Below are positions 1 to 64,000 of a stretch of DNA of 64,000 nt, piece by piece. The DNA is from Bombiscardovia coagulans. GTDB lineage: Bacteria; Actinomycetota; Actinomycetes; Actinomycetales; Bifidobacteriaceae. Positions within the stretch are counted from its first letter, which is position 1. Every line of letters starts with the position of its first letter. Location: assembly GCF_002259585.1 (NCBI RefSeq), contig NZ_MWWS01000004.1, forward strand, positions 372,001 through 436,000, read 5' to 3'. A program made the translations under genes and the position numbers. The notes beneath the pieces are model-generated. The model was not told the DNA's origin and did not search any database. It was given only the letters and a program-made list of their open reading frames with translations.

Positions 1-2560
1 AGCATAGTCGCTATCATGCTTTCGGGATCATCCCCGCATGCACGGGGAACACCGTGGCACCATACAGCACGCTGACCTCGCTTTTGGGATCATCCCCGCA
101 TGCACGGGGAACACCGCATATCACTAGTAGTGACGGCATGGAGCTCACGGATCATCCCCGCATGCACGGGGAACACCTGGTGAGTGTCGGCATTATCGGC
201 GCTTTTAGGGGATCATCCCCGCATGCACGGGGAACACTCGGTAGTAGATGGTACTATTGATTCTTCTAAAGGATCATCCCCGCATGCACGGGGAACACAG
301 AATCCTCTACAGCCCAGCCATCAGCCTGCCAGGATCATCCCCGCATGCACGGGGAACACCCCACGGATCACAAAGTGAACAACAAGTGGCTGGGATCATC
401 CCCGCATGCACGGGGAACACTGAGCGTGCAGATGCTTTCGCTGCTGCACTCCAGGATCATCCCCGCATGCACGGGGAACACTGTCAGATACAGGGCGGCG
501 TGTCGTACTTCAGTGGGATCATCCCCGCATGCACGGGGAACACTAATCCCACATCCTTTAAGCCTATCGGCGTAAAGGATCATCCCCGCATGCACGGGGA
601 ACACCCACGGCAAGCCCAACGTCAAATGGCGAAACGGGGATCATCCCCGCATGCACGGGGAACACAATACCGGGATCATAGGCTTCCCATACTCCTTGGG
701 ATCATCCCCGCATGCACGGGGAACACCACGCGCTGGCGGGGCACAATATCCCGCCATGAGGATCATCCCCGCATGCACGGGGAACACATGCTCTTGTCAA
801 TCGCATTTGCGGAACGTACAGGATCATCCCCGCATGCACGGGGAACACAGGGACCAAAGGCATTCAGTGGGGACACGTCTAGGATCATCCCCGCATGCAC
901 GGGGAACACAATACAAGAAACTACTAAAAATTAAAAAGAACAGGATCATCCCCGCATGCACGGGGAACACACAGGTAGCTTTTACAAGGTAGCTTTTCGA
1001 CTTGGATCATCCCCGCATGCACGGGGAACACTATAGCTACTCGTGGAATACGCCCTTTGAAGAGGGATCATCCCCGCATGCACGGGGAACACATACGCCA
1101 ATATTTAGTGATAAATTGCGTACCAGGATCATCCCCGCATGCACGGGGAACACAAAACATCATCAGCGTACCTGCCTTTAGCGATGGGATCATCCCCGCA
1201 TGCACGGGGAGGAACACTTATGGACATCACGGAAACGGGAGGAACACTAAGGATCATCCCCGCATGCACGGGGAACACTCTACCACATCCTGAAGTACAT
1301 GGTGATATTAGGGATCATCCCCGCATGCACGGGGAACACGTAAATCCAATTCCGGAATCTCTGAGTGAGCTAGGATCATCCCCGCATGCACGGGGAACAC
1401 GGCCCGCAAGGTGTTATTAAGCACGATTCGGCGGGATCATCCCCGCATGCACGGGGAACACAATTTTGGCTGACAGTTTTTACGATTGCTTTTGGGATCA
1501 TCCCCGCATGCACGGGGAACACCGTGAGGGATGGTAGAGGTGGCAATAGTGAAAGGGATCATCCCCGCATGCACGGGGAACACGAAGACGGAGCCTAAGA
1601 CACCAAAAGAAAGACGGGATCATCCCCGCATGCACGGGGAACACATACGATCAGCTACCGCGCTTTGCAGGATCTGGGGATCATCCCCGCATGCACGGGG
1701 AACACTGTCATCACCTGGAACAATATGATCACAATCAGGGATCATCCCCGCATGCACGGGGAACACGATGACAGGATTTTACAGCGATTTACGTACGGGG
1801 GATCATCCCCGCATGCACGGGGAACACTTTACTTTCTATGCAGCTTTATCGTTCGCATAGGGATCATCCCCGCATGCACGGGGAACACGGGTCCCAAGCA
1901 TTCTGTGAATACATTCTACGGGGATCATCCCCGCATGCACGGGGAACACAGGCAAGAGAGTCTCCAGAGGGTGTCTGGAGGGGGATCATCCCCGCATGCA
2001 CGGGGAACACGCACGGTCTTCATCCCGCCTAAAGCGCAGGCGAGGATCATCCCCGCATGCACGGGGAACACTTGGTGTGAGTGATAGGACTTTGCGCCGA
2101 TATAGGATCATCCCCGCATGCACGGGGAACACGCTGATGTCGACAAGTCAGAGCGTGTACCGATAGGATCATCCCCGCATGCACGGGGAACACTGTAGTC
2201 GATGTTTTGCTTGCCATTGTCCTCGGGGATCATCCCCGCATGCACGGGGAACACGTTGTAGCTGTCGCTAGCTTCGTTGGCCATAAAGGATCATCCCCGC
2301 ATGCACGGGGAACACCTCACGGTCGAGTACCCGGATGGGGTGGAAATGGGATCATCCCCGCATGCACGGGGAACACGAAAACAGGATTAGCTCGATAACA
2401 GAGGAACCAGGATCATCCCCGCATGCACGGGGAACACACTACCTACTGGCTTCAACAAGCAAACGCTGGCGGGATCATCCCCGCATGCACGGGGAACACG
2501 TCAGATACAGGGCGGCGTGTCGTACTTTAGTGGGATCATCCCCGCATGCACGGGGAACAC
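1..2560 (-). CRISPR. Type I-E style CRISPR array, 42 repeats in window
   Basis: Forty-two 28-bp repeats occur at a period of 61-62 bp, from 25-52 to 2533-2560, separated by 41 full spacers of 33 or 34 bp. The first 24 bases are a partial spacer, so the array continues to the left. Read on the minus strand the repeat starts GTGTTCCCCGTGCATG, continues CGGGGATGATCC, and can fold a CCCCG/CGGGG hairpin, as is known for type I-E repeats processed by Cas6e. All repeats look identical except the one at 1187-1217, which has a 3-nt insertion. The spacers at 482-515 and 2500-2532 are near duplicates. Orientation is inferred from the repeat sense and the AT-rich leader with a promoter at the right end. 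No cas gene is in the window. Confidence 0.98.
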
Positions 2561-2700
2561 ACTTAGAAAACACTGTAATAAAGCGGTTTAATTATAGCAT
2601 TGTAGCGTAATTTTATTAGTTTGCTCTGTATCTGTACATATTTTTATTCTATTTGTTCATAGACTCATGCGCATATTACACGGGCTCACCTCAGTGCTTC
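2561..2700 (-). promoter_or_regulatory. CRISPR leader and pre-crRNA promoter
   Basis: The roughly 110 bp next to the last repeat are very AT-rich, unlike the GC-balanced array. On the minus strand an extended -10 element, TGCTATAAT, lies at 2591-2599, so transcription would start some 20-25 bases before the first repeat. No good -35 is visible, which an extended -10 can tolerate. This fits a leader, and makes the rightmost spacer (2500-2532) the most recent acquisition. The leader role is inference; the AT richness and -10 are seen directly. Confidence 0.65.
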
Positions 2701-2887
2701 ACCCCCCTTCCCCCAAAAAATGACACTCTGCCATAGAGTACAGCCTTACTATTGTATTCTCCCGCATGCAATCATAGCGAATTAACACCTCTTGCTTCAC
2801 TTAATTATCCGGAACAGTCATGTGCCCATTGGTACCATTGAGAAATCATTAGAAAAGCAGACTCACAGCGAGACTGATGATCAACAC
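2701..2887. other. Gap between CRISPR leader and gntR 3' end
   Basis: No gene is supported here. The stretch starts with a C-rich then A-rich run (about 2701-2720) and contains the short palindrome ATGGTACCAT-like sequence near 2828. The minus-strand transcript of gntR would run through it towards the leader, and I see no convincing terminator hairpin that would insulate the two. Confidence 0.4.
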
Positions 2888-3613
2888 TTACCGAGAGTCA
2901 CCATCATTGCAGGCATTTGCACAAGCCATGACTTCGATAGCCTGTTCGGATTCATCAACGATACTTTCCATTGCACTACGAGCGCCTGCGCTGTCACCTT
3001 GTCGAATAAGAGCAGCGACATCACCATGCAGTCGAAGTGCTTGTTCGTTTGCCCTTCTAGGCATAAGCTCATAGCGCGTGCGGCCCACTAAAACTGAGGA
3101 AACCACATCACTGAGAGCCGCAAACATTCTATTTCCTGATGCTTCCAGCACAATCCGATGAAAGCGCTCATCAGCCTCAAGGTATTCTGGACCGTCGGCA
3201 TGATTGGAATGAGCGACCATATCTATGGCGGCCTGGGTAAGTGCTGACCACTGGTCCGGTGTTGCATGAACCGCAGCTAATTGTGCAGCCATAGGTTCAA
3301 CACTTGCTCTCAATTCTGAAAGCTCGTGTAGCGTTTGCCTACGATCTGGCCCACGTAGCCTCCACTCTATGACCATGGGATCATATATGTTCCATGAGCC
3401 TGCCGGGGTGACCGTAGCACCTACCTTGCGTTTCACCTGTACCAGACCCATAGATTCTAAAACCCTTGTTACCTCTCTGATAACCGTGCGTGAGGGTGGT
3501 TCTTGTCCCTCGTTAGGAATGGTAAGCCTATCCCCCTCTCCTACATCACCTCTAACTATGCTCATACCCCATTGATCTAAGAGCTTGTCATGTAAGGAGA
3601 ATTCAGCTTCCAT
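2888..3613 (-). CDS. gntR: GntR/FadR-family regulator of the gluconate operon
   Basis: A 241-residue one-component transcription regulator. The N-terminal winged helix-turn-helix (about residues 10-70) has the usual PSRTVIREVTRVLESMGLV pattern. The C-terminal FCD ligand domain (about 90-235) has the DERFHRIVLEASGN helix that supplies metal- or ligand-binding residues; the last histidine usual in FCD domains seems to be replaced in the ESIVDES segment. It is divergent from gntP with 185 bp between the start codons, so it very probably represses the gluconate genes and is released by gluconate or 6-phosphogluconate. Ligand identity is inference from context. The FadR-subfamily assignment is firm. 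Confidence 0.88.
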   Translation of the reverse strand: MEAEFSLHDKLLDQWGMSIVRGDVGEGDRLTIPNEGQEPPSRTVIREVTRVLESMGLVQVKRKVGATVTPAGSWNIYDPMVIEWRLRGPDRRQTLHELSELRASVEPMAAQLAAVHATPDQWSALTQAAIDMVAHSNHADGPEYLEADERFHRIVLEASGNRMFAALSDVVSSVLVGRTRYELMPRRANEQALRLHGDVAALIRQGDSAGARSAMESIVDESEQAIEVMACANACNDGDSR

Positions 3614-3698
3614 ATCTTCATAATATCAATGTATCGACTACGCATCTGGACAGGTAAGAAACAACATGTCAGGCATGATGTCGTGTATACTAAAGCTT

Positions 3699-3741
3699 AT
3701 TAAGTCATACGTATTATTGCACATATAATATTACGTCATAC
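3699..3741 (+). promoter_or_regulatory. gntP promoter with putative GntR operator repeats
   Basis: Two direct repeats, ATTAAGTCATAC (3699-3710) and ATTACGTCATAC (3730-3741), flank a perfect TATAAT at 3724-3729. The starts are 31 bp apart, about three helical turns. One copy covers the -35 position and the other lies just downstream of the -10, which is where a repressor would block RNA polymerase. No good -35 hexamer is visible. The assignment to GntR rests on position in the divergent gntR-gntP gap. Confidence 0.5.
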
Positions 3742-3798
3742 AAAAGAAGTCGGATTCAGAAAGTTAACTTTCCGGCATCCCTCAGAGAAGAGGTAGCC

Positions 3799-5244
3799 AT
3801 GCAATCTATATTGCACCTAGCAAGTAGCAGCTCGTTACTACTGTCCGAGAGTCCCGCCATTAGACTTGATAACACCCGGTTAAGCATCAGCCTAGTCCTC
3901 AGCTTAGTAGTTCTGATTTTCTTGGTGACCGTCGTCAAACTGCATCCCTTCATATCTTTACTCTGTGCCAGCTTAGTTGTCGGCATAGGTTCGGGACTTG
4001 GTCCTGTCTCTACACTCGCTAGCTTCACCAGCGAATTTGGCAATACCATGGGATCCGTTGGCATTCTCATAGGTCTTGGAGCCATGATTGGTAAAGTTCT
4101 CATGGATACGGGTGCCACAGACCAGGTAGTCAATACCCTAGTAGCAAAGTCCTCACCTGCCACCATTGCCTGGATCATGGCTCTCATTGGAGCCTTGATA
4201 GGCCTGCCAATGTTTTTTGAAGTAGGATTAGTTATCTTGGTACCAGTCATTATCCTGGTAGCACGCCGGACACAACTTCCGCTTATGCGCGTAGCAATCC
4301 CCACCCTAGCAGGCCTATCAATCATGCACGCATGCGTACCCCCTCACCCAGGTCCCCTTGCAGCCCTCAGTCAATTCAAGGAAACCGGTAATGTGGGGCT
4401 TACCATGATGGTTGGGATACCTTTTGCCCTCATTACCCTCATGCTTGTGGGACCGTTGTTTTCAAAGATCGCCTCACGATGGGTCCCTATCGAAGCTCCA
4501 ACAGACTTCCTTGCAAAGAGTGAGGAAGCCAGCAAAGAAGAATCCAAGCTGCCTTCCTTCTCGCTCTCAGTCTCATGCATTCTTCTACCAGCTATACTCA
4601 TGCTCCTCACATCTGTCTTTGAGATAGTGAACCCAGGATTTAAAAACCGTACCGACAGCTTTGCGCAAACAATCAACTTCATTGGTAACCCTGTCATGGC
4701 ATTAGCAATATCCCTGATAGTATCCATGCTAGTTCTCAAGGTAGCTTCTGGTATCTCATGGAAAACAGTCAATGATTCATTGGGAGCTTCCCTACCTGCC
4801 GTCGCCGGGATCCTCCTTATTGTTGGTGCTGGTGGCGGCTTTAAGGGAGTGCTGGTTTCTACAGGTATCGGCAAGATCATTGGCACTTTTGTTGAACATT
4901 CCAACATATCCATCTTCCTACTAGGCTGGATTATTGCTGCATTCGTTCGAATCGCTACAGGTTCAGCAACAGTTTCTATCCTCACAACTGCAGGAATTCT
5001 CAGCAATGCCATGTCTATGATGCATGCCAGTCCAATGGCTACAACATTACTAGTGATCGCCATTGGTGCGGGATCCATATTCCTTTCCCATCTCAATGAC
5101 GCAGGTTTCTGGCTCATCAAGGAATATTTCGGTTTGAGCGTAGGCGAAACCTTAAAGACTTGGTCTATTTTAGAGTGCCTCCTCTCTGTTGTTGTCCTTG
5201 TTTTGGTCATGATTACGAGTATTTTCGTACCCATTGCTGGCTGA
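3799..5244 (+). CDS. gntP: Gluconate:H+ symporter, GntP family
   Basis: A 481-residue integral membrane permease with about 12 hydrophobic segments, typical in length for the GntP family. Characteristic stretches include the amphipathic HPFISLLCASLVVGIG segment near the N terminus, the ACVPPHPGPLAA loop and the ATGSATVSILTTAG helix. It imports gluconate. The ATG is preceded by AGAGAAGAGG at a suitable distance. gntK follows 34 bp later on the same strand, so the two are co-transcribed from the promoter in the gntR-gntP gap. Confidence 0.93.
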   Translation: MQSILHLASSSSLLLSESPAIRLDNTRLSISLVLSLVVLIFLVTVVKLHPFISLLCASLVVGIGSGLGPVSTLASFTSEFGNTMGSVGILIGLGAMIGKVLMDTGATDQVVNTLVAKSSPATIAWIMALIGALIGLPMFFEVGLVILVPVIILVARRTQLPLMRVAIPTLAGLSIMHACVPPHPGPLAALSQFKETGNVGLTMMVGIPFALITLMLVGPLFSKIASRWVPIEAPTDFLAKSEEASKEESKLPSFSLSVSCILLPAILMLLTSVFEIVNPGFKNRTDSFAQTINFIGNPVMALAISLIVSMLVLKVASGISWKTVNDSLGASLPAVAGILLIVGAGGGFKGVLVSTGIGKIIGTFVEHSNISIFLLGWIIAAFVRIATGSATVSILTTAGILSNAMSMMHASPMATTLLVIAIGAGSIFLSHLNDAGFWLIKEYFGLSVGETLKTWSILECLLSVVVLVLVMITSIFVPIAG

Positions 5245-5278
5245 GGCCCCACTTACAATAGATCCTAGAAAGGTTGTT

Positions 5279-5953
5279 ATGATACATACTTCATCCGGCA
5301 ATACAAAAGCTGCAAGAGATTTTCCTATCCCCTCAGCTATCGAGAATACAGTGCCTAACGATTATCTAGACAACAAAACACCCGTACTAGTCATCATGGG
5401 AGTATCCGGCTGCGGGAAAAGCACAATGAACCAACATTTGAGTAGCAAACTAGGATGGGATGTAGCTGAAGCTGATGATTTTCACCCTCAAGCTAACATT
5501 GACAAAATGGCCAACGGAATCCCTCTCAACGATGAGGATCGCTGGCCTTGGTTAGACAAGATTCATGATTGGATTGAGAACCACATGGACCACAAGACTC
5601 CTGGTACGGTTACTTGTTCAGCCCTAAGGAGAGCATACAGAGAGAAAATTTGGATGCCAGGCGTCGTTTTTGTCTACCTGAGCGGAGACTACGACTCGAT
5701 TATGGAACGACTGTCCCATCGGCAAGGACACTTCATGAAACCCCAAATGTTGAAATCTCAGTTCGATACACTAGAACCACCAAGCAAGGACGAGATTCAC
5801 ATGACTATTGACGTAGGGCTACATATGACACCCGAGGTTGAGGCAGAAGAGGTAATTGATACGCTGAATTTACAGTGCGCTGTAGAAGCACACAGTGAAC
5901 AGGTCATAGCAGAACGAGCAAGACAGGAAGCAAGGAAGTCTGAGCAAGGGTAA
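5279..5953 (+). CDS. gntK: Gluconokinase
   Basis: ATP-dependent kinase converting gluconate to 6-phosphogluconate in the cytoplasm. The Walker A loop GVSGCGKST is at residues 41-49, followed by the family signature EADDFHPQANIDKMANGIPL and DEDRWPWLD. I start it at the ATG preceded by AGAAAGG, giving 224 residues; an upstream in-frame ATG would overlap gntP and has no ribosome binding site. Compared with the usual 165-175 residues it has about 35 extra N-terminal residues and a polar C-terminal tail, both of unknown role. It lies between the gluconate permease and 6-phosphogluconate dehydrogenase. Confidence 0.93.
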   Translation: MIHTSSGNTKAARDFPIPSAIENTVPNDYLDNKTPVLVIMGVSGCGKSTMNQHLSSKLGWDVAEADDFHPQANIDKMANGIPLNDEDRWPWLDKIHDWIENHMDHKTPGTVTCSALRRAYREKIWMPGVVFVYLSGDYDSIMERLSHRQGHFMKPQMLKSQFDTLEPPSKDEIHMTIDVGLHMTPEVEAEEVIDTLNLQCAVEAHSEQVIAERARQEARKSEQG

Positions 5954-5964
5954 GTAATGCCAGT

Positions 5965-5985
5965 GGAGATTATTGTAATATCTCC
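5965..5985 (+). other. Small intercistronic hairpin gntK-gnd
   Basis: The arms GGAGAT and ATCTCC bracket a 9-base loop between gntK and gnd. There is no T-run, so it is not a classical terminator. It could stabilise or process the operon mRNA. The evidence is only the inverted repeat. Confidence 0.3.
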
Positions 5986-6020
5986 CAATACCTACAAAAA
6001 TCATCGAAAGGAATGAAATA

Positions 6021-6899
6021 GTGCAAATTGGAATGATAGGTCTAGGACGCATGGGAAACAATATGGCAGAGCGTCTGAGAAGTGGAGGGCATAAGGTTGT
6101 CGGATACGACATTTCTCCGGACTCAAACAGAGATGTCGATAGCTTACAAGCCTTAGTCGACGCTCTAGAAGCACCACGGGTTATTTGGGTCATGGTGCCT
6201 GCCGGCAAACCCCTAGACTCCACCATTACTCAACTGAGCAATCTACTCGGCAATGGTGACCTGATAATAGACGGAGGAAACACCCGGTTCACTGAAGATC
6301 AAGAGCATGCCAAAACATTATCTGCAAAAGGAATTGGATTGGTTGACGTAGGTACTTCTAACGGCATCTGGGGTAGAGAGAACGGATATGCCCTGATGGT
6401 AGGAGGCTCTGATGAAAATGTAGCCCGCATCCAACCCATCTTACATACCCTTAAACCTGAAGGAGATTTTGGTCTGGTCCATGCCGGTGGGACCGGTGCT
6501 GGCCACTATGCCAAAATGGTTCACAATGGCATTGAATACGGGATGATGCAGGCTTTAGCCGAGGGTTATGCAGTATTAGAAGCTTCCGACTTCATTAAGG
6601 ATGCTGATGACGTAGTCCAGTCTTGGCGGAAGGGGTCAGTCATTCAATCTTGGCTTCTAGACCTCCTGAGTAACGCCCTTCACAAGGACCCACATCTCAG
6701 TCACATTGCAGGTAAAGCAGATGAAACTGGCGAAACGAAGTGGATGATTGGTGATGCCTTAGAACTTGGCATCCCAACACCGGCCATTACTGCTGCTTTA
6801 TATGCCCGTCAATCCTCACAAATTCAAGATCCGGCGACCATGAAGGTTGTTTCTGCATTACGTAACGAGTTCGGCGGTCACTCCATAGCGAAAGATTAA
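6021..6899 (+). CDS. gnd: 6-phosphogluconate dehydrogenase, decarboxylating (short form)
   Basis: Oxidises and decarboxylates 6-phosphogluconate to ribulose 5-phosphate. The 292-residue length matches the short, usually NAD-preferring class rather than the about 470-residue form. The Rossmann motif is GMIGLGRMGNNM (residues 4-15), substrate motifs are GGNTRF (85-90) and GTSNGIWGRENGYALMVGG (111-129), and the catalytic region is GHYAKMVHNGIEYGMMQA (161-178). The usual GTSGG reads GTSNG here, a small deviation. The start is GTG after AAAGGA. It is the last gene of the gluconate operon, 67 bp after gntK, and is followed by a strong hairpin. Confidence 0.92.
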   Translation: MQIGMIGLGRMGNNMAERLRSGGHKVVGYDISPDSNRDVDSLQALVDALEAPRVIWVMVPAGKPLDSTITQLSNLLGNGDLIIDGGNTRFTEDQEHAKTLSAKGIGLVDVGTSNGIWGRENGYALMVGGSDENVARIQPILHTLKPEGDFGLVHAGGTGAGHYAKMVHNGIEYGMMQALAEGYAVLEASDFIKDADDVVQSWRKGSVIQSWLLDLLSNALHKDPHLSHIAGKADETGETKWMIGDALELGIPTPAITAALYARQSSQIQDPATMKVVSALRNEFGGHSIAKD

Positions 6900-6910
6900 C
6901 CAGCCGTCAG

Positions 6911-6957
6911 GTACCCCTCCTATTACAGCTGTTAATGAGTTGTAATAGGAGGGGTAC
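6911..6957 (+). terminator. Hairpin terminator after gnd
   Basis: A perfect 17-bp stem, GTACCCCTCCTATTACA (6911-6927) pairing with 6941-6957, with a 13-base loop, starts 11 bp after the gnd stop codon. It is followed by TTGTATTTAT, a modest T-rich tract. It closes the gluconate operon. Confidence 0.8.
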
Positions 6958-7382
6958 TTGTATTTATAGGGGTATCTGTATCTATTCAGTCATAAAGAAA
7001 CCTCAAACGCTATCACTCCCCAACAGCCACAGTCATGCCAACTATCCCGTCTGTAGCGTTAGGTCATACTAACTTCAGCCATGCTTGAAACTACAACAAC
7101 TCGAATGCTTGTGGCATCCTACTTGTTAACGGTAACCTAGCGTTCAAAACTGCCCTCTAAGCACCAGTGACAGCTACTTTGGGGCCTGCACATACAACTT
7201 ATTAATGGTGTATCAGGACTATAAGTCGCCTTCCTTTTCAAGAAGGCAAAACTACAATCCACCTCCTCCACTTGAATCATTAGTTTACAAATACAGAAAT
7301 ATCTATAATAAGTACTCCCGCCGCAATGTATAGTAAGTGCATTACTTTATTTGCCACAGCAACTTACCCCACAATATTTCAA

Positions 7383-7411
7383 GCATCATCCCCGCATGTG
7401 CGAGGGAAAAC
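7383..7411 (-). repeat. Degenerate solitary CRISPR-like repeat
   Basis: Read on the minus strand it runs GTTTTCCCTCGCACATG then CGGGGATGATGC, 29 bases. Its 3' half shares the 14 bases CATGCGGGGATGAT exactly with the array consensus, while the 5' half has several substitutions and one extra base. It lies about 4.8 kb from the leader end of the array in the same orientation. No second clear repeat follows at 61-bp spacing; weak ATCATCCCC-like matches near 7466 are not convincing. Confidence 0.6.
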
Positions 7412-7751
7412 TCCGTAGTTTTTACCGGACAACTTGCGTTCTGATTCACATAATCAGGAGCCTGACTATCATCCCCTAGACCCAGAGGTGAGTCCTGCCA
7501 ACCCTGTCCATCCAAGAACATTGTGGTTGATCCCCACCTAATCTGTTCGCAGGTTGATTCGATGAATCTGGAGTCGTCTCCCTTCCAATGTTCGGGATGA
7601 CCCACTAGATGCTTCTTCTTTCAGTCCTTGTCCCTTGAATTACCCTCCCCTGTCGAGCGCCCAGGGGGAAACTGACAGACGGACGCACCAATGAAGCAAC
7701 ACTGCCATTTGTGCATCCCTTTTCCAGAGTTAACCTGTGCCCACTGTGTCA

Positions 7752-7898
7752 ATGGTCGAACGCCAGTCACCGTTGTTACGTGATTCACGCAAGAATGAGC
7801 TTCTGGACAACAAACAAGGAGAACACCCAGGCACCTTCGAGGCCGAACCTGCAACCATCGCCCTCGACATCCATGGCTATCAGGAACGCATAGGGTGA
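7752..7898 (+). pseudogene. Possible gene remnant, 48 codons
   Basis: An ATG-to-TGA frame whose product contains ELLDNKQGEHPGTFEAEP and ATIALDIHGYQERIG, with a composition like a real folded protein and unlike the surrounding frames. There is no Shine-Dalgarno sequence, and a stop codon lies just upstream. I do not recognise the family. It may be the tail of a decayed gene, or chance. Confidence 0.2.
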
Positions 7899-8226
7899 AG
7901 TTGACACATGAAAGCCTAAATGCCTGTTCCGATGACATCTTCTAGGTAAGATGGACATCGCCGTCCTGAGGCCGGATGTTTTAACTAGTTTAATTGTATA
8001 CTCACCGAATTCCCTTTCAGTAATCCACATTCAACTAGTTTTTAATTACGTGACCTAAGCAAGTAAACAAGTCGACTGCAAGCCGTATAGGTATATATGT
8101 TCTTCTCATCTACTAGATGGATAAGTTGCTGTCGAGTGAGACTTACCTGAACCAGCACTTTGCACTACAGACAGCAGGACCACTCAATGAAAGCTTCTCT
8201 TTTGGAGTTGTTTGAACACATGCAAA

Positions 8227-8267
8227 ATCCTCTTGGTCACAGACACATAGCTTGTGACCAAGAGGAT
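8227..8267 (-). terminator. Terminator downstream of the VOC gene
   Basis: A perfect 15-bp stem, ATCCTCTTGGTCACA (8227-8241) with 8253-8267, and an 11-base loop. On the minus strand the stem is followed by TTTTG, which suits termination of the VOC/TipAL transcript about 115 bp past the stop codon. On the plus strand no T-run follows. Confidence 0.7.
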
Positions 8268-8380
8268 GGATAGAAGTCTAAATGCTCAAATCAGGTGTGA
8301 ATGCAGTACCTCATTGTCCATCGCGATTACCTAGAGGTTCTTGCATATCCTGATTTCAGTACAGTGCTCAAAACCTCTGC

Positions 8381-8905
8381 TCATTGAGCGTATTTGCTGA
8401 GGTAGGCTTCAGCCTGTTTCTTATCGACAGACAATGCGGCAGTCAGGGTAAGAGTCAGGCCTTCTGGCGTTTGTATTTTGGCTTCGATAGAGTTCCACGG
8501 CATACGAATTGGGGCAGAGGTGGAACCTGGTCGCAGTTTTTCACAAGCTTCAACCATCTCTACAATCTGAGTTTCAGCAACAGCTAGACTGAGACTTCCT
8601 GGTGATTTTATATCAGTCTGAGCGCTGCCCGAATTAGGGCCGCTTTTGCGAATAAGCACATCCTGGAATGCCCACCGGCGTAAGTGGATCATCATGCCGG
8701 GCATAGCATATAGGTTAATGAAACCCAGTCCCTTAGTCCAGAAGTCTTCTGATTCCTCCAGATTGCCACTTGTAAGGGTCATGAACATGGGCATAGAATA
8801 GATGCCCCGGTAAGGTTCCGTTGGAACGGCCGCTCCCGGCTGTGGAACGGGACTGATACTTGCAGCATCGTATGTTGATTCTGCAGGCTGGTTGTAATCG
8901 AACAT
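8381..8905 (-). CDS. VOC (glyoxalase/bleomycin resistance-like) protein
   Basis: A 174-residue protein with a vicinal-oxygen-chelate fold pattern: a first module MPMFMTLTSGNLEESEDFWT followed by KGLGFINLYAMPGMMIHLRR, and a second ending in TPEGLTLTLTAAL. Such proteins bind metals, hydrophobic drugs or small metabolites, or isomerise substrates; the substrate cannot be read from the sequence. It lies 72 bp downstream of the TipAL-type regulator in the same direction, so it may be an effector gene co-expressed with a drug-sensing regulator. That suggests drug binding, as inference. An N-terminal extension of about 35 residues precedes the fold. Confidence 0.75.
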   Translation of the reverse strand: MFDYNQPAESTYDAASISPVPQPGAAVPTEPYRGIYSMPMFMTLTSGNLEESEDFWTKGLGFINLYAMPGMMIHLRRWAFQDVLIRKSGPNSGSAQTDIKSPGSLSLAVAETQIVEMVEACEKLRPGSTSAPIRMPWNSIEAKIQTPEGLTLTLTAALSVDKKQAEAYLSKYAQ

Positions 8906-8977
8906 GACTACTCCTCATTGTCGGTTTGATTAATGAAACAGCTCAGTGAAGCAGAGAGCCGTTGGTCTATCTCTCTG

Positions 8978-9781
8978 TTATTCCCATTGGGCGGTGGCAG
9001 GGTCTACTCCGTGGGCACGCGCAGCTGATTCGATAGCAGTCAGCATCCACTCCGCTAATCCGGGTTCGAACTGCTCATAGTGGCGATTGAATCGCTGATC
9101 GGCGACATACATGCGCCCCAGCATCAGGTGCATAGACGGGGTCACATGGAACCATGCCAAAGCTTGCCGGTGCTCCTCAATCAGCTCAAAAGCTTTATCG
9201 CCAGTTGGATCCAGACCATTGCGCTTGGCCTGCCCCAGCTTCGTTTCCACTTTTTCCAGATGATCCATGTCCTGCTTCTGCTGCTCACTGGTGCGCGAAG
9301 CTTTCCGCTCAGCATATTCCAGCCATTGTTGGCTAGCACCCCAGCGTTCTTGTGCCTCATACAACTGTTGGTCTGCTTCTTTGATGATTGTCATTGCTTG
9401 TCCATCCTGTGGCTTTACCTCTGCGATGGCTACGAGCCGGTCTAAGCAGCATACAGTTTCTTCAAGAAGATGGATCTTCTTCTTCATGTGGGAGCGCTGG
9501 CCCCGTAGTTCCTCCAGTGCCAGTGGAGTCTTGGAATTCAACAGAGCCTTAATCTGCTGGGCGTTAAATCCCATCTTTCGGTAAATCAGCACCCGCTCAA
9601 GGTGTGCGATATCCTCTTCCGAGTACTGACGGTAACCCGACTGGCTACGCATTGGCGAAATCAGCCCTGCTGCTTCCCAATGCCGCAGCATCCGCTGGCT
9701 GACCCTCATCAGCTGAGCAATCTCGCCGATACTTAGCAACGGTTGACTATAATCGCTTTCGTAGTCATTATCTCGTGTCAT
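8978..9781 (-). CDS. MerR-family regulator with TipAS drug-binding domain
   Basis: 267 residues. The N-terminal MerR winged helix (about residues 15-84) contains LSIGEIAQLMRVSQRMLRHW and the SGYRQYSEEDI wing. A coiled-coil dimerisation helix follows (about 85-120). The C-terminal part (about 140-260) matches TipAS: YEAQERWGASQQWLEYAE, then FHVTPSMHLMLGRMYVAD and RFNRHYEQFEPGLAEWML. TipAL-type proteins bind thiopeptides or other drugs and activate their own and neighbouring promoters. Its own promoter has the 19-bp spacer typical of MerR targets. It precedes the VOC gene. Confidence 0.9.
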   Translation of the reverse strand: MTRDNDYESDYSQPLLSIGEIAQLMRVSQRMLRHWEAAGLISPMRSQSGYRQYSEEDIAHLERVLIYRKMGFNAQQIKALLNSKTPLALEELRGQRSHMKKKIHLLEETVCCLDRLVAIAEVKPQDGQAMTIIKEADQQLYEAQERWGASQQWLEYAERKASRTSEQQKQDMDHLEKVETKLGQAKRNGLDPTGDKAFELIEEHRQALAWFHVTPSMHLMLGRMYVADQRFNRHYEQFEPGLAEWMLTAIESAARAHGVDPATAQWE

Positions 9782-9787
9782 ACCCGG

Positions 9788-9818
9788 ATTCTAAACCCTG
9801 CCATCATGTCAAGGTCAA
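9788..9818 (-). promoter_or_regulatory. MerR-type promoter, 19-bp spacer, probably leaderless
   Basis: On the minus strand TTGACC (9813-9818) and TAGAAT (9788-9793) are 19 bp apart, the overlong spacer that MerR-family activators correct by DNA distortion. The spacer holds an imperfect dyad, CCTTGACATGATGGCAGGG, with 7 of 9 pairs matching. Only six bases separate the -10 from the start codon, so the transcript would begin at or next to the A of ATG, that is, leaderless. Hexamers and spacing are seen directly; autoregulation is inferred from the TipAL family. Confidence 0.65.
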
Positions 9819-9906
9819 ATCAGCAAACAAAACACATCTCCCACATGGAGGAATTGGTCAGTGTTAAATAATTACAGATGACGCTCCTGTATAGTGTTGA
9901 ACAGAT

Positions 9907-10824
9907 TTATGAAGTGTGGTGCAATAAATTACTGAGACGCACGATAACTTCAAAGAATCCAGGCTTCGTACGTAAGCACAACTGCCCTCCAAGAGCATCT
10001 ACCAACCCTTGCACTATATGTAAACCTAATCCAGAACTGTCTTTCACTACTTGGCCATTCCTCGTGTTCTGAAAACGTTGTCCCAACTGGCGCGCTTGAA
10101 CGTATGGCTGGTCAGTCTCGTTAGAAAAGACTAGTTCCACAAAACCGTCGTCTTTCTGATAAAGGTGTACCTGAGCTGTTCGAACCGCATATTTCAACCA
10201 GTTCCCCACTAGGTTTTGCATAATTCTATGAAGCAGTGTTTCATCACTAAGAATGCTAATATTCATCTCAATGTTGGGATCCACTTTAAGGACTTTGCTT
10301 TGCAACTGATCAAAGGCTGTAAATAAATCTTCTTGCACAAGAAGGGAAAGATTGACTTGACTCAAGGTTAAGCTCTCAGTTTTTTCATGCAAAAGATTGA
10401 AATCCATGAGGTACTGCAAGTAATAATCAACCGAATCTAAGCTAGAAGCCGCTTTCTGGCAGTACTGGCGTATGTCACTGTCAACTTGTTTATCGAGCAG
10501 CTGCACATAACCTCTTGCAACAGTCAGTGGAGTCTTTATATCATGCGTCACATTGGTTAACATCTGTCGAATTCGTAATTCCCGACTGAACTCTTGCTCT
10601 CTCACTCGACGGTTGCGCAAGAGATTCTCATTAATAGCAGTTACACAGCGGCGAGTTAGAGGTAATCCTGAATTGACCGTTACCATTGCTTTAGTATCAT
10701 GCTGATGAATATATTCCAAATCCTTACTCATACGTGCCATATCAGACACAGTAAGCGCGAGGAAAACTGACAACACTACAAGCGTCACCAATAGTACAGC
10801 AATGAGCAATACTGCTAATATCAT
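9907..10824 (-). CDS. Sensor histidine kinase
   Basis: 305 residues with a single N-terminal membrane helix (residues 2-26) and almost no extracellular part, then a HisKA domain with phospho-acceptor His94 in NVTHDIKTPLTVARGY, an N box MQNLVGNWLKYA (near 205-216) and the G box DSSGLGLHIVQG (near 273). Kinases of this build are often paired with peptide-antibiotic ABC transporters and take their signal from the transporter. It lies 36 bp after its response regulator and opposite the ABC genes. The signal is probably a cell-envelope-active peptide; this is inference. Confidence 0.88.
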   Translation of the reverse strand: MILAVLLIAVLLVTLVVLSVFLALTVSDMARMSKDLEYIHQHDTKAMVTVNSGLPLTRRCVTAINENLLRNRRVREQEFSRELRIRQMLTNVTHDIKTPLTVARGYVQLLDKQVDSDIRQYCQKAASSLDSVDYYLQYLMDFNLLHEKTESLTLSQVNLSLLVQEDLFTAFDQLQSKVLKVDPNIEMNISILSDETLLHRIMQNLVGNWLKYAVRTAQVHLYQKDDGFVELVFSNETDQPYVQARQLGQRFQNTRNGQVVKDSSGLGLHIVQGLVDALGGQLCLRTKPGFFEVIVRLSNLLHHTS

Positions 10825-10860
10825 CGCACACCAACCTTCAAGTCATCCCAGGCAGTGCTG

Positions 10861-11535
10861 TTACACAAGGCGTACCCCTATCCCCCAGACCGAAATAACA
10901 TAACGAGATTCACCCACTAATTCATTCAATTTCGTTCGTAAATTACTCAAATGAACATTCAGGGTATTTTCTGCGTTAATGTAGGGTTGTTCCCAAACCG
11001 CTTCATATAGACTTGCTTTGTCGAACACTTGATGCGGTCGTTTCATCAATACAGATAGAAGAGCAAACTCCTTCTTTGCCAAACTGATCTCTTTGTCTTC
11101 CATACGAACTTTATAAGTAGCCAAATCTATACTTAAGTCTCCAACGTGCATAGTTGTGTTTTTGTCAGACAGCTTTGGGCACTGCTCTCTCAGCTGCACT
11201 CCAATGCGAGCCAGCAGTTCATCGATATCAAAAGGTTTGGTGACATAATCATTCGCACCTTTTGTAAGGAACTCAACCGTACTCGTTTTGTCTTGAATAG
11301 CAGTAAGTACTATCACAGGGACTGAAGAAATCTTCCTTATCCAAGAGAGCACACTTTCTCCTGTTACATGAGGAAGCATTACATCTAAGAGCACTAAATC
11401 TGGTTCCTGTTCTGTGAACATCGCTATAGCCTCGGAACCGTTTGTGGCTTGTCGAACTTCATAGTCGACGTTTAATACGGTAGTCAGCAAGTCCCGTATA
11501 TCTTGGTGGTCTTCTACAACCAAAATAGTAGCCAT
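10861..11535 (-). CDS. OmpR-family response regulator
   Basis: 224 residues. The receiver domain has phospho-acceptor Asp51 in LVLLDVMLP, the switch threonine in VIVLTA and the conserved lysine in DYVTKPFDIDELLARIG. The C-terminal winged helix (about 130-224) ends with NTLNVHLSNLRTKLNE. It is the first gene of the kinase operon, preceded by a GGAGGG ribosome binding site. It is divergent from the ABC transporter, and 11-bp-period repeats in the gap are a likely binding site. It probably activates the transporter. Confidence 0.92.
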   Translation of the reverse strand: MATILVVEDHQDIRDLLTTVLNVDYEVRQATNGSEAIAMFTEQEPDLVLLDVMLPHVTGESVLSWIRKISSVPVIVLTAIQDKTSTVEFLTKGANDYVTKPFDIDELLARIGVQLREQCPKLSDKNTTMHVGDLSIDLATYKVRMEDKEISLAKKEFALLSVLMKRPHQVFDKASLYEAVWEQPYINAENTLNVHLSNLRTKLNELVGESRYVISVWGIGVRLV

Positions 11536-11614
11536 AGCTTCTTTGCCCTCCGTTTGTCAACCTCTTTATATGGCATTCTATCGTTGATGGTTCACACATT
11601 CGCTAACTTTAGTA

Positions 11615-11632
11615 TTTCTTAAGAGTTTCTTA
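11615..11632. promoter_or_regulatory. Putative response-regulator binding site
   Basis: The heptamer TTTCTTA occurs twice, at 11615-11621 and 11626-11632, with an 11-bp period. This matches the tandem half-sites bound by OmpR-family dimers. It lies in the divergent gap between the response regulator and the ABC transporter, nearer the transporter. Function is inferred from spacing and position. Confidence 0.4.
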
Positions 11633-11698
11633 TACAAGAGCTTTATCCTGATTGTCTACCGTAGGGTGGTGGGTGAAAGCAAACAGAAAGGATACCTC

Positions 11699-12631
11699 AT
11701 GGAGCAAGCAGTGCTTGATATTCGTGACGTGAGCAAACAGTTTGGTACATTCAAAGCCCTGAGACATTTCAATCTCAACATCCGCCGCGGAGATATTTAT
11801 GGTCTTATCGGAGAAAATGGTGCCGGCAAAACCACTCTTATGAAGCTTATTACTGGTCTATCACCTATGCAAAAGGGAACAATAACCCTTCTTGGAGAAC
11901 GCGTAGGCTCTCATCAACAGGCTTTACGTAGAATTGGCGCTATCATCGAGAGCCCTGTTGCGTTCGAGAAACTGAGTGTTGAGCAGAATTTGAAACTGTC
12001 TGCCATTCAGCATGGTTTGTCTGGCTCTTCATACATTGATCAGGCCATAGATTTTGTAGGGCTGAACGAGAAGCGTAAAACGCAAGCAAAGCATCTTTCT
12101 CTTGGTCAACGCCAGCGCCTCGGATTAGCCTTATCTATTCTTCATCACCCCGATTTTCTCATCCTTGATGAACCGATCAATGGACTTGATCCTTCAGGAA
12201 TGATGGAATTTCGCAACTTATTAAAACGCTTAAACGAAGAACTAGAAACAACCATTCTTATTTCTAGCCACATTCTTACTGAACTGTATCAAGTTTCCAC
12301 CCGTTTTGGCATTATCCACCGAGGCACAATGGTGAAAGAGTTAACCAAGAATGAACTGGACACAGCAAACAAAGCAGGTTATGTGGTCACTGTAGATAAT
12401 ACACCCTTAGCAACACAAATTATGGACCAAGCAGGTGTGGGTCCATTCGAAGTTACCAACAAGCACAGCATACTCATCCGAAATGAAAGTCTAGATCCAA
12501 GTCAGATCAACTCTCTTCTCATACAAGGCGGAGTACTAGTCAGTGATTTTAGACAGCAAGAAGGTTCGTTAGAGAGATACTACCTGAACCTCATAGAAGG
12601 TCAGAACAGCAAGGAGACCATCAATGATTAA
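11699..12631 (+). CDS. ABC transporter ATPase, bacteriocin/antibiotic resistance type
   Basis: 310 residues from the ATG preceded by AGAAAGGA; a longer upstream frame has no better ribosome site. Walker A is GENGAGKTT (38-46), the signature is LSLGQRQRLG (near 133-142), Walker B is LILDEPINGLDPSG (near 155). Sequence style resembles BcrA and lantibiotic-protection ATPases (SpaF/NukF group). A C-terminal extension of about 90 residues follows the nucleotide-binding domain. It overlaps the permease by 8 bp, so the two are translationally coupled. Substrate assignment is inference from family and from the two-component system. Confidence 0.88.
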   Translation: MEQAVLDIRDVSKQFGTFKALRHFNLNIRRGDIYGLIGENGAGKTTLMKLITGLSPMQKGTITLLGERVGSHQQALRRIGAIIESPVAFEKLSVEQNLKLSAIQHGLSGSSYIDQAIDFVGLNEKRKTQAKHLSLGQRQRLGLALSILHHPDFLILDEPINGLDPSGMMEFRNLLKRLNEELETTILISSHILTELYQVSTRFGIIHRGTMVKELTKNELDTANKAGYVVTVDNTPLATQIMDQAGVGPFEVTNKHSILIRNESLDPSQINSLLIQGGVLVSDFRQQEGSLERYYLNLIEGQNSKETIND

Positions 12632-13400
12632 CCAAATGAGAGCCGACTTGTATAGGCAGTTCCACACAGTTGGTTTTTATATACTGCTTGTTTTCACTAT
12701 TGCCTTTAGTCTTTTCTTGACCCTAACTCAACAGGTTGGGGGGATCATGGTCACAGACGACAATAAAGCCAAGCAGTTAGATACTCTGAGCCACTCACCA
12801 TGGTCCGTCCTGTCTGGCCTTAAGGCAGTGACGATGTCTACCAGTATCCTACCCTATGCCTTCATAGCTCTCTTCATCATTGTGATCGGTTATGAGTTTT
12901 CTCAACAAACTTATAAGAACACCCTACTCTCAGGCATTTCTCGCCTTCAGTTTATAGGGGCGAAATATTGTGTACTGTTGATTGATTTATTAGCACTAAC
13001 GCTCGTATACTACGCAACTTCCCTACTCTCAAGCCTTTCGGCCGGCCGAGAAGCCGGCGAAAGTTGGGACAATCTCATAGCCGATACAATAATCATGACC
13101 TTAGCTATTGCCTTCTTCATGTCCGTCATATTCAGCATAGGAATTATCATGCTGGTAAGTACTGGCTCTAGTATAGTTTCAGTTGTTCTGATAGTAATCT
13201 GGCCTGTAGCAATATCCATGTTAACGGTATATGCTCACTGGTCCTGGCTCAAGTACATTGACTTTGTAACAGTTGGACTGAACGTTGCTTTCTCCATCAT
13301 TCCTATAAAACAACTATGGCCATATATTGGTGTCTCAGCATTGACACTAGCTGTCACAATAATTGGGTCATCAATCATCATACAAAGGAAGGAACTATGA
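12624..13400 (+). CDS. ABC-2 type permease partner of the resistance transporter
   Basis: 258 residues with about six membrane segments, starting MINQMRADLYRQFHTVGFYI, typical of ABC-2 permeases of the BcrB/lantibiotic-protection group. Its start codon lies inside the end of the ATPase gene. Together with the ATPase it would form an exporter or target-release machine at the cytoplasmic membrane. Sequence conservation of such permeases is low, so the substrate is unknown. It converges on the HAD gene with only 9 bp between stop codons. Confidence 0.85.
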   Translation: MINQMRADLYRQFHTVGFYILLVFTIAFSLFLTLTQQVGGIMVTDDNKAKQLDTLSHSPWSVLSGLKAVTMSTSILPYAFIALFIIVIGYEFSQQTYKNTLLSGISRLQFIGAKYCVLLIDLLALTLVYYATSLLSSLSAGREAGESWDNLIADTIIMTLAIAFFMSVIFSIGIIMLVSTGSSIVSVVLIVIWPVAISMLTVYAHWSWLKYIDFVTVGLNVAFSIIPIKQLWPYIGVSALTLAVTIIGSSIIIQRKEL

Positions 13401-13404
13401 GAAA

Positions 13405-13426
13405 TCACATTATTCAGTGAATGTGA
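13405..13426. terminator. Shared hairpin between convergent permease and HAD genes
   Basis: The arms TCACATT (13405-13411) and AATGTGA (13420-13426) enclose an 8-base loop. The hairpin covers the HAD stop codon and its last sense codons, directly after the permease stop. It is short and no long T-run follows, so terminator strength is uncertain. Confidence 0.4.
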
Positions 13427-14126
13427 GAGACCTGCGGCTTGCCACGTAGGCACCCAGAGTCTGAGCTGTTACACCCAAGTACGAATCAATAGATGCGAAC
13501 TGAGGTCCAGCTGAAGTATCTTTAGGGTTAGAGCCTGTGAAGGCAAGTGTAGTTGCCCCAGAAGCAGCAGCTGATGTGAGACCAGTTATACTATCTTCTA
13601 TAGCAACACATGCAGCCACATCTCCGGGATTGATCCCTGCTAAGGCAGCTGCATGTATGTAAGGAGCAGGATCAGGCTTCATCGCCAACCCATCATCTCC
13701 ACAGATATAGGCCATAAAGACACCTTGAGGGGCCTGCTCCACAACAGCTTGTGCCACATTTCGCGGCGAAGAAGTAACCAACAATGAAGGCACACCAGCT
13801 TCTTGTAACGACTCAAGAAGTTCAACCACTCCTTCGATCCAAGGTATACGTTCCTGCTCTCTTCGAGCCACACCTTCAATGATTTCTTGCGCAATACGTT
13901 CAGCTGGTGCGTCAGCACCCCTGGCACACATAGCTTTCGCTGCATCGATGATTGGCGAACCAGAAAACTGCCAACCTAATTGTTCACTCCATTGACCACC
14001 ATGATTACGCGCAACTTCAACCTCGCTGGCATGCCAGTAAGGCTCAGAATCAATAATTGTTCCATCCATATCCCAAAACACAGCTTTGGGTAGTATTGCA
14101 GAGTCTTTGCCGTAATCGTTTGCCAT
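13410..14126 (-). CDS. HAD-family phosphatase/phosphomutase-like hydrolase
   Basis: 238 residues of the HAD-IA, beta-phosphoglucomutase-like type. Motif I is FWDMDGTIIDSEPYW (about residues 18-32), motif II is the LLVTSSP strand, and motif III/IV is around MKPDPAPYIHAA and VAIEDSITGLTSAAASG. It dephosphorylates or isomerises a small phosphorylated metabolite, which cannot be named. It is 54 bp downstream of dnaG in the same direction and may be the last gene of a dgt-dnaG-HAD transcript. Confidence 0.85.
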   Translation of the reverse strand: MANDYGKDSAILPKAVFWDMDGTIIDSEPYWHASEVEVARNHGGQWSEQLGWQFSGSPIIDAAKAMCARGADAPAERIAQEIIEGVARREQERIPWIEGVVELLESLQEAGVPSLLVTSSPRNVAQAVVEQAPQGVFMAYICGDDGLAMKPDPAPYIHAAALAGINPGDVAACVAIEDSITGLTSAAASGATTLAFTGSNPKDTSAGPQFASIDSYLGVTAQTLGAYVASRRSLTFTE

Positions 14127-14180
14127 ACTCCATATCCTAAGAGGAAGTATGGTCTGTATAGAACAGAGCTAGGCCCAAGA

Positions 14181-16274
14181 TCATACGGCATTATTATATA
14201 TTTGATCTTGAAGATTTTTACGAGCTGCCTCAAACTGAGTAATCTGCCCCAAGAGGTCAAATTTATCCTGCCCGTCCGGCAATCTGTTCATCTGTCGTTT
14301 ACTGGCAGCAATTTTACGCATATATCCTGCGTCAAGTAAGCGAACCAACAATTCTGTAGCATACTGTTTCTCATCTGCTGTTGCTGGTCTCAATTGAATT
14401 TCAGCCGCATTGGTTGCTTGCGTGTTTGAGTCCTTCTCTTGCTGACTTCGATCCCCTGCCCCATATTGAACATTAGAAGCATGCTGCTCCTGTTCTGACT
14501 GTGGCAGAGGCAAGGGCATTACAGCTAATTCGTTAATAGCTGATTCAAACAGTGGCCCAGCTGCCTTAGTAAGATTGTGCATCCACAAGCCTTGCGGCAC
14601 ATTATCAGCTGGTATGCCACCTGCAGCTTGGACTGCTTGAAAGAGCGAACGAAAAATAGGAACATCAAAATTACTATTATCCAACTGGTCGAAAAAGGTT
14701 TTATCGATAGCTCGAGGACTTTGTATCAAAAGCCCCAAAAATTGTTGTTCACAAATAAAGACGGCATCATTGATATGGTAATACCCCTGCCGCTCAGCGT
14801 CTAAGGCTTGCAGCTGCCGTCGAGCACCAGGATCGCCCGAAGCGGTCTTGTCCGCTGACTCACGACTATCTGCAAAAACCCGACGTCGAGGAGCATATGC
14901 ATCTTCATCACGAACATGCATGCTTCTTCTGGCTTGGCGTACCTGAGAGGCTAGTATATCGAGGTCAACCCCTATTCGACGGGCAGTTTTGCGGGTATAC
15001 ATATCGACTAGTGACCGATCACGAATCTGCGCAATAACGGGAGCTACAGCTTTAACGGCCCCCATCTGTCCTGTCGTATACTGAGTATCAAACATGTCTA
15101 CAGCGGTATCAATAACGAATTCATACAAAGGGGTTGCGGACTGAACAAGGGCTCGAACTGCTTCATCCCCCTGCTGTATTCGCAACTCACAGGGATCTAA
15201 ATTATCTTGAGCTACGGCAACAAATGTTTGGGTCAGAAAACTACCGTCTAAACCGAATGCATGTAAAGCAGCCTTTTGTCCGGCTGCATCACCGTCAAAG
15301 GTAAAGACCACCCGGGAACCCTTCACGGGACCAACAAGCTGCAGTCCCCCTAGAGCATCATCTGAAATAAGGCGGCGAACAATTTTAGCATGCTCTTCAC
15401 CAAAAGCTGTGCCGCAGGTAGCAACGGCGGTATCAACTCCTGCGAGGTGGCATGCCATAACATCGGTATACCCTTCAACGATAACCACCTGACGCTTGTT
15501 TACAATAGCTTTTTTGGCATGGTCAATACCGTACAAGACCTGATTCTTGTGGTAAAGAGCCGTATCAGGAGTATTTAAGTATTTGGCAGTTATACTGTCA
15601 TCTTCATAGAGGCGGCGAGCGCCAAATCCTAAGGTCCGCCCAGATGAATCTCTAATCGGCCACGTTGCTCTACCTCTAAAGTAGTCATAAACCCCGCGTT
15701 GTCCACGTCGAGCCAGACCAGCATCGAGCATTTCTTGCTGAGTAAACCCTTTAGAAGACAGATACCTTACTAAGTTATCCCAGCCACGAGGAGCGTAGCC
15801 ACAACCAAAATAAGCACAGTCAGCCTGAGAAAAATTACGACCAGCCAGCAGTTTACGAGCCGCCAACGCTTCTTTAGTCATGATTTGAGAGGCAAAATAC
15901 CGCTGCGCTTCTTCATTGGCTTCCAGCAGCCGTGCACGCTGAGAACCCTGACGCTGTGAAGGGCGTGAAGAGTCATAATGAAGTTCAATATGGTATTTAT
16001 CTGCCAGAATCTCGATAGCATCGCCAAATTCAACGTTCTCTGTCTTTTCCACATAGTCAAAGACATCACCACCTAAGCCACAGCCAAAGCAATGCCAGAC
16101 ACCTAATGCTGGCCTCACCGAAAAAGAAGGCGACTTTTCATCGTGGAATGGACACAATCCCATATAGGTACCCGAACCAGAAGCTTTTAAGGTAACAGTT
16201 GCTGAGACGATGTCATACAGATCTGCCGTCGCTCGAACCTTCTCGATGTCTTCCTTCTTAATCATGCCCTGCAT
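14181..16274 (-). CDS. dnaG: DNA primase
   Basis: Synthesises RNA primers for replication with DnaB helicase. 697 residues. The CHC2 zinc finger has Cys41, His44, Cys62 and Cys65 (CPFHDEKSPSF ... HCFGCGLGG). The catalytic core has EGYTDVMACHLAG (TOPRIM acidic residue) and FTFDGDAAGQKAA (near 320-333). The C-terminal helicase-interacting region is long and polar. An in-frame ATG three codons later is equally possible as start. It lies 64 bp after dgt on the same strand, an arrangement common in actinobacteria. Confidence 0.95.
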   Translation of the reverse strand: MQGMIKKEDIEKVRATADLYDIVSATVTLKASGSGTYMGLCPFHDEKSPSFSVRPALGVWHCFGCGLGGDVFDYVEKTENVEFGDAIEILADKYHIELHYDSSRPSQRQGSQRARLLEANEEAQRYFASQIMTKEALAARKLLAGRNFSQADCAYFGCGYAPRGWDNLVRYLSSKGFTQQEMLDAGLARRGQRGVYDYFRGRATWPIRDSSGRTLGFGARRLYEDDSITAKYLNTPDTALYHKNQVLYGIDHAKKAIVNKRQVVIVEGYTDVMACHLAGVDTAVATCGTAFGEEHAKIVRRLISDDALGGLQLVGPVKGSRVVFTFDGDAAGQKAALHAFGLDGSFLTQTFVAVAQDNLDPCELRIQQGDEAVRALVQSATPLYEFVIDTAVDMFDTQYTTGQMGAVKAVAPVIAQIRDRSLVDMYTRKTARRIGVDLDILASQVRQARRSMHVRDEDAYAPRRRVFADSRESADKTASGDPGARRQLQALDAERQGYYHINDAVFICEQQFLGLLIQSPRAIDKTFFDQLDNSNFDVPIFRSLFQAVQAAGGIPADNVPQGLWMHNLTKAAGPLFESAINELAVMPLPLPQSEQEQHASNVQYGAGDRSQQEKDSNTQATNAAEIQLRPATADEKQYATELLVRLLDAGYMRKIAASKRQMNRLPDGQDKFDLLGQITQFEAARKNLQDQIYNNAV

Positions 16275-16338
16275 AAGTCACCAGCCTACCTGCGGGCACC
16301 GAAGTCGTCATTCAATCTCATCATAAACGTATGATTCT

Positions 16339-17622
16339 TCAAGCACACATAAGCGAGTGCAGAGCCATGGCCGATCCGTCAGTAAGACTTGCTACTTGGT
16401 CTATTGCCACCCTCAACCGTTCGTTATCATTAGATGCCTGATACCAGTCCTCTAAAAAGACTGTTTCTAAAGCATCACATGGCCGCGGTGAGTCAGACAT
16501 CATTACATCTACAAGATCGCTAATGATTTTGAGTTGTTCTTCATGGAACGGTTCACGCTCACGCGGAACCATAACGAAGTACACCGCTATACCTTTGAGC
16601 GCTATGATCTCATATGAAGTTTCTTCAGGGATGATGACCGAAGCTGAATACCGAGTTAATGGCCCTTGCCCGAAGCGCTCGCGTGTAGCTGATTCCACAG
16701 AATCAGCAAATCGTCCTATCAGGGCACTAGTTATATTTTTCAACTGTGCCAGTGCTCGTCGAGAACCGTTGAAATGAGAAGGCAATTGGGGTTTGAGCCG
16801 ATCAAGTGCAGCCACCAGGAGGTCAGGATCCCACTGCTGTCCGTACCATAAACGAGTTGCACTGACAACAGCATCCACTATTCTTGGATCTGTTAGAACT
16901 ATCGGATTGAAAGAACCACCGACAATAGCATCCTCGACATCATGCACTGAGTAAGCAATATCATCTGAAAGATCCATGACCTGACATTCCATAGGTGTCT
17001 GCTTACTGGGCGCACCCTGCTTGAGCCATTTGAAAACTTCTTCGTCATCCGGATAGACACAATATTTGAGCGTACGTTCGCCTTTGTCGTGCTGCTGGGC
17101 TTCTCCCAAGGTCCACGGATATTTTACAGCTGCATCTAGGGCAGCCCTAGTCAGATTAACACCAGCCGAACGTCCATCAGCACGAAATACTTTAGGCTCT
17201 AGACGGGTCAACAAACGCATAGTCTGAGCATTGCCTTCAAAACCGCCGATATCCGTAGCTATCTTTGCTAAGGCTCGTTCACCATTATGCCCAAATGGTG
17301 GATGCCCCAGATCATGGGCCAAGCAGGCGCAATCAACCACATCTGGGTCACAACCAAGCATTACCCCAATCTGCCGGCCAATCTGAGCCACCTCGAGAGT
17401 GTGAGTCAGCCTTGTACGTGCAAAATCATCAGATCCCGCAATGAGAATTTGCGTTTTAGCTCCAAGCCTTCTTAAGGCTGAAGAATGCACTAACCGGGCC
17501 CTATCACGTTCGAAGGCCGTGCGAGACTGAGACTTAGGAGGTTCCAGAGCCCATCGTTCTTCATCGGCCTCATGGTAGCCTTCAGCCAGTAAAACCTGCT
17601 CGCCATCTTCAGTAGTGATCAA
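16339..17622 (-). CDS. dgt: dGTP triphosphohydrolase-like protein
   Basis: HD-domain phosphohydrolase that splits deoxynucleoside triphosphates to nucleosides and triphosphate. 427 residues, the usual length for the actinobacterial dGTPase-like group. The HD signature reads RLTHTLEVAQIGRQIG ... CLAHDLGHPPFGHNGE, supplying the metal-binding His/His-Asp set, and the distal aspartate is in MDLSDDIAYSVHDVEDA. It is upstream of dnaG, which ties nucleotide pool control to replication. Confidence 0.93.
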   Translation of the reverse strand: MITTEDGEQVLLAEGYHEADEERWALEPPKSQSRTAFERDRARLVHSSALRRLGAKTQILIAGSDDFARTRLTHTLEVAQIGRQIGVMLGCDPDVVDCACLAHDLGHPPFGHNGERALAKIATDIGGFEGNAQTMRLLTRLEPKVFRADGRSAGVNLTRAALDAAVKYPWTLGEAQQHDKGERTLKYCVYPDDEEVFKWLKQGAPSKQTPMECQVMDLSDDIAYSVHDVEDAIVGGSFNPIVLTDPRIVDAVVSATRLWYGQQWDPDLLVAALDRLKPQLPSHFNGSRRALAQLKNITSALIGRFADSVESATRERFGQGPLTRYSASVIIPEETSYEIIALKGIAVYFVMVPREREPFHEEQLKIISDLVDVMMSDSPRPCDALETVFLEDWYQASNDNERLRVAIDQVASLTDGSAMALHSLMCA

Positions 17623-17715
17623 AACTACCCCTTCCTGAGAGCTGTTTACCGGCGGCTATACAGGTGACTTTACGGAAGCCCGCAGCAAAGCACCTGCACT
17701 GACCACAATACCGTA

Positions 17716-18174
17716 TTACTCCATAGAATCTACCAGAACTAACTCCGTGGGAACGTTACCTTGAGTTGCCTTTGAGTATGGGCAAAGCTCTTGAGTACGT
17801 TCAACCAACTGTTGAGCGGTCTCAGGATCAATACCTGGCAAGTAAACTTCTATTTTCGCCTTGATCCCGAATGACTCACCTTCATCACCTAAAGATATAT
17901 GAGTCCTCACCTTACTTTGAGCCAGTTTTGTAGCTGCTACACGTAGCTCCTTACCAGCAAGCCCCATCGCACCTTGGAAGCAGGCACCCCATCCAATGGC
18001 AAATAACTGCTCAGGGTTGGTTCCTTGCCCCTTGCCACCCATAGCAACCGGAGTATCTAAATCTAGGGAGAGGTCTGGCTCGCGACTATCAGCGTGACCG
18101 TTACGTCCACCCGTGATTTGAGCTACAGCTGTGTACGCAATATTGTTCGGTTCTTTACCTTGATATGTTGTCAT
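17716..18174 (-). CDS. ohr: Organic hydroperoxide resistance protein, Ohr/OsmC family
   Basis: 152-residue thiol peroxidase that reduces organic hydroperoxides. Both family cysteines are present: Cys65 in GWGACFQGAM and Cys131 in ELCPYSKATQGN. The N-terminal TGGRNGHADS segment, with the arginine typical of Ohr rather than OsmC, is also present. It stands as a single gene between dgt and alr on the minus strand. No OhrR-type regulator is adjacent. Confidence 0.92.
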   Translation of the reverse strand: MTTYQGKEPNNIAYTAVAQITGGRNGHADSREPDLSLDLDTPVAMGGKGQGTNPEQLFAIGWGACFQGAMGLAGKELRVAATKLAQSKVRTHISLGDEGESFGIKAKIEVYLPGIDPETAQQLVERTQELCPYSKATQGNVPTELVLVDSME

Positions 18175-18287
18175 ACTTTTATCTCATCACGTTCTTGTCA
18201 CGATTGCAAGCATGCAATGCTATCTTGTAGCAGAAAGTGACACAAACGACAGTTACTCAAGCTCCAGCGGACCTTAGTCTGATTGAA

Positions 18288-19646
18288 CTAGAGGATACTG
18301 GCAGGATCAAGCAAGCTCAGGTCGTCGGCCGAAAGTACTTGAGGAGCGTGCAAGTAGAGCCGTGGAATACGGTTACGTAGGCAGGTAAAGATCTCATAGC
18401 TAATGGTTTCAGCAGACCTAGCCCAATCGTCGGCTGTTGGCTCAGCAAACTCCTCTCCTCTACCAGGGCCGAATAGGACAACAGTATCGCCTTCCTGAAC
18501 CCCTAAGTCGGAAGCCATGGCATGCAAATCCAACACGCATTGATCCATACAAACTCTTCCCGAAACCCGCACTAGTTTCGGACCCTGCTTGGTCATCAGA
18601 CGCACTGGACCACCTGGATGGGTGCGACCAGTAGCACCAGCACTATCGAAGCCTGATGCGGATCGATGGATACCGTCCCCATAGCCTAATGGCATAATGG
18701 CGCTAGATGTAGCACTTTGCGTAAGATAGGTACGTCCGTACGAAATTCCATGTCCCGCTGGCAAATCCTTAATAGTTCCAAGTTGAGCTTGTACAGTCAT
18801 AGCTGGTTTCAAACCGTACATTGTACAATCGCCCATAGCTGGATCGGGCTCATAACCATACAAACCAATCCCGGGACGAACCAGCTCATAGTGGACATCA
18901 GACCTAGTCAAGGTAGCGGCTGTATTGGCCAGGTGGCGAATCTCAGGTTCAAAACCCGCACGCCGCATACGAGCTGTAAATTCTTCAAAAACAGCTATTT
19001 GCCGGTCAGTAGATTCCACGAATTCCTTAACCAATGGCATGTCTGCAACTGCAAAATGGCTCCATAAACCCACAACCTGGACATTTCCACGGGCAGCAGC
19101 ATCCTTAAGTACAGCAAGAGCCTGATCGAAACAAGATTCAGTGAAACCATTACGGCCAAAGCCTGTTTCGACCTCGACGTGAATGCGGGCAGGTCGACCC
19201 AACGCATCTGCCGCCCGGACTACCCCATGAATATCAGCGAGAGAGCCCACTGATATATCGATATCCTGAGCAATGAGCTCCTCAATCGGAGCCGAATGAG
19301 CGTTATACATCCAAACCAGCATGCGGCAACGCTCTGGACCAATACCGGCTCTACGGACCATGAGTGCTTCACGTGCTTGAGCAGAACCCAACCAAGTAGC
19401 ACCTCCAGCCAGTGCTGCGAGCGCAGCAGCTAGCGCTCCATGCCCATAACCATCGGCCTTGATAACACCCATTACTTCAGTCTTACCCACAGAAGAAGTG
19501 ACAGCTGTAACTAGCGTTTCCATATTGCTTTTAAGCGCTGCTAGGTCAACAACTACCTGTCCGGGGTACAAACGTAACGCCCGATCATAGTTCCGTTTAC
19601 CGGCATCTGAAGAAAAATCCCATTGAGGAGCAGCGTTTAGACTCAT
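18288..19646 (-). CDS. alr: Alanine racemase
   Basis: PLP enzyme converting L- to D-alanine for peptidoglycan. The PLP lysine is in VMGVIKADGYGHGA (about residue 63), and the second catalytic base is in GISYGRTYLTQ. VCMDQCVLD and GDTVVLFG are further family blocks. I choose the ATG giving about 452 residues; a TTG six codons upstream is possible, and neither has a good ribosome binding site. Typical bacterial Alr is about 370-390 residues; the extra length is at the N terminus (about 25 residues) and at the C terminus (the ~30-residue tail after IPRLY). Confidence 0.93.
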   Translation of the reverse strand: MSLNAAPQWDFSSDAGKRNYDRALRLYPGQVVVDLAALKSNMETLVTAVTSSVGKTEVMGVIKADGYGHGALAAALAALAGGATWLGSAQAREALMVRRAGIGPERCRMLVWMYNAHSAPIEELIAQDIDISVGSLADIHGVVRAADALGRPARIHVEVETGFGRNGFTESCFDQALAVLKDAAARGNVQVVGLWSHFAVADMPLVKEFVESTDRQIAVFEEFTARMRRAGFEPEIRHLANTAATLTRSDVHYELVRPGIGLYGYEPDPAMGDCTMYGLKPAMTVQAQLGTIKDLPAGHGISYGRTYLTQSATSSAIMPLGYGDGIHRSASGFDSAGATGRTHPGGPVRLMTKQGPKLVRVSGRVCMDQCVLDLHAMASDLGVQEGDTVVLFGPGRGEEFAEPTADDWARSAETISYEIFTCLRNRIPRLYLHAPQVLSADDLSLLDPASIL

Positions 19647-19733
19647 CCTGTCATTGTGCTGCAAAGCAAGTTACAACATGCCGGTTACGCTGATACTCTA
19701 ACGGAACCAGCACGTATTGGTCATGCTACTTGT

Positions 19734-20333
19734 TTAATGATCATGCCTATGGTATGCAAGTCTGCTTTCATCCATGTCCGGATTTTGATTATCAAGCACA
19801 CCAATGGTACCGCAGCGAATAAAATGGTGGGTCTCCAAAATATGTTGCATAGCAAAATTGTTGGGACCTGTGTCAATCCGAACATTGTGATAGTGGCGCA
19901 TACACCATGAGATGATGTCGCTAGCCGCTCTTTTACCCAACCCCGAAGAGGCTACCCGGTGGATAGTCATGTATGGGTCATTATCCAGCCAAGCACCGTT
20001 AATGTCACCATAAGCAGGATCTTCACCATCAAACAGTGAGAACAAACCGATGATGCGCTCGTGGTCACCGCGAACTTCTTCCAGCTCTGGAGCTTCAAAG
20101 GTGCCGTTAGTAGCATCTGGTGTTTCTCCAGCATTGTCAACCAAAAGATACGTGTTGCCATTGCGAACGTCAGCTGCGATCATCTCAGGGTATGGGTATT
20201 TAGTCCCCCACTGACGAGGGTTACCTCCTTCAGCCATGACTTGCCTGGCATGAGCAAAGACTTTTTCAATTGCTGGAATATCTTCCACGGTAGCGTGACG
20301 TAGCCACCGCTGCCCAGGGTTGCTGTACTGCAT
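19734..20333 (-). CDS. GNAT-family N-acetyltransferase
   Basis: 199 residues with a GNAT fold: RHATVEDIPAIEKVFAHARQ at the N terminus, the MTIHRVASSGLGKRAASDII acetyl-CoA binding motif (around residues 123-142), and the NFAMQHILETHHFIRCG C-terminal motif. The acetyl acceptor is unknown. The mRNA leader is unusual: its purine-rich ribosome binding site is complementary to an upstream pyrimidine tract (see the leader entry). It lies in the same direction as alr, 87 bp upstream of it. Confidence 0.85.
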   Translation of the reverse strand: MQYSNPGQRWLRHATVEDIPAIEKVFAHARQVMAEGGNPRQWGTKYPYPEMIAADVRNGNTYLLVDNAGETPDATNGTFEAPELEEVRGDHERIIGLFSLFDGEDPAYGDINGAWLDNDPYMTIHRVASSGLGKRAASDIISWCMRHYHNVRIDTGPNNFAMQHILETHHFIRCGTIGVLDNQNPDMDESRLAYHRHDH

Positions 20334-20339
20334 ATAACC

Positions 20340-20402
20340 CTCTTTTCTCTTTACGAATCATCTCGGCCAGCTTTAGAGTTATAAACTGGGCCGAGAAAAG
20401 AG
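20340..20402 (-). promoter_or_regulatory. Folded mRNA leader hiding the GNAT ribosome binding site
   Basis: In the minus-strand transcript CTCTTTTCTC (20393-20402) is perfectly complementary to GAGAAAAGAG (20340-20349), which contains the AAAGAGGG ribosome binding site just before the start codon. Nested inside, CTCGGCCCAG (20386-20395) pairs with CTGGCCGAG (20362-20370). The two helices share three bases, so they compete. This could be a translational switch or thermosensor. The pairing is seen directly; regulation is inference. Confidence 0.5.
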
Positions 20403-20618
20403 TTTAACGGGTGACCTGACAATACAAGACACGTCCGCACTGGGCGAACTTGGGAATAATAGATCAGTTGACGAATTACAGTCAGACTTCATTGCCTGGC
20501 AAGCCAAATGAACTCTACCAATTTGAACTGTATACATGCGGGGGGCTAGAACACACTTGGACCAGCCCCGCCAGATAAACGACCTTCTTAACTAGCAACC
20601 GTTAAGAAGTTGTCCTAC

Positions 20619-21101
20619 TCACACAATTTTGCGTTCATATGGGTCAGAAGAGATTCCAGCTTCCACAATGTCTTTACTCCACTGCTTGGCCGAGAACAGC
20701 GAATGATCCCTGTAATTACCACAGGACTCTATCTGCGTACCTGGTACATCATCCCAGGTTGCCTCATTAGCAATAAACTCTAGAGACTCCTTTACAGCCT
20801 TAGCAACCTCCTCAGTTGAGTGACGGCCCCAGGCAAGTAGGTGGAAACCTGTCCTACATCCAAATGGAGAGCAGTCAATATACCCCGGAATGCGTTCTCG
20901 CAGCAGAACAGCTATCGTATGTTCAATAGTATGCAGACCAGCTGTAGGTATAGCATTCTCGTTTGGTTGAACCAAACGCACATCGTAATTCGAGATAATG
21001 TCTCCCTGTGGACCTTTCTCTTCATCAATCAAACGTACATATGGAGCTTTGACCTTAGTATGGTCTAATTCAAAACTTTCAACTAACGGTTTATCTGCCA
21101 T
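20619..21101 (-). CDS. luxS: S-ribosylhomocysteine lyase
   Basis: Splits S-ribosylhomocysteine to homocysteine and the AI-2 precursor DPD in the activated methyl cycle. From the ATG preceded by AAAGGA ([10 protein letters not shown]) it has 160 residues, the usual size. Metal ligands are His57 and His61 (LHTIEHTIA) and Cys127 ([11 protein letters not shown]); the catalytic Cys82 is in [13 protein letters not shown] longer frame adds 13 N-terminal residues but is poorly placed. It follows recQ by about 76 bp in the same direction. Confidence 0.96.
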
Positions 21102-21177
21102 AATCATTTCCTTTCGTATGCCTGCCTTACTTGCTTTCATTCTATGCCCATTCGCCTATAGAATTCTCTATTCCCTA

Positions 21178-23106
21178 TCAGGCAAACTTTCGAATTGCCT
21201 CCATAAACTCCTGCCCATAGAGATCTAATTTATGTTCTCCCACACCTGAAACTTGCATGAAGGCTTCATCGTCCTTGGGACGGAGCCTACACATATCACG
21301 CAAAGACTTATCAGAGAAGACAATGTACGGAGGTTTTCCTATCCTACGCGCTATCGATGCCCGAACCTGACGTAGGGTTTGGAAAAGGCTTTCATCTTCT
21401 CGACTCGCCTGCACCGAAGTGAGGTCAGATTTGGCACCCCTATCAGTGACAGTAAGTCGCTTTCGCTGAACCTGCTTGATTTCATAATGAAAGTCACCAC
21501 GAACAGTTTGAGCTGCTTTAGGACCAAACTGCACCAACGGTAAGCGTCCCTCAGTAATAGTCAAGTACCCATCGGCAGCCATCTGATTAAGAACATCACG
21601 TACCCGTGCTGCATGCTCACCTTGCAGGGCACCATATGAAGGACACTTGTCTAGATGACGATCGAGTATGTCTTTCGATTGCGATCCCAACAGAATTTGA
21701 ACAATTTTCCCAGCACCAAAAGCTTGATGGACATCGTGAACACACCGAGAAATAGTGCGGGCCATCCGCGAAACATCTATAGTGGCAAAAGTCGACAGAC
21801 AATTAGAACAGGTTTTACAACTTTTTGATACTTCTTCACCACCGTCATTGCTGTCACAGACCATATCTTCATTAGGAACAGCAGGAGATAGACCTAAGGA
21901 TGCTTGGCCAAGGTCTTGCCCAAAATAATGGAGCATATATTCGTGCAAGCAAGATGTTGTCCTACAGTAACCAATCATGGTCTGCAAAAGTTGACGATGG
22001 CTGGCTTTTACAAGTTCACTTTGCTGGGTGGTCAGACGGTCATTCCCTGAGTCCATATCTAGCAGACGCCGACGTGTCACGATATCAGATTCGTTCCACA
22101 GGAGGGTGCACCGAGCATTTTCTCCATCTCTACCTGCGCGACCTGCCTCTTGATAGTATGCCTCAATAGACTCAGGCATATTGTGATGGATAACGAAACG
22201 CACATTTGATTTATCAATGCCCATGCCAAAAGCATTTGTTGCAACGACTACTTGAACATCATCATTGACAAATTGATCCTGCGCCTTGTCTCTTTGCAGC
22301 GGAGCCAGACCGCCATGATAATTGCAAGCTGTAATACCATGGCGGTTGAGCATCTCACAGAGCTCCTCTGTTTCCTTACGCGTAGCACAATAGACGATCC
22401 CTGACTCGCTCTTATGGTCTTGAATATACTTGCAGACCCAACGGTTTTTATCCCTGGTTTCCAGCTTGACGACATCAAAAAAGAGATTGGGTCGGTCAAA
22501 ACCTGTAACAGCCAGATAAGGATCTCGCAAACGAAGCATGGCAACAATGTCACGCCGCACATGCTCTGTAGCTGTGGCAGTAAAAGCTGCGACCTTGGGA
22601 CGGTGTGACAACTGATCTATAAAATCACCAATTCCCAGATAAGCAGGCCGAAAATCTTGTCCCCACTGAGAAACACAATGGGCTTCATCTATTGCCAAGA
22701 GTTCAATGTTGACCTGCTGCGCAAAAGTAACGAACCTAGGTGTCTCTAGTCGCTCCGGTGCCACATATAACAGTTTATATTCCCCCTGGCGAGCCTGCGC
22801 CAAGGTTAGCGCCTGTTCGTCAGCACTTTGAGTAGAGTTCACAAAACCAGCATGTATACCAGCCTCTTCCAGACTGTCAACCTGATCACGCATCAGTGAA
22901 ACCAAGGGCGAAATAACAACTGTTAGTCCTTTGGAAACTATGGCAGGTATTTGGTAGCAAATAGATTTACCAGCACCTGTCGGCATGACTCCCAAGCAGT
23001 CCCGGCCTTCCAAAATAGCCTGAACCAAACTTGCTTGCCCGGGACGGAAAGCATCATAACCGAAGTATTGCTTGAGGGCAGAAAGTGCCTGTTCCATACC
23101 TGTCAT
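21178..23106 (-). CDS. recQ: ATP-dependent DNA helicase RecQ
   Basis: 3'-5' helicase of recombination repair, 642 residues. It has Walker A VMPTGAGKSICYQIP, the DEAH box with the aromatic-rich loop (IDEAHCVSQWGQDFRP), motif V VATNAFGMGIDKSNVRFVIH and motif VI YQEAGRAGRDG. The zinc-binding cysteines lie around YCRTTSCLHEYMLHYFG and SCKTCSNC. A winged-helix and an HRDC domain (FSDKSLRDMCRLRPKDDEAF onward) complete it. It is upstream of luxS and downstream of the peptide transporter genes. Confidence 0.96.
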   Translation of the reverse strand: MTGMEQALSALKQYFGYDAFRPGQASLVQAILEGRDCLGVMPTGAGKSICYQIPAIVSKGLTVVISPLVSLMRDQVDSLEEAGIHAGFVNSTQSADEQALTLAQARQGEYKLLYVAPERLETPRFVTFAQQVNIELLAIDEAHCVSQWGQDFRPAYLGIGDFIDQLSHRPKVAAFTATATEHVRRDIVAMLRLRDPYLAVTGFDRPNLFFDVVKLETRDKNRWVCKYIQDHKSESGIVYCATRKETEELCEMLNRHGITACNYHGGLAPLQRDKAQDQFVNDDVQVVVATNAFGMGIDKSNVRFVIHHNMPESIEAYYQEAGRAGRDGENARCTLLWNESDIVTRRRLLDMDSGNDRLTTQQSELVKASHRQLLQTMIGYCRTTSCLHEYMLHYFGQDLGQASLGLSPAVPNEDMVCDSNDGGEEVSKSCKTCSNCLSTFATIDVSRMARTISRCVHDVHQAFGAGKIVQILLGSQSKDILDRHLDKCPSYGALQGEHAARVRDVLNQMAADGYLTITEGRLPLVQFGPKAAQTVRGDFHYEIKQVQRKRLTVTDRGAKSDLTSVQASREDESLFQTLRQVRASIARRIGKPPYIVFSDKSLRDMCRLRPKDDEAFMQVSGVGEHKLDLYGQEFMEAIRKFA

Positions 23107-23191
23107 AGTTCACCAGTCTATGTGCTTGTACATCCAGAAATACACCATATAAGCGACGCGCGTGAATACTCTAAGTACCTTGACATCGGTC

Positions 23192-23977
23192 TCATTGACT
23201 CACAGCCTCAAGCAGAGCACGTGTATAGGCACTAGTAGGATGACTCAGTACCTGATTCGTTGTCCCTTCTTCCTGAACTCTCCCATTATGGAGCACGAGA
23301 ATGCGATCAGCCATATGCTGAACTACACCCAAATCATGGGAAACCAATATCAAAGCTGTTCGTGGATTGTCCTGACGTAACTTCTGAAAGGTAGCTATAA
23401 GATCCTGACGAGCAGAAACATCTAAGGATGACATTGGCTCGTCAGCCAGCAGTAGTCGAGGACGAGTCACTATTGCCCGTGCTACAGCAATTCGTTGAGC
23501 TTGACCTCCAGAACAATCTCGGGGAAAACGTCCTGCGAAGTCTTGCGCATCTAATCCCACTGCTTCCATGGCTGCTAGTGATCGCTGCTGAATCTGCTCA
23601 TCAGAAAGCGCTAAACGCTTGGCGTGTATACGCAATGGCTCACTAACGGAACGTAAAGCGCTCCATCGAGGATCTAGCGAAGTAAATGGATTCTGGAAGA
23701 TTAATCCTGCCTCACTGCGCAGAGCCTGATATCCCAAACTATGTCGCCCTTCTACAGCTTTACCCCTGTAGGTGACAGTACCTTCGCTTGCTTCCAATCC
23801 AAGTAAAATCCGAACAAGTGTAGATTTACCTGAACCAGAACCACCCACAATTGCTAGACAGCTACCTTCATACAGTGCGAGAGAAACCTGGTCCAGTACC
23901 TGCCGACGCTGGTGTCCACGACCGTAGAATTTGCTGATTGTTTGCGCTCGTAAAAGAGGAACTCGATGTTGGCTCAC
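23192..23977 (-). CDS. Peptide ABC transporter ATPase (OppF/DppF type)
   Basis: 261 residues from the GTG preceded by a strong GGGAGGT; an ATG eight codons upstream overlaps the preceding gene and has no such site. Walker A is VGGSGSGKSTLV, the signature is CSGGQAQRIAVARA, Walker B is LLLADEPMSSLDVS. The Asp/Ser-rich D-loop and FQNPFTSLDPRWS segment are typical of the oligopeptide/nickel subfamily. It is the last gene of a five-gene importer operon. Confidence 0.9.
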   Translation of the reverse strand: MSQHRVPLLRAQTISKFYGRGHQRRQVLDQVSLALYEGSCLAIVGGSGSGKSTLVRILLGLEASEGTVTYRGKAVEGRHSLGYQALRSEAGLIFQNPFTSLDPRWSALRSVSEPLRIHAKRLALSDEQIQQRSLAAMEAVGLDAQDFAGRFPRDCSGGQAQRIAVARAIVTRPRLLLADEPMSSLDVSARQDLIATFQKLRQDNPRTALILVSHDLGVVQHMADRILVLHNGRVQEEGTTNQVLSHPTSAYTRALLEAVSQ

Positions 23978-23990
23978 TGTACCTCCCTCT

Positions 23991-24779
23991 CTACTGTCCA
24001 TGATTACTCACATGCAGAGTAAGCGTACGAGCTGCTTTCACAAGCTCTTTCGTTACAGATTCCTGAGGTTGCTGTAATAGCACTTGTGTGTTACCACCCT
24101 CGATGACATCACCATGGTCAATAACATAGGAACGCTGGCATACACGGGATAGGACAGCAAAATCGTGAGTAACAAAGAGCAGGGAAGCTCCAGAACGATC
24201 TACTAGACAGGTAAGAAGATCAATAATAGAACGCTGCGTAATTGCATCTAAGGCAGTTGTAGGCTCATCAGCGATGATTACTTTTGGTGAAGTAACGAGT
24301 GCTGTAGCAATAGCCACCCGCTGTTGCTGTCCTCCAGAAAGCTGGCTAGGATACTTGCCTGCAACGTGCCCATCCAATCCCACCTCATCTAGCATAGACT
24401 CAACCCGCTGCTGGCGCTGTCCCTTGCTGAGCCGGTAATGCAGACGTAGCGGCAGTGACACCTGCTGGGCGACAGTCAAAACAGGATTCAATGAATCAGA
24501 AGGATTTTGGAAGATGGCACCCATGTAAGAACCACGGAGATCAGCCATTTTCTCTTCACCAATACCAACAAGTTCTTCGCCAAAAAGACGGATAGAACCG
24601 TTCACCGTAGCCTGCTCAGGAAGTAAACCTAATATTGCTTTAGTAATCATCGACTTACCTGAACCAGAGGAACCTATCAGTCCCACACGCTCACCGTCAG
24701 CTACCTGGAAGCTGACATTACGCACGATCTGACGTCCAGATATTTCGACGGAAAGCCCCTCCACTACTAAGCTCATCAT
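23991..24779 (-). CDS. Peptide ABC transporter ATPase (OppD/DppD type)
   Basis: 262 residues from the ATG that overlaps the upstream permease stop as ATGA. A longer frame would run into the permease gene. Walker A is [12 protein letters not shown], the signature [14 protein letters not shown], Walker [15 protein letters not shown]. The [14 protein letters not shown] block is characteristic of this subfamily. It pairs with the OppF-like ATPase to drive import. Confidence 0.92.
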
Positions 24780-25699
24780 GCAGCCTCTCTCAAAGCGGAA
24801 TTTGACTGGGGATCGATGGCGTCTCCTATGGAGTCTCCAAAAAGATTGAGGCTCAACACCACTAGCGTCACCAACAGACCGGGCCATAAGGCTGTCAACG
24901 GGTATACATTGATCAGTTTCACTGAGGTTGCCAACGAATGGCCCCAGGAAGGCACACCTGAAGACACACCCACCCCCAGGTAAGTCAATCCAGACTCAGC
25001 CAACACTGAGCTACCAGCAGATAAAGAGAGTTGAACAGCTACCACCGGCATAATGTTTGGCAAAATATGGCTAACTAAAATACGCCCAGCACTAGCACCA
25101 GAGACTTGAGCTGCTATAACATAATCAGACCTGGCAGCTAAGAGAGCTTGAGGGCGCGCAACTCGAGCCAAATTGAGACCATAACCTAGGCCACATGCCA
25201 ACACAATAACCACTACTGATGCCCCCAATGGAACTGCCAAAATAAGAGCAATAAGTACTGTCGGAATTGAGATAAGCGCATCCACAAGGACTATAGAAGT
25301 ATTGGCTACCAGTGCGGACCTTGACACAGTTGCCGCAATCAACAAAATTCCTAGCGCTGCCGCACATGCAACAGTTAACAGGCAAATAAGTAAGTTAGTA
25401 GCTGAACCAGCCATTAACCAGCTGAATACATCTGCTCCCGTGCCATCTGTGCCCAACCAATGATTATGCGATGGCTTCTGCCAGACTTGTTGACCGTCTG
25501 TTGCCCACAAAGGCTGAGGGGTCCACACCAACGAGAGTACGGCCATGAACACCCACACCAATAAGATACTCAAAGCAAAACGTCCCTCTACCGTAGACCA
25601 CATCGCTGCTCCTAGGAGGCGCAAACGCTTAACGGTGCGAATGAAGCAATTTCTGAAAGTACAACTTGCCTTTATTGTTATTGTTTCACGATGTTTCAT
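24776..25699 (-). CDS. Peptide ABC transporter permease (OppC/DppC type)
   Basis: 307 residues. One N-terminal membrane helix is followed by a periplasm-like loop containing HNHWLGTDGTGADVFSWLMA, the OppC signature, and then the five-helix permease domain with the ATPase-coupling EAA-type loop around DYVIAAQVSGASAGRILVSH. It overlaps the OppB-like gene and the ATPase gene by 4 bp each, so the three are translationally coupled. Confidence 0.92.
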   Translation of the reverse strand: MKHRETITIKASCTFRNCFIRTVKRLRLLGAAMWSTVEGRFALSILLVWVFMAVLSLVWTPQPLWATDGQQVWQKPSHNHWLGTDGTGADVFSWLMAGSATNLLICLLTVACAAALGILLIAATVSRSALVANTSIVLVDALISIPTVLIALILAVPLGASVVVIVLACGLGYGLNLARVARPQALLAARSDYVIAAQVSGASAGRILVSHILPNIMPVVAVQLSLSAGSSVLAESGLTYLGVGVSSGVPSWGHSLATSVKLINVYPLTALWPGLLVTLVVLSLNLFGDSIGDAIDPQSNSALREAA

Positions 25700-26673
25700 G
25701 AACGACCACGACCCGTCACAGTAGATTCTTTGAGGCGAGGATCCAGAAGTCGGTGCAACAGGTCTACGATAAGGCCTATCACCAAAAAGAAAGCTGCCAA
25801 CATAAAGAGTTCACTTTGGACCGCAATGAGGTCTCTGTTGCCGATGTCCGTAATTAGCCCTGAACCTAGTCCCGGCAAAGCAAACAAGTTTTCAACCACC
25901 ATTGCACCAGTTATCATTTCAGCAAAGGTAAGCCCTACCACAGAAACAAGCTGAGGTAAGGTAAGGCGTAGACCAACACGCATCAAAGCCTGGTTGCGGG
26001 TCATGCCACACGATCTAGCCATATCAATCCAACCCGATCCAGCTATGTCATTGAGTGCAGACCGGGTGTAACGAGTGATACTAGCCCCCACCACAAGACC
26101 TAATGTTGCAGCAGGTAGTGCCATTGTTTGCAATGCCTCAGCAGGCCTACGCCAACCTGTGTCAGGAAAACCTTGTGAGGGGAAAATCTGTATGAGTCCT
26201 GTGCCACGAGAAAATAATAGAATGAGCAACAGCCCTCCCCACAGTACTGGTATAGACCCCGCTACAAGAGCAAGCATATGGCAGAAGGAACGCAAACGGG
26301 TGCTGCGTGCCATAACGGCCAAACATCCCATCGTCAGACCAATTACAAGAGCCAGAACGATACCTAAACCAACCAAAGGAAAGGTCACTGACGCCCGTGC
26401 TGCCACCTGCTCAGAAATGGAACGGCCAGTCAACATTGAAAATCCAAAGTCACCGTGTACTAGATCCTTCAACCAAGACCCATACTGAGCTGGCAACGGC
26501 CGATTTAAACCCAACCGCAGGCGCAGTCCAGCTACTTGCTCCGGTGAGGAGTTAATTCCAGCCATCACAGTTGCTATATCTCCAGGCAAGATGCGTAGGG
26601 ACGCAAAGATAAGAATGGAAATAGCCCACAATGCCAGAATAAAGAGCACGATTCTGCGAACAAGGTAACGCAT
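25696..26673 (-). CDS. Peptide ABC transporter permease (OppB/DppB type)
   Basis: 325 residues from the ATG with a G-rich ribosome binding site (GGGGGGA); a GTG four codons upstream is less likely. The N terminus MRYLVRRIVLFILALWAISI is typical of OppB, followed by the LRLRLGLNRPLPAQYGSWLK loop and the coupling segment YTRSALNDIAGSGWIDMARS. It forms the membrane pore with the OppC partner. It starts 12 bp after the binding-protein gene. Confidence 0.92.
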   Translation of the reverse strand: MRYLVRRIVLFILALWAISILIFASLRILPGDIATVMAGINSSPEQVAGLRLRLGLNRPLPAQYGSWLKDLVHGDFGFSMLTGRSISEQVAARASVTFPLVGLGIVLALVIGLTMGCLAVMARSTRLRSFCHMLALVAGSIPVLWGGLLLILLFSRGTGLIQIFPSQGFPDTGWRRPAEALQTMALPAATLGLVVGASITRYTRSALNDIAGSGWIDMARSCGMTRNQALMRVGLRLTLPQLVSVVGLTFAEMITGAMVVENLFALPGLGSGLITDIGNRDLIAVQSELFMLAAFFLVIGLIVDLLHRLLDPRLKESTVTGRGRS

Positions 26674-26685
26674 AATCCCCCCCAC

Positions 26686-28428
26686 TCAGCCCGCAATAGT
26701 GTATTGCAAGAAGGTAGCGTGGTCGGAACTTCGCCACTTCGGTCTGTCGTACAGGGCTCGAGCAGCCGGACCTGATGTTTTTGGCTTATCAGGCGAGTAG
26801 CTTATTTTCCAAGCATTCAACAGAGTCTGATTTAAATTAAGAGGAAACCCCCGCAATCCCGTGAGAGTCACGGTGGTAATTCTGTAGTTAAAGAGCCAGT
26901 CAGCAGGCGCATCTTGACTGACTTGCTGGGCAGCTTGCGCAAGGTAATGGTCAGTGTCTTCTGCCTTTCGGGCTGCCATAGCCTTAGCATACAGATCGCG
27001 AACTACCTTACTATCATAGCCATAGTAATAGTTAGGATTGGTCCATTGCGAAAAATCATGACTCTCAGAATGATCCACTAAAGATAGGTCATAATTATGA
27101 TTTGTGTAAACGTCCTGCATCCAGGTAGAAAATTCAACTACTTGTAGCTGCAAATTAATTCCTATAGGTTTGAGCTGGGATCGCAGTTGATCCCCCAGCT
27201 CAGTACCATATGTATTTGGATACGTCAGCCGAAGTGTCAATGGCTTATCGGGCGTATACCCCACTTGTGCCATAAGTCGCTTAGCCCGCTCAGGATTATG
27301 AGGATACAAATTGGTTATATCTCGATATCCCGGATCTACGCTAGGTATAGGTCCGCCCATGGGTTGATCAACCCCACCACGCGAATCGATAAGGTCTTGA
27401 TGGTTAATGGCATAACGAATTGCCTGCCGCACTCGCATGTCACTAGTTTTTGAACCTTTATTATTAAACGCTAGAACGTACTTATCACTGCCAGCGCCCG
27501 AATGAACAGAATAGTGCTCAGTATCCTTTGTAAACGGTGCGGCAAGATTGGCGGTTATTGGAGCTAGGACTTGTATATCTTGAGATTTCAAAGCATTGAC
27601 TGCTGCATTATCGTCAGCAAAATATCGTAGATGTAGAGTTTCAGTTTTTGCCCTGTGCTGGCGACCCCAATAACGAGTGTTTGCCTTCAGAACTAAGGAA
27701 CTATTAGGCGTAAAACTCTCGACAGTATACGGACCTGAACCTACTGCCTGTGTTTTAGGATCGTACTGAGCCTTACGGTCAAATACTAAACCGGCTCTAC
27801 CAGTGAGAACCCACAGGATATTGGCATAGGGAGCTGTGAGTTGCAGTTGTACATGGTCCTTATCGATAGCTTTCACTGACTGGAAGTTTTGTAATTGGTC
27901 TGCATCATGATAATGGTGTTCCATAAGCTGATTGATGGACCAAGCAACATCCTCTGCATCTAGCTTGTCACCATTTGAAAAGGTAAGGTTCGGATTCAGA
28001 TGAAAAGTATAAGTCGTAGCATCTTCACTAATTTCCCAACTATTAGCCAAGGATGGCATAACACGGTTGGTCTGATCCCTCGACACCAGTCCCTCATACA
28101 CATTACCGATTAACGCTTGGTCTAATGCAGCACCTGACTGATTACGAATATCCAAATTAGCAGGCGCCAGTCTGAAACCTATACTCACACTCTTGCTTAT
28201 CCCAGCGGTTACTCCTGCTGTCGGCTGCTGGTAAGATCGTCCAGCCCATAGCACAGCAATGAGGACGACTGCTAAGAGAGCAGATACTAGCTGCCAAGGT
28301 AAGGGATTGCCCTTACGCGGTGCTTTGAGACGCTGATTCAGCACGGGATCAGTGCTCGGACCTGCAGTCGTATCCTCATGACGGACGGTACCTTCCTGCA
28401 CATCTGTCTTCAATTTTGAACTACTCAT
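26686..28428 (-). CDS. Peptide ABC transporter substrate-binding protein (SBP family 5)
   Basis: 580 residues, first gene of the importer operon. Family 5 features include IGNVYEGLVSRD, the TYTFHLNPNLTFSNGDKLDA block, AVGSGPYTVESF and VRQAIRYAINHQDLID. It captures peptides or similar ligands outside the cell. Unusually, the N-terminal 45 residues are hydrophilic and followed by one membrane helix (ALLAVVLIAVLWAG, about 50-63) with no lipobox cysteine, so it appears anchored by an uncleaved helix instead of a lipid. The ligand is not determinable. Confidence 0.9.
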   Translation of the reverse strand: MSSSKLKTDVQEGTVRHEDTTAGPSTDPVLNQRLKAPRKGNPLPWQLVSALLAVVLIAVLWAGRSYQQPTAGVTAGISKSVSIGFRLAPANLDIRNQSGAALDQALIGNVYEGLVSRDQTNRVMPSLANSWEISEDATTYTFHLNPNLTFSNGDKLDAEDVAWSINQLMEHHYHDADQLQNFQSVKAIDKDHVQLQLTAPYANILWVLTGRAGLVFDRKAQYDPKTQAVGSGPYTVESFTPNSSLVLKANTRYWGRQHRAKTETLHLRYFADDNAAVNALKSQDIQVLAPITANLAAPFTKDTEHYSVHSGAGSDKYVLAFNNKGSKTSDMRVRQAIRYAINHQDLIDSRGGVDQPMGGPIPSVDPGYRDITNLYPHNPERAKRLMAQVGYTPDKPLTLRLTYPNTYGTELGDQLRSQLKPIGINLQLQVVEFSTWMQDVYTNHNYDLSLVDHSESHDFSQWTNPNYYYGYDSKVVRDLYAKAMAARKAEDTDHYLAQAAQQVSQDAPADWLFNYRITTVTLTGLRGFPLNLNQTLLNAWKISYSPDKPKTSGPAARALYDRPKWRSSDHATFLQYTIAG

Positions 28429-28560
28429 GTAGAATCACCTCATGGTTTGGTTGGCCGCCATTAGGGTCGACCACCTCCCATCAGTGTAGACCTCTAAACC
28501 GACCTGTGGTAGACCTACAGCCGCTAGAATGATTCTCGGGAGATACATGAGGAGGACAGT

Positions 28561-29343
28561 ATGCTACTAGCGGTTGATATAGGCAATACCAATATAGTTA
28601 TTAGTTTCATGGAAGGAGAACAAGTCTGCTCCACCTACCGAATTGGCACCCATCCAGAACGAAGCACAGATGAATATGGGCTGATTCTCAACGACTTCCT
28701 ACGCATGAGCCCCTACCAGGCACATGATATTCATGGCGCGATTATTGCATCGGTTGTTCCAAAGGTCTTACACTCACTCCGTTCTGCCATACAGGATTAT
28801 ATGAAAGTCGAACCAGTCATTATTGGTCCTGGTATTAAAACAGGGATCAACATCCGTCTTGACGATCCCAAATCGTTGGGGGCTGACTGTTTAGCTGACT
28901 GTGTAGGAGCCTACGCCACGTACGGGGGATCCGTTGTTGTAGCTGATTTTGGTACGGCAACGACTTGCAATTACATAGATCCCCAAGGCGCAATTTGCTC
29001 TGGTTTGATTACCGTAGGCATCAATGCTGGTTCTGCCGCCCTATGGTCTCAAACCGCTCAGCTTCCCGAGGTTGAGCTAGCAAAACCACGCACAATTATT
29101 ACTACCAACACGAAAGACGCCATGCAAGCAGGCCTCTACTACAATTTCCTAGGTGGCTTCGAACGCATTATCCTTCAATTCCGAAAAGAAATTACAGACG
29201 ATTTTCAGGTAATTGCCACTGGTGGCTTGGGACGAATGTTCGCAGACGAAACAGACCTGATCGATTCGTACGATCCCGACCTCATGTTCAAGGGAATGGC
29301 AATCATGTACGAGCTCAACCAGCATCCCGCACCCAGTACATGA
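28561..29343 (+). CDS. coaX: Type III pantothenate kinase
   Basis: First step of coenzyme A synthesis, phosphorylating pantothenate. 260 residues. The nucleotide-binding DIGNTN motif is at residues 6-11, the GADCLADCVGAY motif in the middle (about 101-112), and DFGTATTCNYI at about 127-137. The ATG follows GAGGAGGACAG. It is divergent from the peptide transporter operon and convergent with the pseudouridine synthase gene. Confidence 0.95.
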   Translation: MLLAVDIGNTNIVISFMEGEQVCSTYRIGTHPERSTDEYGLILNDFLRMSPYQAHDIHGAIIASVVPKVLHSLRSAIQDYMKVEPVIIGPGIKTGINIRLDDPKSLGADCLADCVGAYATYGGSVVVADFGTATTCNYIDPQGAICSGLITVGINAGSAALWSQTAQLPEVELAKPRTIITTNTKDAMQAGLYYNFLGGFERIILQFRKEITDDFQVIATGGLGRMFADETDLIDSYDPDLMFKGMAIMYELNQHPAPST

Positions 29344-29373
29344 GGGAAAACAAGAACTCCCCCATTCACTACA

Positions 29374-30144
29374 CTAACAAGTTAAAGGAATTCTAGAAGT
29401 AAACACCATACGCTGTCCCGTATACGGATCCCTGAAGCTGAGATTTCGAGCAACCAACTGCAGTGGCTGACTAAAGTCATCACTAGGCTGCTGACGAACT
29501 ATCGGGTACAGATCATCTCCGAGTATTGGAAGCCCGAGAGAGGCCATGTGAACTCTCAGCTGGTGAGTTTTACCAGTTTTGGGGTACAACTGATATGGCC
29601 GGTACAACCTATTACTGTTACAACCATAAGCTTTAGATGGTCTATACAGTCCACCGAAGTGATCTAAACAGACAGTTGTTGTTGCATTGGTTGTTCCAGG
29701 CAACTCAAAAGCCTGAATCCGTCCCTGCTGCTTCTCAATTCGAGAACATCTCCTTACAGGGAAAGGCGCTGGCGGATTCAGTTTAGTGACAGTTCCGTAC
29801 TGTGGCACGGATGTGGGACATGCAGGAGCCAAACACTCATATATCTTGTCCACTCTCTTATTTTGAAAGAGCATCTGATAGGCCCCTCGAGCAGATGGCT
29901 CGCGGACAAAAATCAAAACTCCTGCCGTAGACCGATCCAGGCGATGAGCTGGCGTGATTTGCGCTTCCCCAAAACGCATCCGTAAACGCATCAAAGCTGT
30001 GCTTTGATACCACATTCCCCTGGGAGTAGTTGGCAAGAAATGGGGCTTATCAACCACAATAATGTGCTCGTCTTCATAGATGACAGAAAGCTCAAAGGGT
30101 ATGTCAGGCTCGCTTGTCACCCACCGATGGCGCTTGAACGACAC
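29374..30144 (-). CDS. RluA-family RNA pseudouridine synthase
   Basis: 256 residues. The catalytic aspartate sits in AHRLDRSTAGVLIF, followed by KNKRVDKIYE-like NKRVDKIYECLA and the GKTHQLRVHMASLGLPILGDD block. This subgroup has an N-terminal YEDEHIIVVDKPHFLPTTPR start and no S4 domain, and often modifies 23S rRNA. The exact target is unknown. It lies 8 bp after glmS in the same direction. Confidence 0.9.
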   Translation of the reverse strand: MSFKRHRWVTSEPDIPFELSVIYEDEHIIVVDKPHFLPTTPRGMWYQSTALMRLRMRFGEAQITPAHRLDRSTAGVLIFVREPSARGAYQMLFQNKRVDKIYECLAPACPTSVPQYGTVTKLNPPAPFPVRRCSRIEKQQGRIQAFELPGTTNATTTVCLDHFGGLYRPSKAYGCNSNRLYRPYQLYPKTGKTHQLRVHMASLGLPILGDDLYPIVRQQPSDDFSQPLQLVARNLSFRDPYTGQRMVFTSRIPLTC

Positions 30145-30152
30145 AACGAGGC

Positions 30153-32045
30153 CTACTCTACCGTTACAGATTTAGCCAAGTTTCTAGGTTTATCTACATC
30201 AAGACCCTTATCTTTTGCCATTTCCAAAGCAAACAGTTGCAAAGGTACAACATCAACCAGCGGACTCATGAGTGTGGGGCATGTTGGGCGCCAGAAGACT
30301 ACATCTGCATAGCGGTCAACATCCGGGTCACCTTCTTCTGCCACAGCAATAACAAAAGCACCACGTGCTTTTACTTCTTCAATAGATGAGATCACCTTGT
30401 TATGCAGTAAGTCCCTACCACGAGAACTCGGTACGATTACCACGATTGGCTCACCCTCTTCGACCAGGGCAATAGGGCCATGCTTAAGCTCACCAGCTGC
30501 AAAGCCTTCAGTGAAAGTATAGGCAATCTCTTTCAGTTTTAAAGCACCTTCCAGAGCAACTGGATAACCCACATGCCTTCCTAAGAAGAGGAAAGATTTA
30601 GCAGTAATAAGGCTCTTTGCAGCGCGTGCGATCGTTTGAGTTTGTGTATCTAACACCCATTGGATTTTACGCGGCATATCCTTTAAGGATTCCACTACCT
30701 GATGAATTTCGTCACGGAACATAGTTCCTTTGACTTGTGCAAGATATAAACCAAGCAGGTATGCTGCTACAACCTGTGAGACAAAAGCCTTGGTTGAAGC
30801 CACTGCAATTTCCGGGCCCGCATGTGTATACAAAACGGCATCAGATTCACGGGGAATAGAAGATCCCTGGGTATTACATATTGCCAAAACACGTGAACCT
30901 TGCTCACGAGCATGCCTCAGGGCCATGAGGGTGTCCATCGTCTCTCCAGACTGAGAGATGGCAACCACAAGTGTACGAGGTGTCAAAATTGGGTCCCTAT
31001 AACGGAATTCATGAGCTAGTTCTACTTCTACTGGAATGCGCACCCAGTGTTCAATGGCATACTTGGCAACGAAACCCGCATACGAAGCGGTTCCACAAGC
31101 GACTATGATAATTTTATCTATTTGCCGGAACACTTCAGGCTCAATGTGGACTTCATCCAAGTTCAAATCGCCGTTAGGATTGAAACGACCAAGTAAGGTG
31201 TCAGCGACGGCCGTCGGATCCTCGTGAATCTCTTTATCCATGAAGGAGTCCCAACCACCTTTTTGGGCAGAAGAAGCATCCCAATTAATGGTGAAACGGT
31301 GTGAATCTGTAACAGGATTGCCATCAAAATCAGTAACTTCAATTGATTCTCCGCTGATACAAACGGCCTCATCCTGCCCCAACTCCATAGCCTGCTTGGT
31401 ATGAGCTACAAAAGCTGCTAAATCGGAGCCCAAGAAATTCTCATGCTCACCTAGTCCAACCACCAGTGGTGAATCATGTCGTATTCCCACCACAATTCCT
31501 GGTTGACGCACATCTACTGCAAGAATAGTGAAAGCTCCAGTAAGCATTCGGGCAGTGCGGCGAATAGCTTCAAAAAGATCAGGTTTGCCGGTTTCCGCTA
31601 TGATGGTATCAGCGACTTTACCTGCCAATTTGGCCACAACTTCAGTGTCTGTATTAGATACGAACGTATAGCCTTCAGCTTGCAGGTCGAATTTGAGCTG
31701 AGCCGCATTTTCAATAATTCCGTTGTGAATAACAGCGATTTTCTCGTCTTGGCTGATATGAGGATGTGCGTTCACGTCATTAGGTTCGCCGTTAGTGGCC
31801 CAACGGGTATGGCCTATACCGACTGTAGCTTCGGGCATAGGTTGGGACTCAATACTGTGGACAAGGTTATTGAGCCGGCCCGCCTTCTTACGCCAAGCAA
31901 CTTTCCCCATACCAGGTGCAACAAGAGCCACACCTGCTGAGTCGTAGCCACGATATTCTAACCGTTCAAGTCCTTGTAGGCAGACCTCAAGAGGTTTGGC
32001 ACAGGCAGTATTCGTCAATGAAGCATATCCAACAATTCCACACAT
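30153..32045 (-). CDS. glmS: Glutamine:fructose-6-phosphate aminotransferase
   Basis: Makes glucosamine 6-phosphate for cell-wall precursors. 630 residues. The N-terminal glutamine amidotransferase begins with the nucleophile Cys2 (MCGIVGYA) and has GHTRWATNGEPN; the two SIS domains contain CGTASYAG, SQSGETMDTL and the C-terminal DKPRNLAKSVTVE. I see no Shine-Dalgarno before the ATG; a TAGTAT box 8 bases upstream suggests a very short leader. No glmS ribozyme-like context was recognised. Confidence 0.96.
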   Translation of the reverse strand: MCGIVGYASLTNTACAKPLEVCLQGLERLEYRGYDSAGVALVAPGMGKVAWRKKAGRLNNLVHSIESQPMPEATVGIGHTRWATNGEPNDVNAHPHISQDEKIAVIHNGIIENAAQLKFDLQAEGYTFVSNTDTEVVAKLAGKVADTIIAETGKPDLFEAIRRTARMLTGAFTILAVDVRQPGIVVGIRHDSPLVVGLGEHENFLGSDLAAFVAHTKQAMELGQDEAVCISGESIEVTDFDGNPVTDSHRFTINWDASSAQKGGWDSFMDKEIHEDPTAVADTLLGRFNPNGDLNLDEVHIEPEVFRQIDKIIIVACGTASYAGFVAKYAIEHWVRIPVEVELAHEFRYRDPILTPRTLVVAISQSGETMDTLMALRHAREQGSRVLAICNTQGSSIPRESDAVLYTHAGPEIAVASTKAFVSQVVAAYLLGLYLAQVKGTMFRDEIHQVVESLKDMPRKIQWVLDTQTQTIARAAKSLITAKSFLFLGRHVGYPVALEGALKLKEIAYTFTEGFAAGELKHGPIALVEEGEPIVVIVPSSRGRDLLHNKVISSIEEVKARGAFVIAVAEEGDPDVDRYADVVFWRPTCPTLMSPLVDVVPLQLFALEMAKDKGLDVDKPRNLAKSVTVE

Positions 32046-32816
32046 AAGTATCTATACTATGCCGCATGCTGCCAAAGTTGTACTGCAAGCGTACCTCTTG
32101 CCGAAATTTCTACATACTTCTGCTCGTCTACTCTTAGATTTCAACTCCTGATTCATGCCACAAAGCCACCTTGGCTGCTACCAGCATCATATACCATCCA
32201 TAAACTGAGGTCTGGTGACACTCACAGTAGGCTGAGACTACCTGTGAAATTCACGAACAGTGACAGTCTTAATCTTTCATGCAGCCTCTCGAGAATAGCT
32301 GTTTGTGGAACTTGTACCCTGGTATATCTTGCAACACAGAGACGGAATGTAGTCGCTGTGCTGATAGTCGCAGTCCATGGAAACAGTTGTCTTCTAAGAA
32401 TTAAACTACCATCAGAAGTTGCGGTCCTAGTTGGGTTGTTTTGATGATATGCACAGGACGAATCTAGTCAGCGACACTATACTCATTCAGGCAGGCCTCT
32501 GACCAGTGCTGATTACCTATCACTATCCTCTGCCGAACCATTCGTCTTCCAGTTTTTGACCTGCATAGGTATGCCACTCCGGCATACACTAGGTATTGTT
32601 GTGGGTAATGCCGTATCTGTATACGGTTATAGTGCCCCATGTTTTTAACCCAATAATCAGTGCAGTTCAAACATATGGAGATGATCCAGCTCGCTGTCTT
32701 CAAGAAATGAACAACTATGCAAGTCGTAAACATTTCATGTACGTAAGACAGGAATACAGCAAGCTCTAATGACGCTATTAACAAGCGTCCGGGTGCAGCT
32801 TGAGAACAGTCAACAC
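32046..32816. other. Intergenic stretch between glmS and smpB
   Basis: About 770 bp with no gene I can support. A 66-codon plus frame (32244-32444) and a 106-codon minus frame (32464-32784) lack recognisable features and ribosome sites. Small inverted repeats are present, such as CCGTAT/ATACGG near 32610-32626 and CACAG/CTGTG near 32223-32246. I looked for tmRNA, which often neighbours smpB, and found no tRNA-like TPsiC arm. Confidence 0.4.
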
Positions 32817-33293
32817 TTATCCATGTAAGTTCTTGTATCGCATAGCCCTCTGAGCTTCGCGCTTATCTTGTTCCTCTTTTAAAGCTTGTCGCTTGTCATA
32901 CTCATGTTTACCTCTGGCCAAAGCGATGGAAGCCTTGACCCTGCCATCTTTGAAATACAAACTCAGAGGCACAATCGTATAGCCCTTAGCCTCAGTTTGT
33001 CTGCTTAATTTGCCAATCTGCTTGGCGTGTAACAATAACTTACGCTTACGTTTGGGAGCATGATTATTCCAAGTACCGTTCAAATACTCAGGAATATTTG
33101 CACCCTCAAGCCAAACCTCACCTGCCCGATCGATCGAAACGAAGGCCTCGGCAAGGGACGCCCGGCCCTCACGCAGGGACTTAACTTCAGTACCTGTTAA
33201 GGCAATGCCAGCCTCATACTGATCTTCAATCACGTAATCATGACGAGCCCTACGGTTTTGGGCTATCACCTGAGTGCCTTCTTCTCTGGCCAC
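32817..33293 (-). CDS. smpB: SsrA-binding protein
   Basis: Binds tmRNA and delivers it to stalled ribosomes for trans-translation. 158 residues, usual size. Signature parts are QNRRARHDYVIEDQYEAGI, ALTGTEVKSLREGRASL, LLLHAKQIGKL and the C-terminal KRQALKEEQDKREAQRAMRY tail that enters the decoding site. It follows the peptidoglycan hydrolase gene by about 125 bp, the usual actinobacterial order. Confidence 0.96.
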   Translation of the reverse strand: MAREEGTQVIAQNRRARHDYVIEDQYEAGIALTGTEVKSLREGRASLAEAFVSIDRAGEVWLEGANIPEYLNGTWNNHAPKRKRKLLLHAKQIGKLSRQTEAKGYTIVPLSLYFKDGRVKASIALARGKHEYDKRQALKEEQDKREAQRAMRYKNLHG

Positions 33294-33417
33294 TTCAGCC
33301 CCCTTCCATAGAGCACTTTTTGTAAAACCGCAACAGCTTGCAGTAGTAACCCTCTTAGACGATAGCAGAATGTTGCTCTGAATTCATATCCTTACGAGAT
33401 GCATACGTGTTTTATAT

Positions 33418-34809
33418 TTAGTAATGCACATACTGGTAGTTGCTAGCATTGTATATGACTTCAGCATATGGGAAGGTTGGAAAACCTGTTCCTCCCTCAG
33501 ACACTAAAACAGAACCATCTGAATTAACGCGCTCAACAACAGCAACATGCCCATACGTAAGGTCAGCAGTCCAATTCGTCACTCGTTGCCCACGAGCAAA
33601 CACCATTGCAGCGCCGACATGAGGTGTGTTGTTAACCAAATATCCTAGACTCCGACCTGTATCTGCCCATTGCGCGCCGTTACCCATATACGAACCGACC
33701 GGTAATCGTAACTCAGAACGCCGTAAGTAAGCCCACAAGGTGCACTGACGGGCAGGGTATGCCGAGCCACCTACCGTATTGCCGGTATTGTGTCCATAAC
33801 AGAAACCAGACCCAGGTGGGCAGGAACCTGGAACTGCATAATTCATTCCCGATGCAGATCCACCACCGATAGGAGCATTAGGTCCTGGAGCAGGTACACT
33901 CGGTGCGGAGATTGGACCAGTTTGCTGCACCCCTCCTGTACCAGGAGTTGCTACAGCATTGACAGCAGATTGCTGCGCTGCCATAGCATCAATTTCAGAT
34001 TTCATAGCAACGATATCTGCGGCTTCTCTAGCGCTCTGCGAAGATAAGCTTCCTTTTTGCGCCTCCAGTGCAGCTCTTACCTGGCTACCTTGATCCCGCA
34101 AAGCTGTGAGTTGGGTCTGCTTATCCTGAGCATCCTGCGCAGCACGCTGTGCTGCAGCCTCTTCCTGATCGGCCTGTTTTTTCAAGACCGCTATTTGTTG
34201 TTCAATAGCTTCAAGACGATCTTTACGATTCCTTGATGTGCTTATAGTACCCGCAGCATCATTAGCCGCGTTAGCTTGGCTACGAGACAAAGCCGCATCA
34301 GATTGCATCTTATCAACAAAATCTTGGGTTGACGCTGACTTAGTTACCACATCCATAACTGCTGATGCATCTGAACCATGGAAACTGTTCCGGGCCATTT
34401 GTGCCACTGCATCCTTAGCATCATCATATTCGATACCAGTTTGCTTGATTTTATCTTGCAACGTCTGTTTGTCTTTTCGAGCAGCTTCAAGCCGGTCATT
34501 GGTAGCCATAACCTGGCTCTTAGCCTGATCCAACCGTTGCTGGGACTGAGTTAAGGCCATCTGAGCTGCAGGAATCTGATGAGAATTCAAATCATCCAGA
34601 GCTTCGATTTGTTGCACTAACTGGGCATTGACTCCAGCAAGCTTACTTCGTAAAGCTTCATTATTGTTGACCTTCTGCTGATATTCACCCCATGTTACAG
34701 CCTGCGCAGGTTCATAATCTGTAACAATACTGACTACGCCAACAACCATAAAGGCGCAGCAAGATACCACAAATCCAACACCAGTGCGCAAGCGTCGTAC
34801 TTGTTTCAC
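33418..34809 (-). CDS. FtsEX-associated CHAP-domain peptidoglycan hydrolase
   Basis: 463 residues. A signal peptide (basic start, hydrophobic GVGFVVSCCAFMVVGVVSIV, cleavage near AQA) leads into a long coiled coil (about 45-285) rich in Gln, Ala and Lys, then a Pro/Gly linker and a C-terminal CHAP domain with the catalytic cysteine in PARQCTLWAYLRR and histidine in TYGHVAVVE. The build matches PcsB-like hydrolases that FtsEX activates, and the gene follows ftsE-ftsX. It should cleave septal peptidoglycan outside the cell. The activation mechanism is inferred from family and context. Confidence 0.9.
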   Translation of the reverse strand: MKQVRRLRTGVGFVVSCCAFMVVGVVSIVTDYEPAQAVTWGEYQQKVNNNEALRSKLAGVNAQLVQQIEALDDLNSHQIPAAQMALTQSQQRLDQAKSQVMATNDRLEAARKDKQTLQDKIKQTGIEYDDAKDAVAQMARNSFHGSDASAVMDVVTKSASTQDFVDKMQSDAALSRSQANAANDAAGTISTSRNRKDRLEAIEQQIAVLKKQADQEEAAAQRAAQDAQDKQTQLTALRDQGSQVRAALEAQKGSLSSQSAREAADIVAMKSEIDAMAAQQSAVNAVATPGTGGVQQTGPISAPSVPAPGPNAPIGGGSASGMNYAVPGSCPPGSGFCYGHNTGNTVGGSAYPARQCTLWAYLRRSELRLPVGSYMGNGAQWADTGRSLGYLVNNTPHVGAAMVFARGQRVTNWTADLTYGHVAVVERVNSDGSVLVSEGGTGFPTFPYAEVIYNASNYQYVHY

Positions 34810-34940
34810 GATGAATATTCCCTTTCGTCAACTACCTGTATGTAGGTATTCTATACAGCACAAGTTTCTATTGGTTGAAACATCCGCAATCTTTCCTCGA
34901 GATGCTCACTTCAACCTGGCAACTGTTGCTTTACTGAGTT

Positions 34941-35864
34941 TCACACTTGCAAATACCGTCGTAGAGAAATCGTGGATGCCAGAGCGGAAAGCAGCATAGC
35001 CCCTAAGATTAAGGCTGGAGCCATGATCCAAACAGTTGTCTGACTGATGTATGGCATCCACTGTACGGTCTGCGCTAGCCAGTCGGTCACAAATACCTTC
35101 ACAATGGCACTCAGGGCAGCAACTGAAAGTACAGAACCCAAAAGTGAAGCTACCATGCCTTCCAAGATAAATGGCAATCTGATTGTCCAATTAGACGCAC
35201 CAACGAGGCGCATAATCTCAGTTTCGTTTTTCCTGGAGGCAGCGCTTAGCCGAATAGTTGTACCGGTAAGAAGGATAGCCACCAAAACCATGACCGCAGC
35301 TAACACGACAGTTACAACAGTTGCACGGTTTAGTACACTAAAGACGGGATCGAAAATCTCTCTTTGATCCTGTACTTCTTCCACACCTTCACGACCTGTT
35401 AAGACCTCTGAAACCACTTGGTATTTGGTAGGATCAGTCAGCTTGAGCCGCAAGGAGTCCTGCATATCAGCAGCTGTGAGTGTACGTCCTTGGTAAGAAC
35501 CATTAGGATACTGCTTGAGAAAAGTATTCTTATAAAAATCTTCCCGGCTCTCATACGCAATATTCGAGACAGACTTACCTAATTCTGAATGGATTGTGGA
35601 CTCCAAATCAGCAATTTGTGTCTGCGAAGGTGCTTTCCCTGATGCACAAGAAGCAGCTTGACTAGCCCCATCAGGACATAACCAAACTACGACTTCTACC
35701 TGGGTGTACCAATCTCCTTTAGCTTTTGCAATCTGAGCTTGCATCAACCCAGAGGCACCGATAAAGAGGAAGGAAATAAAGGTAACAAGCATGACAGAGA
35801 GAATCATGGAACCGTTGTGCTTGAGGCTGTCCCAAGTGCCAGACAGGATAAATCTCAACCTCAT
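34941..35864 (-). CDS. ftsX: Cell division protein FtsX
   Basis: 307 residues with four membrane helices: one near residues 20-42 and three in the C-terminal third (VVTVVLAAVMVLVAILLTG, then a pair near the end). A large extracellular loop (about 50-180) contacts the hydrolase. The FtsX signature EIMRLVGASNWTIRLPFILEG is present. Its start overlaps the end of ftsE by 4 bp, so the two are coupled. Confidence 0.95.
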   Translation of the reverse strand: MRLRFILSGTWDSLKHNGSMILSVMLVTFISFLFIGASGLMQAQIAKAKGDWYTQVEVVVWLCPDGASQAASCASGKAPSQTQIADLESTIHSELGKSVSNIAYESREDFYKNTFLKQYPNGSYQGRTLTAADMQDSLRLKLTDPTKYQVVSEVLTGREGVEEVQDQREIFDPVFSVLNRATVVTVVLAAVMVLVAILLTGTTIRLSAASRKNETEIMRLVGASNWTIRLPFILEGMVASLLGSVLSVAALSAIVKVFVTDWLAQTVQWMPYISQTTVWIMAPALILGAMLLSALASTISLRRYLQV

Positions 35865-36997
35865 AGCGCACCTTCTTCGTTCTTGCCTTGTTTCCCGCTG
35901 TCGCTGTTGGTCTCACCTTCAACATGACCTTGGCTACCCTGCTTATCTCCTGGCGAACCAGCAGTCTTTTTACCAATACGTGTGAAGTGTTCAGTTATAG
36001 GAGACGGAGCCGATGGTGCGTCTGGGGCTGGAGGCACAAATGTATCACTACCCCTGCGTTCAGCCTCCGCCGCTTCCTCTTCTAACCGTAAACCTTTACC
36101 CCATGTCAGAGTTTGTTCAACAGGAGCAAATACTTCTCCGTAGCGCCCGGTCCTGCCTGAGTGGACTGAAGAAGCCAATCGAGCAATGCCTTCGTTACTG
36201 AATTGAGTGTCTGTCATTACAGTCGACTGAGGGTTGCCAGTATGCAAAGGAGCTGTACCCAGAGCCTGTTGAGCCTTAGCCTCCACATCCGCATCTGGAA
36301 AGAACTTAGCTGAATCATATGAGCCATGCGCTTCATCTCGCATAATGTGACCTGAGTGAAGCTCGATAACCCTCTTACGCATAGAATTGACAATTTCTTC
36401 GTTATGCGTAGCCATGACAATAGTGGTACCTGTACGATTAATCGCATCCAGCACTTCCATAATGCCTAAGGATGTCGTTGGGTCCAAGTTTCCCGTCGGC
36501 TCATCAGCTAAAAGAATACCTGGATGATTCACATAAGCTCTCGCTAAAGCCACACGTTGAGCTTCACCACCTGACAGCTCATGAGGATAATTATTTTCTT
36601 TACCAGTCAACCCCACTGTCTTGAGCACCTGAGGAACCATAGTCTTGATGGTTGATCGACGGGCACCAATCACTTCCAACGTAAATGCGACGTTCTGCCA
36701 AACTGTTTTGTTAGTTAGTAGTTTGTAATCCTGAAAAACGAAGCCGATGGAACGCCGATACAGTGGTATCTGCCGGCTTTTTAATCGTCTGAGGTCATTG
36801 CCAGCAACACGAATCTCACCTTCAGTGGCCTCTTCTTCACGTAGAAGGAGACGTAACAGTGATGTCTTACCTGAACCTGAAGCACCTACCAAAAAAACAA
36901 AGTCGCCACGCTCGATATCGAGATTAATACCATCGAGAGCAGGACGAGAACCTTTTGGATAAATCTTGGTCACGTCTTTCAATGAAATCAGCGCCAT
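35861..36997 (-). CDS. ftsE: Cell division ATPase FtsE with long C-terminal tail
   Basis: Walker A VGASGSGKTSLL (about 36-47), signature LSGGEAQRVALARA, Walker B ILLADEPTGNLDPTTS. The ATPase core ends near residue 228; the remaining 145 or so residues are a low-complexity tail rich in Ser, Pro, Gly, Glu and Lys, absent from E. coli FtsE. It powers FtsX-mediated control of the CHAP hydrolase at the septum. The long tail is known in some actinobacteria; its function is unclear. Confidence 0.93.
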   Translation of the reverse strand: MALISLKDVTKIYPKGSRPALDGINLDIERGDFVFLVGASGSGKTSLLRLLLREEEATEGEIRVAGNDLRRLKSRQIPLYRRSIGFVFQDYKLLTNKTVWQNVAFTLEVIGARRSTIKTMVPQVLKTVGLTGKENNYPHELSGGEAQRVALARAYVNHPGILLADEPTGNLDPTTSLGIMEVLDAINRTGTTIVMATHNEEIVNSMRKRVIELHSGHIMRDEAHGSYDSAKFFPDADVEAKAQQALGTAPLHTGNPQSTVMTDTQFSNEGIARLASSVHSGRTGRYGEVFAPVEQTLTWGKGLRLEEEAAEAERRGSDTFVPPAPDAPSAPSPITEHFTRIGKKTAGSPGDKQGSQGHVEGETNSDSGKQGKNEEGAL

Positions 36998-37123
36998 GCC
37001 CTCTCCAATCCTTTTGCACTATCCAAAGATTTAGACTACATGAGTTATGAAGTAAGTCCACTCTTTTTCATGAGCTTACTCAGAAGTATTACTCTTGAAT
37101 GTCAGGCACAGTAGAGGAATCTC

Positions 37124-38248
37124 CTACTGTGCAGTCTGCTCCTGCCTGCGCTGCTGGTGACGCCAGCGGATACCAGCTTCGATAAACGCATCAATATCAC
37201 CGTCAAAAACAGCTTGTGTCTGAGAGGTTTCGTAACCAGTACGCAAGTCCTTAACCATTTGGTATGGATGCAAGACATAAGAACGCATTTGATCACCCCA
37301 GGAGGCTTTAATATCTCCTGCGAGTTCTTTCTTCTTCTTTGCTTCCTCTTCATGACGCAAGACCAGCAAGCGCGATTGCAATACGGCCATGGCAGCTGCT
37401 CGATTTTGAATTTGACTGCGTTCATCCTGCATAGTCACCACGATGTTAGTGGGTAAATGCGTGATACGAACAGCTGAATACGTAGTGTTAACACCTTGCC
37501 CACCCGGTCCGGATGAGCAATAGGTATCTACTCGAATATCCGAATCTGGAATATCAATATGGTCGGTAGGTTCAACCAACGGGATAACTTCTACAGCCGC
37601 AAAGGAAGTTTGCCTTCTACCTTGGTTATCAAAGGGCGATATACGCACCAAACGATGGGTACCACCCTCTACCGAAAGACGGCCATAGGCATAAGGAGCA
37701 TTCACTTGGAATGTTGCAGACTTAATGCCCGCTTCCTCCGCATAGGAAGTATCCATAACTTGGGTCTTGTAACCATGCCGCTCTGCCCAGCGTAAGTACA
37801 TGCGCAGCAACATCTGAGCCCAGTCCGCCGCATCAACACCGCCGGCACCAGAGCGAATAGTAACCACTGCCGGACGTTCATCATATTCCCCGTCAAGCAA
37901 AGTCTGAATTTCCATGTCAGCTAAATCTCTACCGATAGACTCAACTTCCTGCTGAGCCTCCTCGAGAGTTTCACTGTCGTTCTCTTCCCTGCCCATTTCT
38001 TCGAGAGTTTGGACATCATCTAAGCGGTCTTTTGCTGACTCCAATTTACGAAGTTGGGACTGCAAGCTAGAAAGCTTGCTAGTGACTTGTTGTGCATGTT
38101 CTTGGTTGTCCCACAGACCTGGCTGACTGGCCTCTTGTTCCAGTTCATCAATGCGAGCCTGTAAAACGTCTACATCGAGTGCCTTCGCAATCATAGTGTA
38201 TTTAGCCTGAGCTTCGCCCAAGGCTTGAGTAAAATCAAATTCTGCCAT
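37124..38248 (-). CDS. prfB: Peptide chain release factor 2
   Basis: Terminates translation at UGA and UAA. 374 residues from the ATG ([10 protein letters not shown]) preceded by AAAGAGATGG; the longer frame adds 20 doubtful residues. The stop-codon recognition tripeptide SPF is in [11 protein letters not shown] and the catalytic GGQ in [17 protein letters not shown]. The frame is continuous, with no sign of the programmed frameshift used by many prfB genes. It lies upstream of ftsE on the same strand, the common actinobacterial order. Confidence 0.95.
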
Positions 38249-38420
38249 TTTCTGCCATCTCTTTACAACTGCTGCTGTTTTTATCGTTGGTGAGAGACCT
38301 GATGTCAAAGATCGTGCTTGACGGCTATAGCGCTGAATTTGTTGTATATACTCATAGTGTTTCTAGTCTAACCAGAGCTGGCCCCAGACACACTGAAACC
38401 AGCTCTACTAAGGTCAGACT

Positions 38421-39200
38421 TTATTCATCTCTCGCGGTAAGGATGATAGGATCCCCTTCAGTGATCGCAATCGTATGTTCACTATGGGCTCCACGAGATC
38501 CATCTTGAGAACGCAGTGTCCATCCATCGTTGGGATCCTGATAAATTTCATCTGTTGTAGCCATAAACCAAGGCTCGATGGCAATCACCAACCCCGGTCG
38601 CAGCTTAAACCCATGGTGGGCTCTACCATCATTAGGCACTAATGGGTCACCGTGCATAACGTGACCTACACCGTGACCTCCAAACTCTACATTTACACTG
38701 TACCCTTGCTCATGGGCCACTGCACCAATGGCTGCGGAAATATCACCCAAACGGTTACCGGGCTTTGCCTGCGCAATACCAGCCTGTAAAGCATCCTCAG
38801 TGGCTTTGATAAGACGCAGGTCTTCGGGGTCAGCTTGCTCACCGACAACTAAGCTGATAGCCGAGTCTCCTACCCAACCATCCACATCAATAGCCAAATC
38901 CATGGATAACAAGTCCCCATCAGTGAGGGTGTAATCAAAAGGAACTCCATGAAGTACCGCATCGTTCACGGAGAGGCAAATATAGTGGCTGAAAGGACCC
39001 GTCCCAAAATCTGGAGCATAATCGACATAACACGAAGTCGCTCCCTTTCGGGATTCAATCTGCTGTTTGACATAATTATCAAGGTCTAAAAGATTAACTC
39101 CCGGCTTGGCCATATTCCGTAGATTGTTGAGGATGGACCCCACAAAGCGACCTGCCGGTTTCATCTGTTCAATCTCTTGTCGCGTTTTAATTTCAATCAC
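38421..39200 (-). CDS. map: Methionine aminopeptidase, type I
   Basis: Removes the initiator methionine from nascent proteins. 259 residues. The metal-binding set is visible: His in SVNDAVLHGVP, Asp in SMDLAIDVDGWVGDSA, His in GHGVGHVMHGDP, Glu in IAIEPWF and Glu in SEHTIAITEG. There is no N-terminal zinc-finger extension. It stands alone between prfB and the HdeD-like gene. Confidence 0.95.
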   Translation of the reverse strand: MIEIKTRQEIEQMKPAGRFVGSILNNLRNMAKPGVNLLDLDNYVKQQIESRKGATSCYVDYAPDFGTGPFSHYICLSVNDAVLHGVPFDYTLTDGDLLSMDLAIDVDGWVGDSAISLVVGEQADPEDLRLIKATEDALQAGIAQAKPGNRLGDISAAIGAVAHEQGYSVNVEFGGHGVGHVMHGDPLVPNDGRAHHGFKLRPGLVIAIEPWFMATTDEIYQDPNDGWTLRSQDGSRGAHSEHTIAITEGDPIILTARDE

Positions 39201-39271
39201 TGATTGTCAGTCCTTTCACTCACGCAATCTGCTTCTCACTGTATGCGCTAGTACCCCCTGGCACTAAAACC

Positions 39272-39964
39272 TCAGCGTTGCTTTCCAAAAGTAAAAGCAC
39301 GAATTAAAGAGGTAATACCCAACACCAGCAAGGCACAGCCACCAAATATAACAAGAACGACCGTGGAGCTCAAAGGATTGATGAGGACGAAAATACCGGC
39401 AATTATAGAAACTACTGCGCTGAATATAGCCCAACCACTGTGAGGTACTGCCCACGTTTCAGCAAGTGTCATCACACCTTCCATGATCCAGCCAATTCCC
39501 ACAATCAAGGTGACCATCACCATAAGAGTAGAGGCTGAAAGAGTGGTGTTCTTCACCACGATGATTCCACCGATAGTCAACAAGAGCCCTACTATGATAC
39601 CGAGAACTCTCCAACCAGTCGGCATACCCTGTGCCACAATAGAAGTAATCAACCGAACAAGCCCAGAAATAATGAAGTACACACCCAGTGCGACCGTGAA
39701 GACGATGAGCGTTTTACCGGGTACCAGCAAAAGGGCTAAACCAATAATGGTAGCTGCGGCACCTACAATTCCAATAACAGTACGAATGGCATTGACAGAC
39801 CGGTGAGACAGTTCTTCTACGATTAAGCGGAAGGGGTCATTCACAGGTGTAGGCCCTTGATACTGAGCCTGATATGGCCCTTCATATTGTTGCTGCTGAC
39901 CTTGTGGTTGCTGTGCATCTTGATCTTGATTGTGATTGTACTGCCCATACTCTGGCTCGCTCAT
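39272..39964 (-). CDS. HdeD-like membrane protein (DUF308)
   Basis: 230 residues from the ATG preceded by GGAGGTAG; an upstream in-frame ATG lacks such a site. The first 60 residues are hydrophilic and rich in Gln, Asn and Tyr, followed by about six membrane helices in pairs, the DUF308/HdeD pattern (e.g. GVYFIISGLVRLITSIVAQG). HdeD of E. coli is linked to acid resistance, but a role here is unproven. Confidence 0.8.
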   Translation of the reverse strand: MSEPEYGQYNHNQDQDAQQPQGQQQQYEGPYQAQYQGPTPVNDPFRLIVEELSHRSVNAIRTVIGIVGAAATIIGLALLLVPGKTLIVFTVALGVYFIISGLVRLITSIVAQGMPTGWRVLGIIVGLLLTIGGIIVVKNTTLSASTLMVMVTLIVGIGWIMEGVMTLAETWAVPHSGWAIFSAVVSIIAGIFVLINPLSSTVVLVIFGGCALLVLGITSLIRAFTFGKQR

Positions 39965-40153
39965 AGTGTCTACCTCCAATATCGAAACGTAACAAACGCT
40001 TTCAGTCTATGCCCCCCAACAGAGCTAATACGCCAGTTTATGCAATAAATTGGTTATTATCCAATTTCTCTCGCAATGTAATTCTGTGATAATCCTCCAG
40101 TAACGAGTCGGCATCCTTGCAACAAACCCCATTAGGGTTTAGTCTCGAATAGT

Positions 40154-42238
40154 ATGATTAACAAACAGCCCATGTCCGGCCTGGATCCGGCATCATTCTC
40201 TTCGGTTATCAGTCCCAAAGATGACCTATTCCGTTTTGTAAATGGACCGTGGATTGACACATACTCCTTACCAGCAGACCGATCTCGTTTTGGTTCATTT
40301 GACAAACTAGCAGAAAATGCTGAAGAACAGATTCGCGATATTTTGGAAGATCCGGACAGCCCAGCACGCAAGTCAGCTATCATATATCGGAGCTTTCTGG
40401 ATACAGATTCTATTGAAGCAGCAGGCTTAACTCCAATACAATCCACTTTAGACCGCATTGATCAGGTATCGAACAAGATAGCTCTCACAGAGCTACTAGG
40501 AAGCTTAAGTCCCTTTGGAAGTCCTGACCTGTTCAACATGGGTATCTACGGCGATCCAGGCAACCCTAAAGTGAATGTAGTACATATGGAGCAAGGCGGT
40601 ATTGGACTTCCTGACGAGGCTTATTACCACGAAGACCGCTACCAAACTATACGACAAGCATATATAGAAATGGTCTGCCAGATGCTACAGCTTGCTGGTT
40701 ATGCACATAATGAGGCAGAGGCTCAAGAACAAGCTGAGCGTTTTATGAGCTTTGAGACCAAGCTTGCTGCTCAACATTGGGACAATGTATCTACTCGTGA
40801 TGAGGACAGAACATATAACCCCACTAACTTCAGGGATTTACAATCTGCATTATCTTATTTTGATATCGAATCTTGGGCGCAAGCTTGGCAGCATTCATAC
40901 AATGAGACAACAAGCGCTCAGTCTCAACCCGTCAACCTCCTCGACGCACTCAATCTTGTTATCGTCCACGAACCTAGTTTCCTAGAAGGTTTGAATGCAC
41001 TCTGGAAGTCCACTGATATAGAAGATTTGAAGTTGTGGCTTCGTGTCCACACTCTTATTGGGCAAGCGTCGTACTTGGACCATAGTTTTGATCAAGCTAG
41101 TTTTAACTTCTATGGGAAAGTACTTTCCGGCACCACCGAAATGCGAGACCGTTGGAAGAGAGCTGTCTCTTTAGTAAACAACGTTTGCGGTGAAGAAGTT
41201 GGTATGGAATACGTTAAGCGTCACTTCCCCGAGTCCTCAAAAAATCGCATGGAAACACTTGTCACTAACCTGATAGCTGCATACAGAGCTTCAATCTCAA
41301 CATCGGACTGGCTCAGTGAGGAAACTAAAAACAAAGCATTAGACAAGCTCCATAAGTTCGAGCCGAAAATTGGTTACACCAACAACTGGCGTGATTATAA
41401 GGCACTGCATGTGTCTTCAGATTCGAGCCTTGTTGAGAATATGAAACAGGCAGCCTTATACGAATCTGGCTATCAATTTGCAAAAGTTGGCAAAGCCGTC
41501 AATAAGGATGAGTGGCTCATGAACCCGCAAACGGTGAATGCATACTATGAGCCTTCGCTAAACGTAATCGTCTTCCCAGCAGCCATTCTACAACCTCCTT
41601 TCTTTAATGCAGACGCCGATGATGCCGCAAATTACGGTGGTATTGGATCAGTAATTGGACATGAAATTGGACATGGTTTTGATGACCAAGGAAGTAAATA
41701 TGATGGCGATGGTCGCCTCAACGACTGGTGGACTAAGCAAGACCGGACCAATTTCGAGGAGCGTACTACTAAACTCATAAACCAGTACAACGCTTTCGTA
41801 CCCCGGCAACTAGCGGATAAATATGCCGACAGCCCGGAATCTGCTCCACATGTGAATGGAGCATTGACTATTGGAGAAAATATCGGCGACTTGGGGGGTG
41901 TCAATATTGCACTCAAGGCCTATGCGTTTTCCATACAGGAGCGGGCTGGCAAAGCCCAGGATGCTTCAGATAGTGGCATTAAATCTGCCCTAGAACAAGC
42001 ACCTGAAATAGATGGATTTACTGGATTACAGAGATTCTTCCTCTCCTATGCTTCTATCTGGCGTAACAAGCAACGAGACGAGCTAGCCGAACAGTATTTG
42101 CAAATCGACACACACGCACCGGCAGAATTTAGAACCAACGGTATCGTTTCAAACGTCGATCTGTTTTACGAAGCTTTTGACATCAACGATGAAGACAGAA
42201 TGTGGCGCTCTCCTGACGAACGAGTGAGTATTTGGTAG
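40154..42238 (+). CDS. pepO: M13-family zinc endopeptidase PepO
   Basis: 694 residues, the normal length for neprilysin-like PepO. The zinc site is HEIGH (about residues 502-506) in GSVIGHEIGHGFDDQGSK, with the downstream glutamate in GENIGDLGG and the substrate motif NAYYEPSLNVIVFPAA. No signal peptide or N-terminal membrane helix is present, so it is a cytoplasmic peptidase cutting medium-size peptides. I see no Shine-Dalgarno before the ATG. It converges on ssb and ends at a shared hairpin. Confidence 0.95.
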   Translation: MINKQPMSGLDPASFSSVISPKDDLFRFVNGPWIDTYSLPADRSRFGSFDKLAENAEEQIRDILEDPDSPARKSAIIYRSFLDTDSIEAAGLTPIQSTLDRIDQVSNKIALTELLGSLSPFGSPDLFNMGIYGDPGNPKVNVVHMEQGGIGLPDEAYYHEDRYQTIRQAYIEMVCQMLQLAGYAHNEAEAQEQAERFMSFETKLAAQHWDNVSTRDEDRTYNPTNFRDLQSALSYFDIESWAQAWQHSYNETTSAQSQPVNLLDALNLVIVHEPSFLEGLNALWKSTDIEDLKLWLRVHTLIGQASYLDHSFDQASFNFYGKVLSGTTEMRDRWKRAVSLVNNVCGEEVGMEYVKRHFPESSKNRMETLVTNLIAAYRASISTSDWLSEETKNKALDKLHKFEPKIGYTNNWRDYKALHVSSDSSLVENMKQAALYESGYQFAKVGKAVNKDEWLMNPQTVNAYYEPSLNVIVFPAAILQPPFFNADADDAANYGGIGSVIGHEIGHGFDDQGSKYDGDGRLNDWWTKQDRTNFEERTTKLINQYNAFVPRQLADKYADSPESAPHVNGALTIGENIGDLGGVNIALKAYAFSIQERAGKAQDASDSGIKSALEQAPEIDGFTGLQRFFLSYASIWRNKQRDELAEQYLQIDTHAPAEFRTNGIVSNVDLFYEAFDINDEDRMWRSPDERVSIW

Positions 42239-42265
42239 ATTCTTTTCTCTTCACAATATCTCTCA

Positions 42266-42685
42266 TCAGAAGGCATCTGAACCTGCTTCAGATGCCTTCT
42301 GTTCTACCGAATTGTCAGCAATCTTAAGCCGCTGAAAGTGTGAAACTCCCAAATTTAAGTCATGCCCCAAACTATCAGCTTCAAGAATTAATGATGACTT
42401 AATGCTCCCATCTTTCGCCCATTCCTGTGTAACTAGCGAGCCAGTAACCAATACTGGATCTCCCTTGTGCACAGAACGAAGAACATTATTAGCCAAGGAT
42501 TTGAATGCTTTTACGGTCAGCCAAGTAGTTGGCAATTCTCGCCAGGTCCCAGCTTTACCATCAAAATAGCCATCCGCTGAAGCTATGCGAAAACTACAAA
42601 CCGGAGTCGATCCCTCCTGACCTATGCGTATAGGGTTCTTACCCACAAAACCTGCTATCGTTATTCGAGCCTGGTGTAACGTCAT
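42266..42685 (-). CDS. ssb: Single-stranded DNA-binding protein
   Basis: 139 residues, mostly one OB fold (about 1-110) with VCSFRIASADGYF, WLTVKAFKSLANNV and GDPVLVTGSLVTQEW. It lacks the long Gly/Pro linker and the acidic DDDIPF-type tip that recruits partner proteins; the end reads SEAGSDAF. It is therefore probably a secondary SSB, perhaps for uptake, recombination or repair. It is divergent from an ExoIII-type nuclease gene. Confidence 0.88.
   Translation of the reverse strand: MTLHQARITIAGFVGKNPIRIGQEGSTPVCSFRIASADGYFDGKAGTWRELPTTWLTVKAFKSLANNVLRSVHKGDPVLVTGSLVTQEWAKDGSIKSSLILEADSLGHDLNLGVSHFQRLKIADNSVEQKASEAGSDAF
42267..42301. terminator. Bidirectional hairpin between pepO and ssb
   Basis: A perfect 15-bp stem CAGAAGGCATCTGAA (42267-42281) with 42287-42301 and a 5-base loop lies 28 bp past the pepO stop. 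It is built from the last codons and stop of ssb. It can serve pepO transcription on the plus strand. No long T-run follows on either strand. Confidence 0.6.
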
Positions 42686-42993
42686 AATCAGTTCCTTTCC
42701 ATCCGTCTTACCTTCATCCCCTAAGCCGGGTCTTGGGTTGGACCACTCGGGTTGAATCGGTCAGCTGAGAGCGTCTGCACAAGAAAAAACATACGCCACC
42801 AGTTCCGTGCGATTCAAACCCGGCGGTGAAACTATCATGCATCAGTACACGTTCAAAAAATACGCAACAGTTACAATGTGGTTAACTGTGTTTTTTGGTT
42901 TCAGATGTGGGCAAGACTACTTTGCGCAGGCTTCCACCATGCAACGAAGCCACATAGACTAGTGAATGAAAGATGTTTCGAGAGGACACAAGT
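42686..42993. other. Divergent regulatory gap between ssb and the nuclease gene
   Basis: No gene. Two structures are visible. CGGGTTGAATCG (42748-42759) is complementary, with a one-base bulge, to CGATTCAAACCCG (42810-42822) across a 50-base loop. Further right, ACAGTTA (42867-42873) pairs with TAACTGT (42883-42889), followed by GTTTTTT, a terminator-like shape on the plus strand about 100 bp before the nuclease start. Either could act in the leader of the nuclease mRNA. Confidence 0.4.
42867..42896 (+). terminator. Weak terminator- or attenuator-like hairpin
   Basis: A 7-bp AT-rich stem (ACAGTTA / TAACTGT) with a 9-base loop is followed by GTTTTTT. No plus-strand gene ends nearby, since pepO is already closed about 570 bp upstream, so premature termination in the leader of the nuclease gene is the likeliest role if it works at all. 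Confidence 0.35.
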
Positions 42994-43866
42994 ATGGCTT
43001 ACACGTTCATTTCATGGAATATTGATTCCCTCAACGCTGCATTGACTGGTTCCAGCGATCGTAGTGCACTTTCACAGACAGTTCTGGACAATATAGCCCA
43101 GACTAGTCCGGATGTGCTCGCTGTACAGGAAACAAAACTCAATTCGTCAGTCCCCAAGAAAACCGCTAACCTTACCGACCTCCTCTACCAGCGCTTTCCT
43201 GACTACAACATCGTATACAACACCTCTGAGCCGCCAGCCCGCAAGGGATATGCAGGCACAATGATGTTATACAAAAAGTCGTTGCCTACTCCCCAAGTCC
43301 AGTATCCTTCTATCGGTGCTCCTGAGCCCATGGATAGCGAAGGTCGAGTTATAACACTGGAGTTCCCGGACATGTACGTTGTAACTGTGTACACACCAAA
43401 TGCAGGATCTGGTTTAGTTCGTTTGAGCGAACGCGGTCTGTGGGACGATTGTTTTCGCCAGTATGTACAAGGTTTAGACCAGTCGAAACCCGTTTTTGTT
43501 GGTGGAGATTTTAACGTGGCACATGAAGAAATCGATCTAGCAAACCCTGAATCAAACCATCATTCTGCAGGATTCACTGACGAGGAACGTAACAAATTCA
43601 GTCAACTACTTAGCGCTGGGTTCACCGATACCTTCCGCCAGCTATACAAGAGCGCATCTCCCACCTTCTCGAGTGAAGATGGCGAGCATAGCATCTACAC
43701 CTGGTTTGCGCAACGAGTTCCAACCGCTAAAGCTCACAACTCTGGCTGGAGAATCGATTACTGGCTCGCTTCCGACCGAGTAGCAGACAAGATTACCGTA
43801 TGCCGCCCGCTTGATACTGGTGCCCGCCAAGACCACGTCCCACTAGAGTTACAGTTTAGCCTGTAA
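42994..43866 (+). CDS. Exodeoxyribonuclease III-like endo/exonuclease
   Basis: 290 residues from the ATG preceded by GAGAGG; an ATG seven codons upstream is possible. EEP-fold motifs: WNIDSLNAA, VQETKL with the metal-binding glutamate, VYTPNAGSG, GGDFNVAHEEIDLANP and the C-terminal RIDYWLASD and RQDHVPLEL with the catalytic histidine. Family members process abasic sites and 3' ends in base-excision repair. It is divergent from ssb. Confidence 0.92.
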   Translation: MAYTFISWNIDSLNAALTGSSDRSALSQTVLDNIAQTSPDVLAVQETKLNSSVPKKTANLTDLLYQRFPDYNIVYNTSEPPARKGYAGTMMLYKKSLPTPQVQYPSIGAPEPMDSEGRVITLEFPDMYVVTVYTPNAGSGLVRLSERGLWDDCFRQYVQGLDQSKPVFVGGDFNVAHEEIDLANPESNHHSAGFTDEERNKFSQLLSAGFTDTFRQLYKSASPTFSSEDGEHSIYTWFAQRVPTAKAHNSGWRIDYWLASDRVADKITVCRPLDTGARQDHVPLELQFSL

Positions 43867-44009
43867 GTGTTGTTAACTCAGTTTTTCTTGCAACATGATA
43901 TCAACACAATTGTCCGGTTGAACCTTACGAAGGCAGAGCACATGTGATACACGTGTGCTCGTGTCGGAGATCACAAAAATTCTCGAACACGAACACCGTT
44001 GCGATTCAT

Positions 44010-45827
44010 TCAAGCCAGAGCAGCAATCCTATTTGCTATGGTCTGAGCTGCTTCATCTACTGGAACTGAAATTGATTCAGAACCATCGCGATTACGGATT
44101 TCAATAGTGCCATTGTCGATCGTATCCCGTCCAGCTATAGCAATAAGGGGCATACCTAACAGCTCAGCATCCTTGAACTTCACACCAGGAGAGACCTTGG
44201 GACGATCATCGTATATCACTTCGATATCGCGTTCCTCCAGTTCTGCTACCACCTTCTCAGCAGCTTGGAAGGCTTCTTCCTTCTTACCAGTAGCGAGAAC
44301 ATGTACCTGTGCCGGAGCAATAGCCAACGGCCACGCCAAGCCCTTCTCGTCATGATGAGACTCAGCAATACAAGCCAGGACTCGCGAAACACCTATACCG
44401 TAGCAACCCATCCACACAGGGACAGCCTTACCATTTTGATCCAGAACTTGTAAGTCCAGAGCCTTTGAGTACTTGAGGCCAAGTTGGAAAACCTGCCCTA
44501 TTTCTACACCACGTTCAAAGCTCAATGGACCCGAACCGTCTGGACTCATGTCCCCCTGACGCACTGCTACTGCTTCAACTGTGCCATCAGCTTCAAAGTC
44601 TCGTCCATAGACCGCGTTGAAAATGTGCATTCCATCACGATCACCGCCAGTAATCCACTGTGAACCTCGAGCAACATGTGCATCCATAAGATAACGCACT
44701 GGCTCAGAGATCTCCTCCTTCGCACGAGCTTGGGGTCCTAGAACCATAGGCCCAATGTACCCCTTAATGAACTCAGGATGAGCCTTCAGATCTTCCTCAG
44801 TAGCCTCCTCAATCTCGTAGGGCGCAAACTGTGCTTCCAAACGTTTCATATCTACCTGGCGGTCCCCGGGTAGGCCAATAGCTACGATCTCTCGCCACGG
44901 CATATCGTGGTTCTCATCTTCTGTACGCTTGACGGCAATGATCAAGTTCTTCAGTGTATCCGCAGCAGTCCAGTCTTCTCCATTCTTGCGGTGATGCAGA
45001 GCATTCGACTGGCTGACCAACTGGTCAATAGTACGAGAATCAGGGGTTTCTAAGGCTGTCATCTCTGGAATTCCAGAGCAGTCTATGTCCTCAACTTCTG
45101 GCGTGGTCAAAGCTTCAACATTCCATGCCTTTCCCGAAGGAGCTAGAGCAAAGGTATCCTCACCAATAGCCAGCGGTGCCAAAAACTCCTCAGACTCGGA
45201 CCCACCCATCGGACCAGAAACAGCATGAACAATAACATATTTCAAACCAAGTCGCTGAAAAATGCGCTCGTAGGCTGTTCGCTCATTCTGATAAGCCTCT
45301 TGCAAACCTTCTTGATCAAGGGTAAACGAATAAGCATCCTTCATGACAAATTCGCGTCCACGAACCAAACCGGCCCGGGGACGGAATTCGTCACGATATT
45401 TGGTCTGAATCTGGTATAGGGTGACGGGTAAATCCTTGTAGGACGAATACATGTCCTTCACCAGAAGGGTAAACACTTCCTCATGCGTGGGAGCCAACAG
45501 ATAATCTGCTCCGTGGCGATCCTTGAGACGAAAAATGTTGTCGCCGTATTCCTCCCAGCGATGGGTTGCTTCATATGGCTCTCGGGGCAGCAATGCCGGA
45601 AAATGAACTTCCTGTGCGCCAATAGCATTGATTTCTTCACGTATGATGTCTTCAACCTTGTTCAGGACACGCAACCCTAATGGCAACCATGTCCAAATAC
45701 CAGGAGCAGCCTTGCGAATATAGCCTGCACGCTGGAGCAGCCGAGCTGAATCTACGTCTGCATCGGCAGGGTCCTCACGCAAGGTGCGCACGAAAAGGGT
45801 TGACATACGTAAAGCACTGGATTTCAT
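44010..45827 (-). CDS. proS: Prolyl-tRNA synthetase, bacterial type
   Basis: Charges tRNA-Pro. About 605 residues. The class II core has RAGYIRKAAPGIWTWLPLGL, LLAPTHEEVFTLL and the motif 3 MGCYGIGVSRVLACIAE, with the editing (INS) domain between (YLMDAHVARGSQWITGGDRD region) and the anticodon-binding domain at the end. I start at the ATG of MKSSALRMSTLF, which matches the usual length before PADADV; longer frames run into the upstream helicase gene. The ribosome binding site is weak. Confidence 0.95.
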   Translation of the reverse strand: MKSSALRMSTLFVRTLREDPADADVDSARLLQRAGYIRKAAPGIWTWLPLGLRVLNKVEDIIREEINAIGAQEVHFPALLPREPYEATHRWEEYGDNIFRLKDRHGADYLLAPTHEEVFTLLVKDMYSSYKDLPVTLYQIQTKYRDEFRPRAGLVRGREFVMKDAYSFTLDQEGLQEAYQNERTAYERIFQRLGLKYVIVHAVSGPMGGSESEEFLAPLAIGEDTFALAPSGKAWNVEALTTPEVEDIDCSGIPEMTALETPDSRTIDQLVSQSNALHHRKNGEDWTAADTLKNLIIAVKRTEDENHDMPWREIVAIGLPGDRQVDMKRLEAQFAPYEIEEATEEDLKAHPEFIKGYIGPMVLGPQARAKEEISEPVRYLMDAHVARGSQWITGGDRDGMHIFNAVYGRDFEADGTVEAVAVRQGDMSPDGSGPLSFERGVEIGQVFQLGLKYSKALDLQVLDQNGKAVPVWMGCYGIGVSRVLACIAESHHDEKGLAWPLAIAPAQVHVLATGKKEEAFQAAEKVVAELEERDIEVIYDDRPKVSPGVKFKDAELLGMPLIAIAGRDTIDNGTIEIRNRDGSESISVPVDEAAQTIANRIAALA

Positions 45828-45909
45828 AGCCTCAAGAATAAGTGCTTTCACAGACAAGAGAAAACACCAAGCGGGCGTCTCACACAGAGATAACCTATCT
45901 GATCTTATC

Positions 45910-47322
45910 TCAGAAAAGCCCACCTTGGCTAAAGTCGCTTCCATCAAATTCTTGTACACTCGAGTGTTTGCTGAAAGAACCTGCACCTTCACCTGCCAGC
46001 CGTGAGCATGCTGCTTTAGAATTTGCCCGTAAGTCAGCATCAAGGATGACAGCATCAGGCGACACTAAGAATGCATGTTCGTTGATACCGTCCAGATAGA
46101 GACCGTCCAGAGCTTCCACGCGAGAAAGAGCTACATAGCCCATTCCCGGTGCAAATGTCCGACGCAAATCCATGACAGCCCTGTCCAGCGTCATACCTTG
46201 AGACTTATGAATTGTGATAGCCCAGGCGCAGCGTAGGGGAACCTGGTTGACTGCCGCCAACACCACATCACCATCTGTCATCTCCCAAGCGGCAGGTTTC
46301 ATGGTTACCGTATTACCGTTATCAAATGCAACAATTGGCCAGCCGCCTTGAGACTGAGGCATAAACCCCTTTACCTTACCAATAGAGCCATTGACATATT
46401 GATGGTCTGGGTCATTACGCAAGGCCATCACTGCGGCACCAGTCTTGAGCAGAAGTTGTTCAGGGGCAAGCATATTTTTCTTCAGGCGGTCTACTAATAG
46501 GGGGTCTCCAGACTGAGTAGCCGCATACTGATGAGCCTCCTCCCCTATTTGTCCAAGACGAAAATCGTTCAAACTGTCAGCTTGTTTATTGACCGGGAAA
46601 AGATGAACCGCTACTTGACCTGATTCAGGTTGAGTACCCACTCGACCTGCGAGCACATTGTGGTCATCTTGAGTAACAGAACCCTCTCGAATGTCGGTCA
46701 ATACCGTTAATAGCTGGCCGTCATCTTGACGGTGCTGCTCGGTCAAATAGCAAATTACCGGATCCAACTCCTGCCACACTAATGACTCGGTCACAAAACC
46801 CTCAGGATTTCTTCCAGCATCTGCATAACGAGCACGCGACTCTTGAAACTCTGGGCTTGCCGCCAGCACATCAGTATTACGACCAGAACGAGACACCGGC
46901 GGCAACTGAAAGAAGTCACCAGAAAGAACGACTTGTAACCCACCAAAAGGTTCAGGACTGTGTCGAATAGACCGGCATGCCTGATCCACCATATCGAAGA
47001 GCCAAGCATGCATCATAGACACTTCGTCGATTACGAGTATGTCGGTTTTACCTATCTGCCGCTTGCGGCGAGACCGAATCCTCTTGAGAAGACTGTCGGT
47101 CATAACACTGGCTATGCCCACACCCGACCACGAGTGTATTGTTTGCCCATTGATATGAGTAGAGGCTATACCCGTAGATGCGGTGATAGCTACAGTAGCT
47201 CCTCTTTGGCGGGCAGTGTCAATGAACTCATTGAGAACAAAAGTCTTACCAGCGCCAGGTGCACCTGTAAGAAAAACGTTGGCACCAGCATCGAGAATAT
47301 TGAGAGCTTCAGATTGCCGCAT
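45910..47322 (-). CDS. PIF1-like DNA helicase/AAA ATPase
   Basis: 470 residues. Walker A is LTGAPGAGKTFVLN (about 18-31), followed by the PIF1 motif ITASTGIASTHINGQTIHSW, Walker B ILVIDEVSMMHAWLFDMVD, GDFFQLPPVSR and, near the end, WAITIHKSQGMTLDRAVMDL and GMGYVALSRVEALDGLYL. It is a superfamily 1B helicase, probably acting on G-rich structures or recombination intermediates. It lies 82 bp upstream of proS on the same strand, without a known functional link. Confidence 0.92.
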   Translation of the reverse strand: MRQSEALNILDAGANVFLTGAPGAGKTFVLNEFIDTARQRGATVAITASTGIASTHINGQTIHSWSGVGIASVMTDSLLKRIRSRRKRQIGKTDILVIDEVSMMHAWLFDMVDQACRSIRHSPEPFGGLQVVLSGDFFQLPPVSRSGRNTDVLAASPEFQESRARYADAGRNPEGFVTESLVWQELDPVICYLTEQHRQDDGQLLTVLTDIREGSVTQDDHNVLAGRVGTQPESGQVAVHLFPVNKQADSLNDFRLGQIGEEAHQYAATQSGDPLLVDRLKKNMLAPEQLLLKTGAAVMALRNDPDHQYVNGSIGKVKGFMPQSQGGWPIVAFDNGNTVTMKPAAWEMTDGDVVLAAVNQVPLRCAWAITIHKSQGMTLDRAVMDLRRTFAPGMGYVALSRVEALDGLYLDGINEHAFLVSPDAVILDADLRANSKAACSRLAGEGAGSFSKHSSVQEFDGSDFSQGGLF

Positions 47323-47361
47323 AATGTAATACTGTCATTGTAGAGCGCACATTCTGACAGC

Positions 47362-48066
47362 TTAATAGTCTTTCTTTTCAGGAGTAGAAGCATCCTCAAT
47401 CGGCTGACCTTCTTGTTCGTAAGTACGCAAAAGAGAAGTCTGCTCAATCTGCTGCGCTCCAGCCTGGGCAGCGATCTCATCCGGCCCAGGTGTTGGCAAA
47501 AAGAACATATCACGGTAATAACGCAGCTCGTCAACTGACTCAATGATGTCAGCCAGTGCCCGATGCCCACCGTGCTTGGCAGGCTTATTCCTGTAGACAG
47601 CAGGGTACCAGCGACGTGAAAGCTCTTTCAAGGTAGACACATCGATGACCCTGTAGTGAAGGAGTTCCATCAGATTGGGCATATACCGGTCCAAAAACTT
47701 CTTATCCGATCCAACTGAATTACCAGCTAGATGAGCTCTGCCATGCGCCGGTAGGAACTGTTTTACATACGCAACAACCTGCCTCTGAGCCTCTTCCAGT
47801 CCTAATCCTTCTTTGTTCCATTCGTCAACTAATCCTGAGGAAGTGTGCATATTACGGACGAAATCGTCCATATGGGCCACAGCCGTATCAGAAGGTTTGA
47901 TGACTACATCGATGCCCTTATCCAAAACTTTCATGTTAAAGTCTGTAGGGACAACAGAGACTTCGCACAACTCATCATGGAAAATATCCAGTCCAGTCAT
48001 TTCGCAGTCAATCCAAATCATCCTCGATTCCTCGGGGGTGAACACTTCCTCATTTGTATCGCTCAT
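47362..48066 (-). CDS. orn: Oligoribonuclease
   Basis: DEDDh 3'-5' exoribonuclease that degrades two- to five-base RNA. Motif I is [20 protein letters not shown], motif II around [16 protein letters not shown], motif [20 protein letters not shown]. 234 residues, somewhat longer than the usual 180-210, with an acidic N-terminal lead of 15 residues and a C-terminal tail of about 45 residues. It lies 39 bp upstream of the helicase gene. Confidence 0.95.
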
Positions 48067-48164
48067 CTATCTGCTTTCCTTATACTGTCGACCGCTGGAA
48101 AACCTGATTATCGTTTAACTCCAGCCAAAACGTCCTATCTATTTCACAAACCCCTACCTCTTAA

Positions 48165-49763
<1,599 letters not shown>

Positions 49764-49790
49764 TCACACCTTGATACAGGCACAGCTGTT

Positions 49791-50945
49791 TCACTGGTCC
49801 CTATGGTCTAACTCCCGCTGTTTTGAAGCTTTCAGCACAGCATTCTCCTGCTGAATTTCTGGAATTCGCCGTCGATAGTACGGATACAGTGTGGCTACTG
49901 TCAACAGCATAGCGGCCGCAACAAAACCGATGAACGCATATCCAGCGGGCACAAAGAGGATGGTCAGCGAACCAAATGAAAACAGTGCTGCCCAACCCCA
50001 CAAAATCAACACCGCAGAGGGTACTGAATGACCGATCCTCAACATCCTGTGGTGCAGATGCATCCGGTCTGGGTGCATCGGGGACTGACCATGGCTTAAC
50101 CTGCGTACAATGGCCAAGCACATGTCAAGCACAGGTAGAAACAGCACCAAAATAGGCAAGAGAATAGGCATAAAAGCTGGTAAATATATGCTGGTATGGA
50201 TAGTTGCAGGATCCAAACGTCCAGTCACCACAATCGAAGCACAGGTGATCAAATAGCCAAGAAGCATGGATCCGGAATCACCCATAAAAAGTTTAGCTGG
50301 ATGCCAATTATGGAGCAAAAAGCCAACGCAGATTCCTACCAGAGCAACATCAATAAGCGTTGCCATAGAAGCATAAGAGGGCGAAATCCTGGCTATTATA
50401 TATGAGTAAGCTCCAAAAGCAATTCCACCGATAGCCACAATACCTGCTGCCAAACCGTCAAGCCCATCTACGAAGTTAACAGCATTAATCGAAGCAACAA
50501 TAAGGAAAGCGGTAATAGCCATAGATAGAGATGGGGAGGCTGTGACCAGCGAACCCAGTGGCAGCGAAATAATTTGAATACCACCCCAGGAAACAAAGAC
50601 CGAAATTAACAGCTGACCAGCTAGCTTGAGCATCCAGTCTAAATCCCACAGGTCATCAGCCATACCGAGTAAGCATACTGCTACTGCCCCGATCAAAATC
50701 ACCCAGGCTTGATGCCCTGTTTCAAATAAACCGGAAATAAATGGAATACGAGAAGCAAAGAGCATGGCCACTGCAAAACCGACCAACATGGCAAGTCCAC
50801 CCATACGTGGAGTAGGAACTGTATGCACGTCTCTCGCACGGACCTGACCTACAGCACCTATACGGATGGCAAGGTGACGGATGAGCGGAGTCACCAACCA
50901 CGTGGCACCTCCAGCAACAGCAGCTACCAGTATATAGACTCTCAT
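49791..50945 (-). CDS. Undecaprenyl-phosphate glycosyl-1-phosphate transferase (WecA/TagO type)
   Basis: 384 residues with about 11 membrane helices. Catalytic loops: VHTVPTPRMGGLAML, GMADDLWDLDWMLKL (the Asp-Asp pair), NAVNFVDGLDGLAAGIV and HPDRMHLHHRMLRIGHS, which gives the substrate-recognition histidine motif. It transfers a sugar-1-phosphate, probably GlcNAc-1-P, to undecaprenyl phosphate for wall or surface polymers. It overlaps the tsaC-like gene by 4 bp, the arrangement common in actinobacteria. Confidence 0.92.
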   Translation of the reverse strand: MRVYILVAAVAGGATWLVTPLIRHLAIRIGAVGQVRARDVHTVPTPRMGGLAMLVGFAVAMLFASRIPFISGLFETGHQAWVILIGAVAVCLLGMADDLWDLDWMLKLAGQLLISVFVSWGGIQIISLPLGSLVTASPSLSMAITAFLIVASINAVNFVDGLDGLAAGIVAIGGIAFGAYSYIIARISPSYASMATLIDVALVGICVGFLLHNWHPAKLFMGDSGSMLLGYLITCASIVVTGRLDPATIHTSIYLPAFMPILLPILVLFLPVLDMCLAIVRRLSHGQSPMHPDRMHLHHRMLRIGHSVPSAVLILWGWAALFSFGSLTILFVPAGYAFIGFVAAAMLLTVATLYPYYRRRIPEIQQENAVLKASKQRELDHRDQ

Positions 50946-51601
50946 TGGATCAGATCCTGACTGCCAGCAGAAAGCAGCATATGAATCTGTTGAGAGCTAA
51001 CAGCACCCTCACGCAGAACACTAACCCCATATCTGTGACTTGCATCACAGGCCACAACAGTCGAAGGCACTGGCCCTGGTGTAGGTCCTGCATCCAAATA
51101 TAGATCCACCGAGTCCCCCAACTGTTCATATGCTTCTTGGGCAGTCTGTGCACTAGGCTGACCAGAACGATTAGCCGAAGATGCCGCTAGTGGCCCTATA
51201 GCTGCAAGTACAGACTGGCAGGGAGCTGAGTTCGGTACACGAATAGCTTGCGTGCGAGCACTGTTTTCTTGACGCAGCGTCTTGAGTTTACAATGAGTGC
51301 GAGCTATACACACCGGAGAAAAAGCACCTGGTAATAGTACTTCCGACAGTTGATCTAGAGGAGCAGGAAGAATCAACCCTAAATGCTCAATAGCTTCGAC
51401 AGAGGGCACTAGGACTTGCAACGATTTCGAACGTGGCCGCTGTTTGGCAGCAAAAAGAGCGTCTATAGCTGCATCATTACATGGGTCACAAACGACACCG
51501 TAGACCGTATCCGTGGGGATAACACCAAGTCCCCCTTCGCGTATGACATCTGTCAGCTGTAATACAGCTTCCTGGTCAATAGCACGAATTCGACCTGTCA
51601 T
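50942..51601 (-). CDS. L-threonylcarbamoyladenylate synthase (TsaC/Sua5/YrdC)
   Basis: 219 residues of the YrdC fold. It makes threonylcarbamoyl-AMP for the t6A37 modification of ANN-decoding tRNAs. Motifs: GGLGVIPTDTVYGVVCDP with the substrate-binding KRPRSKSLQVL, the RVPNSAPCQSVLAA strand and PLAASSANRSGQPSA. There is no C-terminal Sua5 domain. Coupled by overlap to the following transferase gene. Confidence 0.93.
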   Translation of the reverse strand: MTGRIRAIDQEAVLQLTDVIREGGLGVIPTDTVYGVVCDPCNDAAIDALFAAKQRPRSKSLQVLVPSVEAIEHLGLILPAPLDQLSEVLLPGAFSPVCIARTHCKLKTLRQENSARTQAIRVPNSAPCQSVLAAIGPLAASSANRSGQPSAQTAQEAYEQLGDSVDLYLDAGPTPGPVPSTVVACDASHRYGVSVLREGAVSSQQIHMLLSAGSQDLIQ

Positions 51602-51775
51602 GTTCTACCAATCTCTACACTACTCAAGGCACTAGGCCCCCGGCTCATACATACCCTATTGTGCCTCAAGGTCTGTGCAAAAAGTTGATCTGCGAGCTAC
51701 ACAATATTCTCTCAAGACACCAACGCCAGCAGGCAAAGACCTTTTCTGATTCACCTGCTACAACTATCGCTGGCG

Positions 51776-54016
51776 TCACTGGGCGGTTGTATGGTCCGGC
51801 CCAGGAATCACTGGAGTCTCGGTCCGTTCCTTTCGAGCCTGTTGGTCAGCTTGTGTTGCCTTACGTTTGGCTGCTGCTTCAGCTGCTTTCTTATCAGATG
51901 CCCTAGTAGGTGCTGTCATAAAATTACTACCCCGTAAGTACTGCTTACCAGCCATGATGTCGTACTGGATGAGCTTATAGTCATGAAGAAGCTGCTGAGT
52001 TCTCTCATCAAATGAACGAGCGTCCATGGGTTTGCCCGTAGCATCAAGGTAGATAGTCTGTCCTTCAGGTATACGTTCCCAACCTTGAATCTGATTGACA
52101 ACAGGAGGTTCAATCGCAGATATCTTATCCTGCAAACCAGTAAGGAAAGCCAAGTATGGTGAAACTTTGGCATTCATATGACGAGCTGCTTGAGCAGTAA
52201 AGAAGTTAGGTGACGTGTACGCTGAATTAGGTAAATCTGTGCCATGTGAAGCTGAAGCCTTATTTGACCAGATAAAGTAATCTGTCAGGTGTAAGGCCAG
52301 TGAATTGTTCATATCTGCTGAGGCTGTGTTGTAGATACCTGGCAAATGGTCTCCATAAAAGACAACCGTTACCGGCTTATCCAAATGGTTAATGGAGTCT
52401 ATGAATGATTGAGTAGCTTGATCGGTCAAGCTGACACCTTTCGCGTATGTGTGAATAGAGGTCAGCTCGTCCTCCCCCAAGTCAGGCGCACCTTCTGGAA
52501 CAGAAACCTGGAAGGTGTTGTCTTTGTACCAGTCATTGTACGGCATGTGGTTCTGCATGGTAATGACCTCGACAAACTGGTTAGACCGATGAGCCTGCAT
52601 CGCCTCTAAAGCAGACTGGTAAGCCGCCGCATCGGACACATAAGGAGAATTGTCGATATGCTCTTGGTGGTTAATAATATCGTTGCCAGCCAAGGTGTAA
52701 AAATGCGAGAAGCCGAAAGTCTTATAGTTCTGCGCTCGCGAGTACATAGAAGGCTCATAGGGATGGAAAGCCAGTGAGTGCTCAGACCCACCCCAGTTTT
52801 GGTTTACCATAGGCATCCACTTAAGATCGGGAATCACCTGTTGATAAGGACTAGTGAGTGAAGGATCGAAATTAGCCATTGACAGACCAGACAAAGCTTG
52901 GAATTCCATATTTGCTGTGCCGCCACCGTATCCAGAAGACAGCATTAAGCCGCTAGTAGTGTCTTTTTTAATAGAGCGGATATTAGGCATAGGATCAGCA
53001 TTTAACTGCACACCTGGCGCTCTTGAAGGATCTGAGAATGACTCAGAGAGAATATACACAAGCGTATTCTCATTGAGGTACGAGGCCCTATCCTTGTTGA
53101 TAATATCCGCCTGCTTGCTGTAACGCTTAACGATCTTCTCCATAGACGCCTGGTTATAGTCACTAGGCTCATCCATGATTTTCGGATTGAGCTGACGAGA
53201 GAAGGACACAAAGGTACCGTTACGCTGGGCATCATAGACCGAATCCCACATCGAAGGCAGGTCTCCCATCCACCGGGAGAAGGAGTTAGCCCAAGTTCCG
53301 TAAGTGCCTACAGACGACATAAAGAGCGCTAAGACTAGCGTGGGAACTACCACACCAGCACAACGAATAGAAGCACCAAGACCCTTGTTACCTGTGCGCA
53401 CAACTCGACCGTGCCAGCTATCTACCCTACTCAATAAGATACTGGCGAACATGAGAACGAAGATCAAAACAACTGTCAGCACAATCAGGAAGAACGATCC
53501 GGTTGGCAAAAAAGATACGATATTGCCTGCATCAGCGTGCAAAAAATTCAAATCAGAAGGCAGTATTGTTTCATAGCGAGAGGCTACCTTGAAATGCTCT
53601 ATGACTGCAATGACTCCTGCAACAGTCAACAGCACTGGCGTGGCAACCCAGAAGCGATTACACAGAAACAGCAACAGGAGGTATACCAAACCGATAGCCA
53701 GTAGGTTCAAAATGAACACAAATCGATGTCCGTTCCACATGGCCGATACAAAGCCCCAGAAACCTATCAGGGGATTTGATAAAGCAACTCGAGATGTGCT
53801 CAGAGTCACACCCCACTGCAAAAGTGCAACAGCAACGATATCAAAAACAACGAAGAGGACAGCATACACCCATGTGGCTGGTTTCCACTTGCCACGTAAA
53901 CTGACAGCTTTGAAGCGGTTACTGACACCCTTTCCTTGCTCTTTTGAATCCTGCGTGTGCTGCAACGGGGCTGTGTTATCGGTGCCATGCTCTGCTGCCT
54001 TGTTTGCTTCCGTCAC
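51776..54016 (-). CDS. LTA synthase-like phosphoglycerol transferase (sulfatase fold)
   Basis: 746 residues. Five membrane helices in the first 260 residues are followed by an extracellular sulfatase-fold domain. Metal and catalytic elements: LVYILSESFSDPSRAPG, SSGYGGGTANMEFQALSGLS with the catalytic threonine, and VVFYGDHLPGIYN. The C-terminal tail of about 50 residues is charged and rich in Lys, Ala and Thr. Relatives polymerise glycerol phosphate onto lipoteichoic acid or transfer phosphoglycerol to glycolipids; which one is uncertain. Confidence 0.88.
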   Translation of the reverse strand: MTEANKAAEHGTDNTAPLQHTQDSKEQGKGVSNRFKAVSLRGKWKPATWVYAVLFVVFDIVAVALLQWGVTLSTSRVALSNPLIGFWGFVSAMWNGHRFVFILNLLAIGLVYLLLLFLCNRFWVATPVLLTVAGVIAVIEHFKVASRYETILPSDLNFLHADAGNIVSFLPTGSFFLIVLTVVLIFVLMFASILLSRVDSWHGRVVRTGNKGLGASIRCAGVVVPTLVLALFMSSVGTYGTWANSFSRWMGDLPSMWDSVYDAQRNGTFVSFSRQLNPKIMDEPSDYNQASMEKIVKRYSKQADIINKDRASYLNENTLVYILSESFSDPSRAPGVQLNADPMPNIRSIKKDTTSGLMLSSGYGGGTANMEFQALSGLSMANFDPSLTSPYQQVIPDLKWMPMVNQNWGGSEHSLAFHPYEPSMYSRAQNYKTFGFSHFYTLAGNDIINHQEHIDNSPYVSDAAAYQSALEAMQAHRSNQFVEVITMQNHMPYNDWYKDNTFQVSVPEGAPDLGEDELTSIHTYAKGVSLTDQATQSFIDSINHLDKPVTVVFYGDHLPGIYNTASADMNNSLALHLTDYFIWSNKASASHGTDLPNSAYTSPNFFTAQAARHMNAKVSPYLAFLTGLQDKISAIEPPVVNQIQGWERIPEGQTIYLDATGKPMDARSFDERTQQLLHDYKLIQYDIMAGKQYLRGSNFMTAPTRASDKKAAEAAAKRKATQADQQARKERTETPVIPGPDHTTAQ

Positions 54017-54124
54017 GCTAGATCTTGCACCTTTCTATATTCTAAGGACAATCTGTCCTTGGTATTGCTTTTATTCTTCCTATTGAGTCAGACAATCCAT
54101 ACTGCTCATCCTGGCTCATCAAGC

Positions 54125-55075
54125 CTAGCCTGCATTCGATACATCAAAAGCTTTTTCGAATTCTGTGAGTAAAGAGCCAATCCAATCGACCAAATTATGA
54201 TATTCGGCAGGCATTTGTTCACTGACTTGCACAACTGGAAGAGCTGCAGTATGAGCAGCACTTACCAGTTGATTGCTAACGCCACTAACCTCTTGGTTGT
54301 TAAAAATAAGAAGTTGCACTTTCTTATTGAGCAATAGCTGTTCTGTGGAATGAATGTCTGCTGGAGAAGGCTCACTCTCATTGGCTACTGCTTGACTAAA
54401 TCCGACCGGCGTGTTGTCAGTAAGACCTATATCTTCCGCCAGGTAATGTGCTGCTGATTCTGTTGCAATGTATGTAGATCCGCCAACTTTCGTTTTCACC
54501 TGCGCTAGACGATTACTCAAACCTTGTTCTGATTGCTGCCAGCGCGCATGCTGCTGACTAAAATACTGCTCTTCTTCAGGAAGAAGTTCCTGGTAGGCCT
54601 TGGTGATAGCTTGTGCTGCTTGCTTACGGGCCTGACTCGAGAACCATAAGTGAGGATTGTCCCCAGACTTATGTCCAGAACTGGCAGCGATATCCACTAT
54701 TTTATGTTCGTTGGTATTGGCTGCCTTACTTGCCCAGCTGTCGTAACCAGCCCCATTCACGATAACTAAATCGGCCCTACCAATATGACCAATATCTGAC
54801 GTAGTGGGTTCATAGTCGTGTGCATCTGCATTTGGATTATTAATGACTGGCTGGGACTTAACTTTGTCTCCTCCTAGCTGTTGCGCCAAGGCTGACCACT
54901 GTCCAATGCTTGTCACTACCTGTATAGTCCCCTTGCTAGCAGATCCCTTAGTATCTGTTGGATTACCACATGCAGCCAATCCAAAAAGCAAAGCTAACGC
55001 AAAGGTGCCAGCTATGCTTTTCCGTAGCAGATTTGAAGGTCGATCAAACTTCCCTGTTACTGGTCTCAACTGCAT
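54125..55075 (-). CDS. Zinc/manganese ABC transporter binding lipoprotein (ZnuA-like)
   Basis: 316 residues. A signal peptide ends in a lipobox, FGLAACGN (Cys36), so it is lipid-anchored outside the membrane. Metal ligand positions: His in NPNADAHDYEPT, His in GDNPHLWFS and His in TESAAHYLAEDIG. The helical backbone of cluster A-I binding proteins is evident. No permease or ATPase gene is adjacent, so its partners lie elsewhere or are shared. A Zur/Fur-type palindrome just upstream supports zinc control. Confidence 0.9.
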   Translation of the reverse strand: MQLRPVTGKFDRPSNLLRKSIAGTFALALLFGLAACGNPTDTKGSASKGTIQVVTSIGQWSALAQQLGGDKVKSQPVINNPNADAHDYEPTTSDIGHIGRADLVIVNGAGYDSWASKAANTNEHKIVDIAASSGHKSGDNPHLWFSSQARKQAAQAITKAYQELLPEEEQYFSQQHARWQQSEQGLSNRLAQVKTKVGGSTYIATESAAHYLAEDIGLTDNTPVGFSQAVANESEPSPADIHSTEQLLLNKKVQLLIFNNQEVSGVSNQLVSAAHTAALPVVQVSEQMPAEYHNLVDWIGSLLTEFEKAFDVSNAG

Positions 55076-55126
55076 CTATGTAACTCCTTTTGGCCCACAG
55101 TCATGCCGTAGTTCCTGGGTAGCAAC

Positions 55127-55157
55127 TACGTTATTGATATTCATTATCAATAACGTA
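55127..55157. promoter_or_regulatory. Zur/Fur-type operator in divergent promoter
   Basis: A near-perfect palindrome with 13-bp arms, TACGTTATTGATA (55127-55139) and its complement at 55145-55157, around a 5-base centre. Its core TGATATTCATTATCA fits the 7-1-7 pattern of Fur/Zur boxes. It overlaps a plus-strand promoter TTGATA (55134-55139) - 16 bp - TATCAT (55156-55161) pointing to the esterase gene, and lies about 50 bp upstream of the ZnuA-like gene. The repressor is probably the Zur encoded at 59431-59844. Confidence 0.75.
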
Positions 55158-55267
55158 TCATGTCCCCTATCCAGCTTCAAGCAAGGAGTGCTATGCTCAT
55201 TCCAGTTATGGAAGACTCATCTCCTCACTCTCATGACTCGCTATACTGGTGACGACGGAAGGTTTTC

Positions 55268-56632
55268 ATGCTTAGACACTTCGCTCATATTCACTTGCTT
55301 GTTGGCTGGTTCCCTGCTCTTATTTTCGGGATAACTATTATCGGGTTAGCTGCTCTCATACTAGCGCAGTGCAGCAAAAGTCAGAGAAAAAAACTCAGGC
55401 TGGCACTGCTGGTTGCCATACTGTCAGGAGCATTCGGGCTCTTGGCAGCATGGCTAGTATCAGACGTTTTCATGCTTTTTGAAGTAAGTCTGGGATGGAT
55501 GGTCATCTTCGCTGTTGCAGCAGGATTTACTGCCATGGGTTTTGTCGTAACAACTCTCATTACTCATCACGGCTGGAAGCGCTTCCTAGCGTCAGCGATG
55601 GCAGTAATGGTAATCCTCGCTACTGCCCTACGAATTGACATGATATACGGAGAATTCACCACGATTGGTTCCATATTTTCCGTATCGGCCTATCCGCGTC
55701 TCCACCACAATGATGTACAGCCAGCAAGCATGAACGTCAAAGAATGGCGAAACCTTGCACAGGAAGGCAAGCTACCGGCCTACCCAAAGCGGGGTAAAGT
55801 TTTTTCAGCAAATATCAACAACACCAGGTCACACTTTGAAGCCCGCCCTGCCGACATTTATTTACCTCCAGCGGCCTTAAGCGAGAAACCACCAGCATTG
55901 CCTGTGTTTGTTATGCTTGCCGGACAACCTGGTTCTCCGGACCGACTCTTCACCGCAGCAGGCATCGAGTCTATGATGAACGCATATGCTGAGAAACACC
56001 ATGGTCTAGCACCTATTGTCGTATCACCCGATCAGAACGGCGCTTCTAACCACAACAGCTTGTGCGTAGACTCTCCAGTTTATGGAAATGCGGAAACCTA
56101 CCTCACCCAAGATGTCCCAACATGGATTACTTCCCATCTTCCCGTAGCCGAAAGCTCCGATATGTGGGCAGTTGGTGGTTTCTCTCAAGGAGGCACATGC
56201 TCTACCCAGCTGGGAGCCCGACACCCCGACATCTATGGCAACATGCTGCCCGCAGATGGAGAAATAGGTCCTAGCCAAGGCTCACGCGAATCCATGATTA
56301 AGAATTACTTCCATGGTAATGAGCAAGCTTTCCGCGAACAAGAACCCATCTATGCCATCGAACAACACGCTCCATCCAAGCAGACACTTTTCGCAGGTTC
56401 GGGGGGTAAGGATTCCGTTTCAATTAGCAATATGACCGCAATTGGCCAAGCTGCTAAACGTGCTGGTATGGATGTTAAGTTGGTTGTTTCCCAGGGTAAC
56501 GGCCATGACTGGCATGCTGTCAACGCATGTTGGGAACCAGCCTTAGACTGGTTAGGGGAACGCATGGGGTTAGGGGACATGGGTAAACCAATCAGCAATT
56601 ACCCGAATATCTCAGAGATAGCTCTAGAATAG
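55268..56632 (+). CDS. Membrane-anchored alpha/beta-hydrolase (putative aminoacyl-PG hydrolase)
   Basis: 454 residues. Four membrane helices in the first 125 residues precede an extracellular esterase-type alpha/beta-hydrolase. The nucleophile serine (about 305) is in AVGGFSQGGTCS and the C-terminal histidine in SQGNGHDWHAVNACW. It lies 20 bp before the MprF-like gene. In Corynebacterium and Enterococcus, hydrolases encoded beside MprF-type synthases remove the amino acid from aminoacyl-phosphatidylglycerol, so the same job is likely here; this is inference from family and context. Confidence 0.8.
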   Translation: MLRHFAHIHLLVGWFPALIFGITIIGLAALILAQCSKSQRKKLRLALLVAILSGAFGLLAAWLVSDVFMLFEVSLGWMVIFAVAAGFTAMGFVVTTLITHHGWKRFLASAMAVMVILATALRIDMIYGEFTTIGSIFSVSAYPRLHHNDVQPASMNVKEWRNLAQEGKLPAYPKRGKVFSANINNTRSHFEARPADIYLPPAALSEKPPALPVFVMLAGQPGSPDRLFTAAGIESMMNAYAEKHHGLAPIVVSPDQNGASNHNSLCVDSPVYGNAETYLTQDVPTWITSHLPVAESSDMWAVGGFSQGGTCSTQLGARHPDIYGNMLPADGEIGPSQGSRESMIKNYFHGNEQAFREQEPIYAIEQHAPSKQTLFAGSGGKDSVSISNMTAIGQAAKRAGMDVKLVVSQGNGHDWHAVNACWEPALDWLGERMGLGDMGKPISNYPNISEIALE

Positions 56633-56652
56633 TAAGTAGAGGGTTGCATAGT

Positions 56653-59397
56653 ATGAGTGAGACATATAAAGGACCAAGTACCATGGAGAAATCTGCTCTG
56701 TCTGTCCTTTTTGATGATTTGAAACGCTGGCTGCACGCGCATTCACTCGCAGTGTTCTCGACCCTGGCGATAGTTGTTATCAATTTAGCAGCTTGGCTCC
56801 TTTTCGCCCTTTTACGGGTACCAAAAAACGATCGTATCAGTACGCCACTTGCTACCTTTTTTAGGGATCCAGCAGGCCCACTCCAGTCAAGCGCTCCACA
56901 TCAACCTGGAATGCTGGAACAATTTGCGAAACTCATACTGTCCCTGTTTATCACCGCAGGACCCTTGCAGTTGATTGTCGATTCTGCAATCGTTCTTTTA
57001 ATTCTTTGTATTGCTGAAACCCGCCTAGGACGACAGCGGGTGATTATTTCCTCATTAATCTCTGCCTTGGGCGGCACAGTTATGGGGCTAATAATTTGTT
57101 ACGCCATTAATGAGATACAGATTCATTGGTCCTGGTTTGCACGAATTCCTATGTCATTAAATCCTGTGACGCTTGTCATCGGATCCCTGATGGCTTCAAG
57201 TTCATACAGCAACCTCCTATGGAGACGGCGCATAAACCTCATTGGCTATACGTCACTCATCTTGCTGGTGCTTTACACAGGGAACCCTGGCAATTATTGC
57301 GCTCTAGCGGCAGCTCTTATTGGACACCTCGTAGGTAGAATTTGGCATGGCCCTATCACAGATCACGCTTTAGCAGGCCGCCGATCCTCATACGAAACAC
57401 GTCATCTGTTAGGTGCAATTTCTACAGTACTTGCTCTGGGACCAATCGTTACCGCATCATCCAAGGTCAAAGCAGGTGTTTTTACTCCATTAGGCATGTT
57501 CATGGGACCTGGCCCTCATAGCGCAGATCAACTATCAGCATGTCTGAGGGCAAACACTGCTACCTCATGTTACGTGCAGTATGGATTAACTAGGCCAGTA
57601 AGCACACCAACGTTCATTAGCATGCTTATTCCAACAGCGGTCATGCTTGTGGTTTCGTGGGGCATCTACCATGGGCGCCGAGTAGCTGCCACCACCAGCA
57701 TAATTCTTAACAGCCTAACTGTAGTGTTAGCACTGATTTACTACCTAGTCGTACCCTTAACCCTTGGGGAAGGGCTAACAAGAGCTATTCGACATGGAGC
57801 AATTCCCTCACTCTTGGCCATTGCTCTGCCGCCCCTCATTTTCACCTACTTCATTTGCCGCTATATGCGTTACTTCCCCGTACGCACAAAAGCAAGCCGT
57901 CTACGTTTTGGATCGATTATTATTTTCTTGACCTGGCTTGCAACCGCTGCTTTCTACCTCTTCTGGATCTCTGTATCACCGGGTTCTTTCAAACCAAAAC
58001 CAACGCTCAGTATGGCTTTAGCGGAACTACCAACCCGTTACTTGACAAACGGCATTGCCAGTCGTTTCCGCCCCCGCTTTATCCCACGGACACTGACAGG
58101 ATTAATCCTTAACAACTCCATTGGCTTTATTTTTTGGCTAGTAGTACTCATAGTTCTCCTTTCTTGGATGCGTAGCTCTGTCATCCAGCATGAGGATGAA
58201 CGCATACGAGCCAATGCACTCGTCGAAACCGGCGGTGAATCGATGACCTTCATGACCACTTGGGAGGGCAATAACTATTGGTTCTCCCCCAGTGGTCGCT
58301 CAGCTATCGCCTACCGAGTCCTCCACGGCATAGCATTAACTACAACTGGCCCCTTCGGAGATCCAGACGAGTATATAGCCGATTTACATGCGTTCTGGCA
58401 CTATTGCTCAGAACATTCCTGGTCCCCCGTCTTCTACTCTGTCCATAAGCCTCAGCGCGACGAACTAGTTGCACATGGTTGGACTTCTCTTGAAGTCGGC
58501 TCAGAGATGATCGTTATTCCTTCCAAATGGGAGACCCGGGGCAAGAAATGGCAGGATATTCGCACAGCCATCAATAAGGCAAAAAAGAGTAATTATCACG
58601 ATGAACTTTCCACCTTCAACGATGCTCCTTGGAACGTGCAGTCCCAGATAGTAGCAATTTCTGAACAGTGGGCTGAATTGAAAGCCCTGCCAGAAATGAA
58701 ATTCACTTTGGGAGGATTAGACGAACTCAGGGATCCTCGCGTAGCCCTCCTCTATGCTATTGACGCTGAAGGTACTGTCCTAGCCGTCACCTCCTGGATG
58801 CCTACTTACCGTGATGACAAAGTTGTTGGCTGGACCCTAGACTTTATGCGCCACAGGACAGACTCACCTAATGGCATCATGGAATTCCTTATAGCTCGAA
58901 TGGCTGAACGTTTGCGAGATGAAGGACAAGTTGAGTTTATGAGCTTATCTGCAGCACCTCTGGCAGGCATGAATCCAGAACGAGATAATCAAGGAGAAAA
59001 TTCCCCACAAATCTTGCAGCATGCCTTACAACTGGTAGCTGACCTCATGGAGCCAGCATATGGATTCAGCTCACTCTTCTTCTTCAAGAAAAAGTTCCAG
59101 CCAACTGAGCAACCAGTCTATATTTGCTATCCAGACCCCGCCCAACTAGTACAGATTGGACTAGCTGTACTCCAGGCTTATCTTCCTGACCTAAAGGCTT
59201 CACAAGCCCTCGATGCTATAAAATCCCTGAGGCCGGCGAAAACAGCAAAAGAGAAAAACGCCACAAACCAGGAACAAGCACACGCTAGCGAGCTGAGTAA
59301 GAGTACAATCACAAAGACAGGTAGTCACGAACCAACCTCGAACAGGCCAAATAGCGACGAAAAAAGTTCACAACCTACCTCTTCGGAAGAACAATAA
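56653..59397 (+). CDS. MprF-like aminoacyl-phosphatidylglycerol synthase (DUF2156)
   Basis: 914 residues from the ATG preceded by TAGAGGG; a TTG start three codons upstream is less likely. Many membrane helices fill the first 520 residues, including a rhomboid-like block, and a cytoplasmic DUF2156 synthase domain follows (about 535-840) with GGESMTFMTTWEGNNYWFSP, TTGPFGDPDEYIADL and MRHRTDSPNGIMEFLI. The C-terminal 65 residues are low-complexity. MprF enzymes transfer lysine or alanine from tRNA to phosphatidylglycerol, reducing negative surface charge and giving resistance to cationic peptides. The amino acid is not deducible. Confidence 0.85.
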   Translation: MSETYKGPSTMEKSALSVLFDDLKRWLHAHSLAVFSTLAIVVINLAAWLLFALLRVPKNDRISTPLATFFRDPAGPLQSSAPHQPGMLEQFAKLILSLFITAGPLQLIVDSAIVLLILCIAETRLGRQRVIISSLISALGGTVMGLIICYAINEIQIHWSWFARIPMSLNPVTLVIGSLMASSSYSNLLWRRRINLIGYTSLILLVLYTGNPGNYCALAAALIGHLVGRIWHGPITDHALAGRRSSYETRHLLGAISTVLALGPIVTASSKVKAGVFTPLGMFMGPGPHSADQLSACLRANTATSCYVQYGLTRPVSTPTFISMLIPTAVMLVVSWGIYHGRRVAATTSIILNSLTVVLALIYYLVVPLTLGEGLTRAIRHGAIPSLLAIALPPLIFTYFICRYMRYFPVRTKASRLRFGSIIIFLTWLATAAFYLFWISVSPGSFKPKPTLSMALAELPTRYLTNGIASRFRPRFIPRTLTGLILNNSIGFIFWLVVLIVLLSWMRSSVIQHEDERIRANALVETGGESMTFMTTWEGNNYWFSPSGRSAIAYRVLHGIALTTTGPFGDPDEYIADLHAFWHYCSEHSWSPVFYSVHKPQRDELVAHGWTSLEVGSEMIVIPSKWETRGKKWQDIRTAINKAKKSNYHDELSTFNDAPWNVQSQIVAISEQWAELKALPEMKFTLGGLDELRDPRVALLYAIDAEGTVLAVTSWMPTYRDDKVVGWTLDFMRHRTDSPNGIMEFLIARMAERLRDEGQVEFMSLSAAPLAGMNPERDNQGENSPQILQHALQLVADLMEPAYGFSSLFFFKKKFQPTEQPVYICYPDPAQLVQIGLAVLQAYLPDLKASQALDAIKSLRPAKTAKEKNATNQEQAHASELSKSTITKTGSHEPTSNRPNSDEKSSQPTSSEEQ

Positions 59398-59413
59398 CTC
59401 TTCCAAGAACAAC

Positions 59414-59461
59414 CAACACAACCATCTCACTTACTTAATGAGGGTATTGGTTGAGTGTTGA
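59414..59461. terminator. Hairpin between convergent mprF-like and zur genes
   Basis: CAACCA (59419-59424) pairs with TGGTTG (59448-59453) and inner CTCA with TGAG, with an outer CAACAC/GTGTTG extension. Most of it lies within the last codons and stop of zur, 17 bp past the mprF-like stop. Imperfect, and no T-run, so only moderately convincing. Confidence 0.4.
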
Positions 59462-59844
59462 CATTCGGCACACAAACCATATACCTCGAGCGTATGGGAA
59501 GAGACTGTAAACCCTTGAGCTGAAGCCACTGACCGCAGCCAGTCCTCTCGTGGCGGTTGAATCTCTATCGTTTTGCCACAAGCTTCGCAAACTAAATGAT
59601 GGTGATGACGCCTCTGAGCCGCACAGAGCCGGTACAGCCTAGAGCCTTTGTGCTCGATAGTGTCTACTGACCCACCTTGAGCTAGCGCGCTTAACTGCCG
59701 GTAAACCGTTGCCAAACCTACATGCTCTCCAGCCTGATTGAGCAGTTCATGCAACTCTTGAGCAGAAACAAACTCACGTTGAGTGCGCAGCATACGACGC
59801 ACAACTTCTTTTTGCCTAGTCTGCCGCGAGCTACTCTCTGCCAT
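59431..59844 (-). CDS. zur: Zinc uptake regulator Zur (Fur family)
   Basis: 137 residues from the ATG preceded by GGGGGAGGA. The DNA-binding part has VSAQELHELLNQAG and VGLATVYRQLSALAQGG. The metal part has RLCAAQRRHHHHLVCEACGK (regulatory histidines and the first CxxC) and LEVYGLCAECQ (second CxxC). This arrangement is typical of actinobacterial Zur rather than Fur. A matching operator lies upstream of the ZnuA-like gene, 4.3 kb away. Confidence 0.88.
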   Translation of the reverse strand: MAESSSRQTRQKEVVRRMLRTQREFVSAQELHELLNQAGEHVGLATVYRQLSALAQGGSVDTIEHKGSRLYRLCAAQRRHHHHLVCEACGKTIEIQPPREDWLRSVASAQGFTVSSHTLEVYGLCAECQHSTNTLIK

Positions 59845-60596
59845 GATGTCCTCCCCCAAGCTCGACCTTTCTCACAAGACCGATACTCTTAGTTTGACTT
59901 ACCCCTGTAACATTAGCGCACATGAGAGCCACAGCGCTATAGTTATCGACGACCGCGTATTGTTACCAAAGCAAATTCATCTCAGAATATATCAAATGAC
60001 TAGAAAAAATGATAGGAAGTAATCCGAGAACTTGTATATTGTAACAATGCGATGAAAATGCATGGATCATCCCCGCATGCACGGGGAGCACAGAGGTGTC
60101 ATTTTGACAGGTCTAGAATCCCCGGGAACACCTATAACTACGAGGACACAATGCAGGAGTCTAGTCATTTTTAGCACAGTGGCTGCCTATAGCACGCAGT
60201 ACTGCCCCAAGCACATCTCATAACAGGTAACTGATTGTCCTGTAAGACATAAAGTGCTTGCATATACAACAAGCCCTTTGATAAAGAGACATTGAAAGCA
60301 CCTGCCATGTAGGTGTATAACATGGTTGACCAACCCAGCACGCAATAGCTGAGCTTCTCTAGAAGAAACGATTGCAAACAATCACGCCCCAGACACTTGA
60401 CGCTTCATACAATAACCTAGTTTTGGTGCAACCTAACAATCTTGTGGAGACTGTGTAAAGTGCAGTAAAGACTTCGTGTATATCCGTTGCAAGCCTTGTC
60501 TGAGACTCTAGTGTGTAGACAGGAAAGAAAATTGGTTTATTCGCACAAGTAACGCAAGTAGACCAAACAACAAGGTGTACTGCGCCACAGTAGGGC
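59845..60596. other. Intergenic stretch upstream of the mevalonate genes
   Basis: About 750 bp without a supported gene. It contains a solitary CRISPR repeat (60064-60091) and a loop-deleted partner to its right (about 60115-60131). To the left, in the minus-strand sense, a 33-base spacer-like segment and then a T-run (near 60005) follow. The minus frames at 60171-60381 have no recognisable features. A promoter for the thiolase gene should lie in the last 150 bp but no clear hexamer pair stands out. Confidence 0.5.
60064..60131 (-). repeat. Orphan CRISPR repeat with degenerate partner
   Basis: 60064-60091 matches the main array repeat at 27 of 28 positions (GTGCTCCCCG instead of GTGTTCCCCG on the minus strand). 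About 24 bases upstream in the minus sense, GTGTTCCC is joined directly to CGGGGAT (60131 down to about 60117), that is, a repeat that has lost its loop and one arm edge. It is about 57.5 kb from the array. It may be a remnant mini-array or a CRISPR-derived small-RNA gene. Confidence 0.8.
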
Positions 60597-61793
60597 GTGA
60601 GGCTAGGTATATGGACGGTGCTTTTGAAAGCTATTCACAGTTCAACAGATATTGTAATTACTGCTGCCAAACGAACAACTATTGGTAAATTTGGTGGATC
60701 TCTTAGTACCTATACCTCGGCCCAATTAGCGACAGTACTATGCCAAGACCTTACGCAATCCTGTGGATTGGATCCAGATGCCGTTGACCAACTCATTCTC
60801 GGTAATGCAATTAGCGCTGGCGAAGGGCAGAATGTAGCTCGACAGGCACAATTGAATGCTGGATTCAAATGCTCTGGCACTGCCATGACTGTAAACCAAG
60901 TCTGTGGATCTGGACTTAAGGCCATACGGCTTGCTCAATCCGCAATACTTATGGGCGACGCTGATGTCGTAGTCGCAGGAGGGGTAGAAAGCATGTCAAA
61001 TGCTCCTGCGCTCGCCAAGCGTACAGGGAAACAAAGCTTTGACGTCAACACCTTATCTGACAGCCTTTTCCGCGATGGTCTCAACGACGCATTTTATGAT
61101 TATCCGGTTGGCAGGACAGCAGAAAATCTCGCACAGCGATTCGGTCTTACTCGCCAAGAAATCGATGAATATGCCGTAATCTCACAAAAGCGCGCAGCAC
61201 AAGCAACCCAGGCAGGCTGGTTTGTGAAAGAAATAGCACCAATCGCTGGTCTCGAGCGCGATGAATCCATACGTCCAAATACCTCAAAGGAGGCGCTGGC
61301 TAGACTTGAGCCCGTCTATGGTCCAAGTGGTATGGTTACCGCCGGTAATGCTTCTCCAATAAGCGATGGCGCCAGCATTCTAGTGCTTACTACAGCCGCC
61401 AAAGCTAAAGAGTTGAAGATGAAACCACTGGCAAGAATTTGCGGTTATGCCGAAGCAGGATATAAACCAGAACTCATGGGATACGCTCCTGTGCCTGCTA
61501 TCAAAAAACTACTACAAAACCATGAACAGAACATAGACGATATAGACTTGTTTGAAGTTAATGAAGCGTTTGCCTGCCAGGCGCTCGTTGTCCGTCAAGA
61601 GCTGGGTATTTCACCAGACCGTTATAACATTTCCGGTGGCGCAATCGCACTGGGACACCCCCTTGGTGCCTCAGGAGCTCGTATCCTCACTACATTGATA
61701 CATAACCTTCGCCGGCTGGGCCTTCGTAGGGGTGTGGCTTCACTATGCGTAGGCGGCGGTCAGGGAATCGCCATGGAAATAGAATCCATGTGA
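60597..61793 (+). CDS. Acetyl-CoA C-acetyltransferase (thiolase)
   Basis: Condenses two acetyl-CoA to acetoacetyl-CoA, the first step of the mevalonate pathway. 398 residues. Nucleophile cysteine in NQVCGSGLKAI, the NEAFACQALVV motif, His in GGAIALGHPLGASGARI and the second cysteine in ASLCVGGGQGIA. The start is uncertain: GTG at the given position, or GTG/TTG codons 7 and 9 codons later, with the conserved part beginning at TDIVITAAKRT. HMG-CoA reductase and synthase follow, which ties it to isoprenoid synthesis. Confidence 0.93.
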   Translation: MRLGIWTVLLKAIHSSTDIVITAAKRTTIGKFGGSLSTYTSAQLATVLCQDLTQSCGLDPDAVDQLILGNAISAGEGQNVARQAQLNAGFKCSGTAMTVNQVCGSGLKAIRLAQSAILMGDADVVVAGGVESMSNAPALAKRTGKQSFDVNTLSDSLFRDGLNDAFYDYPVGRTAENLAQRFGLTRQEIDEYAVISQKRAAQATQAGWFVKEIAPIAGLERDESIRPNTSKEALARLEPVYGPSGMVTAGNASPISDGASILVLTTAAKAKELKMKPLARICGYAEAGYKPELMGYAPVPAIKKLLQNHEQNIDDIDLFEVNEAFACQALVVRQELGISPDRYNISGGAIALGHPLGASGARILTTLIHNLRRLGLRRGVASLCVGGGQGIAMEIESM

Positions 61794-61818
61794 CACGGAG
61801 AGGATGCGAGGGACAGCC

Positions 61819-61847
61819 TTGGCATGCTTGCTCTTACCTTTTACACT
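61819..61847 (+). promoter_or_regulatory. Promoter of the HMG-CoA reductase gene
   Basis: TTGGCA (61819-61824) and TACACT (61842-61847) are 17 bp apart in the 120-bp gap between thiolase and reductase. It lies 67 bp before the reductase start codon. This suggests that the reductase and synthase can be expressed separately from the thiolase. Evidence is consensus match and spacing. Confidence 0.5.
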
Positions 61848-61913
61848 ATATAAATAGTTTGCCGATACGACAGCTGGTACTTGGATAAGAGGTTTGGGGC
61901 TAGGAGAATCGTG

Positions 61914-63176
61914 ATGAAATTCCGTGACATGTCTACAGAAGAACGATTGAGAATGTTGCTTTCCGAAGGACATCTTGACGAACAGGATACTGGCCTACTT
62001 GCGCAGTCACCAGGATTACCTACCGATGTGGCCTCAAATATGATTGAAAATCAAATTGGCACATTCCCCGTTCCCCTAGGCTTAGCTCAGCATTTTATTA
62101 TCGATGGAAAGCCTACGATAGTGCCACTTGCCGTCGAGGAACCATCGGTGATTGCCGCTGCAAGTAACGCGGCAAAACGTTGCTACGAAACCGGTGGTTT
62201 CACAACTTCGGTAAAACGGTGTGGTTTAACCGGCCAAGTGGTATTTAATGGGACATTGGACCAGCCTGAACAGTTCTTAAAGGAACATCGAGAGGCGGTT
62301 GAAGTAGTGGCTCAGACTGCCCATCCAAGCCTTGTTGCACATGGAGGTGGTCTTCGCAATATTGAAGTACTGACCTATAGAGAATGCAATTTCATAGAAT
62401 TCAGGCTCACTATTGACCCGGCTGAAGCTATGGGAGCCAACGTGGTCAACACCATTTGTGAGGCTGTGGGACATTACCTCTGTGAACAAGCACCAAGTTT
62501 GAAACTGCTCATGGCAATTCTTTCCAACAACGCGCCGTTGCAAAGCGCTCATGCACGGGCAGTGTTCCCCTTCACTCAATTGTCCACAGCTCAAATGGAT
62601 GGGGCTCAGGTAGCGGAGCGCATGATTCTCGCTAGTACATTCGCTGAGATTTCACAACAGCGTGCGGCAACCCAAAACAAAGGAATCATGAACGGAGTTG
62701 ACGCATTAATCCTGGCTACAGGTAACGATACGCGTAATATTGCCGCTGCTGCATACTCAGTTTTGAATCCAGAACATCGCACTTGGACCAACTGGACGGT
62801 TTCAGAAAACTGCCTGATAGGAGATATAGACATACCCATGCCTCTAGGTGCGATTGGTGGTGCCATTTCAACACTTCCTATGGCCCAGTTAGTCATGAAA
62901 TTGCTCGGCAACCCTAGCGCTTCACAACTTATGGGTATAGCAGCCAGTGTGGGGTTGGCATCAAACATGGCAGCCCTGTTTGCTATAGTGACCGACGGCA
63001 TCCAAAAAGGACATATGAATTTACAACTTCGCAGTCTAGCAATTATGGCAGGAGCCACCGGAGAACAACAGATAGAGCAGGTCGCCAACTTGCTACGTCA
63101 AAACGTGAAACATGCAAGTTTAGACATCGCAAAGAAGGCTGTGTCACAGATAAAACGGGGGTCTCTAGACGTTTAG
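61914..63176 (+). CDS. mvaA: Hydroxymethylglutaryl-CoA reductase, class II
   Basis: Reduces HMG-CoA to mevalonate. 420 residues from the ATG preceded by AGGAGA; the longer frame adds 11 residues without a good site. Class II signatures: ENQIGTFPVPLGLAQHF, EEPSVIAAASNAAK with the catalytic glutamate, QNKGIMNGVDALILATGNDT with catalytic lysine and aspartate, and a C-terminal catalytic histidine in the DGIQKGHMNLQLR helix. Soluble, no membrane domain. It resembles enzymes of lactic acid bacteria; that is an impression to be tested by phylogeny. Confidence 0.95.
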   Translation: MKFRDMSTEERLRMLLSEGHLDEQDTGLLAQSPGLPTDVASNMIENQIGTFPVPLGLAQHFIIDGKPTIVPLAVEEPSVIAAASNAAKRCYETGGFTTSVKRCGLTGQVVFNGTLDQPEQFLKEHREAVEVVAQTAHPSLVAHGGGLRNIEVLTYRECNFIEFRLTIDPAEAMGANVVNTICEAVGHYLCEQAPSLKLLMAILSNNAPLQSAHARAVFPFTQLSTAQMDGAQVAERMILASTFAEISQQRAATQNKGIMNGVDALILATGNDTRNIAAAAYSVLNPEHRTWTNWTVSENCLIGDIDIPMPLGAIGGAISTLPMAQLVMKLLGNPSASQLMGIAASVGLASNMAALFAIVTDGIQKGHMNLQLRSLAIMAGATGEQQIEQVANLLRQNVKHASLDIAKKAVSQIKRGSLDV

Positions 63177-63287
63177 AGTTCACATGATGAGCACATCTCG
63201 AGAGCACACAACTATGTAGCCGTAGTTAATGTTAGTTTGATGTAACAAGAAAAGCATGAGTCAAAATGATAGTGAAGGTAGGGAACG

Positions 63288-64000
63288 ATGGATAGTTTTG
63301 GCATTGAAAAACTGAATTTCTATACACCAAACCAATACATAGATCTCGTAGATTTAGCTCATGCGCGTGGGGTCGACCCAAACAAATACCTTATCGGCAT
63401 CGGTCAAGAGAAGATGGCAGTCGCACCGTTGGATCAAGACATCGTAGCCATGGGCGCCAATGCAGCGGAACCGCTTATGGATGAAGATCTGAGGACATCA
63501 TTAGGTTTGTTGGTCGTTGGAACAGAGTCAGGAATCGACCAATCCAAGGCTGCTGCACTGTTTATACATCAACTACTAGGCTTGCCGGAAAGCATGCGTG
63601 TTATGGAAATCAAGGAAGCTTGCTACGGAGGTACCGCAGGGCTGATGGTTGCTTTAGACTTCGTGCGATCACATCCTGAGAGCAAAGCACTTGTTATCAC
63701 TTCCGACATTGCACGCTATGGATTACAAACTCCTGGTGAGGTGACACAGGGAGCTGGTGCGGTGGCCATGATTGTCGGAAACAAGCCTGGAGTGCTTGCG
63801 ATTGAACCAAATACTGTCGTAGCAAGCCGGAGCACTTACGACTTCTGGAGACCCAACTATTCAAATGTGGCTTTCGCTCAAGGCAAGTACTCTGAAGAAG
63901 TGTACCTGTCTATGTTTACTGAAGTTTGGGATAGGGCAGAAAACATGTCCTTAACCCAAAGCGATAACCTCGCAGCGCTATTGTTCCATATTCCATTCTC
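63288..64000 (+). CDS. mvaS: Hydroxymethylglutaryl-CoA synthase (partial, cut by window end)
   Basis: Joins acetyl-CoA and acetoacetyl-CoA to HMG-CoA. About 237 of an expected 390 residues are visible; the frame is open at the right edge. It starts MDSFGIEKLNFYTPNQYIDL after GTAGGG. Catalytic glutamate in VVGTESGIDQSKA, nucleophile cysteine in KEACYGGTAGL, GEVTQGAGAVAMIV, STYDFWRPNYS and the histidine in ALLFHIPF are all present. It follows the reductase by 111 bp, giving thiolase, reductase and synthase in one cluster. Confidence 0.95.
   Translation, partial: MDSFGIEKLNFYTPNQYIDLVDLAHARGVDPNKYLIGIGQEKMAVAPLDQDIVAMGANAAEPLMDEDLRTSLGLLVVGTESGIDQSKAAALFIHQLLGLPESMRVMEIKEACYGGTAGLMVALDFVRSHPESKALVITSDIARYGLQTPGEVTQGAGAVAMIVGNKPGVLAIEPNTVVASRSTYDFWRPNYSNVAFAQGKYSEEVYLSMFTEVWDRAENMSLTQSDNLAALLFHIPF

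Follow-up and report, generated by a model that had tools for sequence, protein, structure and literature searches.

An apparently re-captured spacer in a type I-E-like CRISPR array of Bombiscardovia coagulans whose cas genes are largely missing

Spacers of different age that address the same or overlapping protospacers are known from Legionella pneumophila and LME-1 (PMC5071653). In the sections of that report used here, the older spacer of an overlapping pair is mismatched in the seed or the PAM, the same or overlapping spacers within one array are read as repeated invasion by related elements, and independent laboratory captures of one protospacer are described. For Lactobacillus acidophilus NCFM, the relevant passage of a review (PMC6990116) describes a deleted cas cassette and six genome-targeting spacers. 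Bifidobacterial type I-E systems are covered by PMC4521832, PMC7284854 and PMC8482600; the PAM is given as AAC in the pertinent parts of the latter two, and PMC7284854 lists GAAG too. Finally, AcrIB3 is summarized in a review citing Katz 2024 (PMC13131331) as a Cas5-like anti-CRISPR, 38% identical to Cas5, that acts on type I-B.

The locus of B. coagulans resembles the Legionella case, as far as those sections describe it, in that same or overlapping spacers of different age lie within one array (array 1). However, in Legionella the target has been identified and the type I-C system works, whereas here we found no target for the spacer pair of interest (spacers 1 and 34) and no working cas set. 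As in the review's account of L. acidophilus NCFM, an array with self-targets was kept and cas genes were lost; unlike NCFM as described there, B. coagulans retains two arrays, and its targeted element contains a truncated cas5 (cas5'), cas6 and a cas1 stub. Array 1 shares its repeat type, its length and an AAC PAM with the bifidobacterial type I-E systems as reported in the cited parts, but cas3, cse1, cas7 and cas1 were not found in the B. coagulans genome. The cas5' of the element is, like AcrIB3 in the review's summary, a Cas5 homologue that lacks part of Cas5 and lies outside a cas operon.

The window, that is, the whole 64,000-nucleotide stretch analysed, corresponds to positions 372001-436000 of contig NZ_MWWS01000004.1 (C10) in a genome of 1.74 Mb, 15 contigs and 99.5% completeness. 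Repeat type, phage match and congener loci suggest an affinity with bee-gut bifidobacteria. Array 1 spans C10:370008-374560 and comprises 74 spacers between 75 repeats; its leader-proximal part lies at window positions 25-2560 on the minus strand, with 42 of the 75 repeats and spacers 1-41 whole. The repeat is 28 nt long, and 71 copies were exact, two had one mismatch, one was degenerate and terminal, and one carried an insertion. Spacers were 33 nt long in 65 of 74 cases and 34 nt in eight. A palindromic repeat of 28-29 nt with a 61-nt period marks type I-E arrays of the Bifidobacterium type, which array 1 matches, and similar repeats were present in the Cse1-bearing stretches of nine of the ten fetched congener loci, the tenth being without an array. 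An Rfam scan of the window gave no family at gathering score.

We next consider the orientation of array 1, on which the age of its spacers depends. The crRNA-sense repeat GTGTTCCCCGTGCATGCGGGGATGATCC is on the minus strand, the degenerate terminal repeat (three mismatches) forms the far-left end, and the sequence preceding the first repeat (window 2561-2690, minus strand, far end approximate) ends like congener type I-E leaders. By eye, it resembled the cas-adjacent leaders of eight congener loci, with an AAGT-GTG end at 8/8, TTCTAAGT at 4/8 and an AAACT box at 7/8. These three observations together place the leader on the right, next to 2500-2532, as the sequence-only reading had assumed. 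Sixty-nine of the 74 spacer units began with C or T, and AA preceded this first base at all eight matches of array 1 spacers in a resident element (AA-C or AA-T, the hyphen standing before the first base of the unit), indicating an AAC-like PAM. The E. coli equivalent of this first base of the 33-nt unit is the last base of the repeat, which derives from the PAM. The consulted part of PMC8482600 agrees with this correspondence. Matches without AA were those of spacer 65 outside the element (nine mismatches), spacer 23 in the window (also nine), and spacer 4 of array 2 in the element (eight mismatches).

Several repeat-like sequences departed from this regular layout. At window 1187-1250, a repeat contained a two-base insertion, GGGGAGGAACAC, and its 36-nt spacer included a copy of the repeat tail thus altered, CGGGAGGAACAC, which looks like an aberrant integration. 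A single repeat with one mismatch was located at 60064-60091, intergenic and upstream of a Fur-like gene (named by eye), and was followed at a distance of some 30 bases by another, incomplete repeat, ATCCCCGGGAACACC; we read it as a solitary mini-array or a remnant. A degenerate repeat-like sequence, GCATCATCCCCGCATGTGCGAGGGAAAAC, was also intergenic, at 7385-7413.

Spacer 1, adjacent to the leader (2500-2532, minus strand, 33 nt, beginning CACTAAAG), and spacer 34 (482-515, minus strand, 34 nt, beginning CACTGAAG) were the same at 32 of 33 bases. The lone difference was at base 5 in the crRNA sense, and spacer 34 was one base longer at the PAM-distal end. Thus, the near-identity, the single changed base and the extra base in the older copy, all claimed from the sequence beforehand, were reproduced. 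The change does lie at the fifth base after the repeat and within the seed, but not at seed position 5, as that reading implied; since the first base of the unit is PAM-derived (AA-Y), it falls at position 4 in E. coli numbering. By chance, about 4e-15 pairs agreeing at 32 or more of 33 bases at register 0 are expected over all 2,701 spacer pairs, and the best pair in 200 shuffled arrays reached only 21/33.

Among the 2,701 pairs, only 1/34, 19/48 and 33/47 stood out, indicating that the neighbours of spacers 1 and 34 are unrelated. Spacer 19 (1401-1433, minus strand) matched spacer 48 (C10:371624-371656, outside the window) in register at 26 of 33 bases, with differences at bases 2, 10, 16, 19, 21, 28 and 31. 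Read by eye in the frame GPQG[V/I]IKHDS[A/E], five of these seven differences take third-codon positions. A codon-degenerate search of viral contigs for the 19/48 protospacer gave no match. Spacers 33 (544-576, minus strand) and 47 (outside the window) begin with 14 nt that are reverse complements of each other; that is, the two overlap by 14 nt at their PAM-proximal ends on opposite strands. Both translate to adjoining parts of one protein stretch of BadAztec phages, NPTSFEPYGINYTYRKL, with translated scores of 44 and 41, each below the shuffled maximum of 47; spacer 33 shares 22-23 of 33 bases at the BadAztec site, whereas at the DNA level spacer 47 matches another part of the phage best. 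We retained this putative link, weak for each spacer taken singly, because both adjoin in one frame. When all 74 spacers were compared with phages, the sole match with E < 1 was that of spacer 10 (1950-1982, minus strand) to Bifidobacterium phage BigBern1 (30/33 bases, MT006237:4460-4492, PAM GA-C). Three rows for Staphylococcus phages, at E 6, were disregarded.

The best supported reading of spacers 1 and 34 is independent re-capture of a homologous protospacer, and we assign a probability of roughly 0.83 to two separate captures, whatever drove them. The different lengths (33 versus 34 nt), the unrelated neighbours, the same-register pair 19/48 and the overlapping pair 33/47 favour this reading, and a 34-nt length, found in eight of 74 spacers, is usual length variation that fits capture. 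The near-identity and the lengths of the two spacers, the orientation of the array, the further pairs, the self-targeting and the missing cas genes are observed; two source elements, a coding frame and an order of events are what we infer. Spacer 34 and then spacer 1 would have been captured separately from two related mobile elements one base apart, 33 acquisitions from each other by position if losses are ignored. Cas1-Cas2 would have cut beside the same PAM both times, measuring the far edge once at 34 nt and once at 33 nt, and the base change would be ordinary divergence, probably synonymous, in a coding gene. Later loss of the cas machinery would then have frozen array 1. Of the explanations offered beforehand, a related phage sampled at the same protospacer edge fits best, although the source need not be a phage.

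We also asked how often same-protospacer pairs are expected. Under random AA-Y sampling of 40-kb source lineages, the expected number was 2.2 for one lineage, 0.4 for five and 0.19 for ten; two were seen, which would be unusual with ten or more lineages (P 0.016), in which case priming or acquisition hot spots may have contributed. The count is compatible with a few recurrent lineages, and suggests priming or hot spots if the lineages were many.

The sequence-only reading had proposed a search of phages, prophages and plasmids for both spacers; our searches of phages, plasmids and the own genome yielded a protospacer and PAM for neither. No protospacer of spacers 1/34 was present in 50,697 phage records and 72,556 plasmids, among 189 genomes of the family at three mismatches or fewer, or in the own genome within three mismatches outside the array, so the two source elements are putative. 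By blastn against phages and plasmids, spacer 34 gave partial chance-level matches, none reaching 80% coverage. Viral contigs contained no match to codon-degenerate patterns of the pair (two frames and a Q/K variant), and GTDB species genomes contained no protospacer by one such pattern; the sole pattern match, in Vreelandella maris, was in no reading frame of at least 80 aa and was attributed to chance. A plasmid search with the window part of the array returned 52 records, which by our own reading are apparently other CRISPR arrays. A translated scan of all 74 spacers took in six bee-gut Bifidobacterium phages (one at 50.0 of its 51.7 kb), six viral contigs in 21-kb pieces, and 80 kb from the own genome; spacers 1, 34, 19 and 48 scored 37 at best, against a maximum of 47 for one shuffled set.

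One other genome of the family gave a single codon-degenerate match, with one mismatch, encoding VQIKGGVCYFLWDRD in an Eco57I-type methylase (507-aa frame, PF07669). The frame CQIQGGVSYFS of spacers 1/34 resembles VQIKGGVCYFLW of this methylase. In this frame the change between the spacers, TTC/TTT, is silent; in two other open frames, TKVRHAALYL and VRYRAACRTLV, it is missense. Because these other frames exist, we treat the methylase frame as putative. By this likeness, the source gene was perhaps an Eco57I-type DNA methylase, in whose frame the change is likely synonymous.

Array 1 also records encounters with an element that is still resident. C10:1-82.6 kb is an ICE-like element whose PF00589 integrase (C10:80970-82253) adjoins tRNA-Pro(GGG) at 82608-82682. 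A second copy of the tRNA-Pro end was absent within C10:1-140000; therefore, the contig may begin inside the element, short of its left end. The 19 element proteins scanned comprised two FtsK/SpoIIIE proteins (one below the cut-off), one weak AAA_10, three integrases, two Cas proteins and 11 without a family. Separately, the element contains an exact direct repeat of 545 bp (C10:49-593 and 30693-31237, 100%), which near the contig start is possibly an assembly or recombination hot spot.

Eight of the 74 array 1 spacers matched the element with AA-Y, compared with none in five shuffles: three perfectly, three with one mismatch, one with four (spacer 53) and one with nine (spacer 62). Some elements were thus sampled more than once by array 1, in keeping with separate captures. 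The perfect ones were spacer 11 (1889-1921; AA-C, C10:1457-1489, in the element's integrase gene), spacer 12 (1828-1860; AA-C, C10:39657-39689) and spacer 59. Single mismatches were found for spacer 3 (2377-2409; base 30, C10:76460-76492, AA-T), spacer 21 (1279-1311; base 3, in the seed, C10:72471-72503, AA-C) and spacer 28 (849-881; base 25, C10:67724-67756, AA-T); all five of these window spacers are on the minus strand. Spacer 5 of array 2 was also perfect (C10:3084-3116, AA-Y), giving four perfect matches, three from array 1 and one from array 2, with an AAC PAM. Full mismatch scans covered the 74 array 1 and seven array 2 spacers over C10:1-140000 and C10:608001-648000, and the array 1 spacers also over C10:352001-436000; outside the element and the arrays they found just two matches, with nine mismatches each and without AA. 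The rest of the genome was covered by BLAST, with two of ten candidates scored, and as BLAST missed spacers 12 and 59, more self-targets may exist. Spacers 1-10 lie on the leader side of spacer 11; therefore, acquisition presumably continued after the element family was first sampled. With a working Cascade and Cas3, perfect self-targeting spacers should kill the cell or rid it of the element. The coexistence of element and array thus fits a loss of the machinery, and the present array 1 would be a frozen record.

A more specific account, itself a special case of two captures, is that a seed change evaded spacer 34, the mismatched crRNA primed acquisition, and the escaped allele became spacer 1. 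The difference is indeed in the seed, and the Legionella report offers, in the sections cited, a close precedent (PMC5071653). In addition, five of the eight element-matching spacers (3, 21, 28, 53 and 62) have their sites on a single strand within 9 kb, and spacers 11 and 12 stand next to each other in the array, as priming might leave them; however, the 9-kb clustering may only show where the element is best conserved. The probability that a random difference hits the seed is 7/32 = 0.22, and in this small sample of homologous differences 4 of 18 were in the seed against 3.9 expected. This tally took in pairs 1/34 and 19/48, spacers 3, 21, 28 and 53 against the resident element, and spacer 10 against BigBern1. 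Left out as remote were spacers 62, 65 and 23 (nine mismatches each) and 69 (seven to nine), along with spacer 28 against a viral contig (eight), spacers 33 and 47 against BadAztec, and array 2 spacers 1 and 4 (nine and eight). The change is also likely synonymous, 32 other spacers were added between spacers 34 and 1, and the escaped allele was not found in the searched phages, plasmids, viral contigs and genomes. Hence, of the escape and re-acquisition proposed beforehand, re-capture of the same protospacer is well supported, whereas seed escape, with no target allele found, a likely synonymous change and no seed enrichment, appears unlikely.

Recombination or gene conversion between repeats might instead have copied the spacer 34 unit to the leader end, followed by a point mutation and the loss of one base; such a duplication had been named as an alternative and is very improbable. 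Near-identical repeats (71 of 75 exact) make recombination possible, but a single unit would have had to move past 32 others without its neighbours and then acquire both a substitution and a junction change (33 versus 34 nt); moreover, there is no related neighbour pair, and the independent pair 19/48 with its seven differences is hard to account for. An error in sequencing or assembly, or a chimeric array joined from two strains, is hardly credible even in a draft of 15 contigs, as array 1 is internal to a 732-kb contig and the two spacers differ in length as well as in sequence.

Two separate captures require acquisition machinery that B. coagulans now seems to lack. The search covered Cas1 (PF01867), Cse1 (PF09481) and congener Cas3 and Cas7 proteins, and none of these four had a match in the genome. 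In 14 control genomes the PF01867 and PF09481 searches were positive in nine and two, respectively, and the Cas3 and Cas7 protein searches had no positive control. Cse1 was present in nine of the 27 genus genomes searched, and B. coagulans was not one of the nine. By eye, array 1 is flanked by gntR and gluconate-type genes on one side and by tRNA-His and ribosomal-type genes on the other, and no cas gene was seen among the flanking ORFs. With the machinery missing, the "newest" spacer 1 is probably the last one taken before the loss.

The cas operon was near tRNA-Gly(TCC) in seven of the ten fetched congener stretches. Here, some 260 bp separate tRNA-Gly(TCC) (C10:628440-628513) from array 2 (about C10:627729-628178), which has eight repeats (seven exact, one degenerate) of a variant other than that of array 1; roughly the first 146 bp after the tRNA are in common with the element, and there is no room for cas genes in between. 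The 3' end of tRNA-Gly recurs with its flank inside the element as a 199-bp copy (93%) at C10:11033-11231, and the element also carries a cas fragment (cas5', cas6, cas1 stub) at C10:31197-32773. We infer that an element using tRNA-Gly carried off the cas operon, a part of which came to lie in the ICE-like element.

Within this fragment, cas5e lacks its N-terminus (PF09704 positions 17-216) and has 68% identity with a congener Cas5 across 189 residues, compared with the 38% to Cas5 given for AcrIB3 in the review; cas6e is whole (PF08798, 206 bits; 61% to a congener), and the cas1 stub of about 50 codons ends in TPPPEL. The 545-bp repeat reads in frame into cas5e, supplying a ribosome-binding-like site and a start codon (C10:31197) to the N-terminally cut gene, and the intact cas6e follows. 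By analogy with the Cas5 mimic AcrIB3, cas5'-cas6e could be a decoy pair, captured as a weapon, that poisons the type I-E Cascade of entered hosts, with array 1, disarmed by the element, still carrying perfect spacers against it; we consider this quite improbable, and cas5' may be mere debris. Viral contigs held no relatives of the element's Cas6e/Cas5, one unannotated phage record gave a 41% Cas5 match, and 149 plasmid records matched Cas6e/Cas5 at below 60% identity, with ten of the 12 listed annotated beside cas5e.

Re-sampling of related elements is a known kind of event, as the cited sections of PMC5071653 show, and the near-duplicate spacer most likely documents two natural encounters of one host with related elements. 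With homologous spacer pairs of this sort one can ask, on a small scale, whether the seed gathers more differences than expected, and no such excess was seen here. More notable is that the locus appears disarmed. Loss of cas genes with self-targets has precedent in the account of PMC6990116; what is unusual is that the targeted element carries a cas fragment. A resident element that is matched by perfect spacers with a PAM and has a cas fragment within it, in a genome missing most cas genes, looks like a case in which CRISPR was defeated. Should the fragment be functional, Cas-mimic anti-CRISPRs would also be known from conjugative-type elements.
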